Source: Paracoccaceae bacterium
Lineage (GTDB): Bacteria > Pseudomonadota > Alphaproteobacteria > Rhodobacterales > Rhodobacteraceae
Assembly (NCBI GenBank): GCA_016938875.1
Contig: JAFGTV010000008.1
Span: 248,001-312,000, forward strand
Direction of reading: 5' to 3'
Length of the DNA: 64,000 nt
The position numbers and the translations under genes are program-made. This document shows, one piece after another, positions 1 to 64,000 of this stretch (position 1 is its first letter; each line of letters starts with the position of its first letter). The notes under the pieces are model-generated. The model was not told where the DNA came from, ran no database searches, and was given only the letters and a program-made list of their open reading frames with translations.

Positions 1-1
1 T

Positions 2-1378
2 GACCGGATCGCCTCGATCATCCAGCCGGTGCATTTCTACGAACCCGTGCACCAGCGAATCTATGAGATCGCCGCCGCCCGCATCCAAAAGAACGCGCTG
101 GCTTCTCCGGTCACGCTCAAGGCGTTCATGGAGGGCGACGAGGGGCTGGCGGAACTGGGCGGGCCGGCCTACCTGGCGCGCCTTGCGGGGGCTGCGATCT
201 CGTCCTTTGCGGCGCGCGACTATGCCCAGATGATCTATGATTTCGCGATCCGGCGCGAATTGATCGGGCTGGGCCGCGACATCGCCGACAAGGCCGCCAC
301 CGTCGACATCTCGTCAGAGCCCAAGGCGCAGATCGTCGAGGCCGAACAGGCGCTGTACAAGCTGGGCGAGCAGGGCCAGTCGGAAACCGGGTTCCAATCC
401 TTTCTCAAGGCCGTGACCGACGCGGTGAACGTCGCCAACGCCGCCTATCAGCGCGAGGGCGGGTTGGCGGGCCTGTCCACCGGGCTGATCGACATGGACA
501 AGAAGCTGGGCGGGCTGCACCGCTCTGACCTGCTGATCCTGGCCGGGCGTCCCTCGATGGGGAAAACCTCGCTGGCCACCAACATCGCCTTCAACATCGC
601 CAAGGCCTATAAGCGCGGCCGTCAGAGCGACGGCACCGAGGGGGCCATAGATGGCGGCGTCGTGGGCTTCTACAGCCTGGAGATGAGCGCCGAACAGCTG
701 GCCGCGCGGATCCTGTCCGAGGCCTCCGAGGTGCCCAGCGAACAGATCCGCCGCGGCGACATGACCGAGGCCGAATTCCGCCGGTTCGTCGAGGCCGCCA
801 AGGCGCTGGAGGCCTGCCCGCTTTATATCGACGACACGCCCGCGCTGCCGATTTCCCAGCTGGCGGCCCGCGCCCGGCGGCTGAAGCGGACCCATGGGCT
901 GGACGTGCTCTTCGTCGACTATCTGCAACTGGTGCGCCCCGCCAGCGCCAAGGACAGCCGGGTGAACGAGGTCAGCGAGATCACCCAGGGCCTGAAAGCC
1001 ATCGCCAAGGAACTGGACATCCCCGTGGTCGCCCTGTCACAGCTGTCGCGCCAGGTCGAAAGCCGTGAGGACAAGCGCCCGCAACTGTCGGACCTGCGCG
1101 AATCCGGGTCGATCGAGCAGGACGCCGACGTGGTCATGTTCGTCTTTCGCGAGGAATATTACGCCGAGCGCGAGAAACCCTCGGACGACAAGCTGGACAA
1201 GATGGCCGAATGGCAAACCCGGATGGAGGCCCTGCATGGCAAGGCCGAGGTCATCATCGGCAAGCAGCGTCACGGCCCGATCGGCTCGGTCGAGCTCAGC
1301 TTTGAGGGGCGGTTCACCCGGTTCGGCAACCTGGTCAAGCCCTGGCAGCAGGGCGGCGACGACGGTGGGTTCCACTAA
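2..1378 (+). CDS. dnaB: replicative DNA helicase DnaB (5' end outside window)
   Basis: This is the hexameric helicase that unwinds DNA at the replication fork and recruits primase. The reading frame is open from base 2, and the residues before the GTG at 29 (DRIASIIQP) already fit the DnaB N-terminal domain, so the gene starts upstream of the window; 29 is not a true start. The N-terminal domain includes FYEPVHQRIYEI. The RecA-like domain has the Walker A motif GRPSMGKTS near base 545, a Walker B-like segment LDVLFVDYLQL near 900 and the C-terminal motif KQRHGPIGSVEL. A family-typical insert after the Walker A helix (SDGTEGAIDGG) is seen in alphaproteobacterial DnaB. The next gene, alr, starts 42 bases downstream. 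Confidence 0.97.
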   Translation, partial: DRIASIIQPVHFYEPVHQRIYEIAAARIQKNALASPVTLKAFMEGDEGLAELGGPAYLARLAGAAISSFAARDYAQMIYDFAIRRELIGLGRDIADKAATVDISSEPKAQIVEAEQALYKLGEQGQSETGFQSFLKAVTDAVNVANAAYQREGGLAGLSTGLIDMDKKLGGLHRSDLLILAGRPSMGKTSLATNIAFNIAKAYKRGRQSDGTEGAIDGGVVGFYSLEMSAEQLAARILSEASEVPSEQIRRGDMTEAEFRRFVEAAKALEACPLYIDDTPALPISQLAARARRLKRTHGLDVLFVDYLQLVRPASAKDSRVNEVSEITQGLKAIAKELDIPVVALSQLSRQVESREDKRPQLSDLRESGSIEQDADVVMFVFREEYYAEREKPSDDKLDKMAEWQTRMEALHGKAEVIIGKQRHGPIGSVELSFEGRFTRFGNLVKPWQQGGDDGGFH

Positions 1379-1420
1379 AACGCGCTTGACCTCGGTTGCG
1401 CGCCTGTCACAAGAAATGCC

Positions 1421-2473
1421 ATGTCCACAGCTTCTCTGACGATCGATCTCGACGCGCTGGTGCGCAATTGGCAGGCCCTTGACCGGGCCAGTGGCGCAGG
1501 CGTCGAAACCGGCGCCGTGGTCAAGGCAGACAGCTATGGCCTGGGCGCCGCGCGGGTCGCCCGCGTGCTGGCCCAGGCGGGCGCGCGGCGGTTTTTCGTC
1601 GCCGTCGCCGAAGAGGGCGCCGCGATCCGCCAGGCGCTGGGCCGCGGCCCCGAGATTTTCGTCTTTTCCGGGCATATGGCCGGCGACACCGACATGATCG
1701 GCGATCTGGATCTGATCCCGATGCTCAATTCCGTCGACCAGCTGACCCGCCAGATGGAGGCCCTGCCAGGGCATCCCTTCGGCATCCAGCTGGACACCGG
1801 CATGAACCGTCTGGGGATGGAGCCCGCCGAATGGGCCGCCCTGGCCGAGATTGCGCTGGCCGCAGGTCCGCGCCTGATCATGAGCCACCTGGCCTGCGCG
1901 GATGAACCCGACCACCCGATGAACGCCCAACAGCTAGAGGTGTTTCGCGCCCTGACCGATGGCTGCGGGGTGCCGCGCTCGCTGTCGGCGACGGGCGGTA
2001 TCGGGCTGGGCGCGGACTATCATTTCGACGTGACCCGCCCCGGCATCGGCCTTTACGGCGGGCTGCCATTCGCGGACGCCGCGCCGGTGGCGCACCTGTC
2101 GCTGCCGGTGATCCAGACCCGCGAGGTCGAACAGGGCGAAACGGTCGGCTATGGCAACACCTGGACCGCAGAGGCGCCCGGCACCATCGCCACCGTTGCC
2201 GCGGGCTATGCCGACGGTCTGTTGCGGGCGATGGGCAACCGCGCAAACCTGTTCTTCGAGGGGGTGCCCTGCCCGATCGTCGGGCGCGTCTCGATGGACC
2301 TGATCACCGCCGATGTCTCGCACCTGCCCGGCCCGCCGGGCGCGCTGGACATCCTGGGCCCGGACCAAGGCGTGGACGATCTGGCCGAGGCCGCAGGCAC
2401 CATCGGATACGAGATCCTGACCGCGCTGGGCGCGCGCTACAAGCGGCGCTATGCCGGCGGCGCGGGCACATGA
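1421..2473 (+). CDS. alr: alanine racemase
   Basis: A PLP enzyme that interconverts L- and D-alanine, supplying D-Ala for the peptidoglycan ligase Ddl encoded later in the window. The 350 aa length is normal. The PLP lysine lies in [12 protein letters not shown] (about residue 35), GYGNTW lies mid-protein, and the C-terminal domain has [10 protein letters not shown] and GRVSMDL. The ATG at 1421 gives the standard N-terminus [12 protein letters not shown]. Its stop overlaps the start of the mlaE-like gene (ATGA at 2470-2473), so translation of the two is probably coupled. The dnaB-alr pair is a common alphaproteobacterial arrangement. Confidence 0.95.
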
Positions 2474-3249
2474 TCCTGACGCCGGTCGCAGCCCTGGGCC
2501 GTTCGACCCTGGCGGGCCTGGCCTCCCTCGGGCGGATCGCGCTCTACCTGCTGGCGACCCTGCGCGCCATGCTGCGCCCGCCGTTCTATTTCCGCGAGTT
2601 CGCCCAGGCGCTGTGGGCCATCGGCTACAACTCCCTGCCGGTGGTGGGGCTGACCGCGTTCTTCACCGGCGGCGCGCTGGCCTTGCAGATCTACGAGGGC
2701 GGCGCGCGCTTCAACGCGGGCCAGGTCGTGCCCTCGATCGTGGCGATCGGCATGACCCGGGAACTGGGCCCGGTGCTGGGCGCGCTGATGGTCGCGGCCC
2801 GCGTCGCCTCCTCCATCGCCGCCGAGATCGGCACGATGAAGGTTACCGAACAGATCGACGCGCTGGTCACGCTGTCCACCGACCCGATGCGCTATCTCAC
2901 CGTGCCGCGCGTGCTGGCCGCCACGCTGGCCGTGCCCGCGCTGGTGGCGGTGGGCGATTCCATCGGCATTTTCGGCGGCTACGTCGTGGGCACCGGACGG
3001 CTTGACCTCAACGCGGCGGCCTATCTGAAGAACACCGCCGACTACCTGGAACTGTGGGACATCACCTCGGGCCTGATCAAGGGCGCGGTCTTCGGCTTTA
3101 TCGTGGCGCTGGTGGGGTGCTATTTCGGGATGAACTCGGGCCGCGGCGCCCAGGGCGTGGGACGCGCGACCAAATCCGCCGTGGTCACGGCCTCGGTGCT
3201 GATCCTGGCGGCAAACTACCTGCTGACAGAACTGTTCTTCTCCGCATGA
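2470..3249 (+). CDS. mlaE: MlaE-family lipid ABC transporter permease
   Basis: Inner-membrane permease of the MlaE/Ttg2B family, which moves phospholipids between the inner and outer membranes. The 259 aa protein has several hydrophobic helices, the family segment [30 protein letters not shown] (about residues 95-125; key residues RELGP and AAEIG) and a C-terminal helix pair. It overlaps alr upstream and the ATPase gene downstream (ATGA at 3246-3249). No MlaD (MCE) or MlaC gene follows, so the periplasmic partners would have to be encoded elsewhere. Confidence 0.9.
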
Positions 3250-3992
3250 TCGAGCTCAGGGATCTCCAAAAGGCCTTTGGCCCCAACCGCGTCCTGCGGG
3301 GGGTCAACCTGACCATCCCCAGGGGCGAAAGCATGGTCATCATCGGCGGTTCGGGCACCGGCAAATCGGTACTGCTGAAATGTATCCTGGGGCTGGTGAC
3401 GCCGGATGCGGGGCAAATCCTGATCCAGGGACAGGACGCCGCCAAGGCCGACCGCGATGCCTTTCTCGCCCGCTTCGGGATGCTCTTTCAGGGCGGCGCG
3501 CTGTTTGATTCGCTCACCGTCTGGCAAAACGTGGCCTTCCGCCTGCTGCGCGGTGCGCAAAAACGCCCCAAGGCCGAGGCCCGCGAGATCGCCATCGAGA
3601 AACTCCGCCGCGTGGGCCTGAAACCCGAGGTCGCCGACCAATTCCCCGCCGAATTGTCGGGCGGCATGCAGAAACGCGTCGGGCTGGCCCGCGCCATCGC
3701 CGCCGAGCCCGAGATCATCTTCTTCGACGAACCCACCACCGGCCTCGACCCGATCATGGCCGGCGTCATCAACGAGCTGATCCGCGAGATCGTCGTGGAA
3801 ATGGGCGCCACCGCCATGACCATCACCCACGACATGAGCTCGGTCCGCGCCATCGCCGACGACGTGGCGATGCTGCATGACGGGGTGATCCAGTGGACCG
3901 GTCCGGTAACCCGGCTGGACAACTCGGGCGATCCCTATCTCGACCAATTCATCCACGGCCGCGCCGAGGGCCCGATCGAGGCGGTGCGATGA
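3246..3992 (+). CDS. mlaF: MlaF-family ABC transporter ATP-binding protein
   Basis: ATPase partner of the MlaE-like permease. The 248 aa protein shows Walker A GGSGTGKSV (about residue 34), Q-loop FQGGALFDSLTVWQNV, signature LSGGMQKRVGLARA (about 137) and Walker B IIFFDEPTTGLDP (about 158), followed by the H-loop ITHDM. The QGGALFDS segment and GMQKR signature are characteristic of the MlaF/Ttg2A branch. The ATG at 3246 was chosen because it makes a 4-base overlap with the permease stop and gives the typical [12 protein letters not shown] start; the frame is open further upstream but only as a shadow of mlaE. Confidence 0.92.
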   Translation: MIELRDLQKAFGPNRVLRGVNLTIPRGESMVIIGGSGTGKSVLLKCILGLVTPDAGQILIQGQDAAKADRDAFLARFGMLFQGGALFDSLTVWQNVAFRLLRGAQKRPKAEAREIAIEKLRRVGLKPEVADQFPAELSGGMQKRVGLARAIAAEPEIIFFDEPTTGLDPIMAGVINELIREIVVEMGATAMTITHDMSSVRAIADDVAMLHDGVIQWTGPVTRLDNSGDPYLDQFIHGRAEGPIEAVR

Positions 3993-4435
3993 GCGCGCTC
4001 AAACTCGCCAACCTCGCCCTCCTGGTCCTCTTCCCCGTCGCCTGGGCTGCCCCCCTGATGCGCGCGGGCCTCTTGCCGCTCTTCGGCCTGTCGGAAATCT
4101 CGGTCCTTTCCGGCCTGCAATCGCTTTGGGAAACCGACATCTTCCTGGCCCTGCTGGTCACCGCGCTGGCCCTGGTCGCGCCCTATATGAAAACGGTGGG
4201 CCTGGCGCTGATCCACTACAACCTCGCCTCCCCGCGCCTGCTGCCCGCGATCACCGTGATGGGCAAACTGGCGATGGCCGACATCTTCCTGGTCGCCATC
4301 TATATCGTCGTGGTCAAGGGTGTCGGCCACGCCCGTATCGAAACCGCCTGGGGGCTGTATCTCTTTACCTTCTGCGTGCTGGCCTCGCTCCTGCTCTCGG
4401 GCCTGACCAAGCGTCAATTGCCCCAAACCGACTGA
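3989..4435 (+). CDS. PqiA-like (paraquat-inducible protein A family) membrane protein
   Basis: A 148 aa integral membrane protein with about four hydrophobic helices and the family signature GKLAMADIFLVA (about residues 90-102), as in PqiA domains. E. coli PqiA works with the MCE protein PqiB in lipid transport across the envelope. Here the gene overlaps mlaF by four bases (ATGA at 3989), so a role alongside the MlaEF pair is a reasonable inference. Only one PqiA domain is present and the zinc-type cysteines of full-length PqiA are absent. The start was set by the overlap. Confidence 0.8.
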   Translation: MSALKLANLALLVLFPVAWAAPLMRAGLLPLFGLSEISVLSGLQSLWETDIFLALLVTALALVAPYMKTVGLALIHYNLASPRLLPAITVMGKLAMADIFLVAIYIVVVKGVGHARIETAWGLYLFTFCVLASLLLSGLTKRQLPQTD

Positions 4436-4437
4436 CC

Positions 4438-4460
4438 GCTTCTTCTGGTCGCAAATATCC
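4438..4460 (-). repeat. dispersed intergenic repeat, copy 1
   Basis: On the minus strand this 23-mer reads GGATATTTG-CGACCAG-AAGAAGC. It matches 21 of 23 bases of the copy at 11648, and the others are at 31079 and (degenerate) 23657. All sit just past the end of a gene. I recognise the GGATATTT...CCAGA core as a common intergenic element of Rhodobacteraceae genomes; its function is not known to me. Confidence 0.7.
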
Positions 4461-4478
4461 CGGGGGACGCGGCCCGCA

Positions 4479-4500
4479 GGGGCGCGGGGGGCAGCGCCCC
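4479..4500. terminator. GC-rich hairpin between the pqiA-like gene and radA
   Basis: GGGGCGC (4479-4485) pairs with GCGCCCC (4494-4500) around an 8-base loop. There is no T-run, so it may be a Rho-assisted terminator, a processing stop, or part of the adjacent repeat element rather than an intrinsic terminator. Confidence 0.35.
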
Positions 4501-4543
4501 CAACCGCGCTTGAACAACCCCGCGCGCTGGGGCAGGAAGGGGC

Positions 4544-5911
4544 ATGGCCAAGCCGATTACAACCTTTACCTGTTCCGCCTGTGGCGCCACGCACCAGAAA
4601 TGGGCCGGGCGCTGCGACGCCTGCGGGGCGTGGAACAGCATCACCGAAGAGGCGCCGCTCTCGGCCGGGCCGAGCGCCAAATCGTTGGGGGCTGCGCGGG
4701 GCAAGGCGCTGGTGCTGTCGGACCTGTCCTCCACCGAGCCAGAGCCGCCACGCGCGGCCTCGGGCATGGCCGAACTGGACCGGGTGCTGGGCGGCGGGCT
4801 GGTGCCGGCCTCGGCGATCCTGGTGGGGGGCGATCCGGGGATCGGCAAATCCACGCTGCTGTTGCAGGCCGCCGCCAGTTTCGCCCAGCAGGGGCTGAGC
4901 TGCATCTATGTCTCGGGCGAAGAGGCCGGCGCCCAGGTGCGCATGCGCGCCCGACGGCTGGGCCTGGGCGACGCGCCGCTGCGGCTGGCGACCGAAACCA
5001 ACTTGCGCGACATCCTGACGACGCTGGACGCGGAACGGCCCGACCTGGTGATCATCGACTCGATCCAGACGATGTGGGCCGACATGGTCGACAGCGCGCC
5101 CGGCTCGGTCAGCCAGGTGCGCGCCGCGGCGCATGAGTTGACCAGCTTTGCCAAGCGGCGCGGATCGGCGGTCATGCTGGTGGGGCATGTCACCAAGGAC
5201 GGGCAGATCGCCGGGCCCCGCGTGGTCGAGCACATGGTCGACACCGTGCTTTATTTCGAGGGCGAGCGCGGCCACCAGTTCCGCATCCTGCGCGCGGTCA
5301 AGAACCGCTTTGGCCCGGCGGACGAGATTGGCGTGTTCGAGATGACAGGCCGGGGTCTGGCCGAGGTCGCCAACCCCTCGGCGCTGTTCCTGTCGGGCCG
5401 CGACAACCCCGCCCCAGGCGCGGCCGTCTTTGCCGGGATCGAGGGCACCCGCCCGGTGCTGACCGAGATCCAGGCGCTGGTCGCGCCCTCGCCGCTGGGC
5501 ACGCCGCGGCGCACGGTGGTGGGGCTGGATGCGGGCCGCTTGTCGACCACCCTGGCCGTGCTGGAGGCGCGCTGCGGCATCCCCTTTGCCGGGCTCGATG
5601 TGTTCCTGAACGTCGCGGGCGGGCTGCGCGTCACCGAACCGGCCGCCGACCTGGCGGTGGCTGCGGCCCTGCTGAGCGCGCGCGAGGATGCGGCATTGCC
5701 GCGCGATTGCGTGCTTTTCGGGGAAATCTCGCTGTCCGGGGCGCTGCGCCCGGTCGGGCAGACCGAAAACAGGTTGAAAGAGGCGCGAAAACTTGGTTTT
5801 TCGACGGCAATCGCGCCCACGCAAAGCAAACTGGGGGCGCCGACAGGGATGAAGGTGCGGCAAATGCCGGACCTCGCCGCGTTCGTCGGAGAGATTTTCG
5901 GCGCAGGCTAA
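4544..5911 (+). CDS. radA: DNA repair protein RadA
   Basis: RadA (Sms) is a DnaB-like branch-migration helicase in recombinational repair. The 455 aa protein has an N-terminal C4 zinc finger (CSACG ... CDACG, residues 10-30), Walker A GGDPGIGKSTLLLQ (about 103), the RadA-specific KNRFGPADEIGVFEM motif (about 255) and a C-terminal Lon-protease-like domain (GGLRVTEPAADLAVAAALLSA). The ATG at 4544 gives the usual MAKPITTFTCSACG start. It lies between the lipid transport genes and cvpA on the same strand. Confidence 0.96.
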   Translation: MAKPITTFTCSACGATHQKWAGRCDACGAWNSITEEAPLSAGPSAKSLGAARGKALVLSDLSSTEPEPPRAASGMAELDRVLGGGLVPASAILVGGDPGIGKSTLLLQAAASFAQQGLSCIYVSGEEAGAQVRMRARRLGLGDAPLRLATETNLRDILTTLDAERPDLVIIDSIQTMWADMVDSAPGSVSQVRAAAHELTSFAKRRGSAVMLVGHVTKDGQIAGPRVVEHMVDTVLYFEGERGHQFRILRAVKNRFGPADEIGVFEMTGRGLAEVANPSALFLSGRDNPAPGAAVFAGIEGTRPVLTEIQALVAPSPLGTPRRTVVGLDAGRLSTTLAVLEARCGIPFAGLDVFLNVAGGLRVTEPAADLAVAAALLSAREDAALPRDCVLFGEISLSGALRPVGQTENRLKEARKLGFSTAIAPTQSKLGAPTGMKVRQMPDLAAFVGEIFGAG

Positions 5912-5929
5912 GCCACGGAGGGACGGACC

Positions 5930-6490
5930 ATGGAAGGATTTACCGCCATAGACGGGGTCGTTGCCGCCGTGGTCGTGCTGTCGGGGATACTGGCCTATTC
6001 GCGCGGCTTCGTGCGCGAGGTGATGGCCATCGCGGGCTGGGTGGCGGCCGCCGCTGTGGCCTTTGCCTTTGCCGGGCAGGCCGAACCGCTGATGCGCGAG
6101 GTGCCCGTTCTGGGCAGTTTCCTGGGCGATAGTTGCGAAATTTCGATCATCGCCTCGTTTGCCGCGGTCTTTGCGGTGGCGCTGGTGCTGGTGTCGCTGT
6201 TCACGCCGCTGTTCTCGTCGATGGTGCAGCGGTCCGTCCTGGGCGGCCTGGACCAGGGGCTGGGGTTCTTCTTTGGCGTGGCGCGGGGGCTGGTGCTGAT
6301 CGCGGTGGCGTTTTTTGTCTATGGCATGGTGGTCACCACGCAGGATTTCCCGATGGTCGACAACTCGCGCTCTGCCGCGATCTTTGGCCAGGTTTCCGAC
6401 CGGATTGCCGCCAGCGACCCGGACAAGGCCCTGGGCTGGCTGACCAACAAATATGACGGGCTGGTCGGCGATTGCAGCGCGGGCGAGTGA
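5930..6490 (+). CDS. cvpA: CvpA family membrane protein
   Basis: A 186 aa inner-membrane protein of the CvpA (colicin V production) family with about four hydrophobic helices. The opening TAIDGVVAAVVVLSGILAYSRGFVREVMAIAGW is typical, especially the YSRGFVRE segment. It lies 18 bases after radA with GGAGGGACGGACC before the ATG, and just upstream of purF; cvpA-purF adjacency is also known in enterobacteria. The molecular function of CvpA is poorly defined, though envelope stress and biofilm roles are reported. Confidence 0.9.
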   Translation: MEGFTAIDGVVAAVVVLSGILAYSRGFVREVMAIAGWVAAAAVAFAFAGQAEPLMREVPVLGSFLGDSCEISIIASFAAVFAVALVLVSLFTPLFSSMVQRSVLGGLDQGLGFFFGVARGLVLIAVAFFVYGMVVTTQDFPMVDNSRSAAIFGQVSDRIAASDPDKALGWLTNKYDGLVGDCSAGE

Positions 6491-6588
6491 TCCGCGCGCG
6501 GGTTTTTGTGATCCTTTCGTGACAGCAGCGGCCTGAGGGCCTAGAGAGGGGCCAAATTCCGCCACTTGGATTCGGAGCCGCGCTGCCG

Positions 6589-8055
6589 ATGCCCCTGATG
6601 CCCCCTGCCCACCCGTTCGATGATGACAAGCTGCACGAGGAATGCGGCGTCTACGGCGTGATCGGCGTCGCCGATGCCGCCAACTTCGTCGCCCTTGGCC
6701 TGCACGCCCTGCAACACCGCGGACAAGAGGCCGGCGGCATCGTCAGCCACGATCCCGAGACCGGGTTCAACTCTGCCCGCCGTTTCGGTTATGTGCGCGA
6801 CAACTTCACCAAGGCCAGCCTGATGGAAACCCTGCCCGGCCCGTTGGCCATCGGGCATGTGCGCTATTCCACCACCGGCTCCAAGGGGCATACCGCGATC
6901 CGCGACGTGCAGCCGTTCTTTGGCGAGTTTTCCATGGGCGGGGCGGCGATTGCCCATAACGGCAACATCACCAACGCCGAGGCGCTGCGCAAGGAACTGA
7001 TCGAGCATGGTTCGATCTTCCAAAGCTCATCGGACAGCGAATGCATCATCCACCTGATGGCGCGGTCCTATCAGAAAACCATCCCCGAACGGATGAAGGA
7101 CGCGCTGCGCCGGGTCGAGGGGGCGTTCTCGGTCGTCGCGATGACCCGGACCAAGCTGATCGGGGTGCGCGACCCGCTGGGCGTGCGCCCGCTGGTGCTG
7201 GGCCGTCTGGGCGATGGCTGGGTGCTGAGTTCGGAAACCTGCGCGCTGGACATCATCGGGGCCGAGTTCGTGCGCGACATCGAACCGGGCGAAATGGTGC
7301 AGATTTCGCCCGAGAATGGCGTCGAGAGCTTTCAGCCGTTCGAGCGGGCCGCGTCGCGGTTCTGCATCTTCGAACATGTGTATTTCTCGCGCCCCGATTC
7401 GATCCTGGGCGGGCGCTCGGTCTATGAAACCCGCCGCCAGATCGGCGTGGAACTGGCCCGCGAGGCGCCCGTAGAGGCCGACCTGGTCTGCCCCGTGCCC
7501 GACAGTGGCACGCCCGCGGCGATCGGGTTTTCCCACGAAAGCGGCATTCCCTATGGCATGGGGATCATCCGCAACCAGTACATGGGCCGCACCTTTATCG
7601 AGCCGACAGAGCAGATCCGAAACATGGGTGTGCGGCTGAAGCTGAACGTCAACCGCGCCCTGATCGCGGGCAAGCGGGTGGTGCTGGTCGATGACAGCGT
7701 GGTGCGCGGCACCACCAGCCAGAAAATCCGCGAGATGATCCTGGATGCCGGCGCCGCCGAGGTGCATTTCCGCATCGCCAGCCCGCCCACGGCCTGGCCC
7801 TGTTTCTACGGGGTCGACACGCCCGAGCGCGACAAGCTGTTGGCCAGCCACATGACCGAGGAAGAGATGCGCGTGCACCTTGAGGTGGACAGCCTGCGCT
7901 TTGTCTCGCTGGACGGGCTGTATCGCGCGGTCGGCGAGGCCACCGGGCGCAACGCCAAGTGCCCGCAATATTGCGACGCCTGTTTCTCGGGCGAATATCC
8001 CGTGGCCCCCAGCGACATGATCCACAAGGGGTTCCAGACCAAGGCAGCCGAGTGA
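6589..8055 (+). CDS. purF: amidophosphoribosyltransferase PurF
   Basis: Catalyses the committed step of purine synthesis, glutamine plus PRPP to phosphoribosylamine. The 488 aa protein has an Ntn-type glutaminase domain with the nucleophile Cys at about residue 19 (HEECGVYGVIG). The preceding residues would be a removed propeptide, as in class II amidotransferases. The C-terminal domain has the PRPP-binding motif VVLVDDSVVRGTTS (about 365). Cysteines near the C-terminus (KCPQYCDACF) resemble those that bind the Fe-S cluster in Bacillus-type PurF. A second in-frame ATG at 6598 is an alternative start. Confidence 0.96.
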   Translation: MPLMPPAHPFDDDKLHEECGVYGVIGVADAANFVALGLHALQHRGQEAGGIVSHDPETGFNSARRFGYVRDNFTKASLMETLPGPLAIGHVRYSTTGSKGHTAIRDVQPFFGEFSMGGAAIAHNGNITNAEALRKELIEHGSIFQSSSDSECIIHLMARSYQKTIPERMKDALRRVEGAFSVVAMTRTKLIGVRDPLGVRPLVLGRLGDGWVLSSETCALDIIGAEFVRDIEPGEMVQISPENGVESFQPFERAASRFCIFEHVYFSRPDSILGGRSVYETRRQIGVELAREAPVEADLVCPVPDSGTPAAIGFSHESGIPYGMGIIRNQYMGRTFIEPTEQIRNMGVRLKLNVNRALIAGKRVVLVDDSVVRGTTSQKIREMILDAGAAEVHFRIASPPTAWPCFYGVDTPERDKLLASHMTEEEMRVHLEVDSLRFVSLDGLYRAVGEATGRNAKCPQYCDACFSGEYPVAPSDMIHKGFQTKAAE

Positions 8056-8146
8056 TTCCGTCTGCGCCGCAATGTCGCCGGGGGATCGGCGCGCAAGCGG
8101 CCCGCCCCATCTTGACCTCAACCCGCTTTGCCCACAGAGACAGACC

Positions 8147-8806
8147 ATGACCGATCAGAAAATCGCCCTTGTCACCGGCGCCTCGCGCGGCTTTGGTGCC
8201 GCCGTCGCCGAAGAGCTGGCCCGCGCCGGCTATCACGTCGTTGCCGTCGCCCGCACCCAGGGCGGGCTGGAGGAGCTGGACGACCGCATCACCGCGGCGG
8301 GCGGTCATGCCACCCTGGCGCCCATGGACATCGCCGAAGTCGACGCGATGCGCGCGCTGTGCCGTGGCATCTATGATCGCTGGGGCAAGCTGGACCTGTG
8401 GGTGCATGCCGCGATCCAGACCCCGGCCCTCAGCCCGACCGAACAGGTGGATGCGGGCATGTGGGACCGTCTGGTGCCGACCAATATCCACGCTACCGGC
8501 GTCTTGATCACCTTTATCGCACCGCTGCTGCGTGCGGCCGGGGGCGGGCGCGCGGTGTTGATCGACGATACCGCCAGCGGCCCGTTCATGGGGGCCTATA
8601 CCGCCGCCAAGGCCGCGCAGCGCGCGCTCTTTACCGCCTGGTCCCAGGAACAGGCGCGGTTGCAGGATGTGCGTATCGCCATGTTCGAACCCGCGCCGAT
8701 GGCCACCGCCCACCGCCAGCGCTTCTATCCCGGCGAGGACAAGTCGGTTCTGGCCCTGCCTGCGGATGAGGCGCGGCGCATGCTGGATACGCTCTCGCTG
8801 GGCTGA
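8147..8806 (+). CDS. SDR family NAD(P)-dependent oxidoreductase
   Basis: A 219 aa classical short-chain dehydrogenase. It shows the dinucleotide-binding motif TGASRGFG (residues 11-18), an N-A-G-like position altered to VHAAIQ, and the catalytic YTAAK at about residue 150. The start ATG at 8147 gives MTDQKIALVTGAS; an earlier in-frame start lies in the purF-SDR gap and has no support. It follows purF by 91 bases. The substrate cannot be told from sequence. The altered NNAG motif (HAAI) is noteworthy but seen in some SDRs. Confidence 0.85.
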   Translation: MTDQKIALVTGASRGFGAAVAEELARAGYHVVAVARTQGGLEELDDRITAAGGHATLAPMDIAEVDAMRALCRGIYDRWGKLDLWVHAAIQTPALSPTEQVDAGMWDRLVPTNIHATGVLITFIAPLLRAAGGGRAVLIDDTASGPFMGAYTAAKAAQRALFTAWSQEQARLQDVRIAMFEPAPMATAHRQRFYPGEDKSVLALPADEARRMLDTLSLG

Positions 8807-8827
8807 TCCCGGCGCGCATCCCACACC

Positions 8828-8845
8828 CGCCCGGCAAACCGGGCG
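8828..8845. terminator. hairpin after the SDR gene
   Basis: CGCCCGG (8828-8834) and CCGGGCG (8839-8845) form a perfect 7-bp stem around CAAA, 22 bases past the SDR stop. No T-run follows, so this is only terminator-like. Confidence 0.4.
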
Positions 8846-8908
8846 CTGACGCTTGCCGCCCCCCGCGCGCTCCACTATGCAGGGGCAAAAGGGGGCCGTG
8901 GGGCAGTC

Positions 8909-9694
8909 ATGCGCATTCTCATCACCAATGACGACGGGATCAACGCGCCGGGCCTGAAGGTGCTGGAGGCGATCGCCGCCGAGATTGCCGGCCCGACCGG
9001 CGAGGTCTGGGTCGTGGCGCCCGCGTTCGAGCAATCGGGCGTGGCGCACAAGATTTCCTATACCCACCCGATGATGATCGCCGAACTGGGGCCCCGCCGC
9101 TTTGCCGCCGAGGGATCGCCGGCCGATTGCGTTCTGGCGGGGCTTTACGACGTGATGACCGACGCCCGGCCCGACCTGGTGCTGTCGGGGGTGAACCGGG
9201 GCAACAACGCGGCTGAAAACGTGCTCTACTCGGGCACCATCGGCGGCGCGATGGAGGCCGCCCTGCAGGGGCTGCCCGCGATCGCGCTGTCGCAATACCT
9301 GGGCCCGCTGAACATGCAAAGCGATCTGCAATTCCAGGCCGCCACCGCCCATGGCGCGGCCACGGTGCGCACGCTGTTGGACCAGGGGCACTGGGACAGC
9401 GCCGATTACCGGTTGTTTTACAACGTGAACTTCCCCCCCCTGCCCGCCGCGCAGGTCAAGGGGCTGCGGGTTGGCGCGCAGGGCTATCGGCGCGACGCGT
9501 TTTTCGGGGTGGAGCCGCATAATTCGCCCTCGGGGCGCAAGTTCCTGTGGATCAAGGGCGGCCCGCAGAACCTGCCTACCGCGCCGGGATCGGATGCGGC
9601 ACTGAACCTTGAGGGCTATATCGCGGTCACGCCGATGCGCGCGGACCTGACCGCCCATGACTGGCTGGACGATCTGAGGGCCAAACTGGAATGA
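8909..9694 (+). CDS. surE: 5'/3'-nucleotidase SurE
   Basis: Metal-dependent survival protein SurE, a nucleoside monophosphate phosphatase. The 261 aa protein begins [16 protein letters not shown]; the Asp-Asp pair in NDDG binds the metal. Further family blocks are [11 protein letters not shown] and [11 protein letters not shown] (about residues 92-100), then [11 protein letters not shown]. The stop overlaps the start of pcm by four bases (ATGA at 9691). surE-pcm-nlpD is an ancient proteobacterial order, conserved here without an rpoS following. Confidence 0.95.
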
Positions 9695-10335
9695 GCGACG
9701 AAACCGCCGAGCGCAAGATGCAGTTCCTGTTCGCGCTGCGCTCCAAGGGGGTGACCCAGCCGCGTGTGCTGGGTGCGATGGAGGCGATTGACCGCGGCCC
9801 CTTCGTTCGGGGTCTGTTCGCCGCGCGCGCCTATGAGGACATGCCGCTGCCGATTGCCTGCGGCCAGACCATCAGCCAACCCTCGGTCGTGGCGATCATG
9901 ACCCAGGCGCTGGACGTGACCCCCCGCGACAAGGTGTTGGAGGTCGGCACCGGCTCTGGCTATCAGGCGGCCATCCTGTCGCGGCTGGCGCGCCGGGTCT
10001 ACACGGTCGAGCGTCATCGGCGGCTTGTCGCCGAGGCGCAGAAACGCTTTGCCGAGCTGGGCTTGACCAATGTCACCGCGATCACGGCCGATGGATCGCA
10101 CGGGTTGCCCGAACAGGCCCCCTTTGACCGCATCCTGGTCACCGCCGCCGCCGAGGATCCCCCCGGCCCCCTCTTGGCGCAATTGCGCGTTGGCGGTATC
10201 ATGATCGTGCCCGTGGGGCAGTCCGATACCGTTCAACGGTTGATCAAGGTCACCCGCCACGAGGGCGGCTTTGAGTATGACGAGCTGCGCGAGGTGCGGT
10301 TCGTGCCGCTGGTCGAGGGGCTCGGACAGGACTGA
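9691..10335 (+). CDS. pcm: protein-L-isoaspartate O-methyltransferase
   Basis: Repairs damaged isoaspartyl residues in proteins using S-adenosylmethionine. The 214 aa length is usual. Motifs are [20 protein letters not shown] (residues about 51-70), the SAM-binding [14 protein letters not shown] (about 86-99) and [12 protein letters not shown]. Coupled to surE by the ATGA overlap. A hairpin lies just downstream before the nlpD-like gene. Confidence 0.95.
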
Positions 10336-10375
10336 ATACGTGCGAGAGTGACTGAGCGAGTGAGAGCATACCCGA

Positions 10376-10395
10376 GGGTCCGGACAAACGGACCC
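10376..10395. terminator. hairpin between pcm and the nlpD-like gene
   Basis: GGGTCCG (10376-10382) and CGGACCC (10389-10395) form a perfect 7-bp stem with loop GACAAA. It lies 23-42 bases upstream of the nlpD-like ATG, so it could attenuate or shape the 5' end of that message. No T-run follows. Confidence 0.4.
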
Positions 10396-10417
10396 CGACA
10401 TCCATGAGGACCGAGCC

Positions 10418-11575
10418 ATGACCCCCACCGACCGCCAATTCCGCCTGCCCGCCCGCGCCCTGGCGCTGGGATTGGGGCTGAGCCTGCTTGCGGGCTGCCA
10501 GACCGGGTGGGACTACGATTTCCGCAACATGGGCAAATCCGGGCGGGACTCGGCCTTGCAGGTCCAAAGCGCGCCGCGCCCGACGCCGGATGCGCGCGGC
10601 GTGATCTCTTACCCCACCTATCAGGTCGCCGTGGCGCGCCGGGGCGATACGGTGGCCGATATCGCCGCGCGCGTCGGCCTGCCCACCACGGAACTGGCGC
10701 GCTATAACGGCATCCCCGAGGGCGCCGCGCTGCACAGCGGCGAGATCATCGCCCTGCCGCGCCGGGTGGCCGAAACCGATGGGCCGATCAGCGCCACCAC
10801 GCTCAGCCCCGGCGGCGAGATCGACATCGCCACCCTGGCCGGCGGCGCGATCGAGCGGGCCGGACCGGGCACCCAGCGCAGCCCCGTCCCCCCCCAGGAC
10901 GGTGAGCCGGTGCGCCACAAGGTCGAGCGCGGCGAGACCGCCTATTCCATCGCCCGGCTTTACAACGTGACCGTGCGCGCCCTAGCCGACTGGAACGGGC
11001 TGGGCCCCGACCTGGCGGTGCGCGAGGGGCAATACCTGCTGATCCCGCTGCCCGCCGCGCGCAGCGCCGCCGCCGCCCCCGTCCCGGTGCAGACCGAAAA
11101 GCCCGGCGCCGGGTCGCGCGTGTCCACGCCGCCCTCGGCGGCCAAGCCGCTGCCGCGCGAAGAGGCCACCGCCAAGGCCGCGCCGCCCGCCTCGCCGCAA
11201 ATGGGCGCGCAGAAAAGCAGCGGCGCGCGCTTTGCCATGCCCGCCGAGGGCAGCATCATCCGCGGCTATCAAAAGGGGAAGAACGACGGTATCGACATCG
11301 CCGCGGGGGCAGGCAGCACGGTGCGCGCCGTCGAGGGGGGCACGGTCGCCGCGATCACCCGCGACACCGACCAGGTGCCGATCCTGGTGGTGCGCCACGC
11401 CGACAACATGCTGTCGGTCTATGCCAATATCGATGCGATCGCGGTGAAAAAGGGCGACACCGTCAGCCGGGGCCAGGCGGTCGCCAAGGTGCGCGCCGGC
11501 GATCCCGCGTTCCTGCATTTCGAACTGCGCAAAGGGTTCGAGAGCGTCGACCCCCTGCCCTATCTGACACCGTAG
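10418..11575 (+). CDS. nlpD: NlpD-like lipoprotein with two LysM domains and a degenerate M23 domain
   Basis: A 385 aa envelope protein. The N-terminus has a lipoprotein signal ending in LSLLAGC (Cys about residue 28). Two LysM peptidoglycan-binding repeats follow (about residues 68-110 and 168-210), then an Ala/Pro-rich linker and a C-terminal M23/LytM domain (about 275-382). In that domain the first zinc His is replaced (NDGIDIAAG) and the HxH motif is reduced to FLH, so it should be catalytically dead, as in E. coli NlpD/EnvC, which activate cell-wall amidases for daughter-cell separation. Its place after surE-pcm supports the NlpD assignment. Confidence 0.88.
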   Translation: MTPTDRQFRLPARALALGLGLSLLAGCQTGWDYDFRNMGKSGRDSALQVQSAPRPTPDARGVISYPTYQVAVARRGDTVADIAARVGLPTTELARYNGIPEGAALHSGEIIALPRRVAETDGPISATTLSPGGEIDIATLAGGAIERAGPGTQRSPVPPQDGEPVRHKVERGETAYSIARLYNVTVRALADWNGLGPDLAVREGQYLLIPLPAARSAAAAPVPVQTEKPGAGSRVSTPPSAAKPLPREEATAKAAPPASPQMGAQKSSGARFAMPAEGSIIRGYQKGKNDGIDIAAGAGSTVRAVEGGTVAAITRDTDQVPILVVRHADNMLSVYANIDAIAVKKGDTVSRGQAVAKVRAGDPAFLHFELRKGFESVDPLPYLTP

Positions 11576-11647
11576 GCCTGCGCCCCCGGGCGCGCGCGTC
11601 AAAGCCGTGGCATTGCCGCCATTGACCGGCGCCTGCCGCGCCGGGCT

Positions 11648-11670
11648 GGATATTTGAAACCAGAAGAAGC
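11648..11670 (+). repeat. dispersed intergenic repeat, copy 2
   Basis: GGATATTTG-AAACCAG-AAGAAGC, located in the convergent gap between the nlpD-like gene and the DUF815 ATPase gene. Best-preserved copy of the element also found at 4438, 23657 and 31079. Confidence 0.7.
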
Positions 11671-11681
11671 AGCAGCGCCGC

Positions 11682-12527
11682 CTAGAGCGGCACCCCCTTG
11701 CGCGCGGCCAGATCGGTAAAGAACTGCCAGGCGACCCGGCCAGAGCGCGACCCGCGCGTGGCCTGCCATTCGATGGCCTCGGCGCGCAGGGTGTCGGGAT
11801 CGACCTCGACCCCGTGGGCCGTGCAATAGGCCCGGATCATCGACAGATAGTCGTCCTGGGTGCAGGGATGAAACCCCAGCCACAGCCCGAACCGGTCGCT
11901 GAGCGACACCTTTTCCTCGACCGCCTCGGACGGGTTGATCGCCGAGCCGCGCTCGTTCTCGATCATGTCGCGGGGCATCAGGTGGCGCCGGTTCGAGGTG
12001 GCGTAAAAGATCACGTTCTCGGGCCGCCCTTCGATTCCGCCATCGAGCACGGCCTTGAGCGACTTGTAATGCTGGTCGTCGTGGGAAAACGACAGGTCGT
12101 CGCAAAACAGCACGAACCGGTGCGGCGCGGCGCGCAGCAGCGTTAGAAGACGACTGATCGACGGCAGATCCTCGCGCTGGACCTCGACGATCTTGAGCGC
12201 ATGACCCTCGGCACAGATGGCGGCGTGGATCGCCTTGACCAGGCTGGATTTGCCCATGCCGCGCGCGCCCCACAGCAGCGCGTTGTTGGCCGGCAGGCCG
12301 CGGGCGAAATGGCGGGTGTTGTCCAGCAGGATGTCGCGGGCGCGGTCGATGCCCTGCAACAGGCCCAGGTCGACCCGGTTGACCTGCGCCACGGGGCTGA
12401 GCCGATCCGGCGCGACATGCCACACGAAGGCGGTGGCCGAATTGAAATCCGGCGCCGCAGCCGGGGTCGGGCTGATCCGCTCCAGCGCGGCGGCGATGCG
12501 CGCCAGGCTGTCGGCGTCATCGATCAC
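11682..12527 (-). CDS. DUF815-family AAA+ ATPase
   Basis: A 281 aa P-loop ATPase of the DUF815 family (role unknown). It shows Walker [17 protein letters not shown] (about residue 88), Walker [12 protein letters not shown] (about 140) and sensor-type [13 protein letters not shown] (about 185). The GTG start at 12527 overlaps the tatC stop by four bases (GTGA), giving [15 protein letters not shown]; the longer open frame only shadows tatC. Coupling to tatC suggests co-expression with the Tat translocase, but I know of no functional link. Confidence 0.82.
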
Positions 12528-13420
12528 CGCGGGGTGTCTCCTGCGTCGTCCTCGTCGAACTCGCGCATCAGATCGTCGTCCTGGCCCTCTTCGTCGTCGT
12601 CGAACCACAGGCCCTGCTCGCGCAGTTCGGCCTCGCGCTTACGCTCGACCCGGCGCACCAGCAGGATGGAGATTTCATAAAGCCCGTAGACCACCACGAA
12701 GAGGATCACCTGGGTGATCACGTCAGGCGGCGTGACGAGCGCCGCCAGCACCAGGATCGCCACCACCGCGTATTTGCGCACCGATCCCAGCCCCGCGGCC
12801 GAGACAAGCCCCGCCTTGCCCATCAGGGTCAGCAGAACCGGCAACTGGAAACACAGCCCAAAGGCCAGGATGAACTTGTTGGTCAGCGACAGGTATTCCT
12901 GCACCGAGCCCTGAAAGGTGATGCCGGCGATGTCCTGGGTGGCGGCTTCGCCCTCACCCGAGAGGGCGCCAACCTGCTGAAAGCCAAGGAAAAAGTTGAA
13001 GGCCAGCGGGATCACGACGTAATAGGCAAAGGCCGCGCCCAGAAAGAACATGACCGGCGAGGCGAAGAGAAACGGCAAAAACGCGTTCTTTTCGGTGCGA
13101 TAAAGGCCCGGCGCCACAAAGCGCCACATCTGGTAGGCAATGAACGGAAAGGCCAGCGCGACCCCACCCAGAAGCGAGATCTGGATCGCGACGAAGAAGC
13201 CCTCTTGCAGCTTGATCAGGTACAGACCGCAATCCTGGCCGCGGTCGGCCAGCGCGCCGCAGATCGGGTGGGTCAGAAAGTTGAAGATCGGGTTCCAGAC
13301 GGTAAAGCAGATCACCATGGCCACGATAAAGGCCAGCACCGAATAGATCAGCCGCGTGCGCAGCTCGGTCAGGTGTTCGATCAGCGGGGCGGAACTGTCG
13401 TCGATCTCTTCGTTGCTCAT
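12524..13420 (-). CDS. tatC: Sec-independent translocase subunit TatC
   Basis: Membrane receptor for twin-arginine signal peptides. The 298 aa protein has six hydrophobic helices, an N-terminal [17 protein letters not shown] cytoplasmic segment, [22 protein letters not shown] (about 100-120) with the conserved PGL and glutamate, and an acidic C-terminal tail ([10 protein letters not shown]). Its start overlaps the tatB stop (ATGA at 13417-13420). Order tatA-tatB-tatC is conserved in alphaproteobacteria. Confidence 0.96.
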
Positions 13421-13884
13421 GCGTCGCTCTTGCTGTCGGGCGCCGGGGGCGGCGGGGCGGCGGGCGCCTCGGGGGCAGCGGCGGGGGCCGCTTCGGCGTT
13501 GCGGCGGGCCTGGGCCTTGTCGGCCATTGCGGTGCGGATCTTTTCAGCCTGGGCGGCGCGTTCCTCGGTCAGCTCGGCGGTGGCCGGCCCCGGAGAGGCA
13601 GGGCGCTTGGGCTCCCACTTTTCGAACTTCTCGGCGGCGTCGTTCAGCGCATCAAGGCCCATCTTGCGCGGATTGGCGATGTCCTTGAGGTCCTTGACGG
13701 TCTCTTTCATGCCGGCCTCGTCGGCGGCATCATCCATGGCGCGCTGAAACTCGCGCGCCATGTTGCGCGCCTTGGCCGTGAACCGGCCAAGGGTGCGGAA
13801 CATGCCGGGCAGGTCCTTCGGGCCCACCACGATCAGCGCGACAACGCCGATCAGCAGAAGTTCGGTCCAGCCTAGGTCAAACAT
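13417..13884 (-). CDS. tatB: Sec-independent translocase subunit TatB
   Basis: Partner of TatC in the Tat substrate receptor. The 155 aa protein begins with the hallmark [26 protein letters not shown]: one membrane helix, then the P hinge and an amphipathic helix. A low-complexity Ala/Pro-rich tail fills the last 40 or so residues. Sits 36 bases downstream of tatA and overlaps tatC. Confidence 0.94.
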
Positions 13885-13920
13885 GTTTCATCCGCCGGGT
13901 TCAGGCGCGGGACAGGCGAC

Positions 13921-14142
13921 TTACGCCTTGTCCTTTTCGCTATCGGTCTCGGCGGGCGTCACGTCACGCGCCGCGTCAAGGCTCTTGGACACCTCGTCGG
14001 TCTCTTCCTTGACGCCTTTCTTGAAGGCGGTGATGCCCTTGCCGACCTCGCCCATCAGCGAGGAAATCTTGCCCCGCCCGAAAAGCACAAGCACGACAAC
14101 GGCAATCAGCAGGAGGCCGGGAAGGCCGATATTGTTCAGCAT
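13921..14142 (-). CDS. tatA: Sec-independent translocase subunit TatA
   Basis: Pore-forming Tat subunit. The 73 aa protein has a single N-terminal helix ([17 protein letters not shown]), the [23 protein letters not shown] hinge and amphipathic helix, and a charged tail. The ATG at 14142 was chosen because it places the helix at the N-terminus, as in all TatA; the upstream extension (MFTPKWGF...) is not TatA-like. First gene of the tatABC-DUF815 operon. Confidence 0.94.
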
Positions 14143-14373
14143 GGTCTTCTCCCTACAGGCGGACGCCGTGCGCGCCGCGCCCCGCTTTGAATTCTGTGAG
14201 CCACATCTATTGGGTCTTTGGACCAGATCAAAGCCCCATTTGGGCGTGAACACGCGATTATTTGCCTCTGGGCCGGATGCGGCGCGGCCAGATCGGCCCT
14301 TGCGGTGTCACCAAGGTTTCACCCAAACTCATCACAGATGAAACGAGTCATCGTCAAACATGGGAGAATCCAG

Positions 14374-14754
14374 ATGCATACCGAGGACGTGAACGGCAAG
14401 GTGCTGGAGCACTGGGACTGCAATGACCTGCAAGAGGCGATGAAGGACGGCGAGGTGGTGCTGATCGACGTGCGCACCCCCCAAGAATACATGTTCGAAT
14501 ATATCCGCGGCGCATTGCTGTTGCCGATGGCGGCGTTCGATGCGTCGTTCTTGCCCGAGGGTGGGCAAAAGCGGCTGGTGTTCCATTGCGGCTCGGGGGT
14601 CCGCTCGCGCCGGGTGGCCGAGAAATACCTGGAGGCAGGCCATGACCGCATCGCCCATCTGGAGGGCGGCTTCGCGGCGTGGAAGACCGCGCACAAGCCC
14701 TATATCGGCACCGACATGGCCTCGGGGGCGCCGGTGGCGGTCCACAACCAGTAG
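14374..14754 (+). CDS. rhodanese-like domain protein
   Basis: A 126 aa single-domain rhodanese (sulfurtransferase fold). It has VVLIDVRTPQEYMFEYIRGALLLP (about residues 28-51) and the active-site loop FHCGSGVRSRR with the catalytic Cys at about residue 72, then a GGFAAWK motif. The ATG at 14374 is preceded by GGGAGAATCCAG; an ATG at 14338 is in frame but lacks a comparable site. No obvious partner among the neighbours; it is divergent from the tat operon. Confidence 0.85.
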   Translation: MHTEDVNGKVLEHWDCNDLQEAMKDGEVVLIDVRTPQEYMFEYIRGALLLPMAAFDASFLPEGGQKRLVFHCGSGVRSRRVAEKYLEAGHDRIAHLEGGFAAWKTAHKPYIGTDMASGAPVAVHNQ

Positions 14755-14779
14755 GACCGGCACGCGGGGGCGGGCGGTC

Positions 14780-15874
<1,095 letters not shown>

Positions 15875-16026
15875 ACCTGCCTCGCGCGCAATGTCCGATC
15901 AAAACTATCGGATTATCCATGCAGATATCAATGGCGCATCCCACCCGCAAGGCGGACGGTGCGGCAAACGCCGCATTTTCGGGCGGTTGGACCGCTGCGG
16001 GGGCCCGCTGCGGGGTCTGGTGCGGC

Positions 16027-16623
16027 CTAGCCCCCGCAATAGGGCTGGGCACGGGTCCAGGCGGCGATCTCTTCGCGTTTTTCGGCCACGGTCATCGGGC
16101 CCCAATCGGCCGCCACACCGCCGCCGCCAGCCGCAACCACCCCGTCGCGCGGCACCGACGCGGCGGCGATGCGGATCGCACAGCGCAGGTTCGCCGCCCC
16201 ATCCTTCAGCGCCTTGGGGCTGGTCGCCGCACAGCCGTGATAGCGGGCCGTGGCGGGCGAGATCTGCATCAGCCCGATATAGCGCCCACCGCCGCCGACG
16301 GCGCGCGGGTTCCAGGTGCTTTCGTATTTCGCCAACGCGGAAAACAGCCCCGCCCAGAACGCCCGGCGCTGGGCCGGAGAGGCCTTGGGATAGGCCGGGC
16401 ACCAGGCGGCGATGTCATTGGGAACCGTCGCGGGCAGCGCGGCCCCCGGCCCCGACAGCGCGCGCAGGCTGGCGCGGGTCCAGGTCGCGGCCTGGGGGTG
16501 GTTGTCCCAGCGCATGACGGGGCGGTTGGCCGGATCGTCACCGCGCGATGACGTGCCGGCGCCACAGGCCATGACCGGCAGGCACAGCAACAGCACGGCA
16601 AGGCGAGCTACAAACGGCGTCAT
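16027..16623 (-). CDS. SLT-domain lytic transglycosylase-like lipoprotein
   Basis: A 198 aa lipoprotein with a soluble lytic transglycosylase fold. The signal ends in LPVMACGAG (lipobox, Cys about residue 20). The catalytic glutamate is in ALAKYESTWNP (about residue 97), followed by GGRYIGLMQISPATARYHGC, the usual GLMQI motif. The start at 16623 has GAGGATATCCA ahead of the ATG. It would cleave peptidoglycan at the outer-membrane inner leaflet. It is divergent from gatB. Confidence 0.83.
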   Translation of the reverse strand: MTPFVARLAVLLLCLPVMACGAGTSSRGDDPANRPVMRWDNHPQAATWTRASLRALSGPGAALPATVPNDIAAWCPAYPKASPAQRRAFWAGLFSALAKYESTWNPRAVGGGGRYIGLMQISPATARYHGCAATSPKALKDGAANLRCAIRIAAASVPRDGVVAAGGGGVAADWGPMTVAEKREEIAAWTRAQPYCGG

Positions 16624-16779
16624 TGGATATCCTCGTGGCAGCAGGTTGCGCAGGATTGCGGCAAACCCGTCCGCGCACAAGCGCAGCGCGCGCCGATCGG
16701 CGGCATCCCGCGCGCGGGGCCTTGCCCCCCTGCGGGCGCTGGCCTAGAACGCCAGACAACCCAGCCCTCGTGAAGGACC

Positions 16780-18297
16780 ATGCCTGCGATGCTCGATCTC
16801 AGCTTCGAAGCCCCCGCCCCCAAGGTGATCTCCGGCGCCAAGGCCGATTGGGAACTGGTGATCGGCCTTGAGGTCCACGCCCAGGTCGCCTCCAGGGCCA
16901 AGCTCTTTTCCGGCGCCTCGACCCAGTTCGGCGCCGAGCCCAATTCCAACGTGGCCTTCGTGGATGCGGCGATGCCCGGCATGCTGCCGGTGATCAATGA
17001 ATTCTGCGTGGAACAGGCGGTGCGCACCGGGTTGGGGCTAAAGGCGGGGATCAACCTGTTTTCGGCCTTTGACCGTAAGAACTATTTTTACCCCGACCTG
17101 CCGCAAGGCTATCAGATCAGCCAGCTTTACCACCCCATCGTGGGCGAGGGCGAGGTGATCGTCGACATGGCGCCGGGCGTGGCGCGCCGGGTGCGGATCG
17201 AACGCATCCACCTGGAACAGGACGCGGGCAAATCCATTCACGACATGGACCCCAACATGTCCTTTGTCGATCTCAACCGCACCGGCGTCGCCCTGATGGA
17301 GATCGTCAGCCGCCCCGACATTCGTGGCCCCGAAGAGGCCGCCGCCTATGTCGGCAAGCTGCGCCAGATCATGCGCTACCTGGGCACCTGTGACGGCAAC
17401 ATGCAAAACGGCAACCTGCGCGCCGACGTGAACGTGTCGGTTTGCCCGCCCGGCGCCTATGAGAAATACCAGGAAACCCAGGATTTCTCGCATCTGGGCA
17501 CGCGCTGCGAGATCAAGAACATGAACTCGATGCGCTTTATCCAGGCCGCGATCGAGTATGAGGCCCGGCGCCAGATCGCGATCCTGGAGGATGGTGGCCA
17601 GATCGTGCAGGAAACCCGCCTTTACGATCCCGACAAGGGCGAGACGCGTTCGATGCGCTCCAAGGAAGAGGCGCATGATTACCGCTACTTCCCCTGCCCC
17701 GACCTGCTGCCGCTGGAAATCGAACAGGCCTGGGTCGATGACATCCAGGCGTCCCTGCCCGAACTGCCCGACGAGAAAAAGGCCCGCTTTGTCACCCAGT
17801 TCGGCCTGACCGAATACGATGCGGGCGTGCTGACGGCGGATGTGGATTCGGCCGCCTATTTCGAGGCCGTGGCCGAGGGCCGCGATGGCAAGATCGCCGC
17901 CAACTGGGTCATCAACGAACTGTTCGGCCGGCTGAAGAAAGAAGAGCACGACATCACCGCAAGCCCGGTGACCCCGGCCCAGCTGGGCGGCATCATCGAC
18001 TTGATCGCCGGCGGCGACATCTCGGGCAAGATCGCCAAAGAGCTGTTCGAGATCGTCTATACCGCGGGCGGCGACCCGGCCGAGATCGTGGCGGCGCGCG
18101 GCATGAAACAGGTTACCGACACCGGCGCGATCGAAAAGGTCGTGGACGAGATCATCGCCGCCAACCCCGCCCAGGTCGAAAAGGCCAAGGCCAACCCGAA
18201 ACTGGCGGGCTGGTTCGTGGGCCAGGTGCTCAAGGCCACGGGTGGCAAGGCCAACCCCCAGGCGGTGAACGAGATCGTCGCCCGGAAACTGGGCTGA
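16780..18297 (+). CDS. gatB: Asp-tRNA(Asn)/Glu-tRNA(Gln) amidotransferase subunit GatB
   Basis: tRNA-binding kinase subunit of the GatCAB complex, which makes Gln-tRNA(Gln) and Asn-tRNA(Asn) by transamidation. The 505 aa protein has [10 protein letters not shown] (about residue 25), [16 protein letters not shown] (about 90), [14 protein letters not shown] and a C-terminal YqeY-type tail domain ([18 protein letters not shown] onward). ATG at 16780 or 16789 could initiate. gatA and gatC are not adjacent in the window. Confidence 0.96.
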
Positions 18298-18303
18298 CCG
18301 GCG

Positions 18304-18702
18304 ATGTCGCGCTTTGAATACAAGGTCGTGCCCGCCCCGACCCGCGCCGAACGGCACCGCGGGCTGAAGGGCACGCCCGAGCGGTTTGCCCAGACCCTGA
18401 GCGCGCTGTTGAACGACATGGCCCGAGAGGGGTGGGACTATCTGCGGGCCGACACCCTGCCCTGCGAACAACGCCAGGGGCTGACCGGGCGCGGCACCCG
18501 CGATCAGAACGTCTTGATCTTTCGCCGCGACCGCATCGCGGACGAGGTGCAAACCGCCGCCGCCCCCGAAGGGCGCGCCGCGCCCGCCCCGTCCAGCGGG
18601 CCCGCGCCGGGCGGTCCCGCGCCCAACCTGGGCCCCGCCGCGCGCGACCTGCCGCCGCGCCCCGATCGCCCGCTTGCCGCGCCCGACGACCGGGACGGCT
18701 AG
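18304..18702 (+). CDS. DUF4177-type small protein
   Basis: A 132 aa protein whose first 75 or so residues fit the DUF4177 pattern: MSRFEYKVVPAP, then LNDMAREGWDYLRADTLP and a terminal LIFRRD strand. The rest is a low-complexity Pro/Ala/Gly tail. It lies 6 bases after gatB and is probably co-transcribed with it. Function unknown. Confidence 0.75.
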   Translation: MSRFEYKVVPAPTRAERHRGLKGTPERFAQTLSALLNDMAREGWDYLRADTLPCEQRQGLTGRGTRDQNVLIFRRDRIADEVQTAAAPEGRAAPAPSSGPAPGGPAPNLGPAARDLPPRPDRPLAAPDDRDG

Positions 18703-18703
18703 C

Positions 18704-18961
18704 TCATCCTTCGATTGTCAGGGCCAGCGCGTGGATCCGGTCCATCAGATCCGCGCCCAGCGCCGCATGTACCGCCCGGTGGCGCGCAATCCGCGACTGA
18801 CCGGCAAAGGAGGGCGCCGCGATGGTGACCACGAAATGCGTCTCTCCGCCCTCGCGCCAGCCGGAATGGCCGCGGTGGCGCTCGCTGTCGTCCACGACTT
18901 CCAGCCGCGTGGGCGCCAGACCCTCTTGCAACCGCTGGCGGATTTCCTCACCTATGCTCAT
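18704..18961 (-). CDS. BolA family protein
   Basis: An 85 aa BolA/YrbA-fold protein. BolA proteins pair with monothiol glutaredoxins in Fe-S and iron handling and can bind DNA. Seen here: EEIRQRLQEGLAPTRLEVVDDSERH (residues 4-28, the helix plus the start of the S-x-x-H motif), RGHSGW and THFVVTIAAPSFAGQSRIARHRAV. Length matches the family. It converges with the DUF4177 gene with one base between them. Confidence 0.88.
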   Translation of the reverse strand: MSIGEEIRQRLQEGLAPTRLEVVDDSERHRGHSGWREGGETHFVVTIAAPSFAGQSRIARHRAVHAALGADLMDRIHALALTIEG

Positions 18962-19036
18962 TTTTCCTACGCGCCCCCTTCATTCCTGTGACCAAACCTC
19001 TAAACTCTCTCGTCCGAGTCGAAAAGGTTGGAGGCC

Positions 19037-19663
19037 ATGACGAAAACCGATCCCTTCGGGTTCGACATCTCGGTGTCGGCGGATAAAAAACGGCGCACGC
19101 GCGGCAAGCGCGGGATGTCCGGTGCGTTCGAAACATCGAACCGCCAGTGCGAACACCCCGGCTGTCAGGAGGCGGGCCAATACCGCGCGCCCAAATCCCC
19201 CGACCACCTGGACGAATACCTGTGGTTCTGCCGGGACCATGTGCGCGAATACAACCTGAAGTGGAATTTCTTTCACGGCACCACCGAAGAGGAATTCGAG
19301 GCCCAGATCGACAGCGACCGCGTCTGGGGCCGCGAGACTAAGCCGTTCAGCACCAAAGAGGAACAGCGCGCCTGGGCCCGTCTGGGCGTCGACGATCCGC
19401 ACCAGGTGCTGGGCGAAAACGCCACGCGCAACCCCGGCAAAGGCATCGCCGCCACCCGCCGCCTGCCCCCGACCGAGCGCAAGGCGCTGGACATCCTCGA
19501 GGCGCACGACCACTGGACCAAGGCCGAGATCCGCAAGCAGTACAAGTCCCTGGTCAAGGATCTGCACCCGGACATGAACGGCGGAAACCGCGCCGACGAG
19601 GACCGCCTGCAAGAGGTCGTCTGGGCCTGGGATCAGATCAAGGACAGCCGCAGCTTCAAGTAG
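19037..19663 (+). CDS. J-domain protein with N-terminal Cys motif
   Basis: A 208 aa protein with a C-terminal J domain (about residues 150-205): TKAEIRKQYKSLVKDLHPDMNGG contains the HPD tripeptide that stimulates DnaK. The N-terminal half holds CEHPGC (about residues 39-44) and FCRDH (about 64), spaced like a possible zinc site, then a conserved YNLKWNFFHG. ATG at 19037 follows GGTTGGAGGCC; the TTG at 19028 is less likely. It is not a DnaJ orthologue (no G/F region or CxxCxGxG repeats). Client unknown. Confidence 0.8.
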   Translation: MTKTDPFGFDISVSADKKRRTRGKRGMSGAFETSNRQCEHPGCQEAGQYRAPKSPDHLDEYLWFCRDHVREYNLKWNFFHGTTEEEFEAQIDSDRVWGRETKPFSTKEEQRAWARLGVDDPHQVLGENATRNPGKGIAATRRLPPTERKALDILEAHDHWTKAEIRKQYKSLVKDLHPDMNGGNRADEDRLQEVVWAWDQIKDSRSFK

Positions 19664-19890
19664 CGCCGGGGCCCGGGGACAGGCCCTGGGGGTAACCCGA
19701 CACGGGCGGGGGCCACCGGCGCGCGCGCTGACCCTAGGTCTGCTGTCTGGTTCTGAGCGCCGCATGAGGACCCCGGCGACGGAGTGATCGGGCAAAGGGA
19801 AGGGCGGTCAGTGGGGCCGCGCAGCGTGGGCCAAGGGGGGCAGACCAACCGCCCCGCCCCCGCAACACGGCGCAACGGATGGCGGACGCC

Positions 19891-20361
19891 TCAGGCCCCC
19901 TCGGCGGGTGCAAACCGCAGGCTGACCCCGTTGATGCAGTGCCGCTTTCCGGTGGGCGGCGGGCCGTCGTCGAACACATGGCCCAGGTGGCTGCCACAGC
20001 GGCGGCAATGCACCTCGGTGCGCAGCATCAGCAGTTTGCGATCGGCGCGGGTCGCCACGGCATCGGGCAGCGCCTGCCAGAAACTGGGCCAGCCGGTGCC
20101 GCTGTCGAATTTCGTCGCCGAATCGTAAAGCGGCAGGTCGCAGCCCCGGCAATTGAACACGCCGGCCCGCTTTTCATCGTTCAACGGGCTGGTAAAGGCC
20201 CGCTCGGTCCCCTCGCGGCGCATTACCTTGTATTCCAGATCGCTCAGCATCGCGCGCCACTCGGCGTCGGTGCGGGTGACCTCGTAGGTTTCGGCGGCGC
20301 GGGCCGCGGGCGCGATCAGCGCAAGCGCGGCAGCGGATGTCAGAAAATCGCGTCGGTTCAT
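19891..20361 (-). CDS. msrB: Tat-exported peptide-methionine (R)-S-oxide reductase MsrB
   Basis: Reduces methionine-R-sulfoxide in proteins. The 156 aa protein starts with a twin-arginine signal (MNRRDFLTSAAALALIAPAARA), so it should act in the periplasm after export by the TatABC system encoded at 12.5-14.1 kb. The enzyme domain shows zinc-site pairs CRGC (about residue 72) and CRRC (about 120), FDSGTGWPSFWQ, and the catalytic Cys in KRHCINGVSLRF (about 141). MsrB in many bacteria is cytoplasmic, so the signal is notable. Confidence 0.92.
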   Translation of the reverse strand: MNRRDFLTSAAALALIAPAARAAETYEVTRTDAEWRAMLSDLEYKVMRREGTERAFTSPLNDEKRAGVFNCRGCDLPLYDSATKFDSGTGWPSFWQALPDAVATRADRKLLMLRTEVHCRRCGSHLGHVFDDGPPPTGKRHCINGVSLRFAPAEGA

Positions 20362-20461
20362 GGCAACCCCCGTTTTTCCCGATCATAGGATCGCGCTGGT
20401 GCGGATGCATGTCACAATGTCGAGGGCGCGCCGTGTGCCAAGACCGGCGCGCCCCCTGGTG

Positions 20462-22051
20462 TCAGAAGTCGAAGCGGTAAGACAGCTCGACCCCGTAGTT
20501 CGAGTAGTCGGCCACACCGATGCCGTCAAAGAACCCCTCGAACCGCAGCAACGAGCCACTGTCAAAGCTGTGATCGACCCCCAGCCGCACCGATGCGCGC
20601 ATCCCCTCATAGGCCACATCCAGGGCCTCGACCGTGCCACTGCCGTCGATGCCCGTCCATATGCCGGACACCCCGCCGAACAGGCGCGACTGTCCCTGGG
20701 GCATCGAAAAATCGATCCCGTAAGAGACATTGGTCAAGCGCACCTCTTGCGCCGAAACCGGGTCGCCGTTGCCATCGGTATAGCCCTCCTGCTTGTCCCG
20801 GGTGCGACCGATAACCAGGTTGGGGAAATAGGTGATCCCGTTGCCCTGCACCTCGCCGGCCACCTTCAACCGCGCCAACATGCGGTCCGAAGAGAAGCTG
20901 TCGGTAAACGTGCCCAAAGGCGAGATTTTGTTATCGGAATCGCCGAACAGCAGCCGCCCTTCGATATAGAGCGGGCGCTCGGGCAAACGGGCCAGGAAAT
21001 AAGGACCAATCAGCCAGCCATTTCCTTCGACCGTGGCATCGCCATCCTCCCACTCGGCCCGGTCGATCTGCACCATGCCGCCAAGGTAAAAGTCGGGCGT
21101 CAGCGCCCAGTGCATGCCCAGGGCGCCCAGCAGATAGCTTTGGTCGGCCCCGTCGGTCTGCGACCAGCTGGCCGAAACCGTCGCCCAAAACGGACTGTCC
21201 GGAGAGGTGGCGACATCCAAGTTCCCGTTGGAACGGCTGACCTGGGCGTCAAAGCGACCCGAACCCTGCCCGCTGAGGAACGGGATGAGGTCGGGCTGAT
21301 TGCGCAGCAGGTTATTCGCCCGGTCCAGCGCAAAGCGCGCGCGCTGTTGCTGGGTCTGCTCCAGGATGTCCAGCGTCACGGTGACGGGAACGGCGGCCTC
21401 GTTGGGATTGCCTGCGCCATCCTCGGCCACGGCGGCGGGCACCGCGATCGTGACATTCGCCAGGCCTGTGGCCGCGATCGTCACGCTATAGCTGTCATCG
21501 GAACCGCTGAAGGCCGAGATGCTGCCCCCCGTCACGTTGACGTCGCCCTGGGCGAAATTCACCACGTTCTCAGAGAACGTCACGCTGACGGTGAAACTTT
21601 GTGCGCCGGAAATCGCCGCCGGTGCGCCGGTGATCGTGACGGTTGGCGCATCGGTATCACCAGCGCCCACGAAGGTACCGCATTGCCAGTGCACGGTAGA
21701 CGTCATGCTGGTCGTGCTGCCCCCGTAGCCATCGTAATACTCTCGCCCGACAGTCCCGCAATACCCGCACACGGTGCCGCAGGTGCCGCCCTGCGCCGTG
21801 ACCGTGCTGTAACCGACCGAGGCACAGGCCGCGACCGCGTTGTAGTTGCCGGCGACGTTCGCGGCCAGCCAGGCGGTATTGGTGTCCGCCCGACAGACCG
21901 TCCAGGGATTGCCGCTATTGACCCCAACGGTGCTGGATGTGCCTACCGTGGGCGGGCTGGCCTGCGCAGCCGCCTGAACGGTCGCCGCCAGCAATATCCC
22001 CAGGAAAAACACGACGGCCCGCCGCGACTTTTCGATCCATTCCAAATACAT
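20462..22051 (-). CDS. autotransporter-like outer-membrane protein with Cys-rich and Ig-like regions
   Basis: A 529 aa secreted protein. A signal peptide (about residues 1-31, RRAVVFFLGILLAATVQAAAQA) is followed by a Cys-rich region of about 85 residues (TCGTVCGYCGT and several single Cys). Then comes a bacterial Ig-like domain (about 130-230: PTVTITGAP, VTFSENVVNFAQGDVNVTGG) and a C-terminal domain of about 260 residues of alternating strands ending in YGVELSYRFDF, the terminal aromatic expected of an outer-membrane beta-barrel. The ATG at 22051 follows AAGGACACTC; an ATG at 22102 is less likely. The passenger's target is unknown, perhaps adhesion. Confidence 0.7.
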   Translation of the reverse strand: MYLEWIEKSRRAVVFFLGILLAATVQAAAQASPPTVGTSSTVGVNSGNPWTVCRADTNTAWLAANVAGNYNAVAACASVGYSTVTAQGGTCGTVCGYCGTVGREYYDGYGGSTTSMTSTVHWQCGTFVGAGDTDAPTVTITGAPAAISGAQSFTVSVTFSENVVNFAQGDVNVTGGSISAFSGSDDSYSVTIAATGLANVTIAVPAAVAEDGAGNPNEAAVPVTVTLDILEQTQQQRARFALDRANNLLRNQPDLIPFLSGQGSGRFDAQVSRSNGNLDVATSPDSPFWATVSASWSQTDGADQSYLLGALGMHWALTPDFYLGGMVQIDRAEWEDGDATVEGNGWLIGPYFLARLPERPLYIEGRLLFGDSDNKISPLGTFTDSFSSDRMLARLKVAGEVQGNGITYFPNLVIGRTRDKQEGYTDGNGDPVSAQEVRLTNVSYGIDFSMPQGQSRLFGGVSGIWTGIDGSGTVEALDVAYEGMRASVRLGVDHSFDSGSLLRFEGFFDGIGVADYSNYGVELSYRFDF

Positions 22052-22638
22052 GAGTGTCCTTGCCCCAGTCAATTTTCCGTTACCCCGGGGAAGGTAAATC
22101 ATGGGTTAACGACCACGAGAAGGGCCAATCTGGGAAATCGCCGCGCTGAGACTGTATTGTCGCACACCGCTGCCGCGGGCCGTCGTGCCTCATGATTGGC
22201 AAGGGACCGAGGACATGCGGCCCGGGGCCCGGGCCGGCGCAAGGATCAGGCGAAACCACCCCGCCCGCCGTGTTGTCGGCGGGCGGGGTGCCGCGGTCAC
22301 GCCCCGTTACGGAACGCCCCCGCGAATGTCGCCAATGGCACTGGTTACCTTGGATACTGATCAGCCAGCGACATGTTCCTTGATGCCCTCATCCCCGGCC
22401 AGGAGCCTGCGCCAAATTCATGCGCAACCGCCCCCGTGCGGCCGGCACAACCCTAAGCGGCTGCGGATGGGCCTGTCATCTCGTAAGTTGTCTAAATACG
22501 AATTGGTCGCAGTGCCCTCGGCAGACCGCGCGTTCCGCCTCCGCCCCCCCTTCCCCTTGCACGGCCCCGTGATATGTTCCACTACATCCACAGCGCCCCG
22601 GGGGTGCGACACCCATTGCAGACAAAGACGGAAACAGG
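22052..22638. other. 587-base divergent gap before cobS
   Basis: No ORF here has family features. It holds the start-side regions of the autotransporter gene (-) and cobS (+), plus a perfect 14-bp hairpin at 22257-22290 listed separately. The patch 22470-22510 is less GC-rich than its surroundings and could contain a promoter, but no convincing -35/-10 pair is visible. I see no B12-box-like sequence upstream of cobS. Confidence 0.5.
22257..22290 (-). terminator. perfect 14-bp GC hairpin
   Basis: CACCCCGCCCGCCG (22257-22270) pairs perfectly with CGGCGGGCGGGGTG (22277-22290) around TGTTGT. On the minus strand it is followed by GTTTCGCC, so it looks more like a minus-strand terminator than a plus-strand one. 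No annotated minus-strand gene precedes it, so an unrecognised short transcript may end here. Confidence 0.45.
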
Positions 22639-23610
22639 ATGAACAGCGCACAAAAACCCACCGAGGACATCTCGGTGCGCGAGGTCTTCGGGATCGACAC
22701 GGACATGGTGGTCAAGGGCTTCGAGGCGCGCACCGACCGGGTGCCCGACATCGACCCCACCTACAAGTTCGACCCCGACACGACGCTGGCGATCCTGGCG
22801 GGCTTTTCCCACAACCGCCGCGTGATGATCCAGGGCTATCACGGCACCGGGAAATCGACCCATATCGAACAGGTGGCCGCGCGGCTGAACTGGCCCTGTG
22901 TGCGCGTCAACCTCGACAGCCATATCAGCCGGATCGACCTGATCGGCAAGGACGCGATCAAGCTCAAGGACGGCAAGCAGGTCACCGAGTTCCAGGAGGG
23001 CATCCTGCCCTGGGCGTTGCGCAACCCCTGTGCCATCGTGTTCGACGAATACGACGCGGGCCGCGCCGACGTGATGTTCGTGATCCAGCGCGTGCTGGAG
23101 GTGGACGGCAAGCTGACGCTGCTGGACCAGAACGAGGTGATCACCCCGCACCCGTCCTTCCGGCTGTTTGCCACCGCCAACACGGTGGGCCTGGGCGACA
23201 CGACGGGCCTTTATCACGGCACCCAGCAGATCAACCAGGGTCAGATGGACCGCTGGTCGCTGGTGGCCACGCTGAACTATCTCAGCCATGACGCGGAAAC
23301 CGCGATCGTGCTGGCCAAGTGCCCGCATTACAACACCGACAAGGGCCGCAAGACCATCGGCCACATGGTGACGGTGGCCGACCTGACGCGCACCGCGTTC
23401 ATGAATGGCGATCTGTCCACGGTGATGAGCCCGCGCACGGTGATCGCCTGGGCCCAGAACGCCGAGATCTTCCGCGACGTGGGCTATGCGTTCCGGCTGA
23501 CCTTCCTCAACAAATGCGACGAGCTGGAGCGCCAGACCGTGGCCGAGTTCTATCAGCGCCTCTTTGACGAGGAACTGCCCGAAAGCGCGGCCAGCCAGAG
23601 CCTGGCCTGA
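22639..23610 (+). CDS. cobS: aerobic cobaltochelatase subunit CobS
   Basis: AAA+ ATPase of the CobNST complex, which inserts cobalt into hydrogenobyrinate diamide in aerobic B12 synthesis. The 323 aa protein has Walker [14 protein letters not shown] (about residue 72), Walker [11 protein letters not shown] (about 135) and the sensor-1 type [19 protein letters not shown] (about 176). Start and length match the family. cobT follows 94 bases later; cobN is not in the window. Confidence 0.95.
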
Positions 23611-23656
23611 GCCGAACGCCAGGGCTGCGCGCGCGCCCCGCGCGTGGCCCCGGTCG

Positions 23657-23678
23657 GGATAATCGAAACCAGACACGC
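23657..23678 (+). repeat. dispersed intergenic repeat, copy 3 (degenerate)
   Basis: GGATAATCG-AAACCAG-ACACGC between cobS and cobT. It keeps GGATA and GAAACCAGA of the copies at 4438, 11648 and 31079 but the tail has diverged. Assignment is weaker than for the others. Confidence 0.45.
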
Positions 23679-23704
23679 AACAGGGCGCTGGACGCGAAAA
23701 CGGC

Positions 23705-25579
23705 ATGAACAAACCGACCGATAACCCTGCCGATCCGTTCAAGAAGGCCTTGGCCGAGGCCACGCGGGTCATTGCCGATGATCCCGAGATCGAGATCTCG
23801 TATTCCATCGACCCCTCGGCCCTGACCGGCGAGGCGATGCGCCTGCCCCAGGTCAGCCGCCGCATGACCCGCGACGAGGTGTTGTTGGCGCGCGGCACGG
23901 CCGACGCCTTTGCGCTGCGCCACAAGTATCACGATAATGCCACGCATGCCCGCTATCGCCCCTCGGGCGAGATCGCGCGCGAGCTCTATGAGGCGATGGA
24001 AATCGCGCGGTGCGAGGCCGTGGGCGCGCGCGCCATGCCCGGCACCGCGGGCAATATCGACGCGCTGATCGCCGCCGAGGCCGCGCGCAAGGGCTATGCC
24101 GGCGCGCGCGAGGCCAGCGACGTGCCGCTTGCCGCCGCCGCGGGCTATCTGGTGCGCCACCTGGCCACCGGCCGCGCACTGCCGCCCGGCGCCGACAACG
24201 CCATGTCGCTCTGGCGCGGGTTCATCGAGGAACAGGCCGCGGACACCCTGGACGGGCTGGACGAGGCGCTGGCCGATCAGGGCGCCTTTGCCCGGTTGGC
24301 CCGCAAGGTGATTTCCGATCTGGGCTATGCCGACCAACTGGGCGACGACCCGGACATGGAGGATGACGACGCCCAGGACCAGAACGCCGAAAGCGAGGAC
24401 GACGCGCCCGAAAGCTATGGCGAGGAAGAACAGCCCGACAGCGACGACACCGACGCCAGCCCCGAGCAGGACCAACAAGACAGCCAGGACGCCGCCCAGG
24501 CCCAGGTCAGCGCAGATGACATGGCCGACATGGAGATGGGCGAGGACAGCGAACTGCCCGAGGGCGAGGCCCCGCTGGAACCGCCGCCCGGCGCCGCCCC
24601 CTCGGACGCCGATCCCGGCTACAAGGTGTTCAGCCCCGAGTTCGACGAAGAGATTTCCGCCGCCGACCTGGCCGACCCGGCCGAACTGGAACGGCTGCGC
24701 GCCTATCTCGATCAACAGCTCGACCCGCTGAAGGGTGCCGTCGGGCGGCTGGCCAACAAGTTGCAACGCCGCCTTCAGGCCCAGCAAAGCCGCTCGTGGG
24801 AGTTCGACCTCGAAGAGGGGATCCTGGACGCGGGCCGCCTGGCGCGGGTCGTGGCCAACCCCACGACGCCGCTGTCGTTCAAGGTCGAAAAGGATACCGA
24901 GTTTCGCGACACCGTGGTGACGCTCTTGCTGGACAACTCGGGCAGCATGCGCGGGCGGCCGATCTCGATCGCGGCGATCTGTGCCGATGTGCTGGCCCGC
25001 ACGCTGGAACGCTGCGACGTCAAGGTCGAGATCCTGGGTTTTACCACCCGCGCCTGGAAGGGTGGCCAAAGCCGCGAACGCTGGCTGGCCGAGGGGCGCG
25101 CCCAGGCCCCGGGACGGCTGAACGATCTGCGCCACATCATCTATAAATCCGCCGACGCGCCGTGGCGGCGGGCCCGGGCGAACCTTGGCCTGATGATGAA
25201 AGAGGGGCTGCTCAAGGAAAACATTGATGGCGAGGCGCTGGAATGGGCGCATCGGCGGATGATGGCGCGCCCCGAGGCGCGCAAGATCCTGATGGTGATC
25301 TCGGACGGGGCGCCGGTCGACGATTCCACCCTGTCGGTCAACACCGCAAACTATCTGGAAAAGCACCTGCGCGACGTGATCGCCATGGTCGAGCGGCGCA
25401 AGGCGGTCGAGCTGATCGCCATCGGCATCGGCCATGACGTGACACGCTATTACCAGCGCGCCGTAACGATCACCGATGTCGAGCAACTGGCCGGCGCGAT
25501 GACCGAACAACTGGCCGGCCTGTTCGACAAGGATCCCCGCGCCCGCGCCCGGATGATCGGCATCAAGAAAGCCAGCTGA
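23705..25579 (+). CDS. cobT: aerobic cobaltochelatase subunit CobT
   Basis: VWA-domain subunit that assembles with CobS to activate CobN. The 624 aa protein has an N-terminal domain ending around residue 215, a long acidic linker (about 215-300, rich in Asp/Glu/Gln) and a C-terminal von Willebrand A domain with the MIDAS motif [15 protein letters not shown] (about 408). The stop overlaps the ATG of the aminopeptidase gene by one base (TGATG at 25577). Confidence 0.95.
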
Positions 25580-27384
25580 TGTTCCAGAGCTTTGACAGCC
25601 CCACCCGCCCCCAGGACGGCCCGCCGCGCCTGGCCCGGCTGCGCGCACAGATGGCGCAGCAGGGATTGGCGGGGTTCGTGGTGCCGCGTGCCGATGCCCA
25701 CCAGGGCGAATACGTCGCCCCCCATGACGACCGGCTGGCCTGGCTGACCGGGTTCACCGGATCGGCGGGGTTTGCCTGCGTGCTGATGGACCAGGCCGGG
25801 GTGTTCATCGACGGGCGCTACCGGGTGCAGGTCAAGGCCCAGGTCGACCTGGCCCATTTCACGCCCGTGCCCTGGCCTGAAACCTCCCTGGCCGAGTGGC
25901 TGACGCAAACCCTGCCCCAGGGCGGCGCAGTCGGGATCGACCCGATGCTGCACGTCCCCGAACAGCTGGACGCCCTGCGCGCGGCGCTGGAGGGCACGCA
26001 GATCACCCTGCGCGAGGTCGAGAACCAGATCGACCGCATCTGGGCCGACCAGCCCGCCCCGCCCACCGGCGCCATCACCCCCTATCCCGAGGCACTGGCC
26101 GGCGAGTCCCATGCCGAGAAGCGCGCCCGCATCGCCGCGACGCTGCGCGCGGCGGGGCATCGCGCGGCGGTGCTGACCCTGCCCGATTCCATCGCCTGGC
26201 TGCTGAACATCCGCGGCGCCGACATTCCCCGCAACCCCGTGCCCCATGCCTTTGCGGTGCTGCATGACGACGCCCGCGTGACGCTTTTCGCCGATCCCGC
26301 CAAGATCGGCGCGGATCTGCGCACCCATCTGGGCGCAGAGGTCACGCTGCGCCCGGACGCCGCCTTTGGTCCCGGGCTGCGCAGCCTGGTCGGCCCGGTG
26401 CGCGTGGATCCGGCCAGCGCGCCGCTGTGGGTTCTGCGCCAGTTGGAAGAGGCGGGCATCGACATCGCCCGCGCCGAGGATCCCTGCATCCTGCCCAAGG
26501 CGCGCAAATCCCCCGCCGAACTGGACGGCACCCGCGCCGCGCATCTGCGCGACGGGGCCGCGATGGTCGAATTCCTGGCCTGGCTGGACGCCGAAGCACC
26601 CGGCGGCACCCTGACCGAGATCGACGTGGTCCAGCGGCTGGAGGGGTTTCGCGCCGCCACCGGCGCGTTACGCGACATCAGCTTTGACACCATCGCCGGG
26701 GCCGGGCCGAACGGTGCCATCGTGCATTACCGCGTCAGCCAAGACACCAACCGCACCGTGCGCCCTGGCGAGGTGTTGCTGGTGGATTCCGGCGGGCAGT
26801 ATCTGGATGGCACCACCGACATCACCCGCACCATCGCCGTGGGACCGCCCCCCGACGCCGCGCGCCCTGCCTTTACCCGTGTGCTCAAGGGCATGATCGC
26901 CATTTCGCGCGCCCGCTTCCCCAAGGGGCTGGCCGGGCGCGACCTGGATGCGCTGGCGCGCTATCCGCTGTGGCTGGCGGGGCAGGATTACGACCATGGC
27001 ACGGGCCACGGGGTGGGCACCTATCTGTGCGTGCACGAGGGGCCACAGCGGATCTCGCGCGCCTCGACGGTGGCGCTGGAACCGGGTATGATCCTGTCGA
27101 ACGAGCCGGGCTATTACCGCGAGGGGGCCTTTGGCATCCGCATCGAAAACCTGATCGTGGTGCAACCGGCGCCGGACCTGGCGGGGGCGGATGCGCGCGA
27201 CATGCTGGCCTTTGAAACCCTGACCTGGGTACCCATCGACCGCCGCCTGATCGTGCCCGACCTGCTGGACGAGGGCGAACGCGACTGGCTGAACCGCTAT
27301 CACGCCGAGGTCGCCGCGCGCATCGCGCCGCTGGTCACACCGCCGGCCCGCGCCTGGCTGGCTGCGGCCACGGCCGCGCTATAG
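25579..27384 (+). CDS. pepP: Xaa-Pro aminopeptidase (M24B)
   Basis: Dinuclear metalloprotease that removes an N-terminal residue next to proline. The 601 aa three-domain form resembles eukaryotic APP1. Metal ligands are visible in LLVDSGGQYLDGTTDITRT (two Asp), HGTGHGVGTYLCVHEGPQ (His), SNEPGYY (Glu) and GIRIENLIVV (Glu). Translation is probably coupled to cobT. The pairing with cobaltochelatase genes appears to be positional only. Confidence 0.92.
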   Translation: MFQSFDSPTRPQDGPPRLARLRAQMAQQGLAGFVVPRADAHQGEYVAPHDDRLAWLTGFTGSAGFACVLMDQAGVFIDGRYRVQVKAQVDLAHFTPVPWPETSLAEWLTQTLPQGGAVGIDPMLHVPEQLDALRAALEGTQITLREVENQIDRIWADQPAPPTGAITPYPEALAGESHAEKRARIAATLRAAGHRAAVLTLPDSIAWLLNIRGADIPRNPVPHAFAVLHDDARVTLFADPAKIGADLRTHLGAEVTLRPDAAFGPGLRSLVGPVRVDPASAPLWVLRQLEEAGIDIARAEDPCILPKARKSPAELDGTRAAHLRDGAAMVEFLAWLDAEAPGGTLTEIDVVQRLEGFRAATGALRDISFDTIAGAGPNGAIVHYRVSQDTNRTVRPGEVLLVDSGGQYLDGTTDITRTIAVGPPPDAARPAFTRVLKGMIAISRARFPKGLAGRDLDALARYPLWLAGQDYDHGTGHGVGTYLCVHEGPQRISRASTVALEPGMILSNEPGYYREGAFGIRIENLIVVQPAPDLAGADARDMLAFETLTWVPIDRRLIVPDLLDEGERDWLNRYHAEVAARIAPLVTPPARAWLAAATAAL

Positions 27385-27470
27385 TCCCGGGCCGCGCTGG
27401 ACAAATCCAGCCGGTTCATGCCACAGAACACACCAAGACCTGTCGACAACTTTCGCCGAGGGAGAGACGC

Positions 27471-27812
27471 ATGACCGAGCACACCACGATCCACAAGGCC
27501 GAAGGCGCCTGGGTGGTCCGGGCCGGCGGCGCCGTGATCGCCGAAAGCCGCAATGCCCTGGAACTGACCGAAGGGGACGCCGCGCCGGTGATCTATTTTC
27601 CGCGCGGCGATGTCGGCATGGCCTTCCTCGACCCCTCGGACAGCCGCACCACCTGCCCGCGCAAGGGCGAGGCCAGCTATTTCACCCTGCGCGCGAAAAG
27701 CTATGACATCCCCGATGCCGCCTGGTGCTATGAAACGCCCAAGGCCGGGATGGAAAAGATCGCGGGCCACCTGGCCTTTGACGCCGACAAGGTGACGGTC
27801 GAACAGCTTTGA
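27471..27812 (+). CDS. DUF427 domain protein
   Basis: A 113 aa single-domain protein of the DUF427 family: VRAGGAVIAESRNALEL, YFPRGDVGMAFLDPS, TTCPRKGEASYFTLRA and DAAWCYETPKAGMEKIAGHLAFD all match the family's core blocks. Function not established. ATG at 27471 follows GGGAGAGACGC. It ends 22 bases before the convergent ClC gene. Confidence 0.85.
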   Translation: MTEHTTIHKAEGAWVVRAGGAVIAESRNALELTEGDAAPVIYFPRGDVGMAFLDPSDSRTTCPRKGEASYFTLRAKSYDIPDAAWCYETPKAGMEKIAGHLAFDADKVTVEQL

Positions 27813-27834
27813 TCGCGCCCCGGGGCGGTTGCGC

Positions 27835-29523
27835 TCAGGAATGCTCTTCGGCGGCGGTCAGGGCCAGCGCGCGGGTATAGGCGCGCAGCGCATCGACATG
27901 AAACAGGGCCCCCATCAGAACCGGCTCGCCCCCCTCGGGGTCGGGGGCGGCCACGGGGATAAAGCTGTGGCCCCAGGTCTCGAACCGGGGCATCGCCTCT
28001 TCCAGGGTGGCGTCGGGCGACAGCATCACCCCTTGCGAGATCAATTCCAGGCAGGCCTCGCGCGAGGCGGCCTGGGGGCTGTCCTTGCCGCGCATCAGGA
28101 CCGCGGCGGAAAACACCGATAGCAAATAGGCCTGGGGTCCGGCCGCGACATGCCGCCCGCGCCGTTCCAACTGGGTCAGAAAGAATGAGCGATCCACCAG
28201 CCCGCTGGCCAGGGCGGTGGACATCGACACCGCCACCATCACCGCCAACCCGGTCTGCCAGTCACCGGTCAGCTCGAACACGATCAGCGTGGTCGAGATC
28301 GGCGCGCCCAGCACGGCCGCCGTCACCGCCCCCATCCCCGCCAGCGCATAGAGCGTCTCTGCCCCCGATACCTCGGGCAGGGCGGCGGTGGCCACGATCC
28401 CGAAGGCCAGCCCGGTCAACGCCCCCACCATCAACGAGGGGGAGAACACGCCGCCGCCCATCCGCCCGGCCATGGTCAGCCCCACCGCCACGCATTTGAG
28501 CACCGCAAACACCACCGCCTCATGGAACAAAAGCCCGCCGGTCAGCGCCGCCGAGGTCGTCTCGTAGCCGACGCCGATGATATGCGGAAAATAGATCGCC
28601 AACGCACCCAGCCCCAGCCCGGCCACCGCCGGGCGCAACCAGCCCGGCATGTGGGTAACGCGCGCCACCCAGCCGCCCGCATCCTCGGCCCAGAAAATGC
28701 CGCGCATCAGGATCACCGCGACCAGACCGCACAATAGCCCCAGCAGCAGAAAGGCGGGCAGTTCGACATAGAAATCCAGCCGCCCCTCTTGCGGCAGGAT
28801 GAATTCGGTGACGCCGCCGAATTCCAGCCGGTTGATCACCGTGCCCGACACCGCCGCAATGGTGATCGGCGCAAAGGCATGGACCGCGAAATGGCGCAGC
28901 ACCACCTCCAGCGCGAAAAGCGCCCCGGCAATCGGCGCGTTGAACGAGGCCGACACCGCGCCGGCCACCGCACAGCCCAGCAGGTCGCGCCCGGTGATCC
29001 CGTCGGCGCGGATCCGCGTCGAAATCCACGACGACATCACCGCCGCCATATGCACCACTGGCCCCTCGCGCCCGGTGGACCCGCCCGACGACAGCGTGAT
29101 CAGCGAGGCCAGCGCCGAGGCCAGCCCGGCCTTTTGTTCGACCCGGCCCTCGTTCAGCGCCGCCCCCTCGATCACATCCGCGACCGAGCGCGCGCGCCCG
29201 TCATCGGTAAAGCGGTGCAGGATCAACCCCACCACCAGCCCGCCCAGGACCGGGATCGCCAGCACCCAGTACCAGGCCAGCGTTTCGGCATAGGAATGCA
29301 TCCGGTGCGGATCGCGCACCCCGTAAAGCGTGCGTTGCAGCGCGTCGATACCCAGCCGGAACCCCAGCGCGGCAAAGCCCGCCGCGATGCCGATCACCAG
29401 GGCGATGAACCAGAATTGCACCTGGCTGGGCCCGCGCATCCGCAGCACGCCCCAGGCGGTGCGCAGCCGCAGACGGGCATGCTCGATCCCCGTACCGATA
29501 TGCCCTTTTGCCTGCCTGCTCAC
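27835..29523 (-). CDS. ClC-family chloride channel/antiporter with C-terminal CBS-like region
   Basis: A 562 aa membrane protein of the ClC family. Selectivity motifs are visible: GSTGREGPVVHM (about 145-156, with the gating glutamate in GREGP) and GRMGGGVFSPSLMVGA (about 360). The gating Glu favours a Cl-/H+ antiporter. About ten helices precede a cytoplasmic tail with a CBS-like segment (SREACLELISQGVMLSPDATLEEAM). The GTG at 29523 gives the longest product; a later ATG is possible. Role likely ion or pH homeostasis. Confidence 0.88.
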   Translation of the reverse strand: MSRQAKGHIGTGIEHARLRLRTAWGVLRMRGPSQVQFWFIALVIGIAAGFAALGFRLGIDALQRTLYGVRDPHRMHSYAETLAWYWVLAIPVLGGLVVGLILHRFTDDGRARSVADVIEGAALNEGRVEQKAGLASALASLITLSSGGSTGREGPVVHMAAVMSSWISTRIRADGITGRDLLGCAVAGAVSASFNAPIAGALFALEVVLRHFAVHAFAPITIAAVSGTVINRLEFGGVTEFILPQEGRLDFYVELPAFLLLGLLCGLVAVILMRGIFWAEDAGGWVARVTHMPGWLRPAVAGLGLGALAIYFPHIIGVGYETTSAALTGGLLFHEAVVFAVLKCVAVGLTMAGRMGGGVFSPSLMVGALTGLAFGIVATAALPEVSGAETLYALAGMGAVTAAVLGAPISTTLIVFELTGDWQTGLAVMVAVSMSTALASGLVDRSFFLTQLERRGRHVAAGPQAYLLSVFSAAVLMRGKDSPQAASREACLELISQGVMLSPDATLEEAMPRFETWGHSFIPVAAPDPEGGEPVLMGALFHVDALRAYTRALALTAAEEHS

Positions 29524-29625
29524 GGCAATGTGCCTCTTTTTGCCGGGCCTTGCGCGTCGGGCTTTCCCCCGCCGCCCGTCTGGCCTAGGGTGCCCGGCGG
29601 TGCACGCACTGCAAGGAGGCCGCCG

Positions 29626-30999
29626 ATGCCCATCCCCGAAGCCCTGACCGCGCTTGAGAAAATCCTAGGCGATCGGCTGAGCCGGTCCAAGTCCGATCTG
29701 GCCTTGCACGGGCGCAACGAGACCTATTTCCCGGCCCTGCCCCCCGATGCGGTCGCCTATCCCGAAACCACCCGCGAGGTGGCCGAGATCGTCCGGGTCT
29801 GCGCGGCCGAGGGCGTTCCACTGGTCGGCTGGGGCGCGGGCACTTCGCTGGAGGGGCACGCCCTGGCGGCGCATGGCGGCGTCACGGTGGATTTCAGCCG
29901 GATGAACCGGGTGCTGTCGGTCCACCCCGAGGACATGGACGTGGTCGTCCAGCCCGGCCTGACCCGCGAAGAGTTGAACCGCGAGCTGCGCGCGACGGGC
30001 CTGTTCTTTCCGGTCGATCCGGGCGCCAATGCCAGCCTGGGCGGCATGGCCTCGACCCGCGCCTCGGGCACCACGGCGGTGCGCTATGGCACGATGCGCG
30101 ACAACGTGCTGGGGCTGGAGGTCGTGCTGGCCGATGGCCGGGTGATCCGCACCGGCACGCGGGCGCGCAAATCCGCCGCCGGCTATGACCTGACCGGCCT
30201 GTTCGTCGGGGCCGAGGGCACGCTGGGGCTGATCACCGAACTGACGCTGAAACTGCAGGGCCAGCCCGAGGCCGTGTCGGCCGCGATCTGTGCCTTTGAC
30301 GCCATCGGCCCGGCGGTCGAAACCGTGATCCAGACCATCCAGATGGGCATCCCGATGGCCCGGATCGAGTTCGTGGACGGCGCCACCGCCGCCGCCTTCA
30401 ACGCCTATGCCGGGGCCGACATGCCCGAGCAACCGCACCTGATGGTCGAGTTTCACGGCTCTGACACCGGGGTGGCGGAACAGGCGGAAAACTTTGGCAT
30501 GCTGGTGGCCGAGAACGGCGGCAAGGGGTTCCAGTGGTCCGCCCGTCCCGAAGAGCGCAACGCGCTGTGGACCCTGCGCCACAATGCCTATTACGCCTGC
30601 CTGGGGCTGCGTCCGGGCGCGACCGCGCTGGTGACGGACCTGTGTGTGCCGATCTCGCGCCTGGCCGAGGCGGTCGAGGAAACCCGCGCCGATATCGCCC
30701 GCGCCACGATCCCCGGACCGATCCTGGGCCATGTGGGCGACGGCAATTTCCACGCCATCCTGCTGGTCGAGCCGGGCAACGCGGCCGAGTTGGACGAGGC
30801 CAAGGCGCTGTCGCACCGGATGGTCGAGCGCGCCTTGCACCTGGGCGGCACGGTCACGGGCGAGCATGGGATCGGCATGGGCAAGCTGGGCTATATGGAG
30901 GCCGAGCATGGCGCGGCCTGGGACGTGATGGGCCAGATCAAGCACGCGCTGGACCCCCAGGGGCTGATGAACCCCGGCAAGCTGGTGCGGCAAGGATAA
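29626..30999 (+). CDS. FAD-linked oxidase, D-lactate dehydrogenase (cytochrome)/GlcD type
   Basis: A 457 aa VAO/PCMH-fold flavoprotein that oxidises a D-2-hydroxy acid, probably D-lactate, and passes electrons to a quinone or cytochrome. FAD-binding blocks are VPLVGWGAGTSLEGHAL (about residue 64), PGANASLGGMASTRASGTTAVRYGTM (about 127) and SAAGYDLTGLFVGAEGTLGLITE. The C-terminal signature GHVGDGNFHAI and TVTGEHGIGMGK are typical. ATG at 29626 follows AAGGAGGCCGCCG; the much longer open frame upstream shadows the ClC gene. Substrate is inferred only. Confidence 0.87.
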   Translation: MPIPEALTALEKILGDRLSRSKSDLALHGRNETYFPALPPDAVAYPETTREVAEIVRVCAAEGVPLVGWGAGTSLEGHALAAHGGVTVDFSRMNRVLSVHPEDMDVVVQPGLTREELNRELRATGLFFPVDPGANASLGGMASTRASGTTAVRYGTMRDNVLGLEVVLADGRVIRTGTRARKSAAGYDLTGLFVGAEGTLGLITELTLKLQGQPEAVSAAICAFDAIGPAVETVIQTIQMGIPMARIEFVDGATAAAFNAYAGADMPEQPHLMVEFHGSDTGVAEQAENFGMLVAENGGKGFQWSARPEERNALWTLRHNAYYACLGLRPGATALVTDLCVPISRLAEAVEETRADIARATIPGPILGHVGDGNFHAILLVEPGNAAELDEAKALSHRMVERALHLGGTVTGEHGIGMGKLGYMEAEHGAAWDVMGQIKHALDPQGLMNPGKLVRQG

Positions 31000-31078
31000 C
31001 GGCAAGGATCGCGGCCACCCCCGGTGGGACCGCCGGGCACCCGTATCAGGGGCCAGGCCTGTGGCCCGGTGCGGATTT

Positions 31079-31101
31079 GGATATTTGAACCCAGAAGAAG
31101 A
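31079..31101 (+). repeat. dispersed intergenic repeat, copy 4
   Basis: GGATATTTG-AACCCAG-AAGAAGA in the convergent gap between the FAD oxidase gene and recN. Nearly identical to the copies at 11648 (+) and 4438 (-). Confidence 0.7.
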
Positions 31102-31116
31102 GAAGGGGCGCGCGCC

Positions 31117-32769
31117 CTAGCCGGCCAGCAGGGTGCGCGCGGCGGCGCGGGCCGCATCGGTGATGGTGTCGCCCGACAGCATGCGGGCGATCTCATCGAC
31201 CCGCGCGGCAGCGTCGAGCGGGGTCACGGTGGACAGCGTCATGCCCGCCTCTACCCGTTTTTCCACCCGCCAGTGGTGATCGCCCTGCGCCGCGACCTGG
31301 GGCGAATGGGTGACGACCAGCACCTGGGCGGTTTGGCTCAGCGCGGCCAGGCGGCGGCCCACCGCGTCGGCCGTGGCGCCGCCCACGCCGCGGTCGATCT
31401 CGTCAAAGATCATCGTCACCGGGCTGGCGCCGCGCGCCAGGCAGACCTTGAGCGCCAGCAAGAAGCGCGACAGCTCGCCGCCCGAGGCGATCTTGTTCAG
31501 CGGACCTGCCGGGGCGCCGGGGTTGGTGGCCACCGAGAAGGCCACCGCGTCGCGGCCATCGGGGCCGGGGTCGGTGGCGGTGATCTCGGTGGCAAAGACC
31601 GCGCGTTCCATTTTCAACGGGGCCAGTTCGCCCGCCATCGCCGCGTCCAGCCGTTCCGCCGCCGCGCGCCGGGCCGCCCCCAGCGCCTGCGCCGCGCTGT
31701 CATAGGCCGCCACCGCCGCGTCGCGGTCCCGGCGCAGCTGGGCCAGGTCGTCCGCGCCCGCGTCCAGCGCGCCCAGACGGGCGCGCAGCCCGTCGGCGAA
31801 ATCGCCCAGATCATCGGGCAGCACGTCATGCTTGCGCGCCAGCGCCCGAATGGCGAACAGCCGTTCCTCGGTGTTTTCCAGCGCGGCGGGATCGAAATCC
31901 AGCGCCTCGATGCACTCCTCGACACCTTGGGTGGCCTCGCCCAGTTCGACCAGCGCGCGCGACAGCGCGGCCAGCGCCCCGTCCAGGCGTCCCTCGGCGC
32001 GATCCGCCGCCCCTTCGAGCCAGCGCAGCGCGTCGCCCATCCGTCCCTCGGCCCCTTCGGCGGATCCCAGGGCGGCGTGCGCGCGCAGGATATCCTCGCG
32101 GATGCGGTCGGCGGCCTGCATGGTGCGACGGCGCGCGTCCAGCTCTGCCTCTTCGCCGGGCTGGGGGGCCAGCGCGTCGAGTTCGGCCACGGCGTGGCGC
32201 AGAAAATCCTCTTCGCTGCGCAGGGCGTCCAGGCGTTCCTGGGCGGTGGCCAGGGCGGACTCGGAACGGGCGCGGGCGCGCCAGGCGCTGCGCACCGCAT
32301 CGCGCGGCGCGTCCAGACCGCCAAAGGCATCCAGCAGCACCCGGTGCCCGCGCGGGTTCAGCAGTCCCCGGTCGTCCTGTTGGCCGTGCAGTTCCACCAA
32401 GCAGTCCGACAGCGCGCGCAGCACCTCGCCCGAGGCGCGGCGGTCGTTGACCCAGGCGGTCTTGCGCCCCTCGGTGGTGTTGACGCGGCGCAGGATCAGC
32501 TCGTCGCCGATGGGCAGGCCGGCCTCGGTCAGCACGGCGTGGGCGGCGTGTCCGGCGGGCAGGTCGAACACCGCCGTCACCTCGCCCTGGGCCGCACCAC
32601 TGCGCACCAGTTCGGCGCGTCCCCGCCAGCCCAGCACGAACCCCAGCGCGTCCAGCAGGATCGATTTGCCCGCCCCGGTTTCGCCGGTCAACACGTTGAG
32701 TCCAGGCTGAAACGACAGTTCCAGACGGTCGATGATCAGCATGTCCCGGATGTCGAGACTGCGCAGCAT
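31117..32769 (-). CDS. recN: DNA repair protein RecN
   Basis: SMC-like ATPase in double-strand break repair. The 550 aa protein has Walker A TGETGAGKSILLDALG (about residue 30), a central coiled-coil arm (about 150-380), the ABC signature ASGGELSRFLLAL (about 427) and Walker B TMIFDEIDRGVGG (about 455). It is the last gene of the long minus-strand division/envelope series, 23 bases after bamD. Confidence 0.95.
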   Translation of the reverse strand: MLRSLDIRDMLIIDRLELSFQPGLNVLTGETGAGKSILLDALGFVLGWRGRAELVRSGAAQGEVTAVFDLPAGHAAHAVLTEAGLPIGDELILRRVNTTEGRKTAWVNDRRASGEVLRALSDCLVELHGQQDDRGLLNPRGHRVLLDAFGGLDAPRDAVRSAWRARARSESALATAQERLDALRSEEDFLRHAVAELDALAPQPGEEAELDARRRTMQAADRIREDILRAHAALGSAEGAEGRMGDALRWLEGAADRAEGRLDGALAALSRALVELGEATQGVEECIEALDFDPAALENTEERLFAIRALARKHDVLPDDLGDFADGLRARLGALDAGADDLAQLRRDRDAAVAAYDSAAQALGAARRAAAERLDAAMAGELAPLKMERAVFATEITATDPGPDGRDAVAFSVATNPGAPAGPLNKIASGGELSRFLLALKVCLARGASPVTMIFDEIDRGVGGATADAVGRRLAALSQTAQVLVVTHSPQVAAQGDHHWRVEKRVEAGMTLSTVTPLDAAARVDEIARMLSGDTITDAARAAARTLLAG

Positions 32770-32792
32770 TCAGGTTGTCCCCCGCGATCGGC

Positions 32793-33638
32793 CTAGAGCC
32801 ATTCGCCCTTGATCATCTGACGATAGACCGTGCGCAGCCAGCCGGTTCCCTTGGCCTCGGGGGCCAGTCCCTGCCCCTGGAGCAGGTCAAAGCCGTCCTT
32901 GTACCAATCGGTACCCTGGAAGTTGTAGCCCAGGATCGCACCGGCGGTCTGCGCCTCTTGGTCGAGGCCAAGCGCCAGGTAGCATTCGATCAGGCGATAC
33001 AGCGCCTCGGCGGTATGGCTGGTGGTCTGGAAATCCTCGACCACGACGCGGAACCGGTTGATGCCGGCGGTGTAGTGGCCGCGCTTGAGGTAATAGCGGC
33101 CGACCTCCATCTCCTTGGCGGCGAGGTGGTTGAACGCCAGGTCGAATTTCAGGATCGCGGACTGGGCGTATTCGCTGTCGGGATAGCGTTCGATCACCGT
33201 GCGCAGCGCCTGAAGCGCCTGAAAGGTCAGGCCCTGGTCGCGGCCGACCAGGTCGATCTGGTCGTAATAGCTCAGCGCCAACAGATACTGCGCATAGGCT
33301 GCATCCTCGTCGGCGGGGTAAAAGTCGATATAGCGCTGCGCCGCGACACGCGCATTTTCGTAATCGCGGTCCTTGTGATAGGCATAGGCCTGCATGATAA
33401 GCGCGCGCTTGGCCAGTTCGGAGTAGGGATAAAGCCGCTCAACCTCGCCGAACAGGCGCGCGGCCTCTTCGGCCTTCTTGCTGTTTTCCAGCTCGTACTC
33501 GGCCTTGTTATAGATCTGCTGGGCGGTCAGATCGTCCAGCACCGGCTCGCGCCTGGACCCGATGCTCCCGCAGGACGCCACAAGCGCCAGCACCGAAAGC
33601 GCCCCCACTAGCCGAATGCGCATGCTGCCGTTCACCAT
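32793..33638 (-). CDS. bamD: outer membrane protein assembly factor BamD
   Basis: TPR lipoprotein of the BAM complex, which folds outer-membrane beta-barrels. The 281 aa product starts MVNGSMRIRLVGALSVLALVASCGS, a lipoprotein signal with the lipid Cys at about residue 22, then tetratricopeptide repeats (ARLFGEVERLYPYSELAKRA, YIDFYPADEDAAYAQYLLAL and others). The ATG at 33638 has AGGGGG just upstream; ATG at 33623 is an alternative. Its place after lpxC is common in Rhodobacteraceae. Confidence 0.93.
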   Translation of the reverse strand: MVNGSMRIRLVGALSVLALVASCGSIGSRREPVLDDLTAQQIYNKAEYELENSKKAEEAARLFGEVERLYPYSELAKRALIMQAYAYHKDRDYENARVAAQRYIDFYPADEDAAYAQYLLALSYYDQIDLVGRDQGLTFQALQALRTVIERYPDSEYAQSAILKFDLAFNHLAAKEMEVGRYYLKRGHYTAGINRFRVVVEDFQTTSHTAEALYRLIECYLALGLDQEAQTAGAILGYNFQGTDWYKDGFDLLQGQGLAPEAKGTGWLRTVYRQMIKGEWL

Positions 33639-33752
33639 GTGCCCCCTACCCCGTCCTGAAATGCCCGACCCTGCGCCTGGCGCGGTCGTCTGAGGTTGTC
33701 CTAGCACAGAAAAATCCGCTGCAAAACGCCTTTGGCGCGGAAACCCGCACGC

Positions 33753-34715
33753 TTAGGCAACGGCCATGAGATCGCCGTGGTGAACGCCGATCCCCGGCAG
33801 CCGCGCCGCCTGCCCGTCCGAGCAGGTTTCAAGGCGGAACGATCCAGGACGCGCGAACATCGCGCGCAGCAGCCGGTTGGTCAGCGCGTGACCCGCGCGG
33901 TGGCCGTGATAGCGCCCCAGGATCGGCGCACCGGCCAGCGCCAGGTCACCCAGCGCATCCAGCATCTTGTGGCGTACCGCCTCGTCACTGTGACGCAGCC
34001 CGCCGGGGCTGAGAACCTTGTCGCCCTCAACCACGACAGCGTTTTCCATGGTGCCGCCCAGCGCCAAACCATTGGCGCGCATCGCCTGGACATCGGCGTT
34101 GCGACAAAAGGTGCGGCTGTCGCACAGCTCGCGCACAAAGGTGCCGTTGGCCATGTTCAGGCGTTTGTCCTGACGGCCGATGGCGGCATCGTCAAAGTCG
34201 ATGTGAAAGTCGATTTCCAGCATATCGGCCGGCGTCAGGCTGGCGATGGCGTCGCCCTCGCGCACCTCGATGGGTTCCAGGATCCGCAGCGCGCGCACCG
34301 GGGCGGCCAACTCGCGCAGCCCGCGCGACAGAAAGCCCGCGACAAAAGGCGCGGCACTGCCGTCCATGATCGGAACCTCGGGGCCGTCAATCTCGATCAG
34401 GGCGTTCTGAATGCCACAGCCGGCCAGCGCGGCCATGATGTGTTCGACGGTCGAAACCTCGGCGCGGTCATTGGCCAGACGGGTGCACAGCCGCGAGGGC
34501 GTGACCACATCCCAGCGCGCCGGGATCAGCGCGTCGGGGCCGTCCAGGTCGGTACGACGAAACCAGATGCCATATTCGGCAGAGGCCGGATGCACCACCA
34601 TGCGCACGGCGCGCCCGGTGTGAAGGCCCGTGCCGGTAAACGCGATCGAGGATTTCAGAGTCGTCTGCAACTGCCACCTGCTCGGTTGAACCGGACTTCG
34701 TTCGGTCCGGCTCAT
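33753..34715 (-). CDS. lpxC: UDP-3-O-acyl-N-acetylglucosamine deacetylase LpxC
   Basis: Zinc deacetylase that commits lipid A synthesis. The 320 aa protein shows LKSSIAFTGTGLHTGRAV, the zinc His in STVEHIMAALAGCGI (about residue 95), DGSAAPFV and HKMLDALGDLALAGAPI (second zinc site, about 248), then GHRAGHALTN with the general-base His. It sits between ftsZ and bamD, linking division to outer-membrane synthesis, as in E. coli. Confidence 0.96.
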   Translation of the reverse strand: MSRTERSPVQPSRWQLQTTLKSSIAFTGTGLHTGRAVRMVVHPASAEYGIWFRRTDLDGPDALIPARWDVVTPSRLCTRLANDRAEVSTVEHIMAALAGCGIQNALIEIDGPEVPIMDGSAAPFVAGFLSRGLRELAAPVRALRILEPIEVREGDAIASLTPADMLEIDFHIDFDDAAIGRQDKRLNMANGTFVRELCDSRTFCRNADVQAMRANGLALGGTMENAVVVEGDKVLSPGGLRHSDEAVRHKMLDALGDLALAGAPILGRYHGHRAGHALTNRLLRAMFARPGSFRLETCSDGQAARLPGIGVHHGDLMAVA

Positions 34716-34959
34716 TTGATCTAAGTCCTAAGGGCTTTGCACTCAACTCAATCTTTGTAACGGCCTGAAACATCCCCCAGGTCCTATCGGCAAGATTCTG
34801 CCAACAGCCCAACCCCTTGTTTAAACATGTTTTTGCCAAATTTTTCGTCCGCCCGGGATACTTCGCGTCACAAAGGACTATCCCGAAAAGACCCGCGATC
34901 CGATCCGTGGGCCCCGATGGGCTGCGCGCGCAGGGCGCGGCGCGGCCCCAAAATGCAAC

Positions 34960-34982
34960 GGGGCCGGTGCGAAACCGGCCCC
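34960..34982 (-). terminator. terminator-like hairpin downstream of ftsZ
   Basis: GGGGCCGGT (34960-34968) and ACCGGCCCC (34974-34982) form a perfect 9-bp stem around a 5-base loop, 24 bases past the ftsZ stop. On the minus strand it is followed by CGTTGCATTTTGG. It probably ends or thins transcription between ftsZ and lpxC; lpxC likely has its own promoter in the AT-richer stretch 34720-34870. Confidence 0.65.
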
Positions 34983-35006
34983 CTGCAATCGCATATGTCG
35001 CCTTGA

Positions 35007-36584
35007 TCAGTTCGCCTGGCGCCGCAGGAAGGCAGGGATTTCGATGCGCTCCTGCTCGGGGTCCATCTCGTCCTCTTCGTGCTGCATCACCGGGCCGCGA
35101 CCGTGCAGCGGGGGCTGCTGGCGCGCCGGTTGCGGCGCGGGATCGGCGTGGCCGGACATCCGGTTGATGAGCGACCCGATGCCAAAGCGGCCCTTGTCGC
35201 CACGGGCCTCATCGCTGGCGGGGGCGCCGCCCTGGGCCAGGGCCGCGGCCGAATTCTGGCGCGGCGCCTTGCTGACGGCATCGCGCAGCCGCTGCATCGC
35301 CTCGGGCGACGGAGAGCCGGGCGAGCGCGGCTTGGGCGCGACGAACACCTCGGGCTCGACCTCTTCGGCGGCCTGGTAGGCCGGCGGCGGCAGATCGTCA
35401 TCGGCCAGATCGGCAAAATCGTCGGCCTGCTCGGCGGCAGCGGCCGGATCGAACCCACCAAACAGCGTGGGCTCTTCGGCCGGGGCCTCTGCCACGGCCT
35501 CGTAGGCGGCGGCGGGGGCCGGTTCGGCGACCGGCTGGGCGGGTTCCTCGACGGCCTGCGGACGCACCAGCGGCTCGCGCATCGGGCGGCGCGGCACCGG
35601 GGTTTCCATCACGCTCTCGCCCGCGTCGATGCCGGTGGCCACGACAGAGACGCGCATCGCCCCCTCCATGTCCGGGTCCAGCGTCGAGCCGACGATGATG
35701 TTGGCATCCTGGTCGACAACGTCGCGGATGCGGTTGGCGGCCTCGTCCAGTTCGAACAGGGTCAGGTCATAGCCGCCGGTGATGTTGATCAGCACACCAC
35801 GCGCCCCGTGCAGGCTGATTTCATCCAGGAGCGGGTTGGCGATCGCCTTTTCGGCGGCCTGGATCGCGCGATCCTCGCCGGTGGCCTCGCCGGTGCCCAT
35901 CATCGCCTTGCCCATCTCGTCCATCACCGCGCGCACGTCGGCGAAGTCGAGGTTGATCAGGCCCGGGCGCACCATCAGGTCGGTCACGCCCTTGACGCCC
36001 TGGTAGAGCACGTCGTCGGCCATCGAGAACGCCTCGGTGAAGGTGGTTTTCTCATTGGCCAGCCGGAACAGGTTCTGGTTGGGAATGATGATCAGCGTAT
36101 CGACGACCTTTTGTAGGGCCTCGACGCCCTCCTCGGCCTGGCGCATCCGCTTGGCGCCCTCGAACTGGAACGGCTTGGTGACGACACCGACGGTCAGCAC
36201 CCCCAGTTCGCGCGCAGCCTGGGCGATAATCGGCGCGGCCCCGGTGCCGGTGCCCCCGCCCATGCCCGCGGTGATAAAGCACATATGCGCGCCGGCCAGG
36301 TGATCGACGATCTCTTCGATGGTTTCCTCGGCGGCGGCGGCCCCGACCTGCGGACGGGCGCCTGCGCCCAGCCCTTCGGTGACCCTCACACCCATCTGGA
36401 TGCGGGCCTGGGAATTGGACTGTTGCAGCGCCTGGGCATCGGTGTTCGCCACGACGAACTCGACCCCCTCCAGGCGCTTTTCAATCATGTTGTTGACGGC
36501 ATTGCCGCCCGCACCGCCCACGCCGAAAACCGTGATACGGGGCTTGAGTTCTTCCTGCTCGGGCATCGTAAGGTTCAATGTCAT
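35007..36584 (-). CDS. ftsZ: cell division protein FtsZ
   Basis: Tubulin-like GTPase forming the Z ring. The 525 aa protein has the GTP-binding [12 protein letters not shown] (about 108), [24 protein letters not shown] near the N-terminus and the T7-loop [15 protein letters not shown] (about 211). The globular domain ends near residue 325. A long Pro/Ala/Glu-rich linker of about 170 residues follows, then the conserved C-terminal peptide [13 protein letters not shown] that binds FtsA and other partners. The long linker is typical of alphaproteobacteria. A hairpin terminator lies downstream. Confidence 0.97.
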
Positions 36585-36759
36585 TGATCTGTCCGCCTGC
36601 TGTCTTCTTGTGCCCCGCCGGGCGTGTTTCCCCTAAATATTGCGGTATCCTACGCAACACCCACGGGATCGTCACGAAAAAAACGAAGAATGCCCACAAA
36701 ATCTACCCTGTTTGACAGGGTAGTCCGCGGGATTTCGCCGATGACTCCATATGTTGCGG

Positions 36760-38091
36760 TCACCAGTTCTCCTTGAACCAGCGCACAGCTCGTTTCAACG
36801 AGCGCGCCGGATATCTCTCTGTCGGGATGTCGAAATCCCACCATTCATCCTGGGGTTGTGTGGCAAACAGGCACAGCCCGACCGAGGCCGCGAATCCCGG
36901 TCCCGTGGCCGATTGCGGCAGACCCTGCACCCGCAGCGGCCGGCCCAGGCGCACCTGTTGGCCCAGGATACGGCTGGCCAGCCCGTCCAGGCCGGGGATC
37001 TGGCTGCCGCCGCCGGTCAGCACGATCTGCTGGCTGGGCAGATGCTCGAACCCGGCGGCGTCCAGCCGCGCGCGCACATCCTCCAGGATTTCCTCGACGC
37101 GCGGACGCATGATGCCGATCAGCTCGGCCCGGCTGACGGCGCGGGTGTCGCGCTCATAGTCGCCACTGTCGCCGCCCAGGTCGATCATCTCGCGATCATC
37201 CATGCCGGTGGCCACCACACCGCCATGCAGCGTCTTGATCCGTTCGGCCACGGTCAACGGCACCTGCAAGCCCTTGGAGATGTCCGAGCTCACATGATCG
37301 CCCCCCATGCGCACGCTGTCGGCATAGATCATGTGTTTCTTGATAAAGATCGAGATCCCGGTCGCACCACCGCCGATGTCGATACAGGCCGCGCCCAGTT
37401 CCTGTTCATCCTCGACCAGGCTGGAAATCCCGGCGGCGTAGGCCGATGAGGCCAGCCCCGCCAGTTCCAGGTCGCACCGCCGGATGCAATGCACCAGGTT
37501 CTGCACCGCGCCCTCGCCCACGCTGAGCAGGTGCATGTCGCAGGCCAGCCGGTGACCGATCTGGCCACGCGGATCACCCAGGCCGGTGCGGTGGTCCAGC
37601 GCGAAATTCACCGGCTGGGCATGCAGCACCTCGCGTCCCGGGCCGATGTCGGGCACCTCGCAGGCGGCCAGCACGCGGGCCACGTCGGCCTCGGTGACCA
37701 TGGTATCGACCAGGTCCACCGCCCCGTCCAACCCGTAAGAGCGCGGATCGGCCCCCGAAAAGCAGGCGATCACGTGATCGACGCGCACCTTGGCCATCTT
37801 TTGCGCGGCCTGAACGGCGGTGCGGATCGCGCGCTCTGCCTCATGCATGCCGCTGATCTCGCCAAAGCGGACACCGCGCGAGCGGGTCGTCGCCGCCCCG
37901 ATCACCCGGAACCGCGATTGTCCGGCCAGCGCGCCGATCCCGTCCGCAGCCGCCGGGTCGATCCCGTCAAAGCGCAGCACCAGGCAGGCGATCTTGGAAC
38001 TGCCCACGTCCAGGATCGCGATCACGCCCCGGTCCATCGCCTGTTTACGCACCCGCCGCATCGCCCGTTGCGATTGGTAGAGATCGGTCAT
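36760..38091 (-). CDS. ftsA: cell division protein FtsA
   Basis: Actin-like protein that tethers FtsZ to the membrane. The 443 aa protein shows the actin-fold phosphate-1 loop AILDVGSSKIACLVLR (about residue 25), HAQPVNFALDH (about 155), CIDIGGGATGISIF (about 237) and VLTGGGSQIPGL (about 365). The C-terminal helix (ARSLKRAVRWFKENW) is amphipathic, as expected for membrane binding. Its start overlaps the ftsQ stop (ATGA at 38088). Confidence 0.95.
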   Translation of the reverse strand: MTDLYQSQRAMRRVRKQAMDRGVIAILDVGSSKIACLVLRFDGIDPAAADGIGALAGQSRFRVIGAATTRSRGVRFGEISGMHEAERAIRTAVQAAQKMAKVRVDHVIACFSGADPRSYGLDGAVDLVDTMVTEADVARVLAACEVPDIGPGREVLHAQPVNFALDHRTGLGDPRGQIGHRLACDMHLLSVGEGAVQNLVHCIRRCDLELAGLASSAYAAGISSLVEDEQELGAACIDIGGGATGISIFIKKHMIYADSVRMGGDHVSSDISKGLQVPLTVAERIKTLHGGVVATGMDDREMIDLGGDSGDYERDTRAVSRAELIGIMRPRVEEILEDVRARLDAAGFEHLPSQQIVLTGGGSQIPGLDGLASRILGQQVRLGRPLRVQGLPQSATGPGFAASVGLCLFATQPQDEWWDFDIPTERYPARSLKRAVRWFKENW

Positions 38092-38957
38092 CCGTTACTT
38101 GCTCCTGCCTGAAGTCTTCTTATCCGCCTGAGATCCTCGACCGCGCCGGGCGCCAGTCGCACCGTGGGCCGCACGGGATTGCGCATGTCCACCGTGGTCA
38201 CGTCGCGCGCCAGCAAGTCCGAGACCTGCGTCAGCGCGATCACCCGCTCCAGCGCGGCAATCGCGCCGGTTTCGGGCAACAAGATGCGTTGGCCGCGATC
38301 CAGCACCACGTCCCAGCGCCGCGCGCCGATGCGCACCACGCCGCGCAGGCGCCGCTCGATCGGGGCGGCGGCAGCGATCAGCGACAGGGCCTCGGGGATC
38401 GCGGCATCGGCCCCCTCGCCCGCGACCAGCGGCAGGTCGGGACGCTGGGCACGGGCCGCGATCGGGGCGACGCGGTGGCCCTGGCCATCCAGCAGCTCCA
38501 GCCCATCGACACCGCGCCACACCACGGCGGGCACCCGTTCCAGAACCGTCAATTCCAGGACACCGCCGGGACGGATCCGCATCTGCGCCGATTTCACCGC
38601 GTCCAGCCCGGCCACGGTGGCGCGCATCTCTTCCAGGTCCAGGTCAAAGGACGAGACCGGGAAATCCAGCGGCAGCACCTCGCGGATATCCTCGTCCACC
38701 TCGGCCGAGGCCCCATCGACGGCCATCAGCGTGACCATGAATTCGGGCCGGGTTTCGATCTGGCGGCGGATCTCTGCGATCTGGGCATGCAGCGCCTCGC
38801 GACGGTCGGCATCAGACAGCCAGACCACCGGCACCGCCATCAGCGCCACCAGCGGCACCCCACGCAGCAATGCCCGGCGGAACAGCGGGGTCAACCACAA
38901 CCGCTGCGCGCGGTAGGACAACCGAGAGGGCGCAGGATCCCGCGCCGACGACATCAT
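38088..38957 (-). CDS. ftsQ: cell division protein FtsQ
   Basis: Bitopic divisome protein. The 289 aa product has a cytoplasmic N-terminus, one transmembrane helix (about residues 40-60, [15 protein letters not shown]) and a periplasmic POTRA plus beta domain. The POTRA is marked by ISQ-like hydrophobic strands around [34 protein letters not shown]. Starts at 38966, 38957 and 38954 are possible; 38957 gives the 4-base ATGA overlap with ddl seen at neighbouring junctions. Identity rests mainly on size, topology and place between ddl and ftsA. Confidence 0.9.
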
Positions 38958-39874
38958 CGCGCACATGAGGCATCCTCCACGATCCAGCGGCACAGCGCCC
39001 CAAACGAGATACCGCAATGCGCCGCCTGTTCAGGCGACAGCGAGGTGGGGGTCATCCCCGGCTGGGTATTGGTTTCCAGCAGCACCAGCCCGTCGATGCC
39101 GCGCGCCGCGTCCCAGCGGAAATCGGTGCGGCTCAGGCCCCGGCAACCCAGCACCTCATGCGCCACCAGCGCGTGGTCCAGACAGGCCTGGAACACCTCT
39201 TGCGGCAGATCCGCGGGCAGGACGTGGCGCGACCCGCCGGTGGTGTATTTGGCGTCGTAATCATACCAACCGTCGGTCAGGATATCGGTCACCGTCAGGG
39301 CCCGGTCGCCCATCACCGTGGTGGTCAGCTCACGCCCCGGCGCATAGGCCTCGACCATCACCACCTGGGGCATTTCGGGGCCCAGGCAGGGCGGGGTATT
39401 GGCGGCCTCCTGCACGATATGGATGCCGACCGAAGAGCCCTCGTTATAGGGTTTGACGACATAGGGGGGGGCCATGACGTGGCGCGCGGACACCTGTGCG
39501 GCGGGGGCCAGGATACTGTCGACCACCGGCAGGCCGGCGGCGCGATAGGCCGCCTTGGTGCGTTGCTTGTCCATCGCCAGCGCCGAGGCCAGCACGCCCG
39601 AATGGGTATAGGGCAGCCCCAGCCATTCCAGCAGGCCCTGGACGCAGCCATCCTCGCCCCAGCGGCCATGCAGCGCGTTGAACACGACATCGGGCCGGGC
39701 ATCGCCCAGCCGCGCGGGCAAGTCACGCCCGGCGTCCAGTTCGATCACCTCGAAACCTTCTCCCCGAAGGGCGGTGGCGCATGCACGCCCCGAGACGAGG
39801 GACACCTCGCGCTCTGCCGAGGGGCCACCCATCAATACCGCAACCTTGGGGGCTGTCCTGCTCGACTTGCCCAC
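38954..39874 (-). CDS. ddl: D-alanine--D-alanine ligase
   Basis: ATP-grasp ligase that makes D-Ala-D-Ala from alr's product. The 306 aa protein starts with [20 protein letters not shown] and shows [38 protein letters not shown] (about residues 64-101; HGxxGEDG and SALAMDK are diagnostic), [12 protein letters not shown] (about 146) and the metal-binding end [17 protein letters not shown]. Follows murB in the cluster, as usual. Confidence 0.96.
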
Positions 39875-39919
39875 GAGATCCGCCTCATAACAAGGGCCTT
39901 GGACGGCCCCTTTCGCTTA

Positions 39920-40849
39920 TTATTTTTCCGGGGCCGTTTCGCCGACCCGCATGATTTCCCACTCTAGCTGTATTCCGGTGTTTTGAAAAACCCTTTTTCG
40001 GACTTCCTCGCCCAACGCCTCCAGGTCGGCGGCGCTGGCGGTGCCGGTGTTGATCATGAAGTTGGAATGCTTTTTCGACATCTGCGCGCCGCCGTGCCGG
40101 GCGCCGCGCAGGCCGGCCTGGTCGATCAGTTTCCACGCCTTCAGATCGTGGTGATCATTGGCCTGCCCGGTCGAACTGAACCCCGAGGGATTGCGGAACG
40201 TGGACCCCGCGCTGCGCTCCTTGGTCGGCTGGGTGGCATCGCGGGTGGCAAGCTGGGCCTCCATCAACGCCTCCAGCGTGTCGGGATCGCCCGTCGGCCC
40301 CTCGAATATCGCCTCGATGATCACCCAACCCGCGGGCAATTCGCTGTGACGATAGCCAAACTCCAGCTCGGCCGGGGTCAGGCTGACCACGGCGCCCTGT
40401 CGCGTCACCGCGCGCGCAGCCACCAGGTGATCGGCCACATACCGGCCGTAACAGCCCGCGTTCATCCGCACCGCGCCGCCGATCGCGCCGGGAATGGTGC
40501 GCAGAAAGCTCAGATCGACCCCGGCGGCAGCGGCACGTCGGGCGACATGGGCATCCAGCGCCGCCGCCCCGGCGGTGACGCGCGTCCCCTCGACCGCAAT
40601 GGCGTTGAAACCGCGCCCCAGCCGGATCACCACGCCGCGCACCCCGCCGTCGCGCACGATCAGGTTGGACCCGACCCCCATGGGAAAGACCGGCACCTCG
40701 GTCGGCAGCGCGGCCAGAAAGGCGCACAGATCCTCCAGGTCGGCGGGCTGAAACAACCAGTCGGCCGGGCCGCCCACCCGCAGCCAGGTCAACTCGTCCA
40801 AGGGCCGGTGCGCGGTCAGGGTGCCGCGGACCTGGGGCATCTGGGTCAT
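39920..40849 (-). CDS. murB: UDP-N-acetylenolpyruvoylglucosamine reductase MurB
   Basis: FAD enzyme that completes UDP-MurNAc. The 309 aa protein has the FAD-binding [11 protein letters not shown] (about residue 27), [21 protein letters not shown] (about 58) and [15 protein letters not shown] (about 120), with the proton donor Ser in [14 protein letters not shown] (about 217) and a C-terminal [16 protein letters not shown] at 40849 overlaps the region just after the preceding gene's stop at 40851; the longer frame has no support. Confidence 0.95.
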
Positions 40850-40850
40850 G

Positions 40851-41138
40851 TTATTCGCCGCCTCCGATTGCCGCGCCCAGCGCATAAAGCAGCCCCGACA
40901 GGATCGCAACGCCCGCCCAAGGCACCAGCACCGAAAGCGGCGCCACCGGCAGGTTCGCCCCCGCCCCGGCCTGGGCCTGCACCGCCGCCCAGATCAGCCA
41001 GACCCCGGCGGAATACCCCGCGAAAAGCACCGCGAACCCACGCCAGCCGCGCCGCAACCCATGGGTCAACGCGGCATAGGCCACCAACGGGCCCGCCGCC
41101 CAGCTTGCATAGGCCAAAAGGATACTCAGCCCGGTCAT
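40851..41138 (-). CDS. small membrane protein in the murC-murB interval
   Basis: A 95 aa hydrophobic protein with about three predicted membrane helices ([60 protein letters not shown]). I do not recognise the family. The ATG at 41138 overlaps the stop of the DUF2484 gene upstream (ATGA), and murB begins one base after its stop, so it is tightly built into the operon. Its reading frame is well supported by the chain of overlaps, its function not at all. Confidence 0.7.
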
Positions 41139-41395
41139 TCGCCCTCGTTCCGGCCGCGCCAGGGCCGTGTTGCCCAGCGGGTCAGATAGATCAGCGGCCA
41201 GCGCAGCACCGATGCCCCCGCGGCCAACGCCAGCAAGCCCCAGAACGGGCCGTTCTGAAACGTCACATAGCCCAGCAGCGGAATACCCACCGCGATCAGA
41301 CCATAGGCGGCGGGCCAGTGATGCCGATCCGGCATGACCCCTGCCGCCCCCGCGACCAGCGCCCAAAGACAGGCCAGAACCAAGGATAAACTCAT
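41135..41395 (-). CDS. DUF2484 family membrane protein, copy 2
   Basis: An 86 aa protein with two or three hydrophobic helices beginning MSLSLVLACLWALVAGAAGV. I recognise DUF2484, a short family found in Rhodobacteraceae, usually next to murB. It has an R/W-rich cytoplasmic tail ([15 protein letters not shown]). Start and stop both make ATGA overlaps with its neighbours. It is a paralogue of the gene just upstream at 41392-41640. Function unknown; context suggests cell-wall synthesis or division. Confidence 0.8.
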   Translation of the reverse strand: MSLSLVLACLWALVAGAAGVMPDRHHWPAAYGLIAVGIPLLGYVTFQNGPFWGLLALAAGASVLRWPLIYLTRWATRPWRGRNEGE

Positions 41396-41640
41396 CGCGT
41401 TCCCTCCTTTCGTCCCACGCGACGCATCAGCGCCCACAACGGCTTGCGAAACATCGACAGCACACCGACCAGCCCCAGTGCCGCGACCCATGTCCCGTGC
41501 TGCACCGCGATCCAGCCGACCACGCCCGGCGCAGCCAGCAACAGCATCAGACCCGGCGCGATCTGCACCCGATAGGGCATCAGCGCCACCCCGGTCGCCG
41601 CCAGCGCCCACAGGCTGGCCAGGATCAACGACCCGCTCAT
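41392..41640 (-). CDS. DUF2484 family membrane protein, copy 1
   Basis: An 82 aa protein beginning MSGSLILASLWALAATGVALMP, closely parallel to the following gene product (S-L-x-L-A-x-L-W-A-L-x-A and x-V-M/LMP). It carries the same layout of two or three helices and a basic tail (RRVGRKEGTR). ATGA overlaps link it to the APC permease gene (41637) and to copy 2 (41392). Two tandem copies point to a duplication. Confidence 0.78.
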   Translation of the reverse strand: MSGSLILASLWALAATGVALMPYRVQIAPGLMLLLAAPGVVGWIAVQHGTWVAALGLVGVLSMFRKPLWALMRRVGRKEGTR

Positions 41641-42827
41641 GCCACCGCCCCCGCCAGCGCCAGAGCCAGCGCCCCCAGCGCCGTGCCCAGACCCGCCCAG
41701 GGCACCCAGACCGGCACCCGGAACGGGGCCTCTGGCGCGCGCCGCTTCAGCGCGATCAGCGACAGGTTGACCAACGCAAACACCGTCAAGAGCAGCCCCG
41801 AGGTCACCCCCGCAAGGGCCGCCACCGGCAGCGCCAGCGCCGCCGCGATCACCGCCGCCCCCACCAGCAGCGTCGCCAGCAGCGGCGTGCCCAGCCGGGC
41901 ATGGGCATGGGTGAACACGCCCAGCCACCGCGTCCGCCGTCCCAGCCCGAACAGCACCCGCGCGGCCATGACGATCTGCGCCAGCACCCCGTTCAGCGCC
42001 GCAAACACCGCGATCAGCGACAGGAAATCGGCGTTCCCGCCCGTCGCGCGTTCCCAAACCAGCGCCAGCGGGCGCTGGGTCGCGGCCAGGTCGGCGGCGG
42101 GCACCGCGCGCACGGCGGCCAGCGACACGGCGGCGTAAACAACGGTGGTGATGACCAGCGACAACAGGATCGCGCGCGGCAGGGTGCGCTCGGGGCGGCC
42201 GACCTCTTCGGCCATGTTGACGATATCCTCGAACCCGATAAAGGCGAAAAACGCCAGCACGGCCGCAACCCCCAGCCCCGCCAGCGGGATCGGCGGCGGC
42301 GCGGACCAGCCGGCAACGGGCGTGGCCCCGGCCCCGGCCCAGATCACCAGGCCCAGCCCCGCCAATTCGATCACCGTGAATACCGCCGCCAGCGCAAGGC
42401 TTTCCAGAACGCCCAGGGCCGCAACGGCGACCAGCGCGACGCCCAGGCCGATCATCGCCGCGCCCAGCGGCAGATCGACCACCGACACCAGATAGCCCGC
42501 ACCGCCGCGCAGCACCGCCGCCGCCGACACGGTCCCGGCCAGAACGATGCCCAGCCCCACCACGACCGACAGCCCGTGCAGGCCCAGCCCCTGCTGGATG
42601 AACGCGGCCTCGCCAGCGGCCTCGGGGATGCGGGTGGACAGTTCGGCATAGGACAGCGCCGAGGGCGCGGCGATCAACCCGGCGATCAGAAAGGCCAGCG
42701 GCGCCCAGATGCCCGTGGCCCCGGCCACCGCCCCCACCATGACATAGATGCCCGCGCCGATCATCACCCCAACGCCATAGGCGGTGAGCAATCCCAGGCC
42801 GATCCGCCGTTTCAGCGCCTCGGCCAT
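41637..42827 (-). CDS. APC superfamily amino acid permease
   Basis: A 396 aa, roughly 11-helix transporter. The N-terminal APC hallmark GLLTAYGVGVMIGAGIYVMVGAVAG (helix 1, about residues 12-36; GxGIGAGI-like) is clear, with PLAFLIAGLIAAPSALSYAELS (helix 2) and FFAFIGFEDIVNMAEEVGRPERTLPRAI (about 215-242), a typical APC segment. Substrate unknown. It starts 7 bases after the murC stop and its own stop overlaps the first DUF2484 gene, so it is embedded in the peptidoglycan operon, which is unusual. Confidence 0.85.
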   Translation of the reverse strand: MAEALKRRIGLGLLTAYGVGVMIGAGIYVMVGAVAGATGIWAPLAFLIAGLIAAPSALSYAELSTRIPEAAGEAAFIQQGLGLHGLSVVVGLGIVLAGTVSAAAVLRGGAGYLVSVVDLPLGAAMIGLGVALVAVAALGVLESLALAAVFTVIELAGLGLVIWAGAGATPVAGWSAPPPIPLAGLGVAAVLAFFAFIGFEDIVNMAEEVGRPERTLPRAILLSLVITTVVYAAVSLAAVRAVPAADLAATQRPLALVWERATGGNADFLSLIAVFAALNGVLAQIVMAARVLFGLGRRTRWLGVFTHAHARLGTPLLATLLVGAAVIAAALALPVAALAGVTSGLLLTVFALVNLSLIALKRRAPEAPFRVPVWVPWAGLGTALGALALALAGAVA

Positions 42828-42833
42828 CGTCCC

Positions 42834-44231
42834 CTAGCCCCCAAGGCGCCGGGGCAGGTTATTGGCCCAGGCGCTGATCGTGCCGGCGCCCAGGCAGACC
42901 ACCATGTCGCCGGGTCCGGCCTGTTCGCGCACCAGCGCCTCCAGGTCGTCCTCGCAGCACAGCGCGCGCGCGTCGCGGTGACCGTGCCGGATCAGCCCGG
43001 CCACCAGGTCGTCACGCCCGGCGCCGGGGATCGGATCCTCTCCCGCGGCAAAGACCTCGGCGATGGCCACGACATCGGCGTCGTTGAAACAGGTGCAGAA
43101 ATCCTCGAACAAGGAATGCAGCCGGGTATAGCGGTGCGGCTGATGCACGGCGATCACGCGGCCCCGGGTGGCCTGGCGCGCGGCGCGCAGCACCGCGGCA
43201 ATCTCGACCGGGTGGTGGCCGTAATCGTCGATGATGGTGACGCCGCCGACCTCTCCGACCTTGGTAAAGCGACGGTTGACACCGCCGAACCCGGCCAGCG
43301 CGGCGCGGATCTCGTCGCCCTTCATGCCAAGGTGACGCGCGACCGCGACCGCCCCCAGCGCGTTCGAGACGTTGTGATCGCCCGGCATCGGCAGGGTGCA
43401 GCCCTCGATCACGATATCCTCAGCCTGTAGCGCGATATCGAAATGCGCCACGCCCGCCCGATAGGTCAGGTTCACCGCGCGCACATCGGCCTGGGCGTTA
43501 AAGCCAAAGGTCACGACGCGCCGGTCCGTCACCCGGCCCACCAGGGCCTGCACCTCGGGGTGGTCGGTGCAGCACACGGCCAGACCATAGAACGGGATAT
43601 TCGAGACGAAATCGTAAAACCCCTGACGCAGGGCGTCGAAATCGCCCCAATGTTCCATGTGTTCGGGGTCGATATTGGTGACGATGGCGATCGTGGCGGG
43701 CAGCCGGTTAAAGGTGCCGTCGCTCTCGTCGGCCTCGACCACCATCCACTCGCCCGCGCCCATCCGCGCGTTCGAGCCATAGGCGTGGATGATGCCGCCA
43801 TTGATCACCGTGGGGTCGATCCCGCCCGCCACCAGCAGTTCAGCGACCAGCGTCGTGGTGGTCGTCTTGCCATGGGTGCCCGCCACCGCGATGTTGGATT
43901 TCAGCCGCATCAGTTCGGCCAGCATCTCGGCCCGGCGCACCACCGGCAGACCCATCAGCCGCGCGGCGTCCAGTTCCGGGTTGCCCGGCTTGATCGCCGA
44001 AGAGATCACCACGACTGCGGCATGTTCCAGGTTCTCGGCGCGCTGGCCCACGAAAATGGTGGCGCCCAACGCGTGCAGCCGGTCGGTGATCTTGCTGGCC
44101 TTCAGGTCCGAGCCTTGCACCCGGTAGCCCAGGTTCAACAGCACCTCGGCGATGCCCGACATGCCAATGCCACCGATGCCCACGAAATGGATCGGGCCGA
44201 CATCGGTCGGCAGTTTCGTTGCGGCGTTCAT
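42834..44231 (-). CDS. murC: UDP-N-acetylmuramate--L-alanine ligase MurC
   Basis: Adds L-Ala to UDP-MurNAc. The 465 aa protein shows the N-terminal [22 protein letters not shown] (UDP binding, about 16-37), the Mur ligase ATP loop [16 protein letters not shown] (about 113), [12 protein letters not shown] (about 170) and [11 protein letters not shown] (about 345). ATG at 44231 overlaps murG's stop and is preceded by GGACAGGAA. The longer frame shadows murG. Confidence 0.96.
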
Positions 44232-45325
44232 TTCCTGTCCTCTCCGCCCAGGGCCTCTACGATCTCGGCCAGACGCTCCGCCGCGTCGGGCAGCCCGCAG
44301 GCCAGCGCCGCGTGGCACATCCGCATCGCGCCATCGGGATGGCCCAGCACCGCGCCGATCTGTTCGGCCAGCGTCGCGGGGGTCAGCGCCGATTCCGGGA
44401 TCAGGATCGCCGCCCCGGCCTCGACCAGGCCACGGGCATTGGCGCTTTGGTGATCGCCCGTCGCATGGGGATAGGGGATCAGGATCGACGGGCGCCCGAT
44501 CACCGAGATATCGGCGATCGACGAGGCCCCGGCGCGCGAGATCACCAGCTGCGCCTCGGCCAGGCGGGCGGAAATATCGTCAAAGAACGGGCGCACCTGG
44601 GCCTCGACCCCGGCCTGGGCATAGGCGGCGACCACGCGGTCCACATCCTCGGCCCGGGCCTGGTGGGACACCCGCAGATTGGCCCGGATCGCGTCCGGCA
44701 GCGACGCCACCGCGGCGGGCACATTGTCCGACAGCGCGCGCGCGCCCTGGCTGCCGCCGATGGCGACCAGGCTCATCGGGTAGTCACCGGGCGGAATATA
44801 GGGGGCCCCGGCGCGTTCCAGCACCGCCGCGCGCACCGGGTTGCCGACGTGAAACCCCTCGACCCCTTCGGGCAGATCGGTGGGCCAGGTACCGCAGGCC
44901 ACCGCATGCACCCGCTTGGCATAAAGCCGGTTCACCTGCCCCAGCACACCGTTTTGTTCGTGGATCATCCGCGGCAGCTTCAGCGCGATGGCCGCACTGA
45001 GCGCGGGAAAGGACGGATAGCCGCCAAAGCCCGCCACCACCGCGGGCCGGTCGCGCACCATCCCCAGCAACGCCGTCAGAACCCCGACACCCAGCCGGAA
45101 CGGCGCCACGATCCGCGCCAGTGGCCCGCCGCGGCCCATGCTGTCGGCGGCCACCTGTGTGATCTGCACCTGCGCGGGAAACCCGCCCGCATAGCGCGCC
45201 CCGCGCGCATCGGTCGACAGCTTCACCCGCCAGCCGCGCGCCAGCATCGTCTCGGCCAGGGCCTGGGCCGGGAACATGTGCCCCCCGGTGCCCCCGGCGG
45301 CAATGATCAGCAGAGGCGCGCTCAT
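44228..45325 (-). CDS. murG: UDP-GlcNAc:lipid I transferase MurG
   Basis: GT28 glycosyltransferase that turns lipid I into lipid II on the inner face of the membrane. The 365 aa protein has the Gly-rich loop [19 protein letters not shown] (residues 7-25), [13 protein letters not shown] (about 94), [15 protein letters not shown] (about 120) and the donor-binding [16 protein letters not shown] and [14 protein letters not shown] (about 258). ATGA overlaps join it to ftsW (45322) and murC (44228). Confidence 0.96.
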
Positions 45326-46491
45326 GCCCGCCCCCTGCGGCGCAGGATATCGCCGATCTCACCCTGGGGCCGAACCCGCGTCAGCGCCAAGAGCATCCCC
45401 ACCGTGATCCCCCCCGCGATCAGCGAGGAGCCGCCATAGCTGACAAAGGGCAGCGTCATGCCCTTGGCCGGCAAGAGTTTCACCGCAACACCCATGTTGA
45501 TCAGCGCCTGCACCCCAAAGGTGCAGGCCAGCCCGGTGCCGGCCAGTCGGATGAACATGTCCCGCTCGCGCATCAGCCGCATCAGCGCGCGCACGACGAT
45601 GGTGCAGTAAAGTGCGATGATCACCGCAACCAGGATCAGCCCGTATTCCTCGGCCGCGACGGCGATGATGAAATCGGTATGGGCGTCGGGCAGCGACCAC
45701 TTGACCTGCCCCTCACCGACGCCGACGCCGAAAAAGCCGCCCTCCTGGATCGCGTTGGTTGCATAGCCCAACTGGGTGCGCGGGTCGATCTCGGGTGACA
45801 GGAACCCGTCGATGCGGCGGGCGAAATGCTCGGATTGCTGATAGGCCAGCGTGCCCGCGGCGACCACCCCGCCAGCCATCCCGATCAACAGCATGAACGG
45901 CGCCCCGGCCACGAAATACATCACGCCCCAGGCAAAGAGGATCAGCGCGGCCTGCCCGAAATCAGGCTGCATCGCCAGAAAGCCCACGACCACCAGCGCC
46001 ACGGTCAGCGAAATACCCCGCCCCGGCGGTCCGCCCAACTCTTGCGCCGCGGCCATCAGCCAGGCCGCCAGGATGATGAAACCGGGCTTGAGAAACTCGG
46101 ACGGCTGAACGCTGGCAAAGCCCAGCGAATACCACCGCACCGCCCCCTTGCCGAAATCGGTGCCCAGAAACGGCAGGCAGATCAGCGCCAGGAACGCCGC
46201 GACAAAGCCCAGCACCCCCAGACGCCGCACCAGGTCGGGCGACATCATCGAGGTGATCAGCATCACCGTCATCGCCAGACCGCCAAACACCGCCTGACGC
46301 TGTACATAATGAAAGGCGTCGAACCCGTTTTTGGCCGCCAGCGGCGGCGAGGCCGCAAGCCCCAGCAAGAGCCCGATACCGAAGAGCAACAGGATGCAGG
46401 ACATCGCCCACTTGTCCACGATGCGCCACCACCGTGGCAACACCGGATCACCCGCCCGAATGGGCGCAGTGCCATAGACCATCTCCGTCAT
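45322..46491 (-). CDS. ftsW: lipid II polymerase FtsW (SEDS)
   Basis: SEDS-family glycosyltransferase of the divisome, partner of FtsI. The 389 aa protein has about ten helices and SEDS motifs: [30 protein letters not shown] (about 109-138; the RW...QPSEFLK block), QPDFGQAAL (about 175), and the C-terminal [15 protein letters not shown]. It starts after the decarboxylase terminator region, so a promoter in 46492-46585 is expected. Confidence 0.95.
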
Positions 46492-46585
46492 GGATTCACC
46501 GCCTCGACTGCCTCAGAATGCGCCCGTTTGCCGGGTCTGCCTGACAGTGTAACGCCAAAGCAGGGCTCGCGCCAGCCTGCAAAAC

Positions 46586-46611
46586 GGCCCTGCCCCGATC
46601 GGGACAGGGCC
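46586..46611 (-). terminator. intrinsic-type terminator after the decarboxylase gene
   Basis: GGCCCTG-CCCC-GATC-GGGA-CAGGGCC is a near-perfect 26-base palindrome with one mismatched pair position in the stem. On the minus strand it is followed by GTTTTGC. It lies 24 bases past the decarboxylase stop, and separates that gene from ftsW. Confidence 0.7.
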
Positions 46612-46634
46612 TGCGGTTCGGCGCCGATCGGGGG

Positions 46635-47807
46635 TTAGATCACCACCACGTCCAGCGGCGGAAAGCCGTTGAAACAGACCGACGAATAGCTCGACGTGTA
46701 GGCCCCGCAATTGCGGATCACCACGCGGTCGCCCGCCATCAGCCCCATCGGCAGGTGCACGGGCCGCTTTTCATACAGCACATCGGCGCTGTCACAGGAC
46801 GGACCGGCCAGGATGCACGGGCCCATCACCTCGTGATCGCGCGCGGTGGCGAACTGATAGCGGATCGCCTCGTCCATGGTTTCGGCCAGGCCCGAGAACT
46901 TGCCGATGTCCAGATAGACCCAGCGGTGCGTGTCGCTGTCCGACTTGCGCGACACCAGCATGACCTCGGCGGCGATCGCGCCGGCCTCGGCCACCAGCCC
47001 GCGGCCCGGTTCGGCCATCACGCGCGGCACATCGCCGAACCGCGCGCGCACCATCGCCATCACGTCGGCGGCATAGCGCGCCGACGGGTCCACTTCCTCG
47101 CCATAAAAGGCCGGGAAACCGCCGCCGATGTTAAGCAGGTCCAGATCGAACCCCGCCGCGCGGGCCGCGTGCCAGATGCCCGCCACCTCGTCCAGGGTGG
47201 CCGCCCACATCCGCGCCGCGCGGGTCTGGCTGCCGACATGGAACGACAGGCCCACCGGGCGCAGCCCCGCCGCACGGGCGCGCGCCAGCAACGGCTGCAC
47301 CTTGTCGGGCGCACAGCCGAACTTGCGGCTCAGCGGCCAATCGGCCTCAGAGGCGGTGACGATGACGCGGATATAGACCTCGGCGCCGGGGGCATGGGCG
47401 GCGATCTTGTCGATCTCTTCCTCGGCATCGGCGGCGAACAGCGTCAGCCCCGCCTGGTGCGCAAAGGCGATGTCCGAGGCGCGCTTGACCGTGTTGCCAA
47501 ACGAAATCGCGTGCGGCGCGGCACCCAGCCCCAGGCACAGCTCGACCTCGCCCCGCGAGGCGGCGTCGAAATGACAGCCCAGCCCGATCAGCCGCTCGAG
47601 GATCTCGCGGGTCGGGTTGGCCTTGACGGCATAGTGGATCGCGGCCCGGCCCAGCCCCGCGCGCAGCGCGTGAAAGCGGTCGGCCACGGCCTCGGTGTCC
47701 AGCACCAGCGTGGGGCGGTCGAACGTGTGGGCCCGGATATAGGCGTCAATACGAGAGGGCGATTCCACAAGGGAACGGCCGATGAAATCGGCTTGCGTAG
47801 CGTACAT
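46635..47807 (-). CDS. type III PLP-dependent ornithine/lysine decarboxylase
   Basis: A 390 aa fold-III decarboxylase that would make putrescine (or cadaverine). The PLP lysine lies in IHYAVKANPT (about residue 60), other motifs are LSFHVGSQT (about 190), LLNIGGGFPAFY (about 232), RVMAEPGRGLVAEAG (about 265) and the active-site Cys in LAGPSCDSADVLYE (about 337). GPSCDS is the ODC-type form, so ornithine is the likelier substrate. ATG at 47807 is chosen because GGAG lies 6 bases upstream; an ATG at 47813 abuts the site. A long leader and its own terminator make it a separate transcription unit inside the dcw region. Confidence 0.88.
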   Translation of the reverse strand: MYATQADFIGRSLVESPSRIDAYIRAHTFDRPTLVLDTEAVADRFHALRAGLGRAAIHYAVKANPTREILERLIGLGCHFDAASRGEVELCLGLGAAPHAISFGNTVKRASDIAFAHQAGLTLFAADAEEEIDKIAAHAPGAEVYIRVIVTASEADWPLSRKFGCAPDKVQPLLARARAAGLRPVGLSFHVGSQTRAARMWAATLDEVAGIWHAARAAGFDLDLLNIGGGFPAFYGEEVDPSARYAADVMAMVRARFGDVPRVMAEPGRGLVAEAGAIAAEVMLVSRKSDSDTHRWVYLDIGKFSGLAETMDEAIRYQFATARDHEVMGPCILAGPSCDSADVLYEKRPVHLPMGLMAGDRVVIRNCGAYTSSYSSVCFNGFPPLDVVVI

Positions 47808-47985
47808 GGTCATCTCCAATAGACCCGGCCATATATGACCGCTCAGTTCCAAGGGAGACGTTACCGTCGCTACGTGACCCATCCAGGCCAGAGGCGCGTG
47901 CGTTGGCGTCTATGAATCGGTCAGATAGGGCCGGAGACGAGTCGGCGCAACTGTTTTTTTCGGTGCGCCGAATTTTCTGTCAAAG
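47808..47985 (-). promoter_or_regulatory. promoter and candidate structured leader of the decarboxylase gene
   Basis: On the minus strand a perfect -35-like TTGACA (47978-47983) is followed by an AT-rich run, but no clean -10. An inverted repeat TCGGCGCA/TGCGCCGA (47942-47949 and 47964-47971) sits just downstream of it, a possible operator. The leader has a hairpin GACG-GTAA-CGTC (47857-47868) with a GNRA loop, plus the conserved-looking segment GACGCCAACGCACGCG. A known alphaproteobacterial RNA, the speF motif, precedes ornithine decarboxylase genes; this could be an example. That identification is my inference. Confidence 0.45.
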
Positions 47986-48079
47986 CCGTGAAAATCCGAC
48001 CCGACCGACACCGCCCGGCCCGCATCTTCGGGGAAAAATACCCATGCGACGACTCCACTGCGCACACGGCGTGGTATAG

Positions 48080-49042
<963 letters not shown>

Positions 49043-49098
49043 CCCCGGCGGCCCCGCAGTGGCGCGGCCGGACCGGACGGGCCCGCGCCCGCGCGCGC

Positions 49099-50502
49099 CT
49101 AGCCCTTCAGCAGGCGCTCGACCTCGGCGATGAAATCCTCTCCGCGCCGCTCGAAGCTGTCATATTGGTCGAAACTGGCCGCGGCGGGGGCCAGCAGGAC
49201 CACCTCGCCCGGCGCGGCCTCGGCCCCGGCGCGGGCCACGGCCTGGGCCATGGTGGTGCACACCTCATGGGGCAGATCGCCCAGTTGCAGGGCAAAGCCC
49301 GCGGCCTCGCGCCCGATGACATAGGCCTTGGCGACATTGCCCAGATAGGGGGTCAGCGCGTCCAGCCCGCCCTCTTTCTCCAGCCCGCCGCAGATCCAGC
49401 GGATGCCCGTGAACGCGGCCAGCGCCATCGCCGCGCTGGCGGCATTGGTGGCCTTGGAGTCGTTGACAAAGCTGACGCCCCCCGCCTCGGCCACGCGCTG
49501 GCTGCGGTGCGGCAGACCGGCGAAATCGGCGAAGGCCCGTTCCACCTGTTTCGGCGCGATCCCCAGGCAGCGCGCCGCGGCATAGGCCGCGCAGGCGTTC
49601 TGGTGGTTATGCGCGCCCGGCAGGCCGGGGATGGCCCGCAGATCGATGCTGCCGACCTGGCGGCCCTTGCGCCATTCCGACAAGAAGCCCTTGCGCGCAA
49701 AGACCGACCAGCCCGGCCCCGACAGCTTGCCCCCCGCCGAGATGCGGATCACCCGGTCATCGGCGGCCCCTTCGGACATCTGGTTGGCCAGGAACCGGCC
49801 CTCGTCCTCGTCCACCCCGATGATCGCGCGATCCGGCCCGCCCTCGGCAAAGAGCCGCCGCTTGGCCGCGAAATAGCCCCCCAGCCCGCCATGGCGGTCC
49901 AGGTGATCGGGCGAAAGGTTGGTAAAAACCGCGATATCGGGGGTCAGCGCACGGGCCAGGTCGGTCTGATAGCTGGACAGCTCCAGCACCACGACGCCGC
50001 CATCGCCCGGCGGGTCGATGTCCAGAACACCGCGGCCGATATTGCCCGCCAGCTGGCTGGTGCGGCCCGCGGCCTCCAGCACGTGATGGATCAGCGCGGC
50101 GGTTGTCGATTTGCCGTTGGACCCGGTGACGGCGATCACCTTGGGGGGGCTGTCGAACGACTCCCACTCGGGGCTGGCCAAGGCGCGGAAAAACAGCCCG
50201 ATATCGTTGTCGACCGGCACACCGGCGGCCCAGGCGGCGGAGACGACGCGGTTGGGCGCGGGGTAAAGATGGGGGATGCCGGGGCTGACGATCAGGCTGG
50301 CGCATCCCTCCAGCGCGGCGGGGCGGGTCAGATCAACGGGGGTGAACCCCGCGGCCTCGGCGGCAGCGCGCGCGTGTGCGTTGTCGTCCCAGGCCAGAAC
50401 CTGCGCCCCACCCGCGCGCAACGCCCGCGCCGCGGACAGGCCCGATCGGCCCAGCCCCAGAACCGCGACCCGCGCGCCGTCATATCCGCGAACCGGAATC
50501 AT
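49099..50502 (-). CDS. murD: UDP-N-acetylmuramoylalanine--D-glutamate ligase MurD
   Basis: Adds D-Glu to UDP-MurNAc-L-Ala. The 467 aa protein shows the N-terminal [17 protein letters not shown] (residues 12-28), the ATP loop [17 protein letters not shown] (about 124), [11 protein letters not shown] (about 197) and the C-terminal FVNDSKATN (about 342). It follows the 132 aa membrane protein gene by 104 bases and converges on ldh. Confidence 0.96.
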
Positions 50503-50606
50503 GCCCTACCCCATTGACCGCCTGGCGCAAGCTTGCCCCCGGCGGGCGGGGCGATGCAAGACGGCCCGGCGCACCGGACCGTCAAATACGAAACGCGAAA
50601 GGCCGT

Positions 50607-51005
50607 TCAGCCCAAGACGATCAGGCCCAGGATCAGCGGCGGCACGACCGTGACGCAGAACGAGAAGATCAGCGCGGTGGCCTTGTCGCCCCCCATCCGC
50701 CGCACGGCCCCGCCCAGCGCGGGGGCCAGCAAGATCGCACCGATGATCACCGGGAACACCTTGCCAAACAGCGGCGCGCAGTTCTGCGGCTGGGCAAAGT
50801 TGGCCTGGCAATAGGGCACCGCCTGGTCAGAGAACAGAACCGCCAGCACCAGCAGATAGCCGATAAAGGCCGCGACCGCATAGGGCGGCACGCCATCCCA
50901 TTCCTTGAGGTTCACGTTCGGGGTCACCGCGTGCAGGCGCGGCGTGGCCGATGCCTTTGCGGGTTCCTGATAGTCATAATTGTCATCCACGACACGATAT
51001 TCCAT
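50607..51005 (-). CDS. small membrane protein between mraY and murD
   Basis: A 132 aa protein of unknown family: a polar N-terminus (MEYRVVDDNYDYQEPAKA) and three hydrophobic segments (VAAFIGYLLVLAVLFS, VFPVIIGAILLAPALGGAV, FSFCVTVVPPLILGLIVL), with two Cys in the first loop (AVPYCQANFAQPQNCAP) that could form a periplasmic disulfide. It starts 22 bases after mraY and reads in the same direction as its dcw neighbours. Confidence 0.72.
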   Translation of the reverse strand: MEYRVVDDNYDYQEPAKASATPRLHAVTPNVNLKEWDGVPPYAVAAFIGYLLVLAVLFSDQAVPYCQANFAQPQNCAPLFGKVFPVIIGAILLAPALGGAVRRMGGDKATALIFSFCVTVVPPLILGLIVLG

Positions 51006-51027
51006 CTTCTTCGCTCCTGTTCCCCCG

Positions 51028-52113
51028 TTACCGCACTTTCAGCGTGGCAAGCCCGATCAGCGCAAGGATCAGGCTGATAATCCAGAACCTTATCACGATC
51101 TGCGGTTCGGCCCATCCCTTCTTCTCGAAATGATGGTGGATGGGTGCCATAAGGAACACACGTTTGCCGGTGGCCTTGAAGTAGGCAACCTGGATGATGA
51201 CGCTCAGCGCCTCGACCACGAAAAGCCCGCCAACTATGGCCAAAACGATCTCGTGCTTGGTCGCGACGGCGATCGCGCCCAGCGCGCCACCCAGCGCCAA
51301 AGACCCGGTATCGCCCATGAAAACCGCCGCCGGTGGGGCGTTATACCACAGGAATCCCAGCCCCCCGCCGATCAACCCGGCGGTAAAAATCAGGATCTCG
51401 CCGGTGCCGGGGACGTAATGCACGTCCAGATATTCGGAATAGTCGACCCGGCCCACCGCATAGGCGATCACCCCCAACGTGCCGGCCGCGATCATCACCG
51501 GCATGATCGCCAGCCCGTCCAGCCCGTCGGTCAGGTTGACCGCGTTGGCCGCGCCCACGATCACGATCATCGCAAAGGGCACGAAAAAGACCCCCAGGTT
51601 GATCAAGGTGTCCTTGAACACCGGCAGCGCCAGTTGATAGCTCAGCTCATCGGGATGCACGCAGGCCGCCCAATAGCCCGCCAGCCCGGCAATCGCCAGG
51701 CCGATCCCGAACCGCACCCGTCCCGGCACGCCCTTGGCGTTGTTGCGCGACACCTTGGCGTAATCATCGGCAAAGCCGATGGCCCCGAACGACAGGGTCA
51801 CGAACAGCAGCATCCAGATATAGGCCGTGTCCAGCCGCGCCCACAAAAGTGTCGAAAAGATCAACGCCCCCAGGATCAGGACCCCGCCCATTGTGGGGGT
51901 GCCTGCCTTGGTCTCCAGATGGCCCTGGGGGCCGTCCTCACGGATGGGTTGGCCATTTTTCTGGCGCCGTTTCAACAGGTTGATCAACGGCCTGCCAAAG
52001 ACAAAGCCAAAGATCAACGCCGTCAGGAACGCCCCGCCCACCCGAAAGGTGATATATCGGAACAGGTTGAATGCCCCGCCCCCGTCGGAAAGATCGGCCA
52101 GCCAATAGAGCAT
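51028..52113 (-). CDS. mraY: phospho-MurNAc-pentapeptide transferase MraY
   Basis: Makes lipid I on the inner membrane. The 361 aa, roughly ten-helix protein has [15 protein letters not shown] (about 68-82), [15 protein letters not shown] (about 117, with the catalytic Asp pair DD), [14 protein letters not shown] (about 192) and [15 protein letters not shown] (about 268), followed by [19 protein letters not shown]. It overlaps the murF stop by one base (TAATG at 52113). Confidence 0.97.
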
Positions 52114-53561
52114 TAACCCATGTCCTCGTCCTGTGTCGGGACCGCTTGTCCCAAATTGCGCAGGGCGTCAACCACCGCCGAGACCCGGCTGCCCTTGGAG
52201 CCCTTGACCAACACCACGTCACCGGCATCGACCAGGCCGTGCACCTTGCGGGTCAGCGGGGCGGCGGTGTCGAACCACTGGCCGCGCTGTTCCATCGGCA
52301 GCGCGAAATAGAGCGCGCGCATTCGCGGCCCGACGCAATGGACCACATCGACGCGCCGCATCGCGGGCAGGTCGGCCAGCGCGGCATGCAGCGCCTGTTC
52401 GTCGGGCCCCAGTTCCAGCATGTCGCCCAGGATCGCGATACGACGGCCATGCGCCACCCGGCCGACGCCATCGCGCGGCTCGGCGACGGCCAGAACCTCC
52501 AGCGCGGCGGCCACCGAGGCGGGGTTGGCGTTGAACGCGTCGTCTATCACCTCCAGCGCCATGCGGTCGTCCACCACGTCCAGTGGAATGCGCAGCCGCG
52601 CGCCACGCCCGGCCGGCGGCACCCAGGCGCCCAGATCGCAGGCCGCCACCGCGCGGTCGATGCCCAGCGCCTCGGCCACCGCCAGAACACCCAGCGCGTT
52701 CATCGCGAAATGCCGCCCCGCGCTGCGGATCTTGAACAACAGCGGCGCACCCTCGGCCTGCCCCTCGATCACCGTGGAGTTGGGATGAACATCGACTTTC
52801 ACCAAATTGAAATCGCACTTCTTTTCGGCGCCAAAGGTGATCTCGCGGGCCCGCGCCGCCCGCGCGGCATCGGCCAGGATCGGGCTGACCTGCAGGTCAC
52901 AGGGATAGACCGCGACGCCGCCTTCCCCCAGCCCCTCGAAGATCGAGGCCTTTTCGCGCGCGATCCCGGCCAGGTCGTCGAACGCCTCCAGGTGGGCGGG
53001 GGCCACGGTGGTGATCAGCGCCACGTGGGGCCGGGTCATCCGGGCCAGCGGCGCGATCTCTCCGGGGTGGTTCATGCCGATCTCGATCACCGCGAAATCG
53101 GCATCCGCTGGCAGCCGCGCCAAGGTCAGCGGCACCCCCCAATGGTTGTTGAAGCTGGCCTCGGCGGCATGCACACGGCCCTGTCCGGCCAGAACGGCGC
53201 GCACCATCTCCTTGGTCGAGGTCTTGCCGACAGAGCCGGTGATCGCGATCACCCGCGCCCGGCTGCGCGCCCGACCGGCCCGGCCCAATGCGCCGAGCGC
53301 GTCCAGAACATCGGGCACGATCAGCAGGGGCGCGTCGGGCGCCACGCCGCCCGGAACGCGCGACACCAGCGCCGCCGCCGCGCCGCCCGCCAGGGCATCG
53401 GCGACGAAATCATGGCCGTCGCGCTGATCGCTCAGCGCCACGAACAGATCGCCGGGCACCAGGTTGCGGGTGTCGATCGACACGCCGCCCGCCTGCCAGT
53501 CGCAGGTGGCGCGCCCGCCGGTCGCCTCGGCGGCCTGGGCCGCGGTCCAAAGCACGCTCAT
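52113..53561 (-). CDS. murF: UDP-MurNAc-tripeptide--D-Ala-D-Ala ligase MurF
   Basis: Adds D-Ala-D-Ala to complete the pentapeptide. The 482 aa protein has the ATP loop [19 protein letters not shown] (about 107), [16 protein letters not shown] (about 134), [12 protein letters not shown] (about 155) and [15 protein letters not shown] (about 335). Start overlaps murE's stop (ATGA at 53558). Confidence 0.96.
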
Positions 53562-55048
53562 GTCACCCGCCCATCCAGTGCGGCCACCGCGACGCTGGCC
53601 TGTTCCACGTCATCAAAGGGAAAGATGTCGTCGCCGACGATCTGCCCGGTTTCATGGCCCTTGCCCGCGATCAACAACGCATCCCCCGGACCCAGCGCAT
53701 CGACGCCGCGCAGGATCGCCTCGGCGCGGTCGGCGACCTCGATCGCCTCGGGGCAGGCTTGCACGATTGCTGCGCGGATCGTGGCGGGATCCTCGGATCT
53801 GGGGTTGTCGTCTGTCACAAATGCAACATCCGCATGGGTGGCCGCCGCCGCCCCCATCAGCGGCCGTTTGCCCCGGTCGCGATCGCCGCCAGCGCCGAAA
53901 ACCACGACGATCCGGCCCATCACATGCGGGCGCAGCGCCTGCAAGGCGGTGGCCAGCGCGTCGGGCGTGTGGGCGTAATCGACGAACACCGCCGCGCCAT
54001 TGGCCCGGGTCGCGGCCAGTTGCATGCGCCCGCGCACCCCCTCCAGATCGCCCAGGGTGTCCATCACCTGGCCCGGCGCCTCGCCACAGGCAATGGCCAG
54101 GCCCGCGGCCAGCGCGACGTTCTGGGCCTGGAACCCGCCAATCAGGTTCAGCCGCACCTGATGCGCCTGCCCGCCCTGCCAACTCAGGCGCACCTCTTGC
54201 CCGGTGGCGTCAAAGCGTTGCGCGACGATCCGCAGGTCGGCCTCGGGGGCCTGGCCGACGCCGATGACATGCTGGCCGCGGGCCCGCGCGATCCCGGCCA
54301 TCACCGGCCCCTTGGGATCGTCGAGGTTCAGCACCGCGAGGCCATCCTGCGGCAGAACGCGGTCGAACAGCCCGGCCTTGGCCGCGAAATAAGCCTCGAA
54401 ATCGGCGTGGTAATCCAGGTGGTCCTGGGTGAAATTGGTGAACCCCGCCGCGCGCAGCACCACCCCATCCAGCCGCGCCTGCGCCAACCCGTGGCTTGAG
54501 GCCTCCATCACCGCGTGGGTCACGCCCGCGTCCGCCATTTCGGCCAGCAGCCGATGCAGCGTCAGCGGGTCGGGCGTGGTGTGGGCCAGCGGCGCCTGAT
54601 AGGCCCCCTCGACCCCGGTGGTGCCCAGGTTGGCGGCCTGGTGGCCCAGCAACGTCCAGATCTGGCGGGTGAAATTGGCGACCGATGTCTTGCCGTTGGT
54701 GCCGGTCACGGCGGCCATGACCGCAGGTTGCGCCGCGAACCACAGCGCCGCCGCCCCGGCAAAGGCCGCGCGCGGATCCTCGGCCACCACCAGGGCGGCG
54801 GACGATCCCGCCAGCGCGGGGGCGGCGATGCGCGCGCCCTGGGCATCGGTCAGAATGGCCACGGCCCCCATGCGCAGGGCATATTGGATGAACTCAGCGC
54901 CATGCACCTTGGTGCCCGCAAAGGCCGCGAAAAGGTCGCCGGGGCGCACCGCACGGCTATCGAGGGCCAGTCCGGTAATCGCCGCCTCACGCCCGCCCTG
55001 TGCCCGCAGGCCCAGTGCCGCCAGCGATGTATCCCTTTGCCCGGCCAT
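53558..55048 (-). CDS. murE: UDP-MurNAc-L-Ala-D-Glu--meso-diaminopimelate ligase MurE
   Basis: Adds the third peptide residue. The 496 aa protein has AVTGTNGKTSVANFTRQIW (about 113), HAVMEASSHGLAQARLDGV (about 180), FTNFTQDHLDYHADFEAYFAAKAGLF and the C-terminal VFGAGGDRDRGKRPLMGAAA. DDNPRSEDP (about 412) is the DNPR motif of enzymes that use meso-diaminopimelate, the expected Gram-negative type. ftsI precedes it by 15 bases. Confidence 0.96.
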   Translation of the reverse strand: MAGQRDTSLAALGLRAQGGREAAITGLALDSRAVRPGDLFAAFAGTKVHGAEFIQYALRMGAVAILTDAQGARIAAPALAGSSAALVVAEDPRAAFAGAAALWFAAQPAVMAAVTGTNGKTSVANFTRQIWTLLGHQAANLGTTGVEGAYQAPLAHTTPDPLTLHRLLAEMADAGVTHAVMEASSHGLAQARLDGVVLRAAGFTNFTQDHLDYHADFEAYFAAKAGLFDRVLPQDGLAVLNLDDPKGPVMAGIARARGQHVIGVGQAPEADLRIVAQRFDATGQEVRLSWQGGQAHQVRLNLIGGFQAQNVALAAGLAIACGEAPGQVMDTLGDLEGVRGRMQLAATRANGAAVFVDYAHTPDALATALQALRPHVMGRIVVVFGAGGDRDRGKRPLMGAAAATHADVAFVTDDNPRSEDPATIRAAIVQACPEAIEVADRAEAILRGVDALGPGDALLIAGKGHETGQIVGDDIFPFDDVEQASVAVAALDGRVT

Positions 55049-55063
55049 GTGCCCCTCGCGCCC

Positions 55064-56842
55064 TCAGTTCGAGGTCAGTGTTACCCCGAAGCCCGCGCTT
55101 TGTTCAATCTCCGGTCGCAGGCCCAACAGAGGCGCTGCACGGCGGATGATTTCGGCGGCGACGGGCACGGCGGTCCAGCCGGCGGTGCGGCGCGGTTCGG
55201 GTCCGGTGATGTCCTCGGGCTCGTCCAGGGTGACGACCAGGACGTATTCGGGATCATCGGTGGGAAAGACGCTGGCAAAGGTGGCGATCACCTTGTCGTC
55301 GTAATACCCGCCCGTCGGCTTGGGCTTGTCGGCGGTGCCGGTCTTGCCGCCCACCGCATAGCCCGGCACGTCGCCGAAACTGGCGGTGCCGCGCGACACG
55401 ACCTGACGCAGCATCGACCGCATCGCGCGCGATGTTTCGGCCGATACCACCCGCTCGCCGCGCTGACCGCCCCCCGCCATCAGCGTGGGACGCACCCGAT
55501 AGCCCCCGTTGGCAATGGTGGCATAGGCCGCGGCCAGGTGCATCGGGCTGGCCGACAGGCCGTGACCATACGAAATCGTCATGGTCGAGATCTCGGACCA
55601 GTTCGACGGGATCAACGGCTTGCCGCCCGCCGCCTCGAGCAGTTCCAGCGGCGTGGGCTCCAACAGGCCCAAACTGGTCAGAAAGGCGCGCTGGCGTTCC
55701 GCCCCGATCTGCATGGCGATGCGCGCCGTACCGATGTTCGAGCTTTTGACCAGCACATCGGTAACCGACAACTGGCGGCCGTAATCGTGGAAATCGTGGA
55801 TCCGGTACTTGCCCCATTTCAGCGGGCCCTGGGTGTCGATCATCGTGGCGGGGTTGGCCAGGCCCAGGTCCAGCGCCTGGGCCAGGGCAAAAGTCTTGAA
55901 GGTCGAGCCCAGCTCATACACCCCCTGCACCGCGCGGTTGAACAGCGGGCTGTCCGAGGCATCGCCCCTGGTCAACGGGGTGGGCCGGTCGTTGGGATCG
56001 AAATCGGGCAGCGAGACCATCGCGACGACCTCGCCGGTGTCGACCTGCATCAGGACGGCGGCGGCGCCCTTGGCATTCATCAGCTTCATGCCGCCGGCCA
56101 GCACCCGTTCGACCGCCGCCTGCACCGTCAGGTCCAGCGACAGCCGCAGCGGCGCGCCGCCCTGGGCGGGATCGCGCAGCCAGCCGTCGAATGTCTTTTC
56201 GACCCCCGCCACGCCGATCACCTCGGCCGATTGCACCCCTTCGCGGCCAAAGCCCGCGCCGCCCAGCACATGGGCGGCCAGGTGACCGTTGGGATAAAGC
56301 CGCATCTCGCGCGGGCCGAACATCAGGCCCGGATCGCCGATGTCATGCACCTGCTGCATCTGCTCGGGGCTGATTTTCTTGCGGATCCACAGGAACTTGC
56401 GCTTGCCGGTGAAATCCTTGACCAGGCGCGCCTCGTCCAGGTCGGGAAAGATCGCGGCCAACTCGTGCGCGGCGCGCGTCGGGTCCACCATGATCGGCGG
56501 CTGGGCATAGAGCGAATGCGTGGCCAGGTTGGTGGCCAGGATATTGCCGTTGCGATCGGTGATATCGGCCCGCTGGGCGACAATGGCCGTCCCGCTGGCC
56601 GCCGCGCGCGGTTCGGACGGCTCTGAGGCGGCCAGCGTGCCCATGCGCACCCCCACCACCGCGAAGGCGGCAAAGAACATCACCCCCAGCACCAGCAGCC
56701 GCCCCTCGGCGCGGGTGCGGGCGCTGTCGCGGATCTGTTCGTGACGCAGGCGCAGGTTCTCGCGCATGATCGCGTCGGGGTTTTCGCCCTTGGCGCGGGC
56801 CGACAGGATGCGCGCCAGCGGGCGCAGCGGGGTGCGGATCAT
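55064..56842 (-). CDS. ftsI: peptidoglycan D,D-transpeptidase FtsI (PBP3)
   Basis: Division-specific class B penicillin-binding protein. The 592 aa protein has an N-terminal helix (LLVLGVMFFAAFAVVGVRM, about 49-67) and pedestal domain, then the transpeptidase motifs SxxK in YELGSTFKTFAL (about 302), SxN in LVKSSNIGTARI (about 355) and KTG in VGGKTGTADKPKP (about 492). ATG at 56842 overlaps ftsL's stop (ATGA); the longer open frame shadows ftsL. Confidence 0.96.
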   Translation of the reverse strand: MIRTPLRPLARILSARAKGENPDAIMRENLRLRHEQIRDSARTRAEGRLLVLGVMFFAAFAVVGVRMGTLAASEPSEPRAAASGTAIVAQRADITDRNGNILATNLATHSLYAQPPIMVDPTRAAHELAAIFPDLDEARLVKDFTGKRKFLWIRKKISPEQMQQVHDIGDPGLMFGPREMRLYPNGHLAAHVLGGAGFGREGVQSAEVIGVAGVEKTFDGWLRDPAQGGAPLRLSLDLTVQAAVERVLAGGMKLMNAKGAAAVLMQVDTGEVVAMVSLPDFDPNDRPTPLTRGDASDSPLFNRAVQGVYELGSTFKTFALAQALDLGLANPATMIDTQGPLKWGKYRIHDFHDYGRQLSVTDVLVKSSNIGTARIAMQIGAERQRAFLTSLGLLEPTPLELLEAAGGKPLIPSNWSEISTMTISYGHGLSASPMHLAAAYATIANGGYRVRPTLMAGGGQRGERVVSAETSRAMRSMLRQVVSRGTASFGDVPGYAVGGKTGTADKPKPTGGYYDDKVIATFASVFPTDDPEYVLVVTLDEPEDITGPEPRRTAGWTAVPVAAEIIRRAAPLLGLRPEIEQSAGFGVTLTSN

Positions 56843-57204
56843 CGGTCGGCCTCCGTCTGGCCGGGGGTGTCGAAACTGCCGATCACGTCGACCGGGTCGG
56901 AAATGTCGGGCATATCGGGCATCGGATAGGCAACCTGGTCGATGGCGCCGAACTGCTCGGGCGCCAGCGGCATCAGGCCCAGCCGGTCGAAATTGATCTC
57001 GGCCAGGGCGCGCAGCCGGTCGGGGCGGTTGAGATAGGCCCATTCGGCATTCAGCACCGCCAGCCGTTCGCGCAACTGCCCGATATCGCGGTTCAGCGCC
57101 TCGGCCTGGGCCAGGACGTGCTGGGTGCGGTAATTCTCGCGGTAGGCCCAAAAGGCCAGGCCCATCACCGCAAGCGCGGTCATGACGTAAAACAGGCTGC
57201 GCAT
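56839..57204 (-). CDS. ftsL: cell division protein FtsL
   Basis: Small bitopic divisome protein. The 121 aa product has one N-terminal helix (MTALAVMGLAFWAYREN, about residues 8-24), then a periplasmic coiled-coil (HVLAQAEALNRDIGQLRERLAVLNAEWAYLNRPDRLRALAEINFDRLGLMP). The segment around AYLNRPDRLRALA is the family's most conserved block. It starts immediately after the rsmH stop and overlaps ftsI. Sequence conservation in FtsL is low, so position supports the call. Confidence 0.92.
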   Translation of the reverse strand: MRSLFYVMTALAVMGLAFWAYRENYRTQHVLAQAEALNRDIGQLRERLAVLNAEWAYLNRPDRLRALAEINFDRLGLMPLAPEQFGAIDQVAYPMPDMPDISDPVDVIGSFDTPGQTEADR

Positions 57205-58206
57205 CTATTCCCCCCCTTCCATGATCCCCGGCAGGCCCAGCTTGGTGCGGTCCACCTCGCCCGCGGGGGCCTCGGTGCGGATCGCCACCCGCAACTTGGC
57301 CGAGCGCGCGCGCGGATTGGCGGCCAGCTCTGCCGCGTCCGGGCCGGTGGCGCTGCGGGTCGGCAGATGGAAACGCGGCTCTTGGGCGGCGACCTCGGGG
57401 GCATAGCGGCTGCCGCCGCCACCGATCCCGGCGCGCGCCTGCAAAAAGCGTTTCACGATCCGATCCTCGAGCGAGTGGAACGTCACCACCGCCAGCCTGC
57501 CACCGGGCTTGAGCGCGCGTTCGGCGGCGATCAGGCCGGCCACCAGTTCGCCCAGTTCGTCATTCACCGCGATGCGGATCGCCTGAAAGCTGCGGGTCGC
57601 GGGGTGGGTCTGACCGGGCTTGGGGCGCGGCAGGCAGCGCGACACGACCTCGGCCAGTTGCGCGGTGGTCACGATCGGTGCAATTGCGCGCGCAGCCATG
57701 ATGGCCCGCGCGATCCGGCGCGCTGCGCGCTCTTCGCCATAGTGATAAAGGATATCTGCGATCTCGGTCTCGGGCGCGGTGTTGACCAGATCCGCGGCCG
57801 AGCGCCCCTCGGCCCCCATTCGCATGTCCAGCGGACCATCGCGCAGAAAGGAAAACCCGCGTTCGGCCTGATCGAGCTGCATCGAGGACACGCCCAGATC
57901 CAGCACCACACCGTCCAGCAGATCCTCGCTGTAACGGTCCAGCTGCGAAAACGTCCCCTCGACCAGCACCAGCCGGTCGCCATAGGCATCGGCCCAGCCT
58001 TTGGCCATGTCGAACACGCTGGGGTCGCGGTCCACCGCGATCACCCGTTCAGCGCCCGCATCCAGCAGGCCGCGGGTATAGCCACCCGCGCCGAACGTGC
58101 CATCCAGCCAAACCCCCGTCACCGGCGAGACGGCCTCTAGCAGCGGGCGCAGCAAAACGGGGATGTGCGGCGGGTCGGCGGGCTGGCTTTGGTCCGCTGC
58201 GGCCAT
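57205..58206 (-). CDS. rsmH: 16S rRNA (cytosine-N4) methyltransferase RsmH (MraW)
   Basis: Methylates C1402 of 16S rRNA with SAM. The 333 aa protein has [35 protein letters not shown] (about 13-48, the SAM site in [10 protein letters not shown]), [20 protein letters not shown] (about 102-121) and [21 protein letters not shown] (about 235-255). Start is 3 bases after the mraZ stop, and ftsL follows with no gap. Confidence 0.96.
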
Positions 58207-58209
58207 GGT

Positions 58210-58713
58210 TCAGGCGTCCCTCGCGCGGTCCAAAAGGGTCAGGGGATCGAAATCGTCGGGCAACTGGTCCAGCCAGGCCTCGGTCTTGGCCAGTTCCTCG
58301 GTTTCATAGGTTTCGGGCTTCCAGATCTGGAAGGTGTCGCCCGAAGCGATGAAAAAGGCCTCTGTTTCCAGCGCAATCTTGTCGCGCAGCTTTTGCGGCA
58401 GCACCAGGCGGCCGTCGCTGTCAACCTCGGTGGGGTAGGACTGACCGTGGAACATCCGTTCCAGCATGCGCCGTTCGAGCGAGCCGCGCGGCAGATCGTC
58501 GATCTGCGCATCGACCTTGTCGATGGCCTCGATCGTGTAGCATTCCAGGAACTTGCGGCGGTGATCGCCATAAACGATGACCAGTTGCGGGCGCAGGCCG
58601 TCTTTCCAGTTCGGGTCGCCGGCCTCCAACACACGGCGGAACAGGGCCGGGATAGACACCCTGCCCTTCGCATCCACCTTGTGGCGGCTTTCGCCTCTGA
58701 ACCTGCGCGCCAC
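58210..58713 (-). CDS. mraZ: transcriptional regulator MraZ
   Basis: AbrB-fold DNA-binding regulator and first gene of the dcw cluster. The 167 aa product has the two MraZ half-domains: ARRFRGESRHKVDAKGRVSIPALFR (residues 2-25) and DSDGRLVLPQKLRDKI (about 97-112), each with the D-x-x-GR motif. The GTG at 58713 was chosen because it gives the family's standard start (MARRFRG-type) and lies 10 bases after AGGAG; the longer frame has no homologous content. MraZ usually represses its own operon. Confidence 0.93.
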   Translation of the reverse strand: MARRFRGESRHKVDAKGRVSIPALFRRVLEAGDPNWKDGLRPQLVIVYGDHRRKFLECYTIEAIDKVDAQIDDLPRGSLERRMLERMFHGQSYPTEVDSDGRLVLPQKLRDKIALETEAFFIASGDTFQIWKPETYETEELAKTEAWLDQLPDDFDPLTLLDRARDA

Positions 58714-59298
58714 GAACCCGACGCTCCTTTTGTTGCGCCCGCCGGGAACGAAAACGGCGGATCGGGCTGCTGCCACTGCCCAATCCGCCGCCCTCGTCCC
58801 ACTTGGGGAATGTCCGGCTGCACGCGCCACCTGGGGGGATGTCTGCTCGCCCGCGCGCCGGATCTCTTTGGTCGGTGAAGGCGGGTGCCTGTATGAAACC
58901 TGACTTGCCTTGTGGGGTCTTGGTGCCCCGTGTCTGATCCCGCTCTCATCCGATGAACAAGGGATGTCACGGGAATTCATGGAAATCAACAGGTTTTGGT
59001 GGGCGAATGCCACAAGATGCTGCGCGACAGGGTGCCGAAAAACAATATCTTGCTGGAATTTTGGACGGTGCGGCACCGCAATTTGCGGCCGACGGGAAGT
59101 TTACCACTAAATATGGTGGGCAGAGGTTGCCCCCTGCCCATTCCCGCGAATTCCCAAATTTTTCAGAAAAATCACCCGCCCGGCGTGCAGTTCACCAAGC
59201 GGAGCCGGCCCAGGCGCCTGAATCGCGTGCAAGACGCCACGGTGATTCGCGTCCCGCCCCCGGATCTGCGGGTAAGGCCATAAATTCCCGTGCGGGCG
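58714..59298 (-). promoter_or_regulatory. 585-base gap upstream of mraZ holding the dcw promoter region
   Basis: No supported gene lies here. On the plus strand an imperfect direct repeat is visible: ACTTGGGGAATGTCCGGCTG (58801 on) and ACCTGGGGGGATGTCTGCTC (58829 on), with a third GGGATGTC at 58961. On the minus strand two TGGGN motifs (58797-58801 and 58778-58782) are 19 bases apart; MraZ operators in other bacteria are TGGGN repeats about 10 bases apart. The stretch 58960-59160 is AT-richer and could hold the promoter. No exact -35/-10 pair is assigned. Confidence 0.4.
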
Positions 59299-60381
59299 TC
59301 AGGCCATCCCGCCCGCGATCAGCCGCGCGGCAATCGCACCATAGGCCTGCGCCACCGGCCCGTCGCCCAGCGCGATGGGCGTGCCACCATCACCAGCCTG
59401 CCGCACCTCCAGCGCCAGGGGCAGTTCCCCCAGGAACGGCACGCCGATCTTCGCGGCCTCGGCGGCGACCCCGCCATGGCCAAAGATATGCGCCTCGTGC
59501 CCGCAATTGGGACAGATATAGGTCGACATGTTCTCGATCAGGCCCAGCACCGGAGTTTTCAGCTTGTCGAACATGTCGATCGCCTTGCGCGCGTCCAGCA
59601 GCGCCACGTCCTGCGGGGTGGAGACGACCACCGCCCCGGTCAGCTTGCTGCGCTGGCACAGCGTCAGCTGGATATCGCCCGTGCCCGGCGGCAGGTCGAC
59701 GATCAGCACGTCCAGCTCACCCCAGGTCACCTGCCCCAGCAACTGTTGCAGCGCCCCCATCAGCATCGGCCCCCGCCAAACCACCGCCTGCCCCTCCTCC
59801 ATCATCAGCCCGATGGACATCATGGTGACGCCATGGGCGGTGACCGGCTCGATGATCTTGCCATCGGGCGAGGCGGCGCGCCGGGAGACCCCCATCATGC
59901 GCGGCTGCGAGGGGCCATAGATATCGGCGTCCAGCAGGCCCACCCGGCGCCCCTGACGGGCCAGCGCCACCGCCAGGTTGCTGGCCACGGTCGATTTTCC
60001 AACCCCGCCTTTGCCCGAGGCAATCGCCAGAATGCGGTCGATCCCGGCGGGGTTCTGCGGACCGGTGTCGGCCGTGGGATGGCGCCCGATCTTGAGGCTT
60101 GGCGCGGCCCCCGGCGCGGTCTTGGGGGCGGCCGGACCATGGGCCGTCAGCACGACCGAGGCGCGCGTGACCCCCTCCAGCGCCTCGACGGCGGCCTGGG
60201 CGGCGGCGCGCACGGGTTCCATCCCGGCGGCCTGGGCGGCATCGGCGGCCTCGATCACAAAGCGCACGGCGTCCCCCTCGACCGTCAGCGCGCGCACCAG
60301 GTCGCGTGACACCAGGTCGCCCCCGTCCGGCAGGGCGATTCGGGACAGGGCGGCCAGAACGGTGTCGCGGGTGACGGGCAT
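59299..60381 (-). CDS. mrp: Mrp/NBP35-type Fe-S carrier ATPase
   Basis: P-loop Fe-S cluster carrier (Mrp/ApbC). The 360 aa protein has an N-terminal MIP18/DUF59-like domain (about residues 1-85), the deviant Walker A ASGKGGVGKSTVASNLA (about 120-136), DADIYGPSQPRMMGV (about 148), VDLPPGTGDIQLTLCQ and a C-terminal CPNC motif (YICPNCGHEAHIF, about 300) that binds the cluster between two subunits. Confidence 0.94.
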   Translation of the reverse strand: MPVTRDTVLAALSRIALPDGGDLVSRDLVRALTVEGDAVRFVIEAADAAQAAGMEPVRAAAQAAVEALEGVTRASVVLTAHGPAAPKTAPGAAPSLKIGRHPTADTGPQNPAGIDRILAIASGKGGVGKSTVASNLAVALARQGRRVGLLDADIYGPSQPRMMGVSRRAASPDGKIIEPVTAHGVTMMSIGLMMEEGQAVVWRGPMLMGALQQLLGQVTWGELDVLIVDLPPGTGDIQLTLCQRSKLTGAVVVSTPQDVALLDARKAIDMFDKLKTPVLGLIENMSTYICPNCGHEAHIFGHGGVAAEAAKIGVPFLGELPLALEVRQAGDGGTPIALGDGPVAQAYGAIAARLIAGGMA

Positions 60382-60637
60382 GGGGGGCTCCTATGGGGGC
60401 GTTTCGCTATGCCCTTTACTTGGTCAACCACGCGCCAAGGGGCAAGGGCGTTTCCACTTTGCCCGATCGAGTGGCATCAAGGGTGAGATCGCCCGAATAT
60501 ACGTCAGCAGAACTTATGCAATTTCTGCATAGCGGCATTTCCCCCCCAAACTATTGTGCATCTGCAGCATCGCGGTATTTATGGTTCAACGGCACGAAAC
60601 GGACCGTGCCCGACGATGCGACCAAAGGCTGATAACG
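60382..60637 (+). promoter_or_regulatory. upstream region of the DUF1127/sRNA locus
   Basis: A perfect inverted repeat TATGCA-ATTTC-TGCATA lies at 60515-60531. It overlaps the first copy of a 16-base imperfect direct repeat: CTGCATAGCGGCATTT (60525-60540) and CAGCATCGCGGTATTT (60565-60580), 13 of 16 identical and exactly 40 bases apart. A related CTGCATCGCGG occurs after the locus at 61161. In Rhodobacter sphaeroides the equivalent locus is driven by heat-shock sigma factors RpoHI/RpoHII. I cannot fix a -35/-10 pair with confidence here. Confidence 0.45.
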
Positions 60638-60868
60638 ATGGCCCACCTTACCCACGCAGGACACGCCCCGGTCATCTGGACCGGCCGCGCCCGCGAAATG
60701 GTCGAGGTGCTGCGCCACCGCATCGCCCGCCGCCGCGTCTATCGGCAAAGCCTGCGCGAGTTGCGGGCGCTGCCGAACCGGGCACTGGCCGATCTGGGCC
60801 TGAACAGATCAACCCTGCGCCGCGCCGCCCTGGAGGCAGCTTACGGCCGGGACGCGGACCAAGTTTAG
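60638..60868 (+). CDS. ccaF1: DUF1127 small protein, CcaF1-like
   Basis: A 76 aa basic protein with the DUF1127 core in its C-terminal half: YRQSLRELRALPNRALADLGLNRSTLRRAA (about residues 38-67; the motif L-x-x-L-x-x-R-x-L-x-D-L-G-L-x-R). The rest is rich in Arg and His. ATG at 60638 follows AAAGG at the right distance; longer frames in the gap are unsupported. Its TAG stop (60866-60868) is inside the first CCTCCTCCC hairpin. DUF1127 proteins such as CcaF1 of R. sphaeroides bind RNA and affect sRNA maturation and turnover. The symbol is assigned by family and synteny with the CcsR hairpins. Confidence 0.85.
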   Translation: MAHLTHAGHAPVIWTGRAREMVEVLRHRIARRRVYRQSLRELRALPNRALADLGLNRSTLRRAALEAAYGRDADQV

Positions 60869-60896
60869 GAAACCCCTCCTCCTCCCTGGGTTTCCT
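60867..60896 (+). ncRNA. ccsR1: CcsR-type sRNA hairpin 1
   Basis: AGGAAACCC (60867-60875) pairs perfectly with GGGTTTCCT (60888-60896) around the loop CTCCTCCTCCCT, which contains CCTCCTCCC. It begins within the DUF1127 stop codon. The four tandem hairpins here match the CcsR RNAs (conserved CCUCCUCCC motif stress-induced RNA) of R. sphaeroides, cut from one transcript by RNase E. Confidence 0.85.
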
Positions 60897-60902
60897 CATC
60901 TC

Positions 60903-60936
60903 GCGGCGACATCCACCTCCTCCCGGGTGTCGCCGC
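60903..60936 (+). ncRNA. ccsR2: CcsR-type sRNA hairpin 2
   Basis: GCGGCGACATCC (60903-60914) pairs with GGGTGTCGCCGC (60925-60936), 12 pairs with one U-G wobble, and loop ACCTCCTCCC. The exposed loop would resemble an anti-Shine-Dalgarno sequence. ACTTTTCTTCC follows, a possible RNase E cleavage spacer. Confidence 0.85.
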
Positions 60937-60943
60937 ACTTTTC

Positions 60944-60969
60944 TTCCGGGGCCGATGGCCCCACCGGAA
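60944..60969 (+). other. extra hairpin between CcsR-type hairpins 2 and 3
   Basis: TTCCGG (60944-60949) pairs with CCGGAA (60964-60969), with inner GGCC/GGCC pairing around GAT, or alternatively GGGGCC with GGCCCC (60948-60962). It lacks the CCTCCTCCC loop, so it is likely a spacer structure or processing site rather than a fifth CcsR. Confidence 0.5.
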
Positions 60970-60970
60970 T

Positions 60971-61003
60971 GCGGCTGAGTCTCCTCCTCCCTGGCTCCTC
61001 CGC
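60971..61003 (+). ncRNA. ccsR3: CcsR-type sRNA hairpin 3 (weaker stem)
   Basis: The loop region TCTCCTCCTCCCTGG holds the CCTCCTCCC motif. The stem is weaker than in the others: GCGG pairs with CCGC and GAG with CTC, separated by a 2x2 internal mismatch. It may fold less stably, or need its neighbours. Confidence 0.7.
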
Positions 61004-61010
61004 TGACAAG

Positions 61011-61052
61011 AACGGCGGCGCCTCCTCCTCCCTGGCGTCGCCGTTTTTTTTG
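61011..61052 (+). ncRNA. ccsR4: CcsR-type sRNA hairpin 4 and terminator
   Basis: AACGGCGGCGCC (61011-61022) pairs with GGCGTCGCCGTT (61034-61045), 12 pairs with one G-U wobble, and loop TCCTCCTCCCT. A run of eight T (61044-61051) follows directly, so this hairpin also serves as the intrinsic terminator of the whole DUF1127-CcsR transcript. Confidence 0.87.
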
Positions 61053-61221
61053 TCCTGGGATCGGGATGGGGTCGGACACGGCTGGGGCAGGACCGTATCG
61101 TAAATCTTGCTTGTCGCCGCGATGCGACGACTGTCGGCAGTGAGCCCGACTTGCGTTTTTCTGCATCGCGGCCCAAATTCCGCTATCGGTAGCTGGCTGG
61201 CCATGTGGAAGGGGCACCAAA

Positions 61222-61587
61222 GTGAAATTCAAAAAGTTGTACTCGGATCCTCAAGGTGAAAGCCATTGGTCAGACATCGAAGTTGAACTCGATGAGCAAA
61301 CGTTCGCGCCGCCTGCGAAAGCAATCGAGCTTTCAAAGCCAGAAGCCGTCACGCAATTCATGTTCTTGAGGCTCAAGAAGGGCTGGGATGAACCAATTCA
61401 TCCTACGCCTGTCGCTCAAAAGCTCATTTGTCTTTCTGGCTCGGTACGTGTGACTGCGAGCGATGGAGATATCAGGGATATTGGACCGGGCGACGTCTGG
61501 CATATGGAAGACAAGCACGGCAAGGGTCACCATACCGTGGTAACAAGCGACGAAGACTTTCTATCCGTGATCGTCCAGTACGAGTAG
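61222..61587 (+). CDS. cupin-like small protein
   Basis: A 121 aa protein with a cupin-type beta-barrel layout: HPTPVAQKLICLSGSVRVTASDGDIRDIGPGDVWHMEDKHGKGHHTVV (about 60-107) includes the G-x-V/I-RVT and PGDVWHMED strands typical of cupins. Of the usual metal-binding His, only scattered ones are seen (HPTP, HMED, GHHT). The GTG at 61222 is preceded by GGAAGGGG. The gene is less GC-rich than its neighbours (many AAG, TTC, TTG and AAT codons), which suggests transfer. Function unknown. Confidence 0.6.
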   Translation: MKFKKLYSDPQGESHWSDIEVELDEQTFAPPAKAIELSKPEAVTQFMFLRLKKGWDEPIHPTPVAQKLICLSGSVRVTASDGDIRDIGPGDVWHMEDKHGKGHHTVVTSDEDFLSVIVQYE

Positions 61588-62019
61588 CAGAGACCGCACT
61601 CGCCCGCATGGCAAAGCTGACGTTCAACTTCGCCCTGCGCAGGGCCGGTTTGTCCGCACAGCAGACATTGGCTATCCCATTCTGCCAAATGTTCGTTTTC
61701 TGCATGTTTCACTGCAACGAAAACCGCGGCTTTGATGGTGGGAACTCCGATAGGTTCGATTGGCCCGCCGCCACCGGCGTTTCTTGTGATACAGCCCTGC
61801 CCCGACCTGACGCGCCCCCGGGATCGGCGCGGGAAACGGGGGAATTGCTCTGGCGCGGGACGATCGACACGCCGCGGCCCTGGTCAACGTGCGGCTCGTC
61901 CCGGCTGGGCGATTTCACGGGACATGGGGGCTGCGGGCCCTCGATCGGTGCCGGGCGCCACTCATCATGCCGCGGATCGGGTTGGGCCAGGGGGCAACGC
62001 GGGGCCGGTCCGCCCTGGC
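61588..62019. other. 432-base stretch without a supported gene
   Basis: The first 200 bases (to about 61790) are less GC-rich, like the cupin-like gene before it, and only short or unrelated frames cross it. Segments such as ACATTGGCTATCCCATTCTG look like decayed coding sequence but match no family I can name. The rest returns to high GC before the helicase stop. Confidence 0.45.
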
Positions 62020-64000
62020 CTAGAACGGCACTTCGCCGGCCTGTTCGGCGGGTACGACAAAGCCCGCGACGACTTTTTTCACCCCGGCCTTGTCAAAGGC
62101 GATCTCCAGCTTGTCGCCCTCGATACCGACCACCGCGCCATAGCCGAATTTCGTGTGAAACACGCGGCTGCCTTGCTGATAGGCAACTACGGCCTGGGCG
62201 TCGATCACCATGTTGCGGGATTCGCGCGGTTGGGACATGGGCCGCTGGGCGCTGCGGCTTTGCAGCCGTTTCCAGCCGGGAGAGTTGTAAACATCGGCGC
62301 GCGCGGCGCGATCCTCGATCCCGGTGGCGGTGGGCGCCGCGGCGCCATAGCCACCGCCATAAAGGCCCGGCGGCGTCAGCACCTCGACATGGGCCTCGGG
62401 CAGTTCGTCGATGAATCGCGACGGCATCGCCGATTGCCATTGCCCATAGACCCACCGGTTGGCGGCAAAGGATATGGTGCAGACCTCCTCGGCGCGGGTG
62501 ATGCCGACATAGGCCAGGCGGCGTTCCTCTTCGACGCCCTTGAGCCCGCTTTCATCCATCGAGCGTTGGCTGGGGAACAGACCATCCTCCCACCCGGGCA
62601 GGAAGACGACGGGAAATTCCAGCCCTTTGGCGGCGTGCAGGGTCATGATCGAGATCTTCTTGGCCCCGGCCTCTTCGGTTTCGTTGTCCATGATCAGCGA
62701 GACGTGTTCCAGGAACCCTTGCAGGTTCTCGAACCCCTCCAGCGCCTTGACCAGTTCCTTGAGGTTCTCCAGCCGCCCCGGCGCCTCGGGCGTCTTGTCG
62801 TTCTGCCAGTGTTCGGTATAGCCGGACTCGTCGAGGATCAATTCTGCGAGCGAGATGTGGTCCCCATTCAAGATCGCCAAGTGTAATTCAAGGACGGTAA
62901 TCTGCGCAGCACGCTCTTGTTCGGCCTTCTCTCTTTTTTCGTTTTCCAGATTGCTGAAATCGAGACTCTCCAAGCCAAGAATCTCGGCTTCCAAGGACTT
63001 GATCGCCGGCTGTGACCCTCGATTTCGGACCAACCAGTTCCAAGAACTTAGGCCCTCGATCAGCTTGCGCAGTTCGCCTGCGCCCTTGCCGCCCAGCCCG
63101 CCGGTTTCGATCAGCAGCCGCGCGCCCTCCACCAGCGGCACGCCATTGGCCCGCGCCATCTGCTGGATCTTTTGCTGCGCCTTGTCGCCAAGCCCGCGTT
63201 TGGGGGTGTTTACGATCCGCTCGAACGCCAGGTCGTCCTCGGGCGACACGGCGAGGCGGAAATAGGCCATCGCGTCGCGGATCTCCATTCGTTCATAAAA
63301 GCGCGGGCCGCCAATGACGCGATAGGGCAGACGGATGGTCAGGAACCGGTCCTCGAAGGCGCGCATTTGGTGGGAGGCACGGACGAGGATGGCCATGTCA
63401 TCAAGGCTGTAGGGTCGCAATCCGCGCGTGCCGCCCTGCATCGCCTCGGCCTCTTCGCCGATCCAGCGGGCCTCTTCCTCGCCGTCCCAATGGCCGATCA
63501 GGCGGACCTTTTCGCCCTCTTCGGCCTCGGTCCACAGCGTTTTACCCAGCCGCCCCTTGTTGGCCGCGATCACGCCAGAGGCGGCGGCCAGGATATGCGG
63601 GGTGGAGCGGTAGTTCTGCTCCAGCCGGATTACCGTGGCACCGGGGAAATCCGCCTCGAACCGCAGGATGTTGCCAACCTCGGCGCCGCGCCAGCCATAG
63701 ATCGACTGGTCGTCATCGCCCACGCAGCAGATATTCTTGTGCCCGCCCGCCAGCAGCCGCAGCCACAGGTACTGGGCCACGTTGGTATCCTGGTACTCGT
63801 CCACCAGGATATAGCGGAACCAGCGGCGGTATTGGTCCAGCATGTCGTCATGGGTCTGAAAGATCGTGACGACATGCAGCAGCAGATCGCCGAAATCGAC
63901 GGCGTTGAGCGTTTTCAGCCGGTCCTGATAGGCGGCATAAAGTGCCACCCCCTGCCCGTCAAAGGCCGCGGATTCGGCCACCGGCACCGCATCGGGGGTC
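62020..64000 (-). CDS. uvrD: UvrD/PcrA-type DNA helicase (5' end outside window)
   Basis: SF1A 3'-5' helicase of repair and replication restart. The window holds 660 residues of its C-terminal part; the frame is open to the window edge, so the N-terminal Walker A lies beyond it. Seen: YILVDEYQDTNVAQYLWL (Walker B), CVGDDDQSIYGWRGAEVG, VIRLEQNYRST, IMTLHAAKGLEFPVVFLPGWEDGLFPSQRS and RRLAYVGITRAEEVCTISFAANR (motif VI). A C-terminal Tudor-like tail (RVFHTKFGYGAVVGIEGDKLEIAFD) is typical. An AT-richer segment near 62840-63060 interrupts the 2B-side region (see findings). Confidence 0.93.
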   Translation of the reverse strand, partial: TPDAVPVAESAAFDGQGVALYAAYQDRLKTLNAVDFGDLLLHVVTIFQTHDDMLDQYRRWFRYILVDEYQDTNVAQYLWLRLLAGGHKNICCVGDDDQSIYGWRGAEVGNILRFEADFPGATVIRLEQNYRSTPHILAAASGVIAANKGRLGKTLWTEAEEGEKVRLIGHWDGEEEARWIGEEAEAMQGGTRGLRPYSLDDMAILVRASHQMRAFEDRFLTIRLPYRVIGGPRFYERMEIRDAMAYFRLAVSPEDDLAFERIVNTPKRGLGDKAQQKIQQMARANGVPLVEGARLLIETGGLGGKGAGELRKLIEGLSSWNWLVRNRGSQPAIKSLEAEILGLESLDFSNLENEKREKAEQERAAQITVLELHLAILNGDHISLAELILDESGYTEHWQNDKTPEAPGRLENLKELVKALEGFENLQGFLEHVSLIMDNETEEAGAKKISIMTLHAAKGLEFPVVFLPGWEDGLFPSQRSMDESGLKGVEEERRLAYVGITRAEEVCTISFAANRWVYGQWQSAMPSRFIDELPEAHVEVLTPPGLYGGGYGAAAPTATGIEDRAARADVYNSPGWKRLQSRSAQRPMSQPRESRNMVIDAQAVVAYQQGSRVFHTKFGYGAVVGIEGDKLEIAFDKAGVKKVVAGFVVPAEQAGEVPF

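Follow-up and report, generated by a model that had tools for sequence, protein, structure and literature searches.

A ccaF1-ccsR-type locus in a Paracoccaceae genome with two candidate LsrB/VtlR sites at its predicted RpoH-type promoter

The window, the whole stretch of 64,000 nucleotides of Paracoccaceae DNA that was analysed, contains a locus of the ccaF1-ccsR (“cuckoo” or CIN1) type, which in itself is an ordinary further member of a known family. The locus is probably a stress operon with two two-hairpin RNAs, under the joint control of an RpoH-type sigma factor and the LysR-type regulator LsrB/VtlR, the latter acting at two sites. The type of locus was already known, and what is new, within the literature searched, is the proposed link between its promoter and LsrB.

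The DUF1127 gene

The features of the locus are collected in Table 1. The 76-residue open reading frame runs from ATG to TAG and its product matches the Pfam DUF1127 family (PF06568) at 37.9 bits, against a cut-off of 23.3, in agreement with the gene for a DUF1127 protein of 76 residues described in an earlier note made from the letters of this DNA. The same note placed the stop codon in overlap with the first hairpin, and this is correct, as TAG occupies 60866–60868 and the stem begins at 60867. The overlap is peculiar to the window copy because of a C-terminal extension, DADQV, five residues past the EAAYGR sequence. This extension, which the earlier note does not mention, is absent from all 30 aligned relatives, most of which end at or near EAAYGR, two of them (L059 and L063) having other short C-terminal tails. 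The distance from the stop codon to the first CCTCCTCC is 9 nt in the window, 18–31 nt in 28 of 31 relatives and 65–157 nt in the other three.

Table 1 Features of the locus in the window
Feature	Position	Strand	Basis
Mrp/NUBPL-type iron-sulfur P-loop NTPase, divergent neighbour	59299..60381	-	Pfam PF10609 (331 bits), PF01883 (56 bits)
Upstream TGCA-N6-GCAT (TGCAATTTCTGCAT), LysR-type site	60517..60530	+	overlaps the box; motif is that of the LsrB site of S. meliloti PnfeR1 (PMC10746234)
VtlR/LsrB-type box TGCATAGCGGCATTT	60526..60540	+	12/15 to the reverse complement of CAATGCAGCCATGCA (PMC12595884)
Candidate -35, TTGTGC	60554..60559	+	28 nt after box start; assignment inferred
Second TGCA-N6-GCAT (TGCATCTGCAGCAT)	60557..60570	+	40 bp from the first; overlaps candidate -35
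Candidate -10, GGTATTTAT	60574..60582	+	inferred; commonest among relatives listed is CCCCATGTT
ccaF1-like gene, 76-aa DUF1127 protein	60638..60868	+	open reading frame, Pfam, alignment with relatives
Hairpin 1 of CcsR-like unit 1	60867..60896	+	folding, Rfam; stem overlaps stop codon
Hairpin 2 of CcsR-like unit 1	60903..60936	+	folding, Rfam; aligned with strongly covarying stem
Spacer stem without CCUCCUCCC, between the two units	60944..60969	+	folding; alone only z -2.1, 8/200 shuffles as low
Hairpin 1 of CcsR-like unit 2	60971..61003	+	folding, Rfam
Hairpin 2 of CcsR-like unit 2, with eight T as intrinsic terminator	61010..61051	+	folding, Rfam

The hairpin array

The 64 kb contain exactly four copies of the motif CCTCCTCCC, all on the + strand and within 155 nt (60878, 60916, 60983 and 61024), whereas shuffled sequence contains 0.68 copies on average and reaches four anywhere in one of 100 shuffles. 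The 196 nt from 60860 to 61055 fold at -93.7 kcal/mol, compared with -60.6 kcal/mol for shuffled sequence (z -7.9; 0 of 200 shuffles as low). In the predicted fold each of the four hairpins holds CCTCCTCCC unpaired in its loop, and the last consists of a 13-bp stem followed by eight T at 61044–61051; the four motif-bearing hairpins and the terminal run of T reported earlier are thus borne out by the motif count and the folding. The fifth stem, which lacks the motif and lies between the units (60944–60969), is an additional feature of the fold that the earlier note leaves out.

Covariation was assessed on units pulled from 80 named loci by means of two CCTCCTCC motifs, 61 in number and reduced to 51, of which 31 were hand-picked and aligned together with both window units (33 sequences). 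In hairpin 2, 10 of the 11 pairs changed on both sides and 99.4% of 360 cells were paired, a result that none of 500 shuffles equalled, and sliding the partners gave far lower values. Nine loop letters are invariant across the aligned units, eight of the nine being the extraction criterion, so that this constancy is partly built in by the selection of units on their loop motif. Hairpin 1 yielded no consensus helix in the unit alignment, and the covariation test is uninformative for it.

Family assignment and number of units

The Rfam model of CcsR1 (RF02791) matches twice, at 60863–60941 (51.5 bits, E 1.4e-11) and 60967–61049 (41.6 bits, E 1.1e-8). The Rfam search proposed in the earlier note does return the CcsR1 family, but both matches stay below the gathering score of 65.3 bits and a standard Rfam scan therefore lists nothing in the window. 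The Rfam ar14 match here, of 44.4 bits, is likewise below its own 58.8. The locus is accordingly classed as being of the CIN1 type and not as a member of RF02791, since the gathering score of the latter is not reached: it has a DUF1127 protein, tandem hairpins with CCUCCUCCC loops directly downstream on the same strand, and a Rho-independent terminator at the 3' end.

The RF02791 model comprises 83 positions and holds two hairpins. Cereibacter johrii, which we take to be close enough to R. sphaeroides to stand in for it, has eight such loops by script count, as expected for four two-hairpin RNAs. From these two facts, the window most likely carries two CcsR-like two-hairpin units of about 80 nt each, rather than four RNAs. 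The ccaF1-ccsR1-4 layout proposed in the earlier note therefore stands as regards the order of gene, hairpins and terminator, with RF02791 matching twice, but its four hairpins do not correspond to ccsR1-4, and the four pieces of 50–70 nt that it anticipated give way to two units. These two matches are the only good ones to RF02791 in the window's genome, a third, of 22.9 bits, falling at a locus without CTCCTCC.

Distribution among relatives

RF02791 matches at an E value of 0.001 or better in 324 of 394 genomes of the family, with the gathering score reached in 17 of the 394; among the control genomes, one of 14 (Thermus composti) matches at E 0.001. Two sets of loci were compared. The first comprises 40 array loci in 39 genomes from the better-scoring part of the RF02791 list, a genome of the same genus included, with 2–14 hairpins per locus as counted by a script that undercounts (two counted in L044, where four are seen by eye). 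By pattern search, a DUF1127 open reading frame lies just upstream of the array in 31 of these 40 loci, and in the remaining nine tblastn with the proteins of the aligned relatives and of the window found none in the fetched stretch. The second set consists of 80 named DUF1127 loci, the best 80 of 496 relatives by similarity of the DUF1127 protein. Scanning the named genomes with the window protein alone returned no relative, and a profile of its kin succeeded. Two or more such hairpins are present in 74 of these 80 loci (best 80 of 496).

A conserved promoter block with LysR-type sites

In the 200 nt before the start codon, the alignment of the window with 30 relatives (31 loci in all) contains one conserved block, whose core, TGCATGGCAGCATTG, is identical at 14 of 15 positions to the reverse complement of CAATGCAGCCATGCA, the VtlR-binding motif published for Brucella (PMC12595884). 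The columns conserved at 90% or above fall nearly all within the block ATTGTGCA..GCAGCA, and the window agrees in 15 of 16 such columns, its own box being at the weak end of the range with 12/15. The promoter block as a whole (60516–60582) is a further feature absent from the earlier note.

Because the two sets share genomes, most loci are orthologs and the query profile was derived from box-bearing loci, the box and promoter figures that follow are counts of conservation and not of independent events: in the named relatives (best 80 of 496) the box reaches at least 12/15 upstream in 77 of 80, a score attained in 2 of 675 background windows, and at least 11/15 in all 80, and TTGTGC lies 27–28 nt past the first base of the box in every one of them. 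Of 41 arrays (the 40 loci of the first set and the window), 32 have a box of at least 12/15 in the stretch from -520 to -200 relative to the first hairpin, compared with 2 of 387 background windows. A wider 600-nt search, chosen after L044 had been seen, raises this to 38 of 41, compared with 1 of 167 background windows counted afterwards. TTGTGC is off the usual distance in L057, L058 and L080, being missing from the first two of these. Both box and TTGTGC are also present in C. johrii and C. azotoformans.

The second published motif, TGCA-N6-GCAT, gives a better fit than the VtlR motif. It is in register with the box in 45 of the 80 relatives and the relaxed TGC-N7-GCAT in 77; of the 675 background windows, 3 and 20, respectively, contain them at any position. 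The + strand of the 64 kb contains four copies of TGCA-N6-GCAT. The T-N11-A form typical of LysR sites is found twice in the window block, 40 bp apart. Downstream of the box, the candidate RpoH-type -10 of the window, GGTATTTAT, compares with CCCCATGTT as the commonest among the relatives listed, which is sigma-32-like. The -10 region would put the start of transcription near 60588–60590, and on that assumption the first TGCA-N6-GCAT would lie at about -72 to -59.

A reduced consensus, GCAT-N3-TG-N3-T, has been given for Brucella (B. abortus) and A. tumefaciens (PMC7486931), and in the abcR1 promoter it is located at -61 to -49, with T-N11-A motifs in tandem in most sequences (PMC8844928). This consensus is absent from window positions 60401–60640 and is found at the box in 4 of the 80 relatives and 3 of the 41 first-set arrays, the relatives mostly having A or G in place of its T; its failure slightly lowers the odds of control by LsrB.

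Box patterns were also searched for across whole genomes. Five of 40 genomes, including the window's and G363, lack any match to the pattern YGCATRGCNGCAWTG. The looser GCATRGCNGCATT matches three times in the window's genome, twice in or at coding open reading frames, compared with one match for the reversed control; the box-pattern matches C37 and C58 in that genome were set aside for lying at or inside coding frames. Thirteen genomes of other families gave 10 box-pattern matches, and none has a DUF1127 gene within 700 nt by pattern search.

An LsrB-like regulator and its adjoining RNA

In the class, vtlR/lsrB is placed directly downstream of trxB (PMC7486931). Of 30 loci fetched from the class outside this family, 13 have a LysR gene in that place, and none was found by trxB in the stretches fetched from 16 genomes of the family (the window's and 15 others; the stretch from the window's genome ends near the gene on one side). 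With a profile built from 12 of the 13 trxB-linked LysR proteins, each of 40 family genomes, the window's included, yields one protein at 358–385 bits, the next best reaching at most 182. In the window's genome this protein (G000:C45:45184-46059) scores 365 bits and another LysR protein 174. It matches PDB 9HH1, deposited as A. tumefaciens LsrB (PMC11975290), at 241 bits, the next match being at 97, and over the first 62 residues, which include the DNA-binding helix, it is 73–89% identical to the 13 trxB-linked proteins. By these scores the genome encodes an LsrB/VtlR-like protein. LsrB has been stated to be unique to Rhizobiales (PMC11975290); the LsrB-like scores found across the family speak against this, as far as profile matching goes. 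None of the four cysteines of A. tumefaciens LsrB is present in the protein of the window's genome, whose single cysteine is at residue 190, so the signal sensed may differ.

In A. tumefaciens the AbcR RNAs are encoded downstream of vtlR (PMC7486931). Downstream of the lsrB-like gene of the window's genome, the Rfam models of SorY (RF02651; 59.8 bits, gathering score 111) and SorX (41.9 bits, gathering score 46.6) match. A SorY or SorX match is found downstream of the lsrB-like gene in all 19 scanned loci (of 40), those of the window's genome and of the same genus included; for 16 of the 17 further family loci the distance is no more than about 350 nt, and for L137 it is 1.2 kb. The SorY matches are all below the gathering score, and some of the SorX matches reach theirs. 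Outside the family, a SorX, SorY or suhB match follows lsrB in 6 of 13 loci, always below gathering, L122 having suhB alone at E 0.007. In the region after lsrB, box-like sequences of at least 11/15 are found in 24 of 40 loci, against 7 of 163 background windows, and of at least 12/15 in 7 of 40, against 0 of 163; CTTG-N20-24-TAnNT is present in 27 of the 40, a figure that stands without a background count. After the window's own lsrB-like gene the box match is weak, at 10/15.

Loci with gene and array apart

In seven loci the box and the array were found with no DUF1127 gene detected between them. In G363, of the window's genus, the array (L044) lies behind mrp with a box of 13/15 and TTGTGC, no DUF1127 gene being found between, and on another contig (L251) a DUF1127 gene has its own box of 13/15 and TTGTGC, and no hairpins. 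Taking a box of at least 12/15 as the threshold in G363, G094 and G226, G094 contains a boxed DUF1127 gene (L245), a boxed array (L246) and two unboxed arrays (L051 and L052), and G226 a boxed gene (L248), two boxed arrays (L058 and L249) and one unboxed array (L250), TTGTGC being absent on the box strand in L248 and L249. G112 combines an array that has a box and no gene (L047) with a boxed gene followed by two motif copies (L247). The arrays without a good box are L051 and L052, both of G094, L062, and L250 of G226. The DUF1127 proteins at these separated loci may be orthologs of CcaF1. Since gene and array mostly each have the box even where they are separated, shared control is favoured over hitch-hiking. 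Genomes of this kind offer a way to learn if RNA maturation requires the protein in cis.

Proposed mechanism

In R. sphaeroides, ccaF1 and ccsR1-4 are on one transcript from an RpoHI/RpoHII promoter (PMC10253847). RNase E and CcaF1 take part in the maturation of CcsR there, PNPase degrades it and Hfq binds it; the flhR mRNA is a target, and glutathione and pyruvate dehydrogenase are affected. The mechanism proposed here is carried over from that species by homology, with LsrB added as a predicted activator, and every function in it, LsrB binding included, is a prediction built on the genes, the structures, their conservation, the operator-like sites and the LsrB-like protein. One transcript would run from a stress promoter near 60588 to the terminator at 61051, encoding the small DUF1127 protein and ending in a 3' part formed by the two two-hairpin RNAs, whose loops would present four CCUCCUCCC anti-Shine-Dalgarno sequences. 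Cleavage by RNase E, in which the DUF1127 protein would participate as in R. sphaeroides, would free the RNAs, which may then pair with ribosome-binding sites and reduce the translation of metabolic mRNAs. Transcription would need an RpoH-type sigma factor and LsrB/VtlR bound at 60517–60540 and 60557–60570. Photo-oxidative stress is a plausible setting, as the window's genome has reaction-centre genes (two PF00124 matches). A search of that genome for targets of the form GGGAGGAGG-N3-9-ATG gave two matches, one being the antisense of the locus itself and the other, by eye, preceding a short-chain-dehydrogenase-like open reading frame, and none for the reversed control.

The regulatory part of this mechanism has to be weighed against an ordinary ccaF1-ccsR operon driven by RpoH alone, in which the block would be an extended core promoter or the site of some other factor and its likeness to the VtlR/LsrB box incidental. 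Such an operon agrees with the legend of Fig. 1 in PMC10253847, which shows solely an RpoHI/RpoHII promoter. The window box, of just 12/15, and the presence of GCAT-N3-TG-N3-T in 4 of 80 relatives point the same way, as does the relatives' commonest listed -10, CCCCATGTT, which is sigma-32-like. Against it, 77 of 80 relatives have a block scoring at least 12/15, compared with 2 of 675 background windows, the LysR form T-N11-A occurs twice at 40 bp, and the block takes the position bound by LsrB in the promoter of the S. meliloti CCUCCUCCC RNA (PMC10746234). We regard control by RpoH alone as unlikely, with an appreciable residual chance. If a LysR-type protein does bind, it might still be a different one, such as OxyR or a GcvA-like protein, given that T-N11-A is generic for the LysR family, that the window's LsrB-like protein is without the cysteines known in A. 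tumefaciens LsrB, and that the same genome has the second LysR protein of 174 bits. Against this, it is specifically the VtlR/LsrB box that the 15 bp resemble, and sites of this kind (at least 11/15) lie downstream of the lsrB-like gene before the sRNA match in 24 of 40 loci compared with 7 of 163 background windows, which makes another regulator improbable.

The RNA part of the mechanism could in turn be replaced by the supposition that the hairpins are mere 3'-end structure, terminating and protecting the DUF1127 mRNA and leaving other mRNAs unaffected. Their beginning at the stop codon and ending in an intrinsic terminator would suit this role, but the stems covary while the loop motif stays (a constancy partly built in by selection), arrays are kept behind the promoter in the seven loci in which no DUF1127 gene was found, and both CcsR and NfeR1 act on target mRNAs (PMC8307010, PMC10746234), so that such a passive function is very improbable. 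Regulatory RNAs under joint RpoH-type and LsrB/VtlR control are the preferred reading.

Extended to the family, this control may be more general. We lean, with modest conviction, towards LsrB/VtlR and an RpoH-type sigma factor switching on both ccaF1-ccsR and the SorY/SorX-like RNA downstream of lsrB. On that view the Rhodobacter singlet-oxygen sRNAs and the rhizobial NfeR1/AbcR RNAs would be branches of one old LsrB regulon made up of anti-Shine-Dalgarno RNAs. If this is true, LsrB would turn out to be a regulator of photo-oxidative stress that has gone unrecognised in purple bacteria, the missing activator would be named for CcsR and perhaps also for the RNA next to lsrB, and two literatures on stress circuits, that of Rhodobacter CcsR and that of rhizobial LsrB, would be joined. 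None of the open-licence texts searched ties LsrB or VtlR to CcsR or SorY in the excerpts covered, and a link may exist beyond them. Texts that touch on the matter are PMC11975290, whose excerpt mentions LsrB, Rhodobacter and DUF1127 and neither CcsR nor SorY; PMC12501420, which names CcaF1 and, in its excerpt, has LsrB only in a reference; PMC11089165, where LysR, DUF1127, SorY and SorX appear in the reference list only, as far as the excerpt goes; and, by its listing, PMC6139387, a paper on Salmonella in which both SorY and LsrB occur.

Comparison with known systems

The window locus resembles ccaF1-ccsR1-4 of R. sphaeroides, the layout of which is described in PMC10253847, in having a small DUF1127 gene, then two-hairpin units with CCUCCUCCC loops and a terminator at the end. 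It differs in having two units instead of four, a protein of 76 residues instead of 71, with its C-terminal extension and the stop codon overlapping hairpin 1, and a -10 region that departs from CCCCATGTT. With NfeR1 (ar14, SmelA075) of S. meliloti it shares the CCUCCUCCC loops and TGCA-N6-GCAT, through which, at -72 to -60, LsrB activates NfeR1 as established by pull-down, gel shift and reporter mutants (PMC10746234). NfeR1, however, has three hairpins, a sigma-70 promoter and repression by NtrC, whereas the window has the upstream DUF1127 gene and a predicted RpoH-like promoter. In Brucella, DUF1127 genes and the RNA AbcR2 are under positive control by VtlR, so that genes of this type and a small RNA share one LysR regulator there, with a similar box (PMC12595884), and in Agrobacterium small RNAs lie downstream of vtlR (PMC7486931) as they appear to do here. 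In these two genera the DUF1127 genes and AbcR RNAs are listed, in the excerpts, as separate targets, whereas the window has both in a single stretch; what matches downstream of the lsrB-like gene is SorY/SorX, and the reduced consensus GCAT-N3-TG-N3-T is not found in the window.

Other features of the window and its genome

Weaker Rfam matches in the window (MIR9677, ar7, Scr3202, sX13, anti-hemB and suhB) were rejected as chance or weak C/T-rich hairpin likeness, and ylbH and P10 on the other strand were set aside likewise as chance or weak likeness. A tRNA-Pyl call at 640–728 was discarded, as it lies inside a coding sequence that reads, by eye, like the replicative helicase DnaB. The window's genome has two further DUF1127 genes, with CTCCTCC absent from both loci. 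The Mrp/NUBPL-type gene is, by eye, also upstream in the same-genus L044 and in L049, L064, L066 and L076.

The lsrB-like gene and its neighbouring sRNA

An sRNA matching both SorY and SorX lies immediately 3′ of the lsrB-like LysR gene, the predicted activator of ccaF1-ccsR, and ahead of an ORF that by eye is purL-like; the vtlR-abcR locus of A. tumefaciens has the same arrangement. The own LsrB-like protein contains a single cysteine, at residue 190, whereas A. tumefaciens LsrB has four, none of which is present here, and disulfide-based redox sensing as described for the latter is therefore unlikely in this protein.

Organization of the arrays and a candidate target

In genome G363, which belongs to the genus of the window, the DUF1127 gene (locus L251) and the CcsR-like array (locus L044) are found on separate contigs, each with its own VtlR-type box and TTGTGC upstream; in L044 the stretch leading from the promoter to the array yielded no DUF1127 gene. 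Spacer stems comparable to that of the window array were seen by eye in some relatives (L044 and L082).

The only further GGGAGGAGG-spacer-ATG in the own genome, identified by a genome search, precedes an ORF resembling short-chain dehydrogenases (by eye), a candidate target of the array loops.

Features of the window and of own-genome loci (L-handles, own numbering)
Feature	Position	Strand	Remark
SorY/SorX-matching sRNA	L204:1496-1571, G000:C45	(-)	SorY 59.8 bits; SorY and SorX scores both below gathering
LsrB-like protein gene	L204:1658-2560	(-)	
Stem without CCUCCUCCC motif	window 60944-60969		between two CcsR-like units
GGGAGGAGG-spacer-ATG	L215 ~1500, C49:54295-54310	(-)	nine-base complement of loops
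Second DUF1127 gene, short	L003:1412-1630, C34	(+)	

A tRNA-Pyl (anticodon cta) called by ARAGORN at window 640-728 is most likely false, lying by eye within a DnaB-like coding sequence. The divergent neighbour of the second DUF1127 gene is an ORF that by eye resembles a LysR-type regulator.
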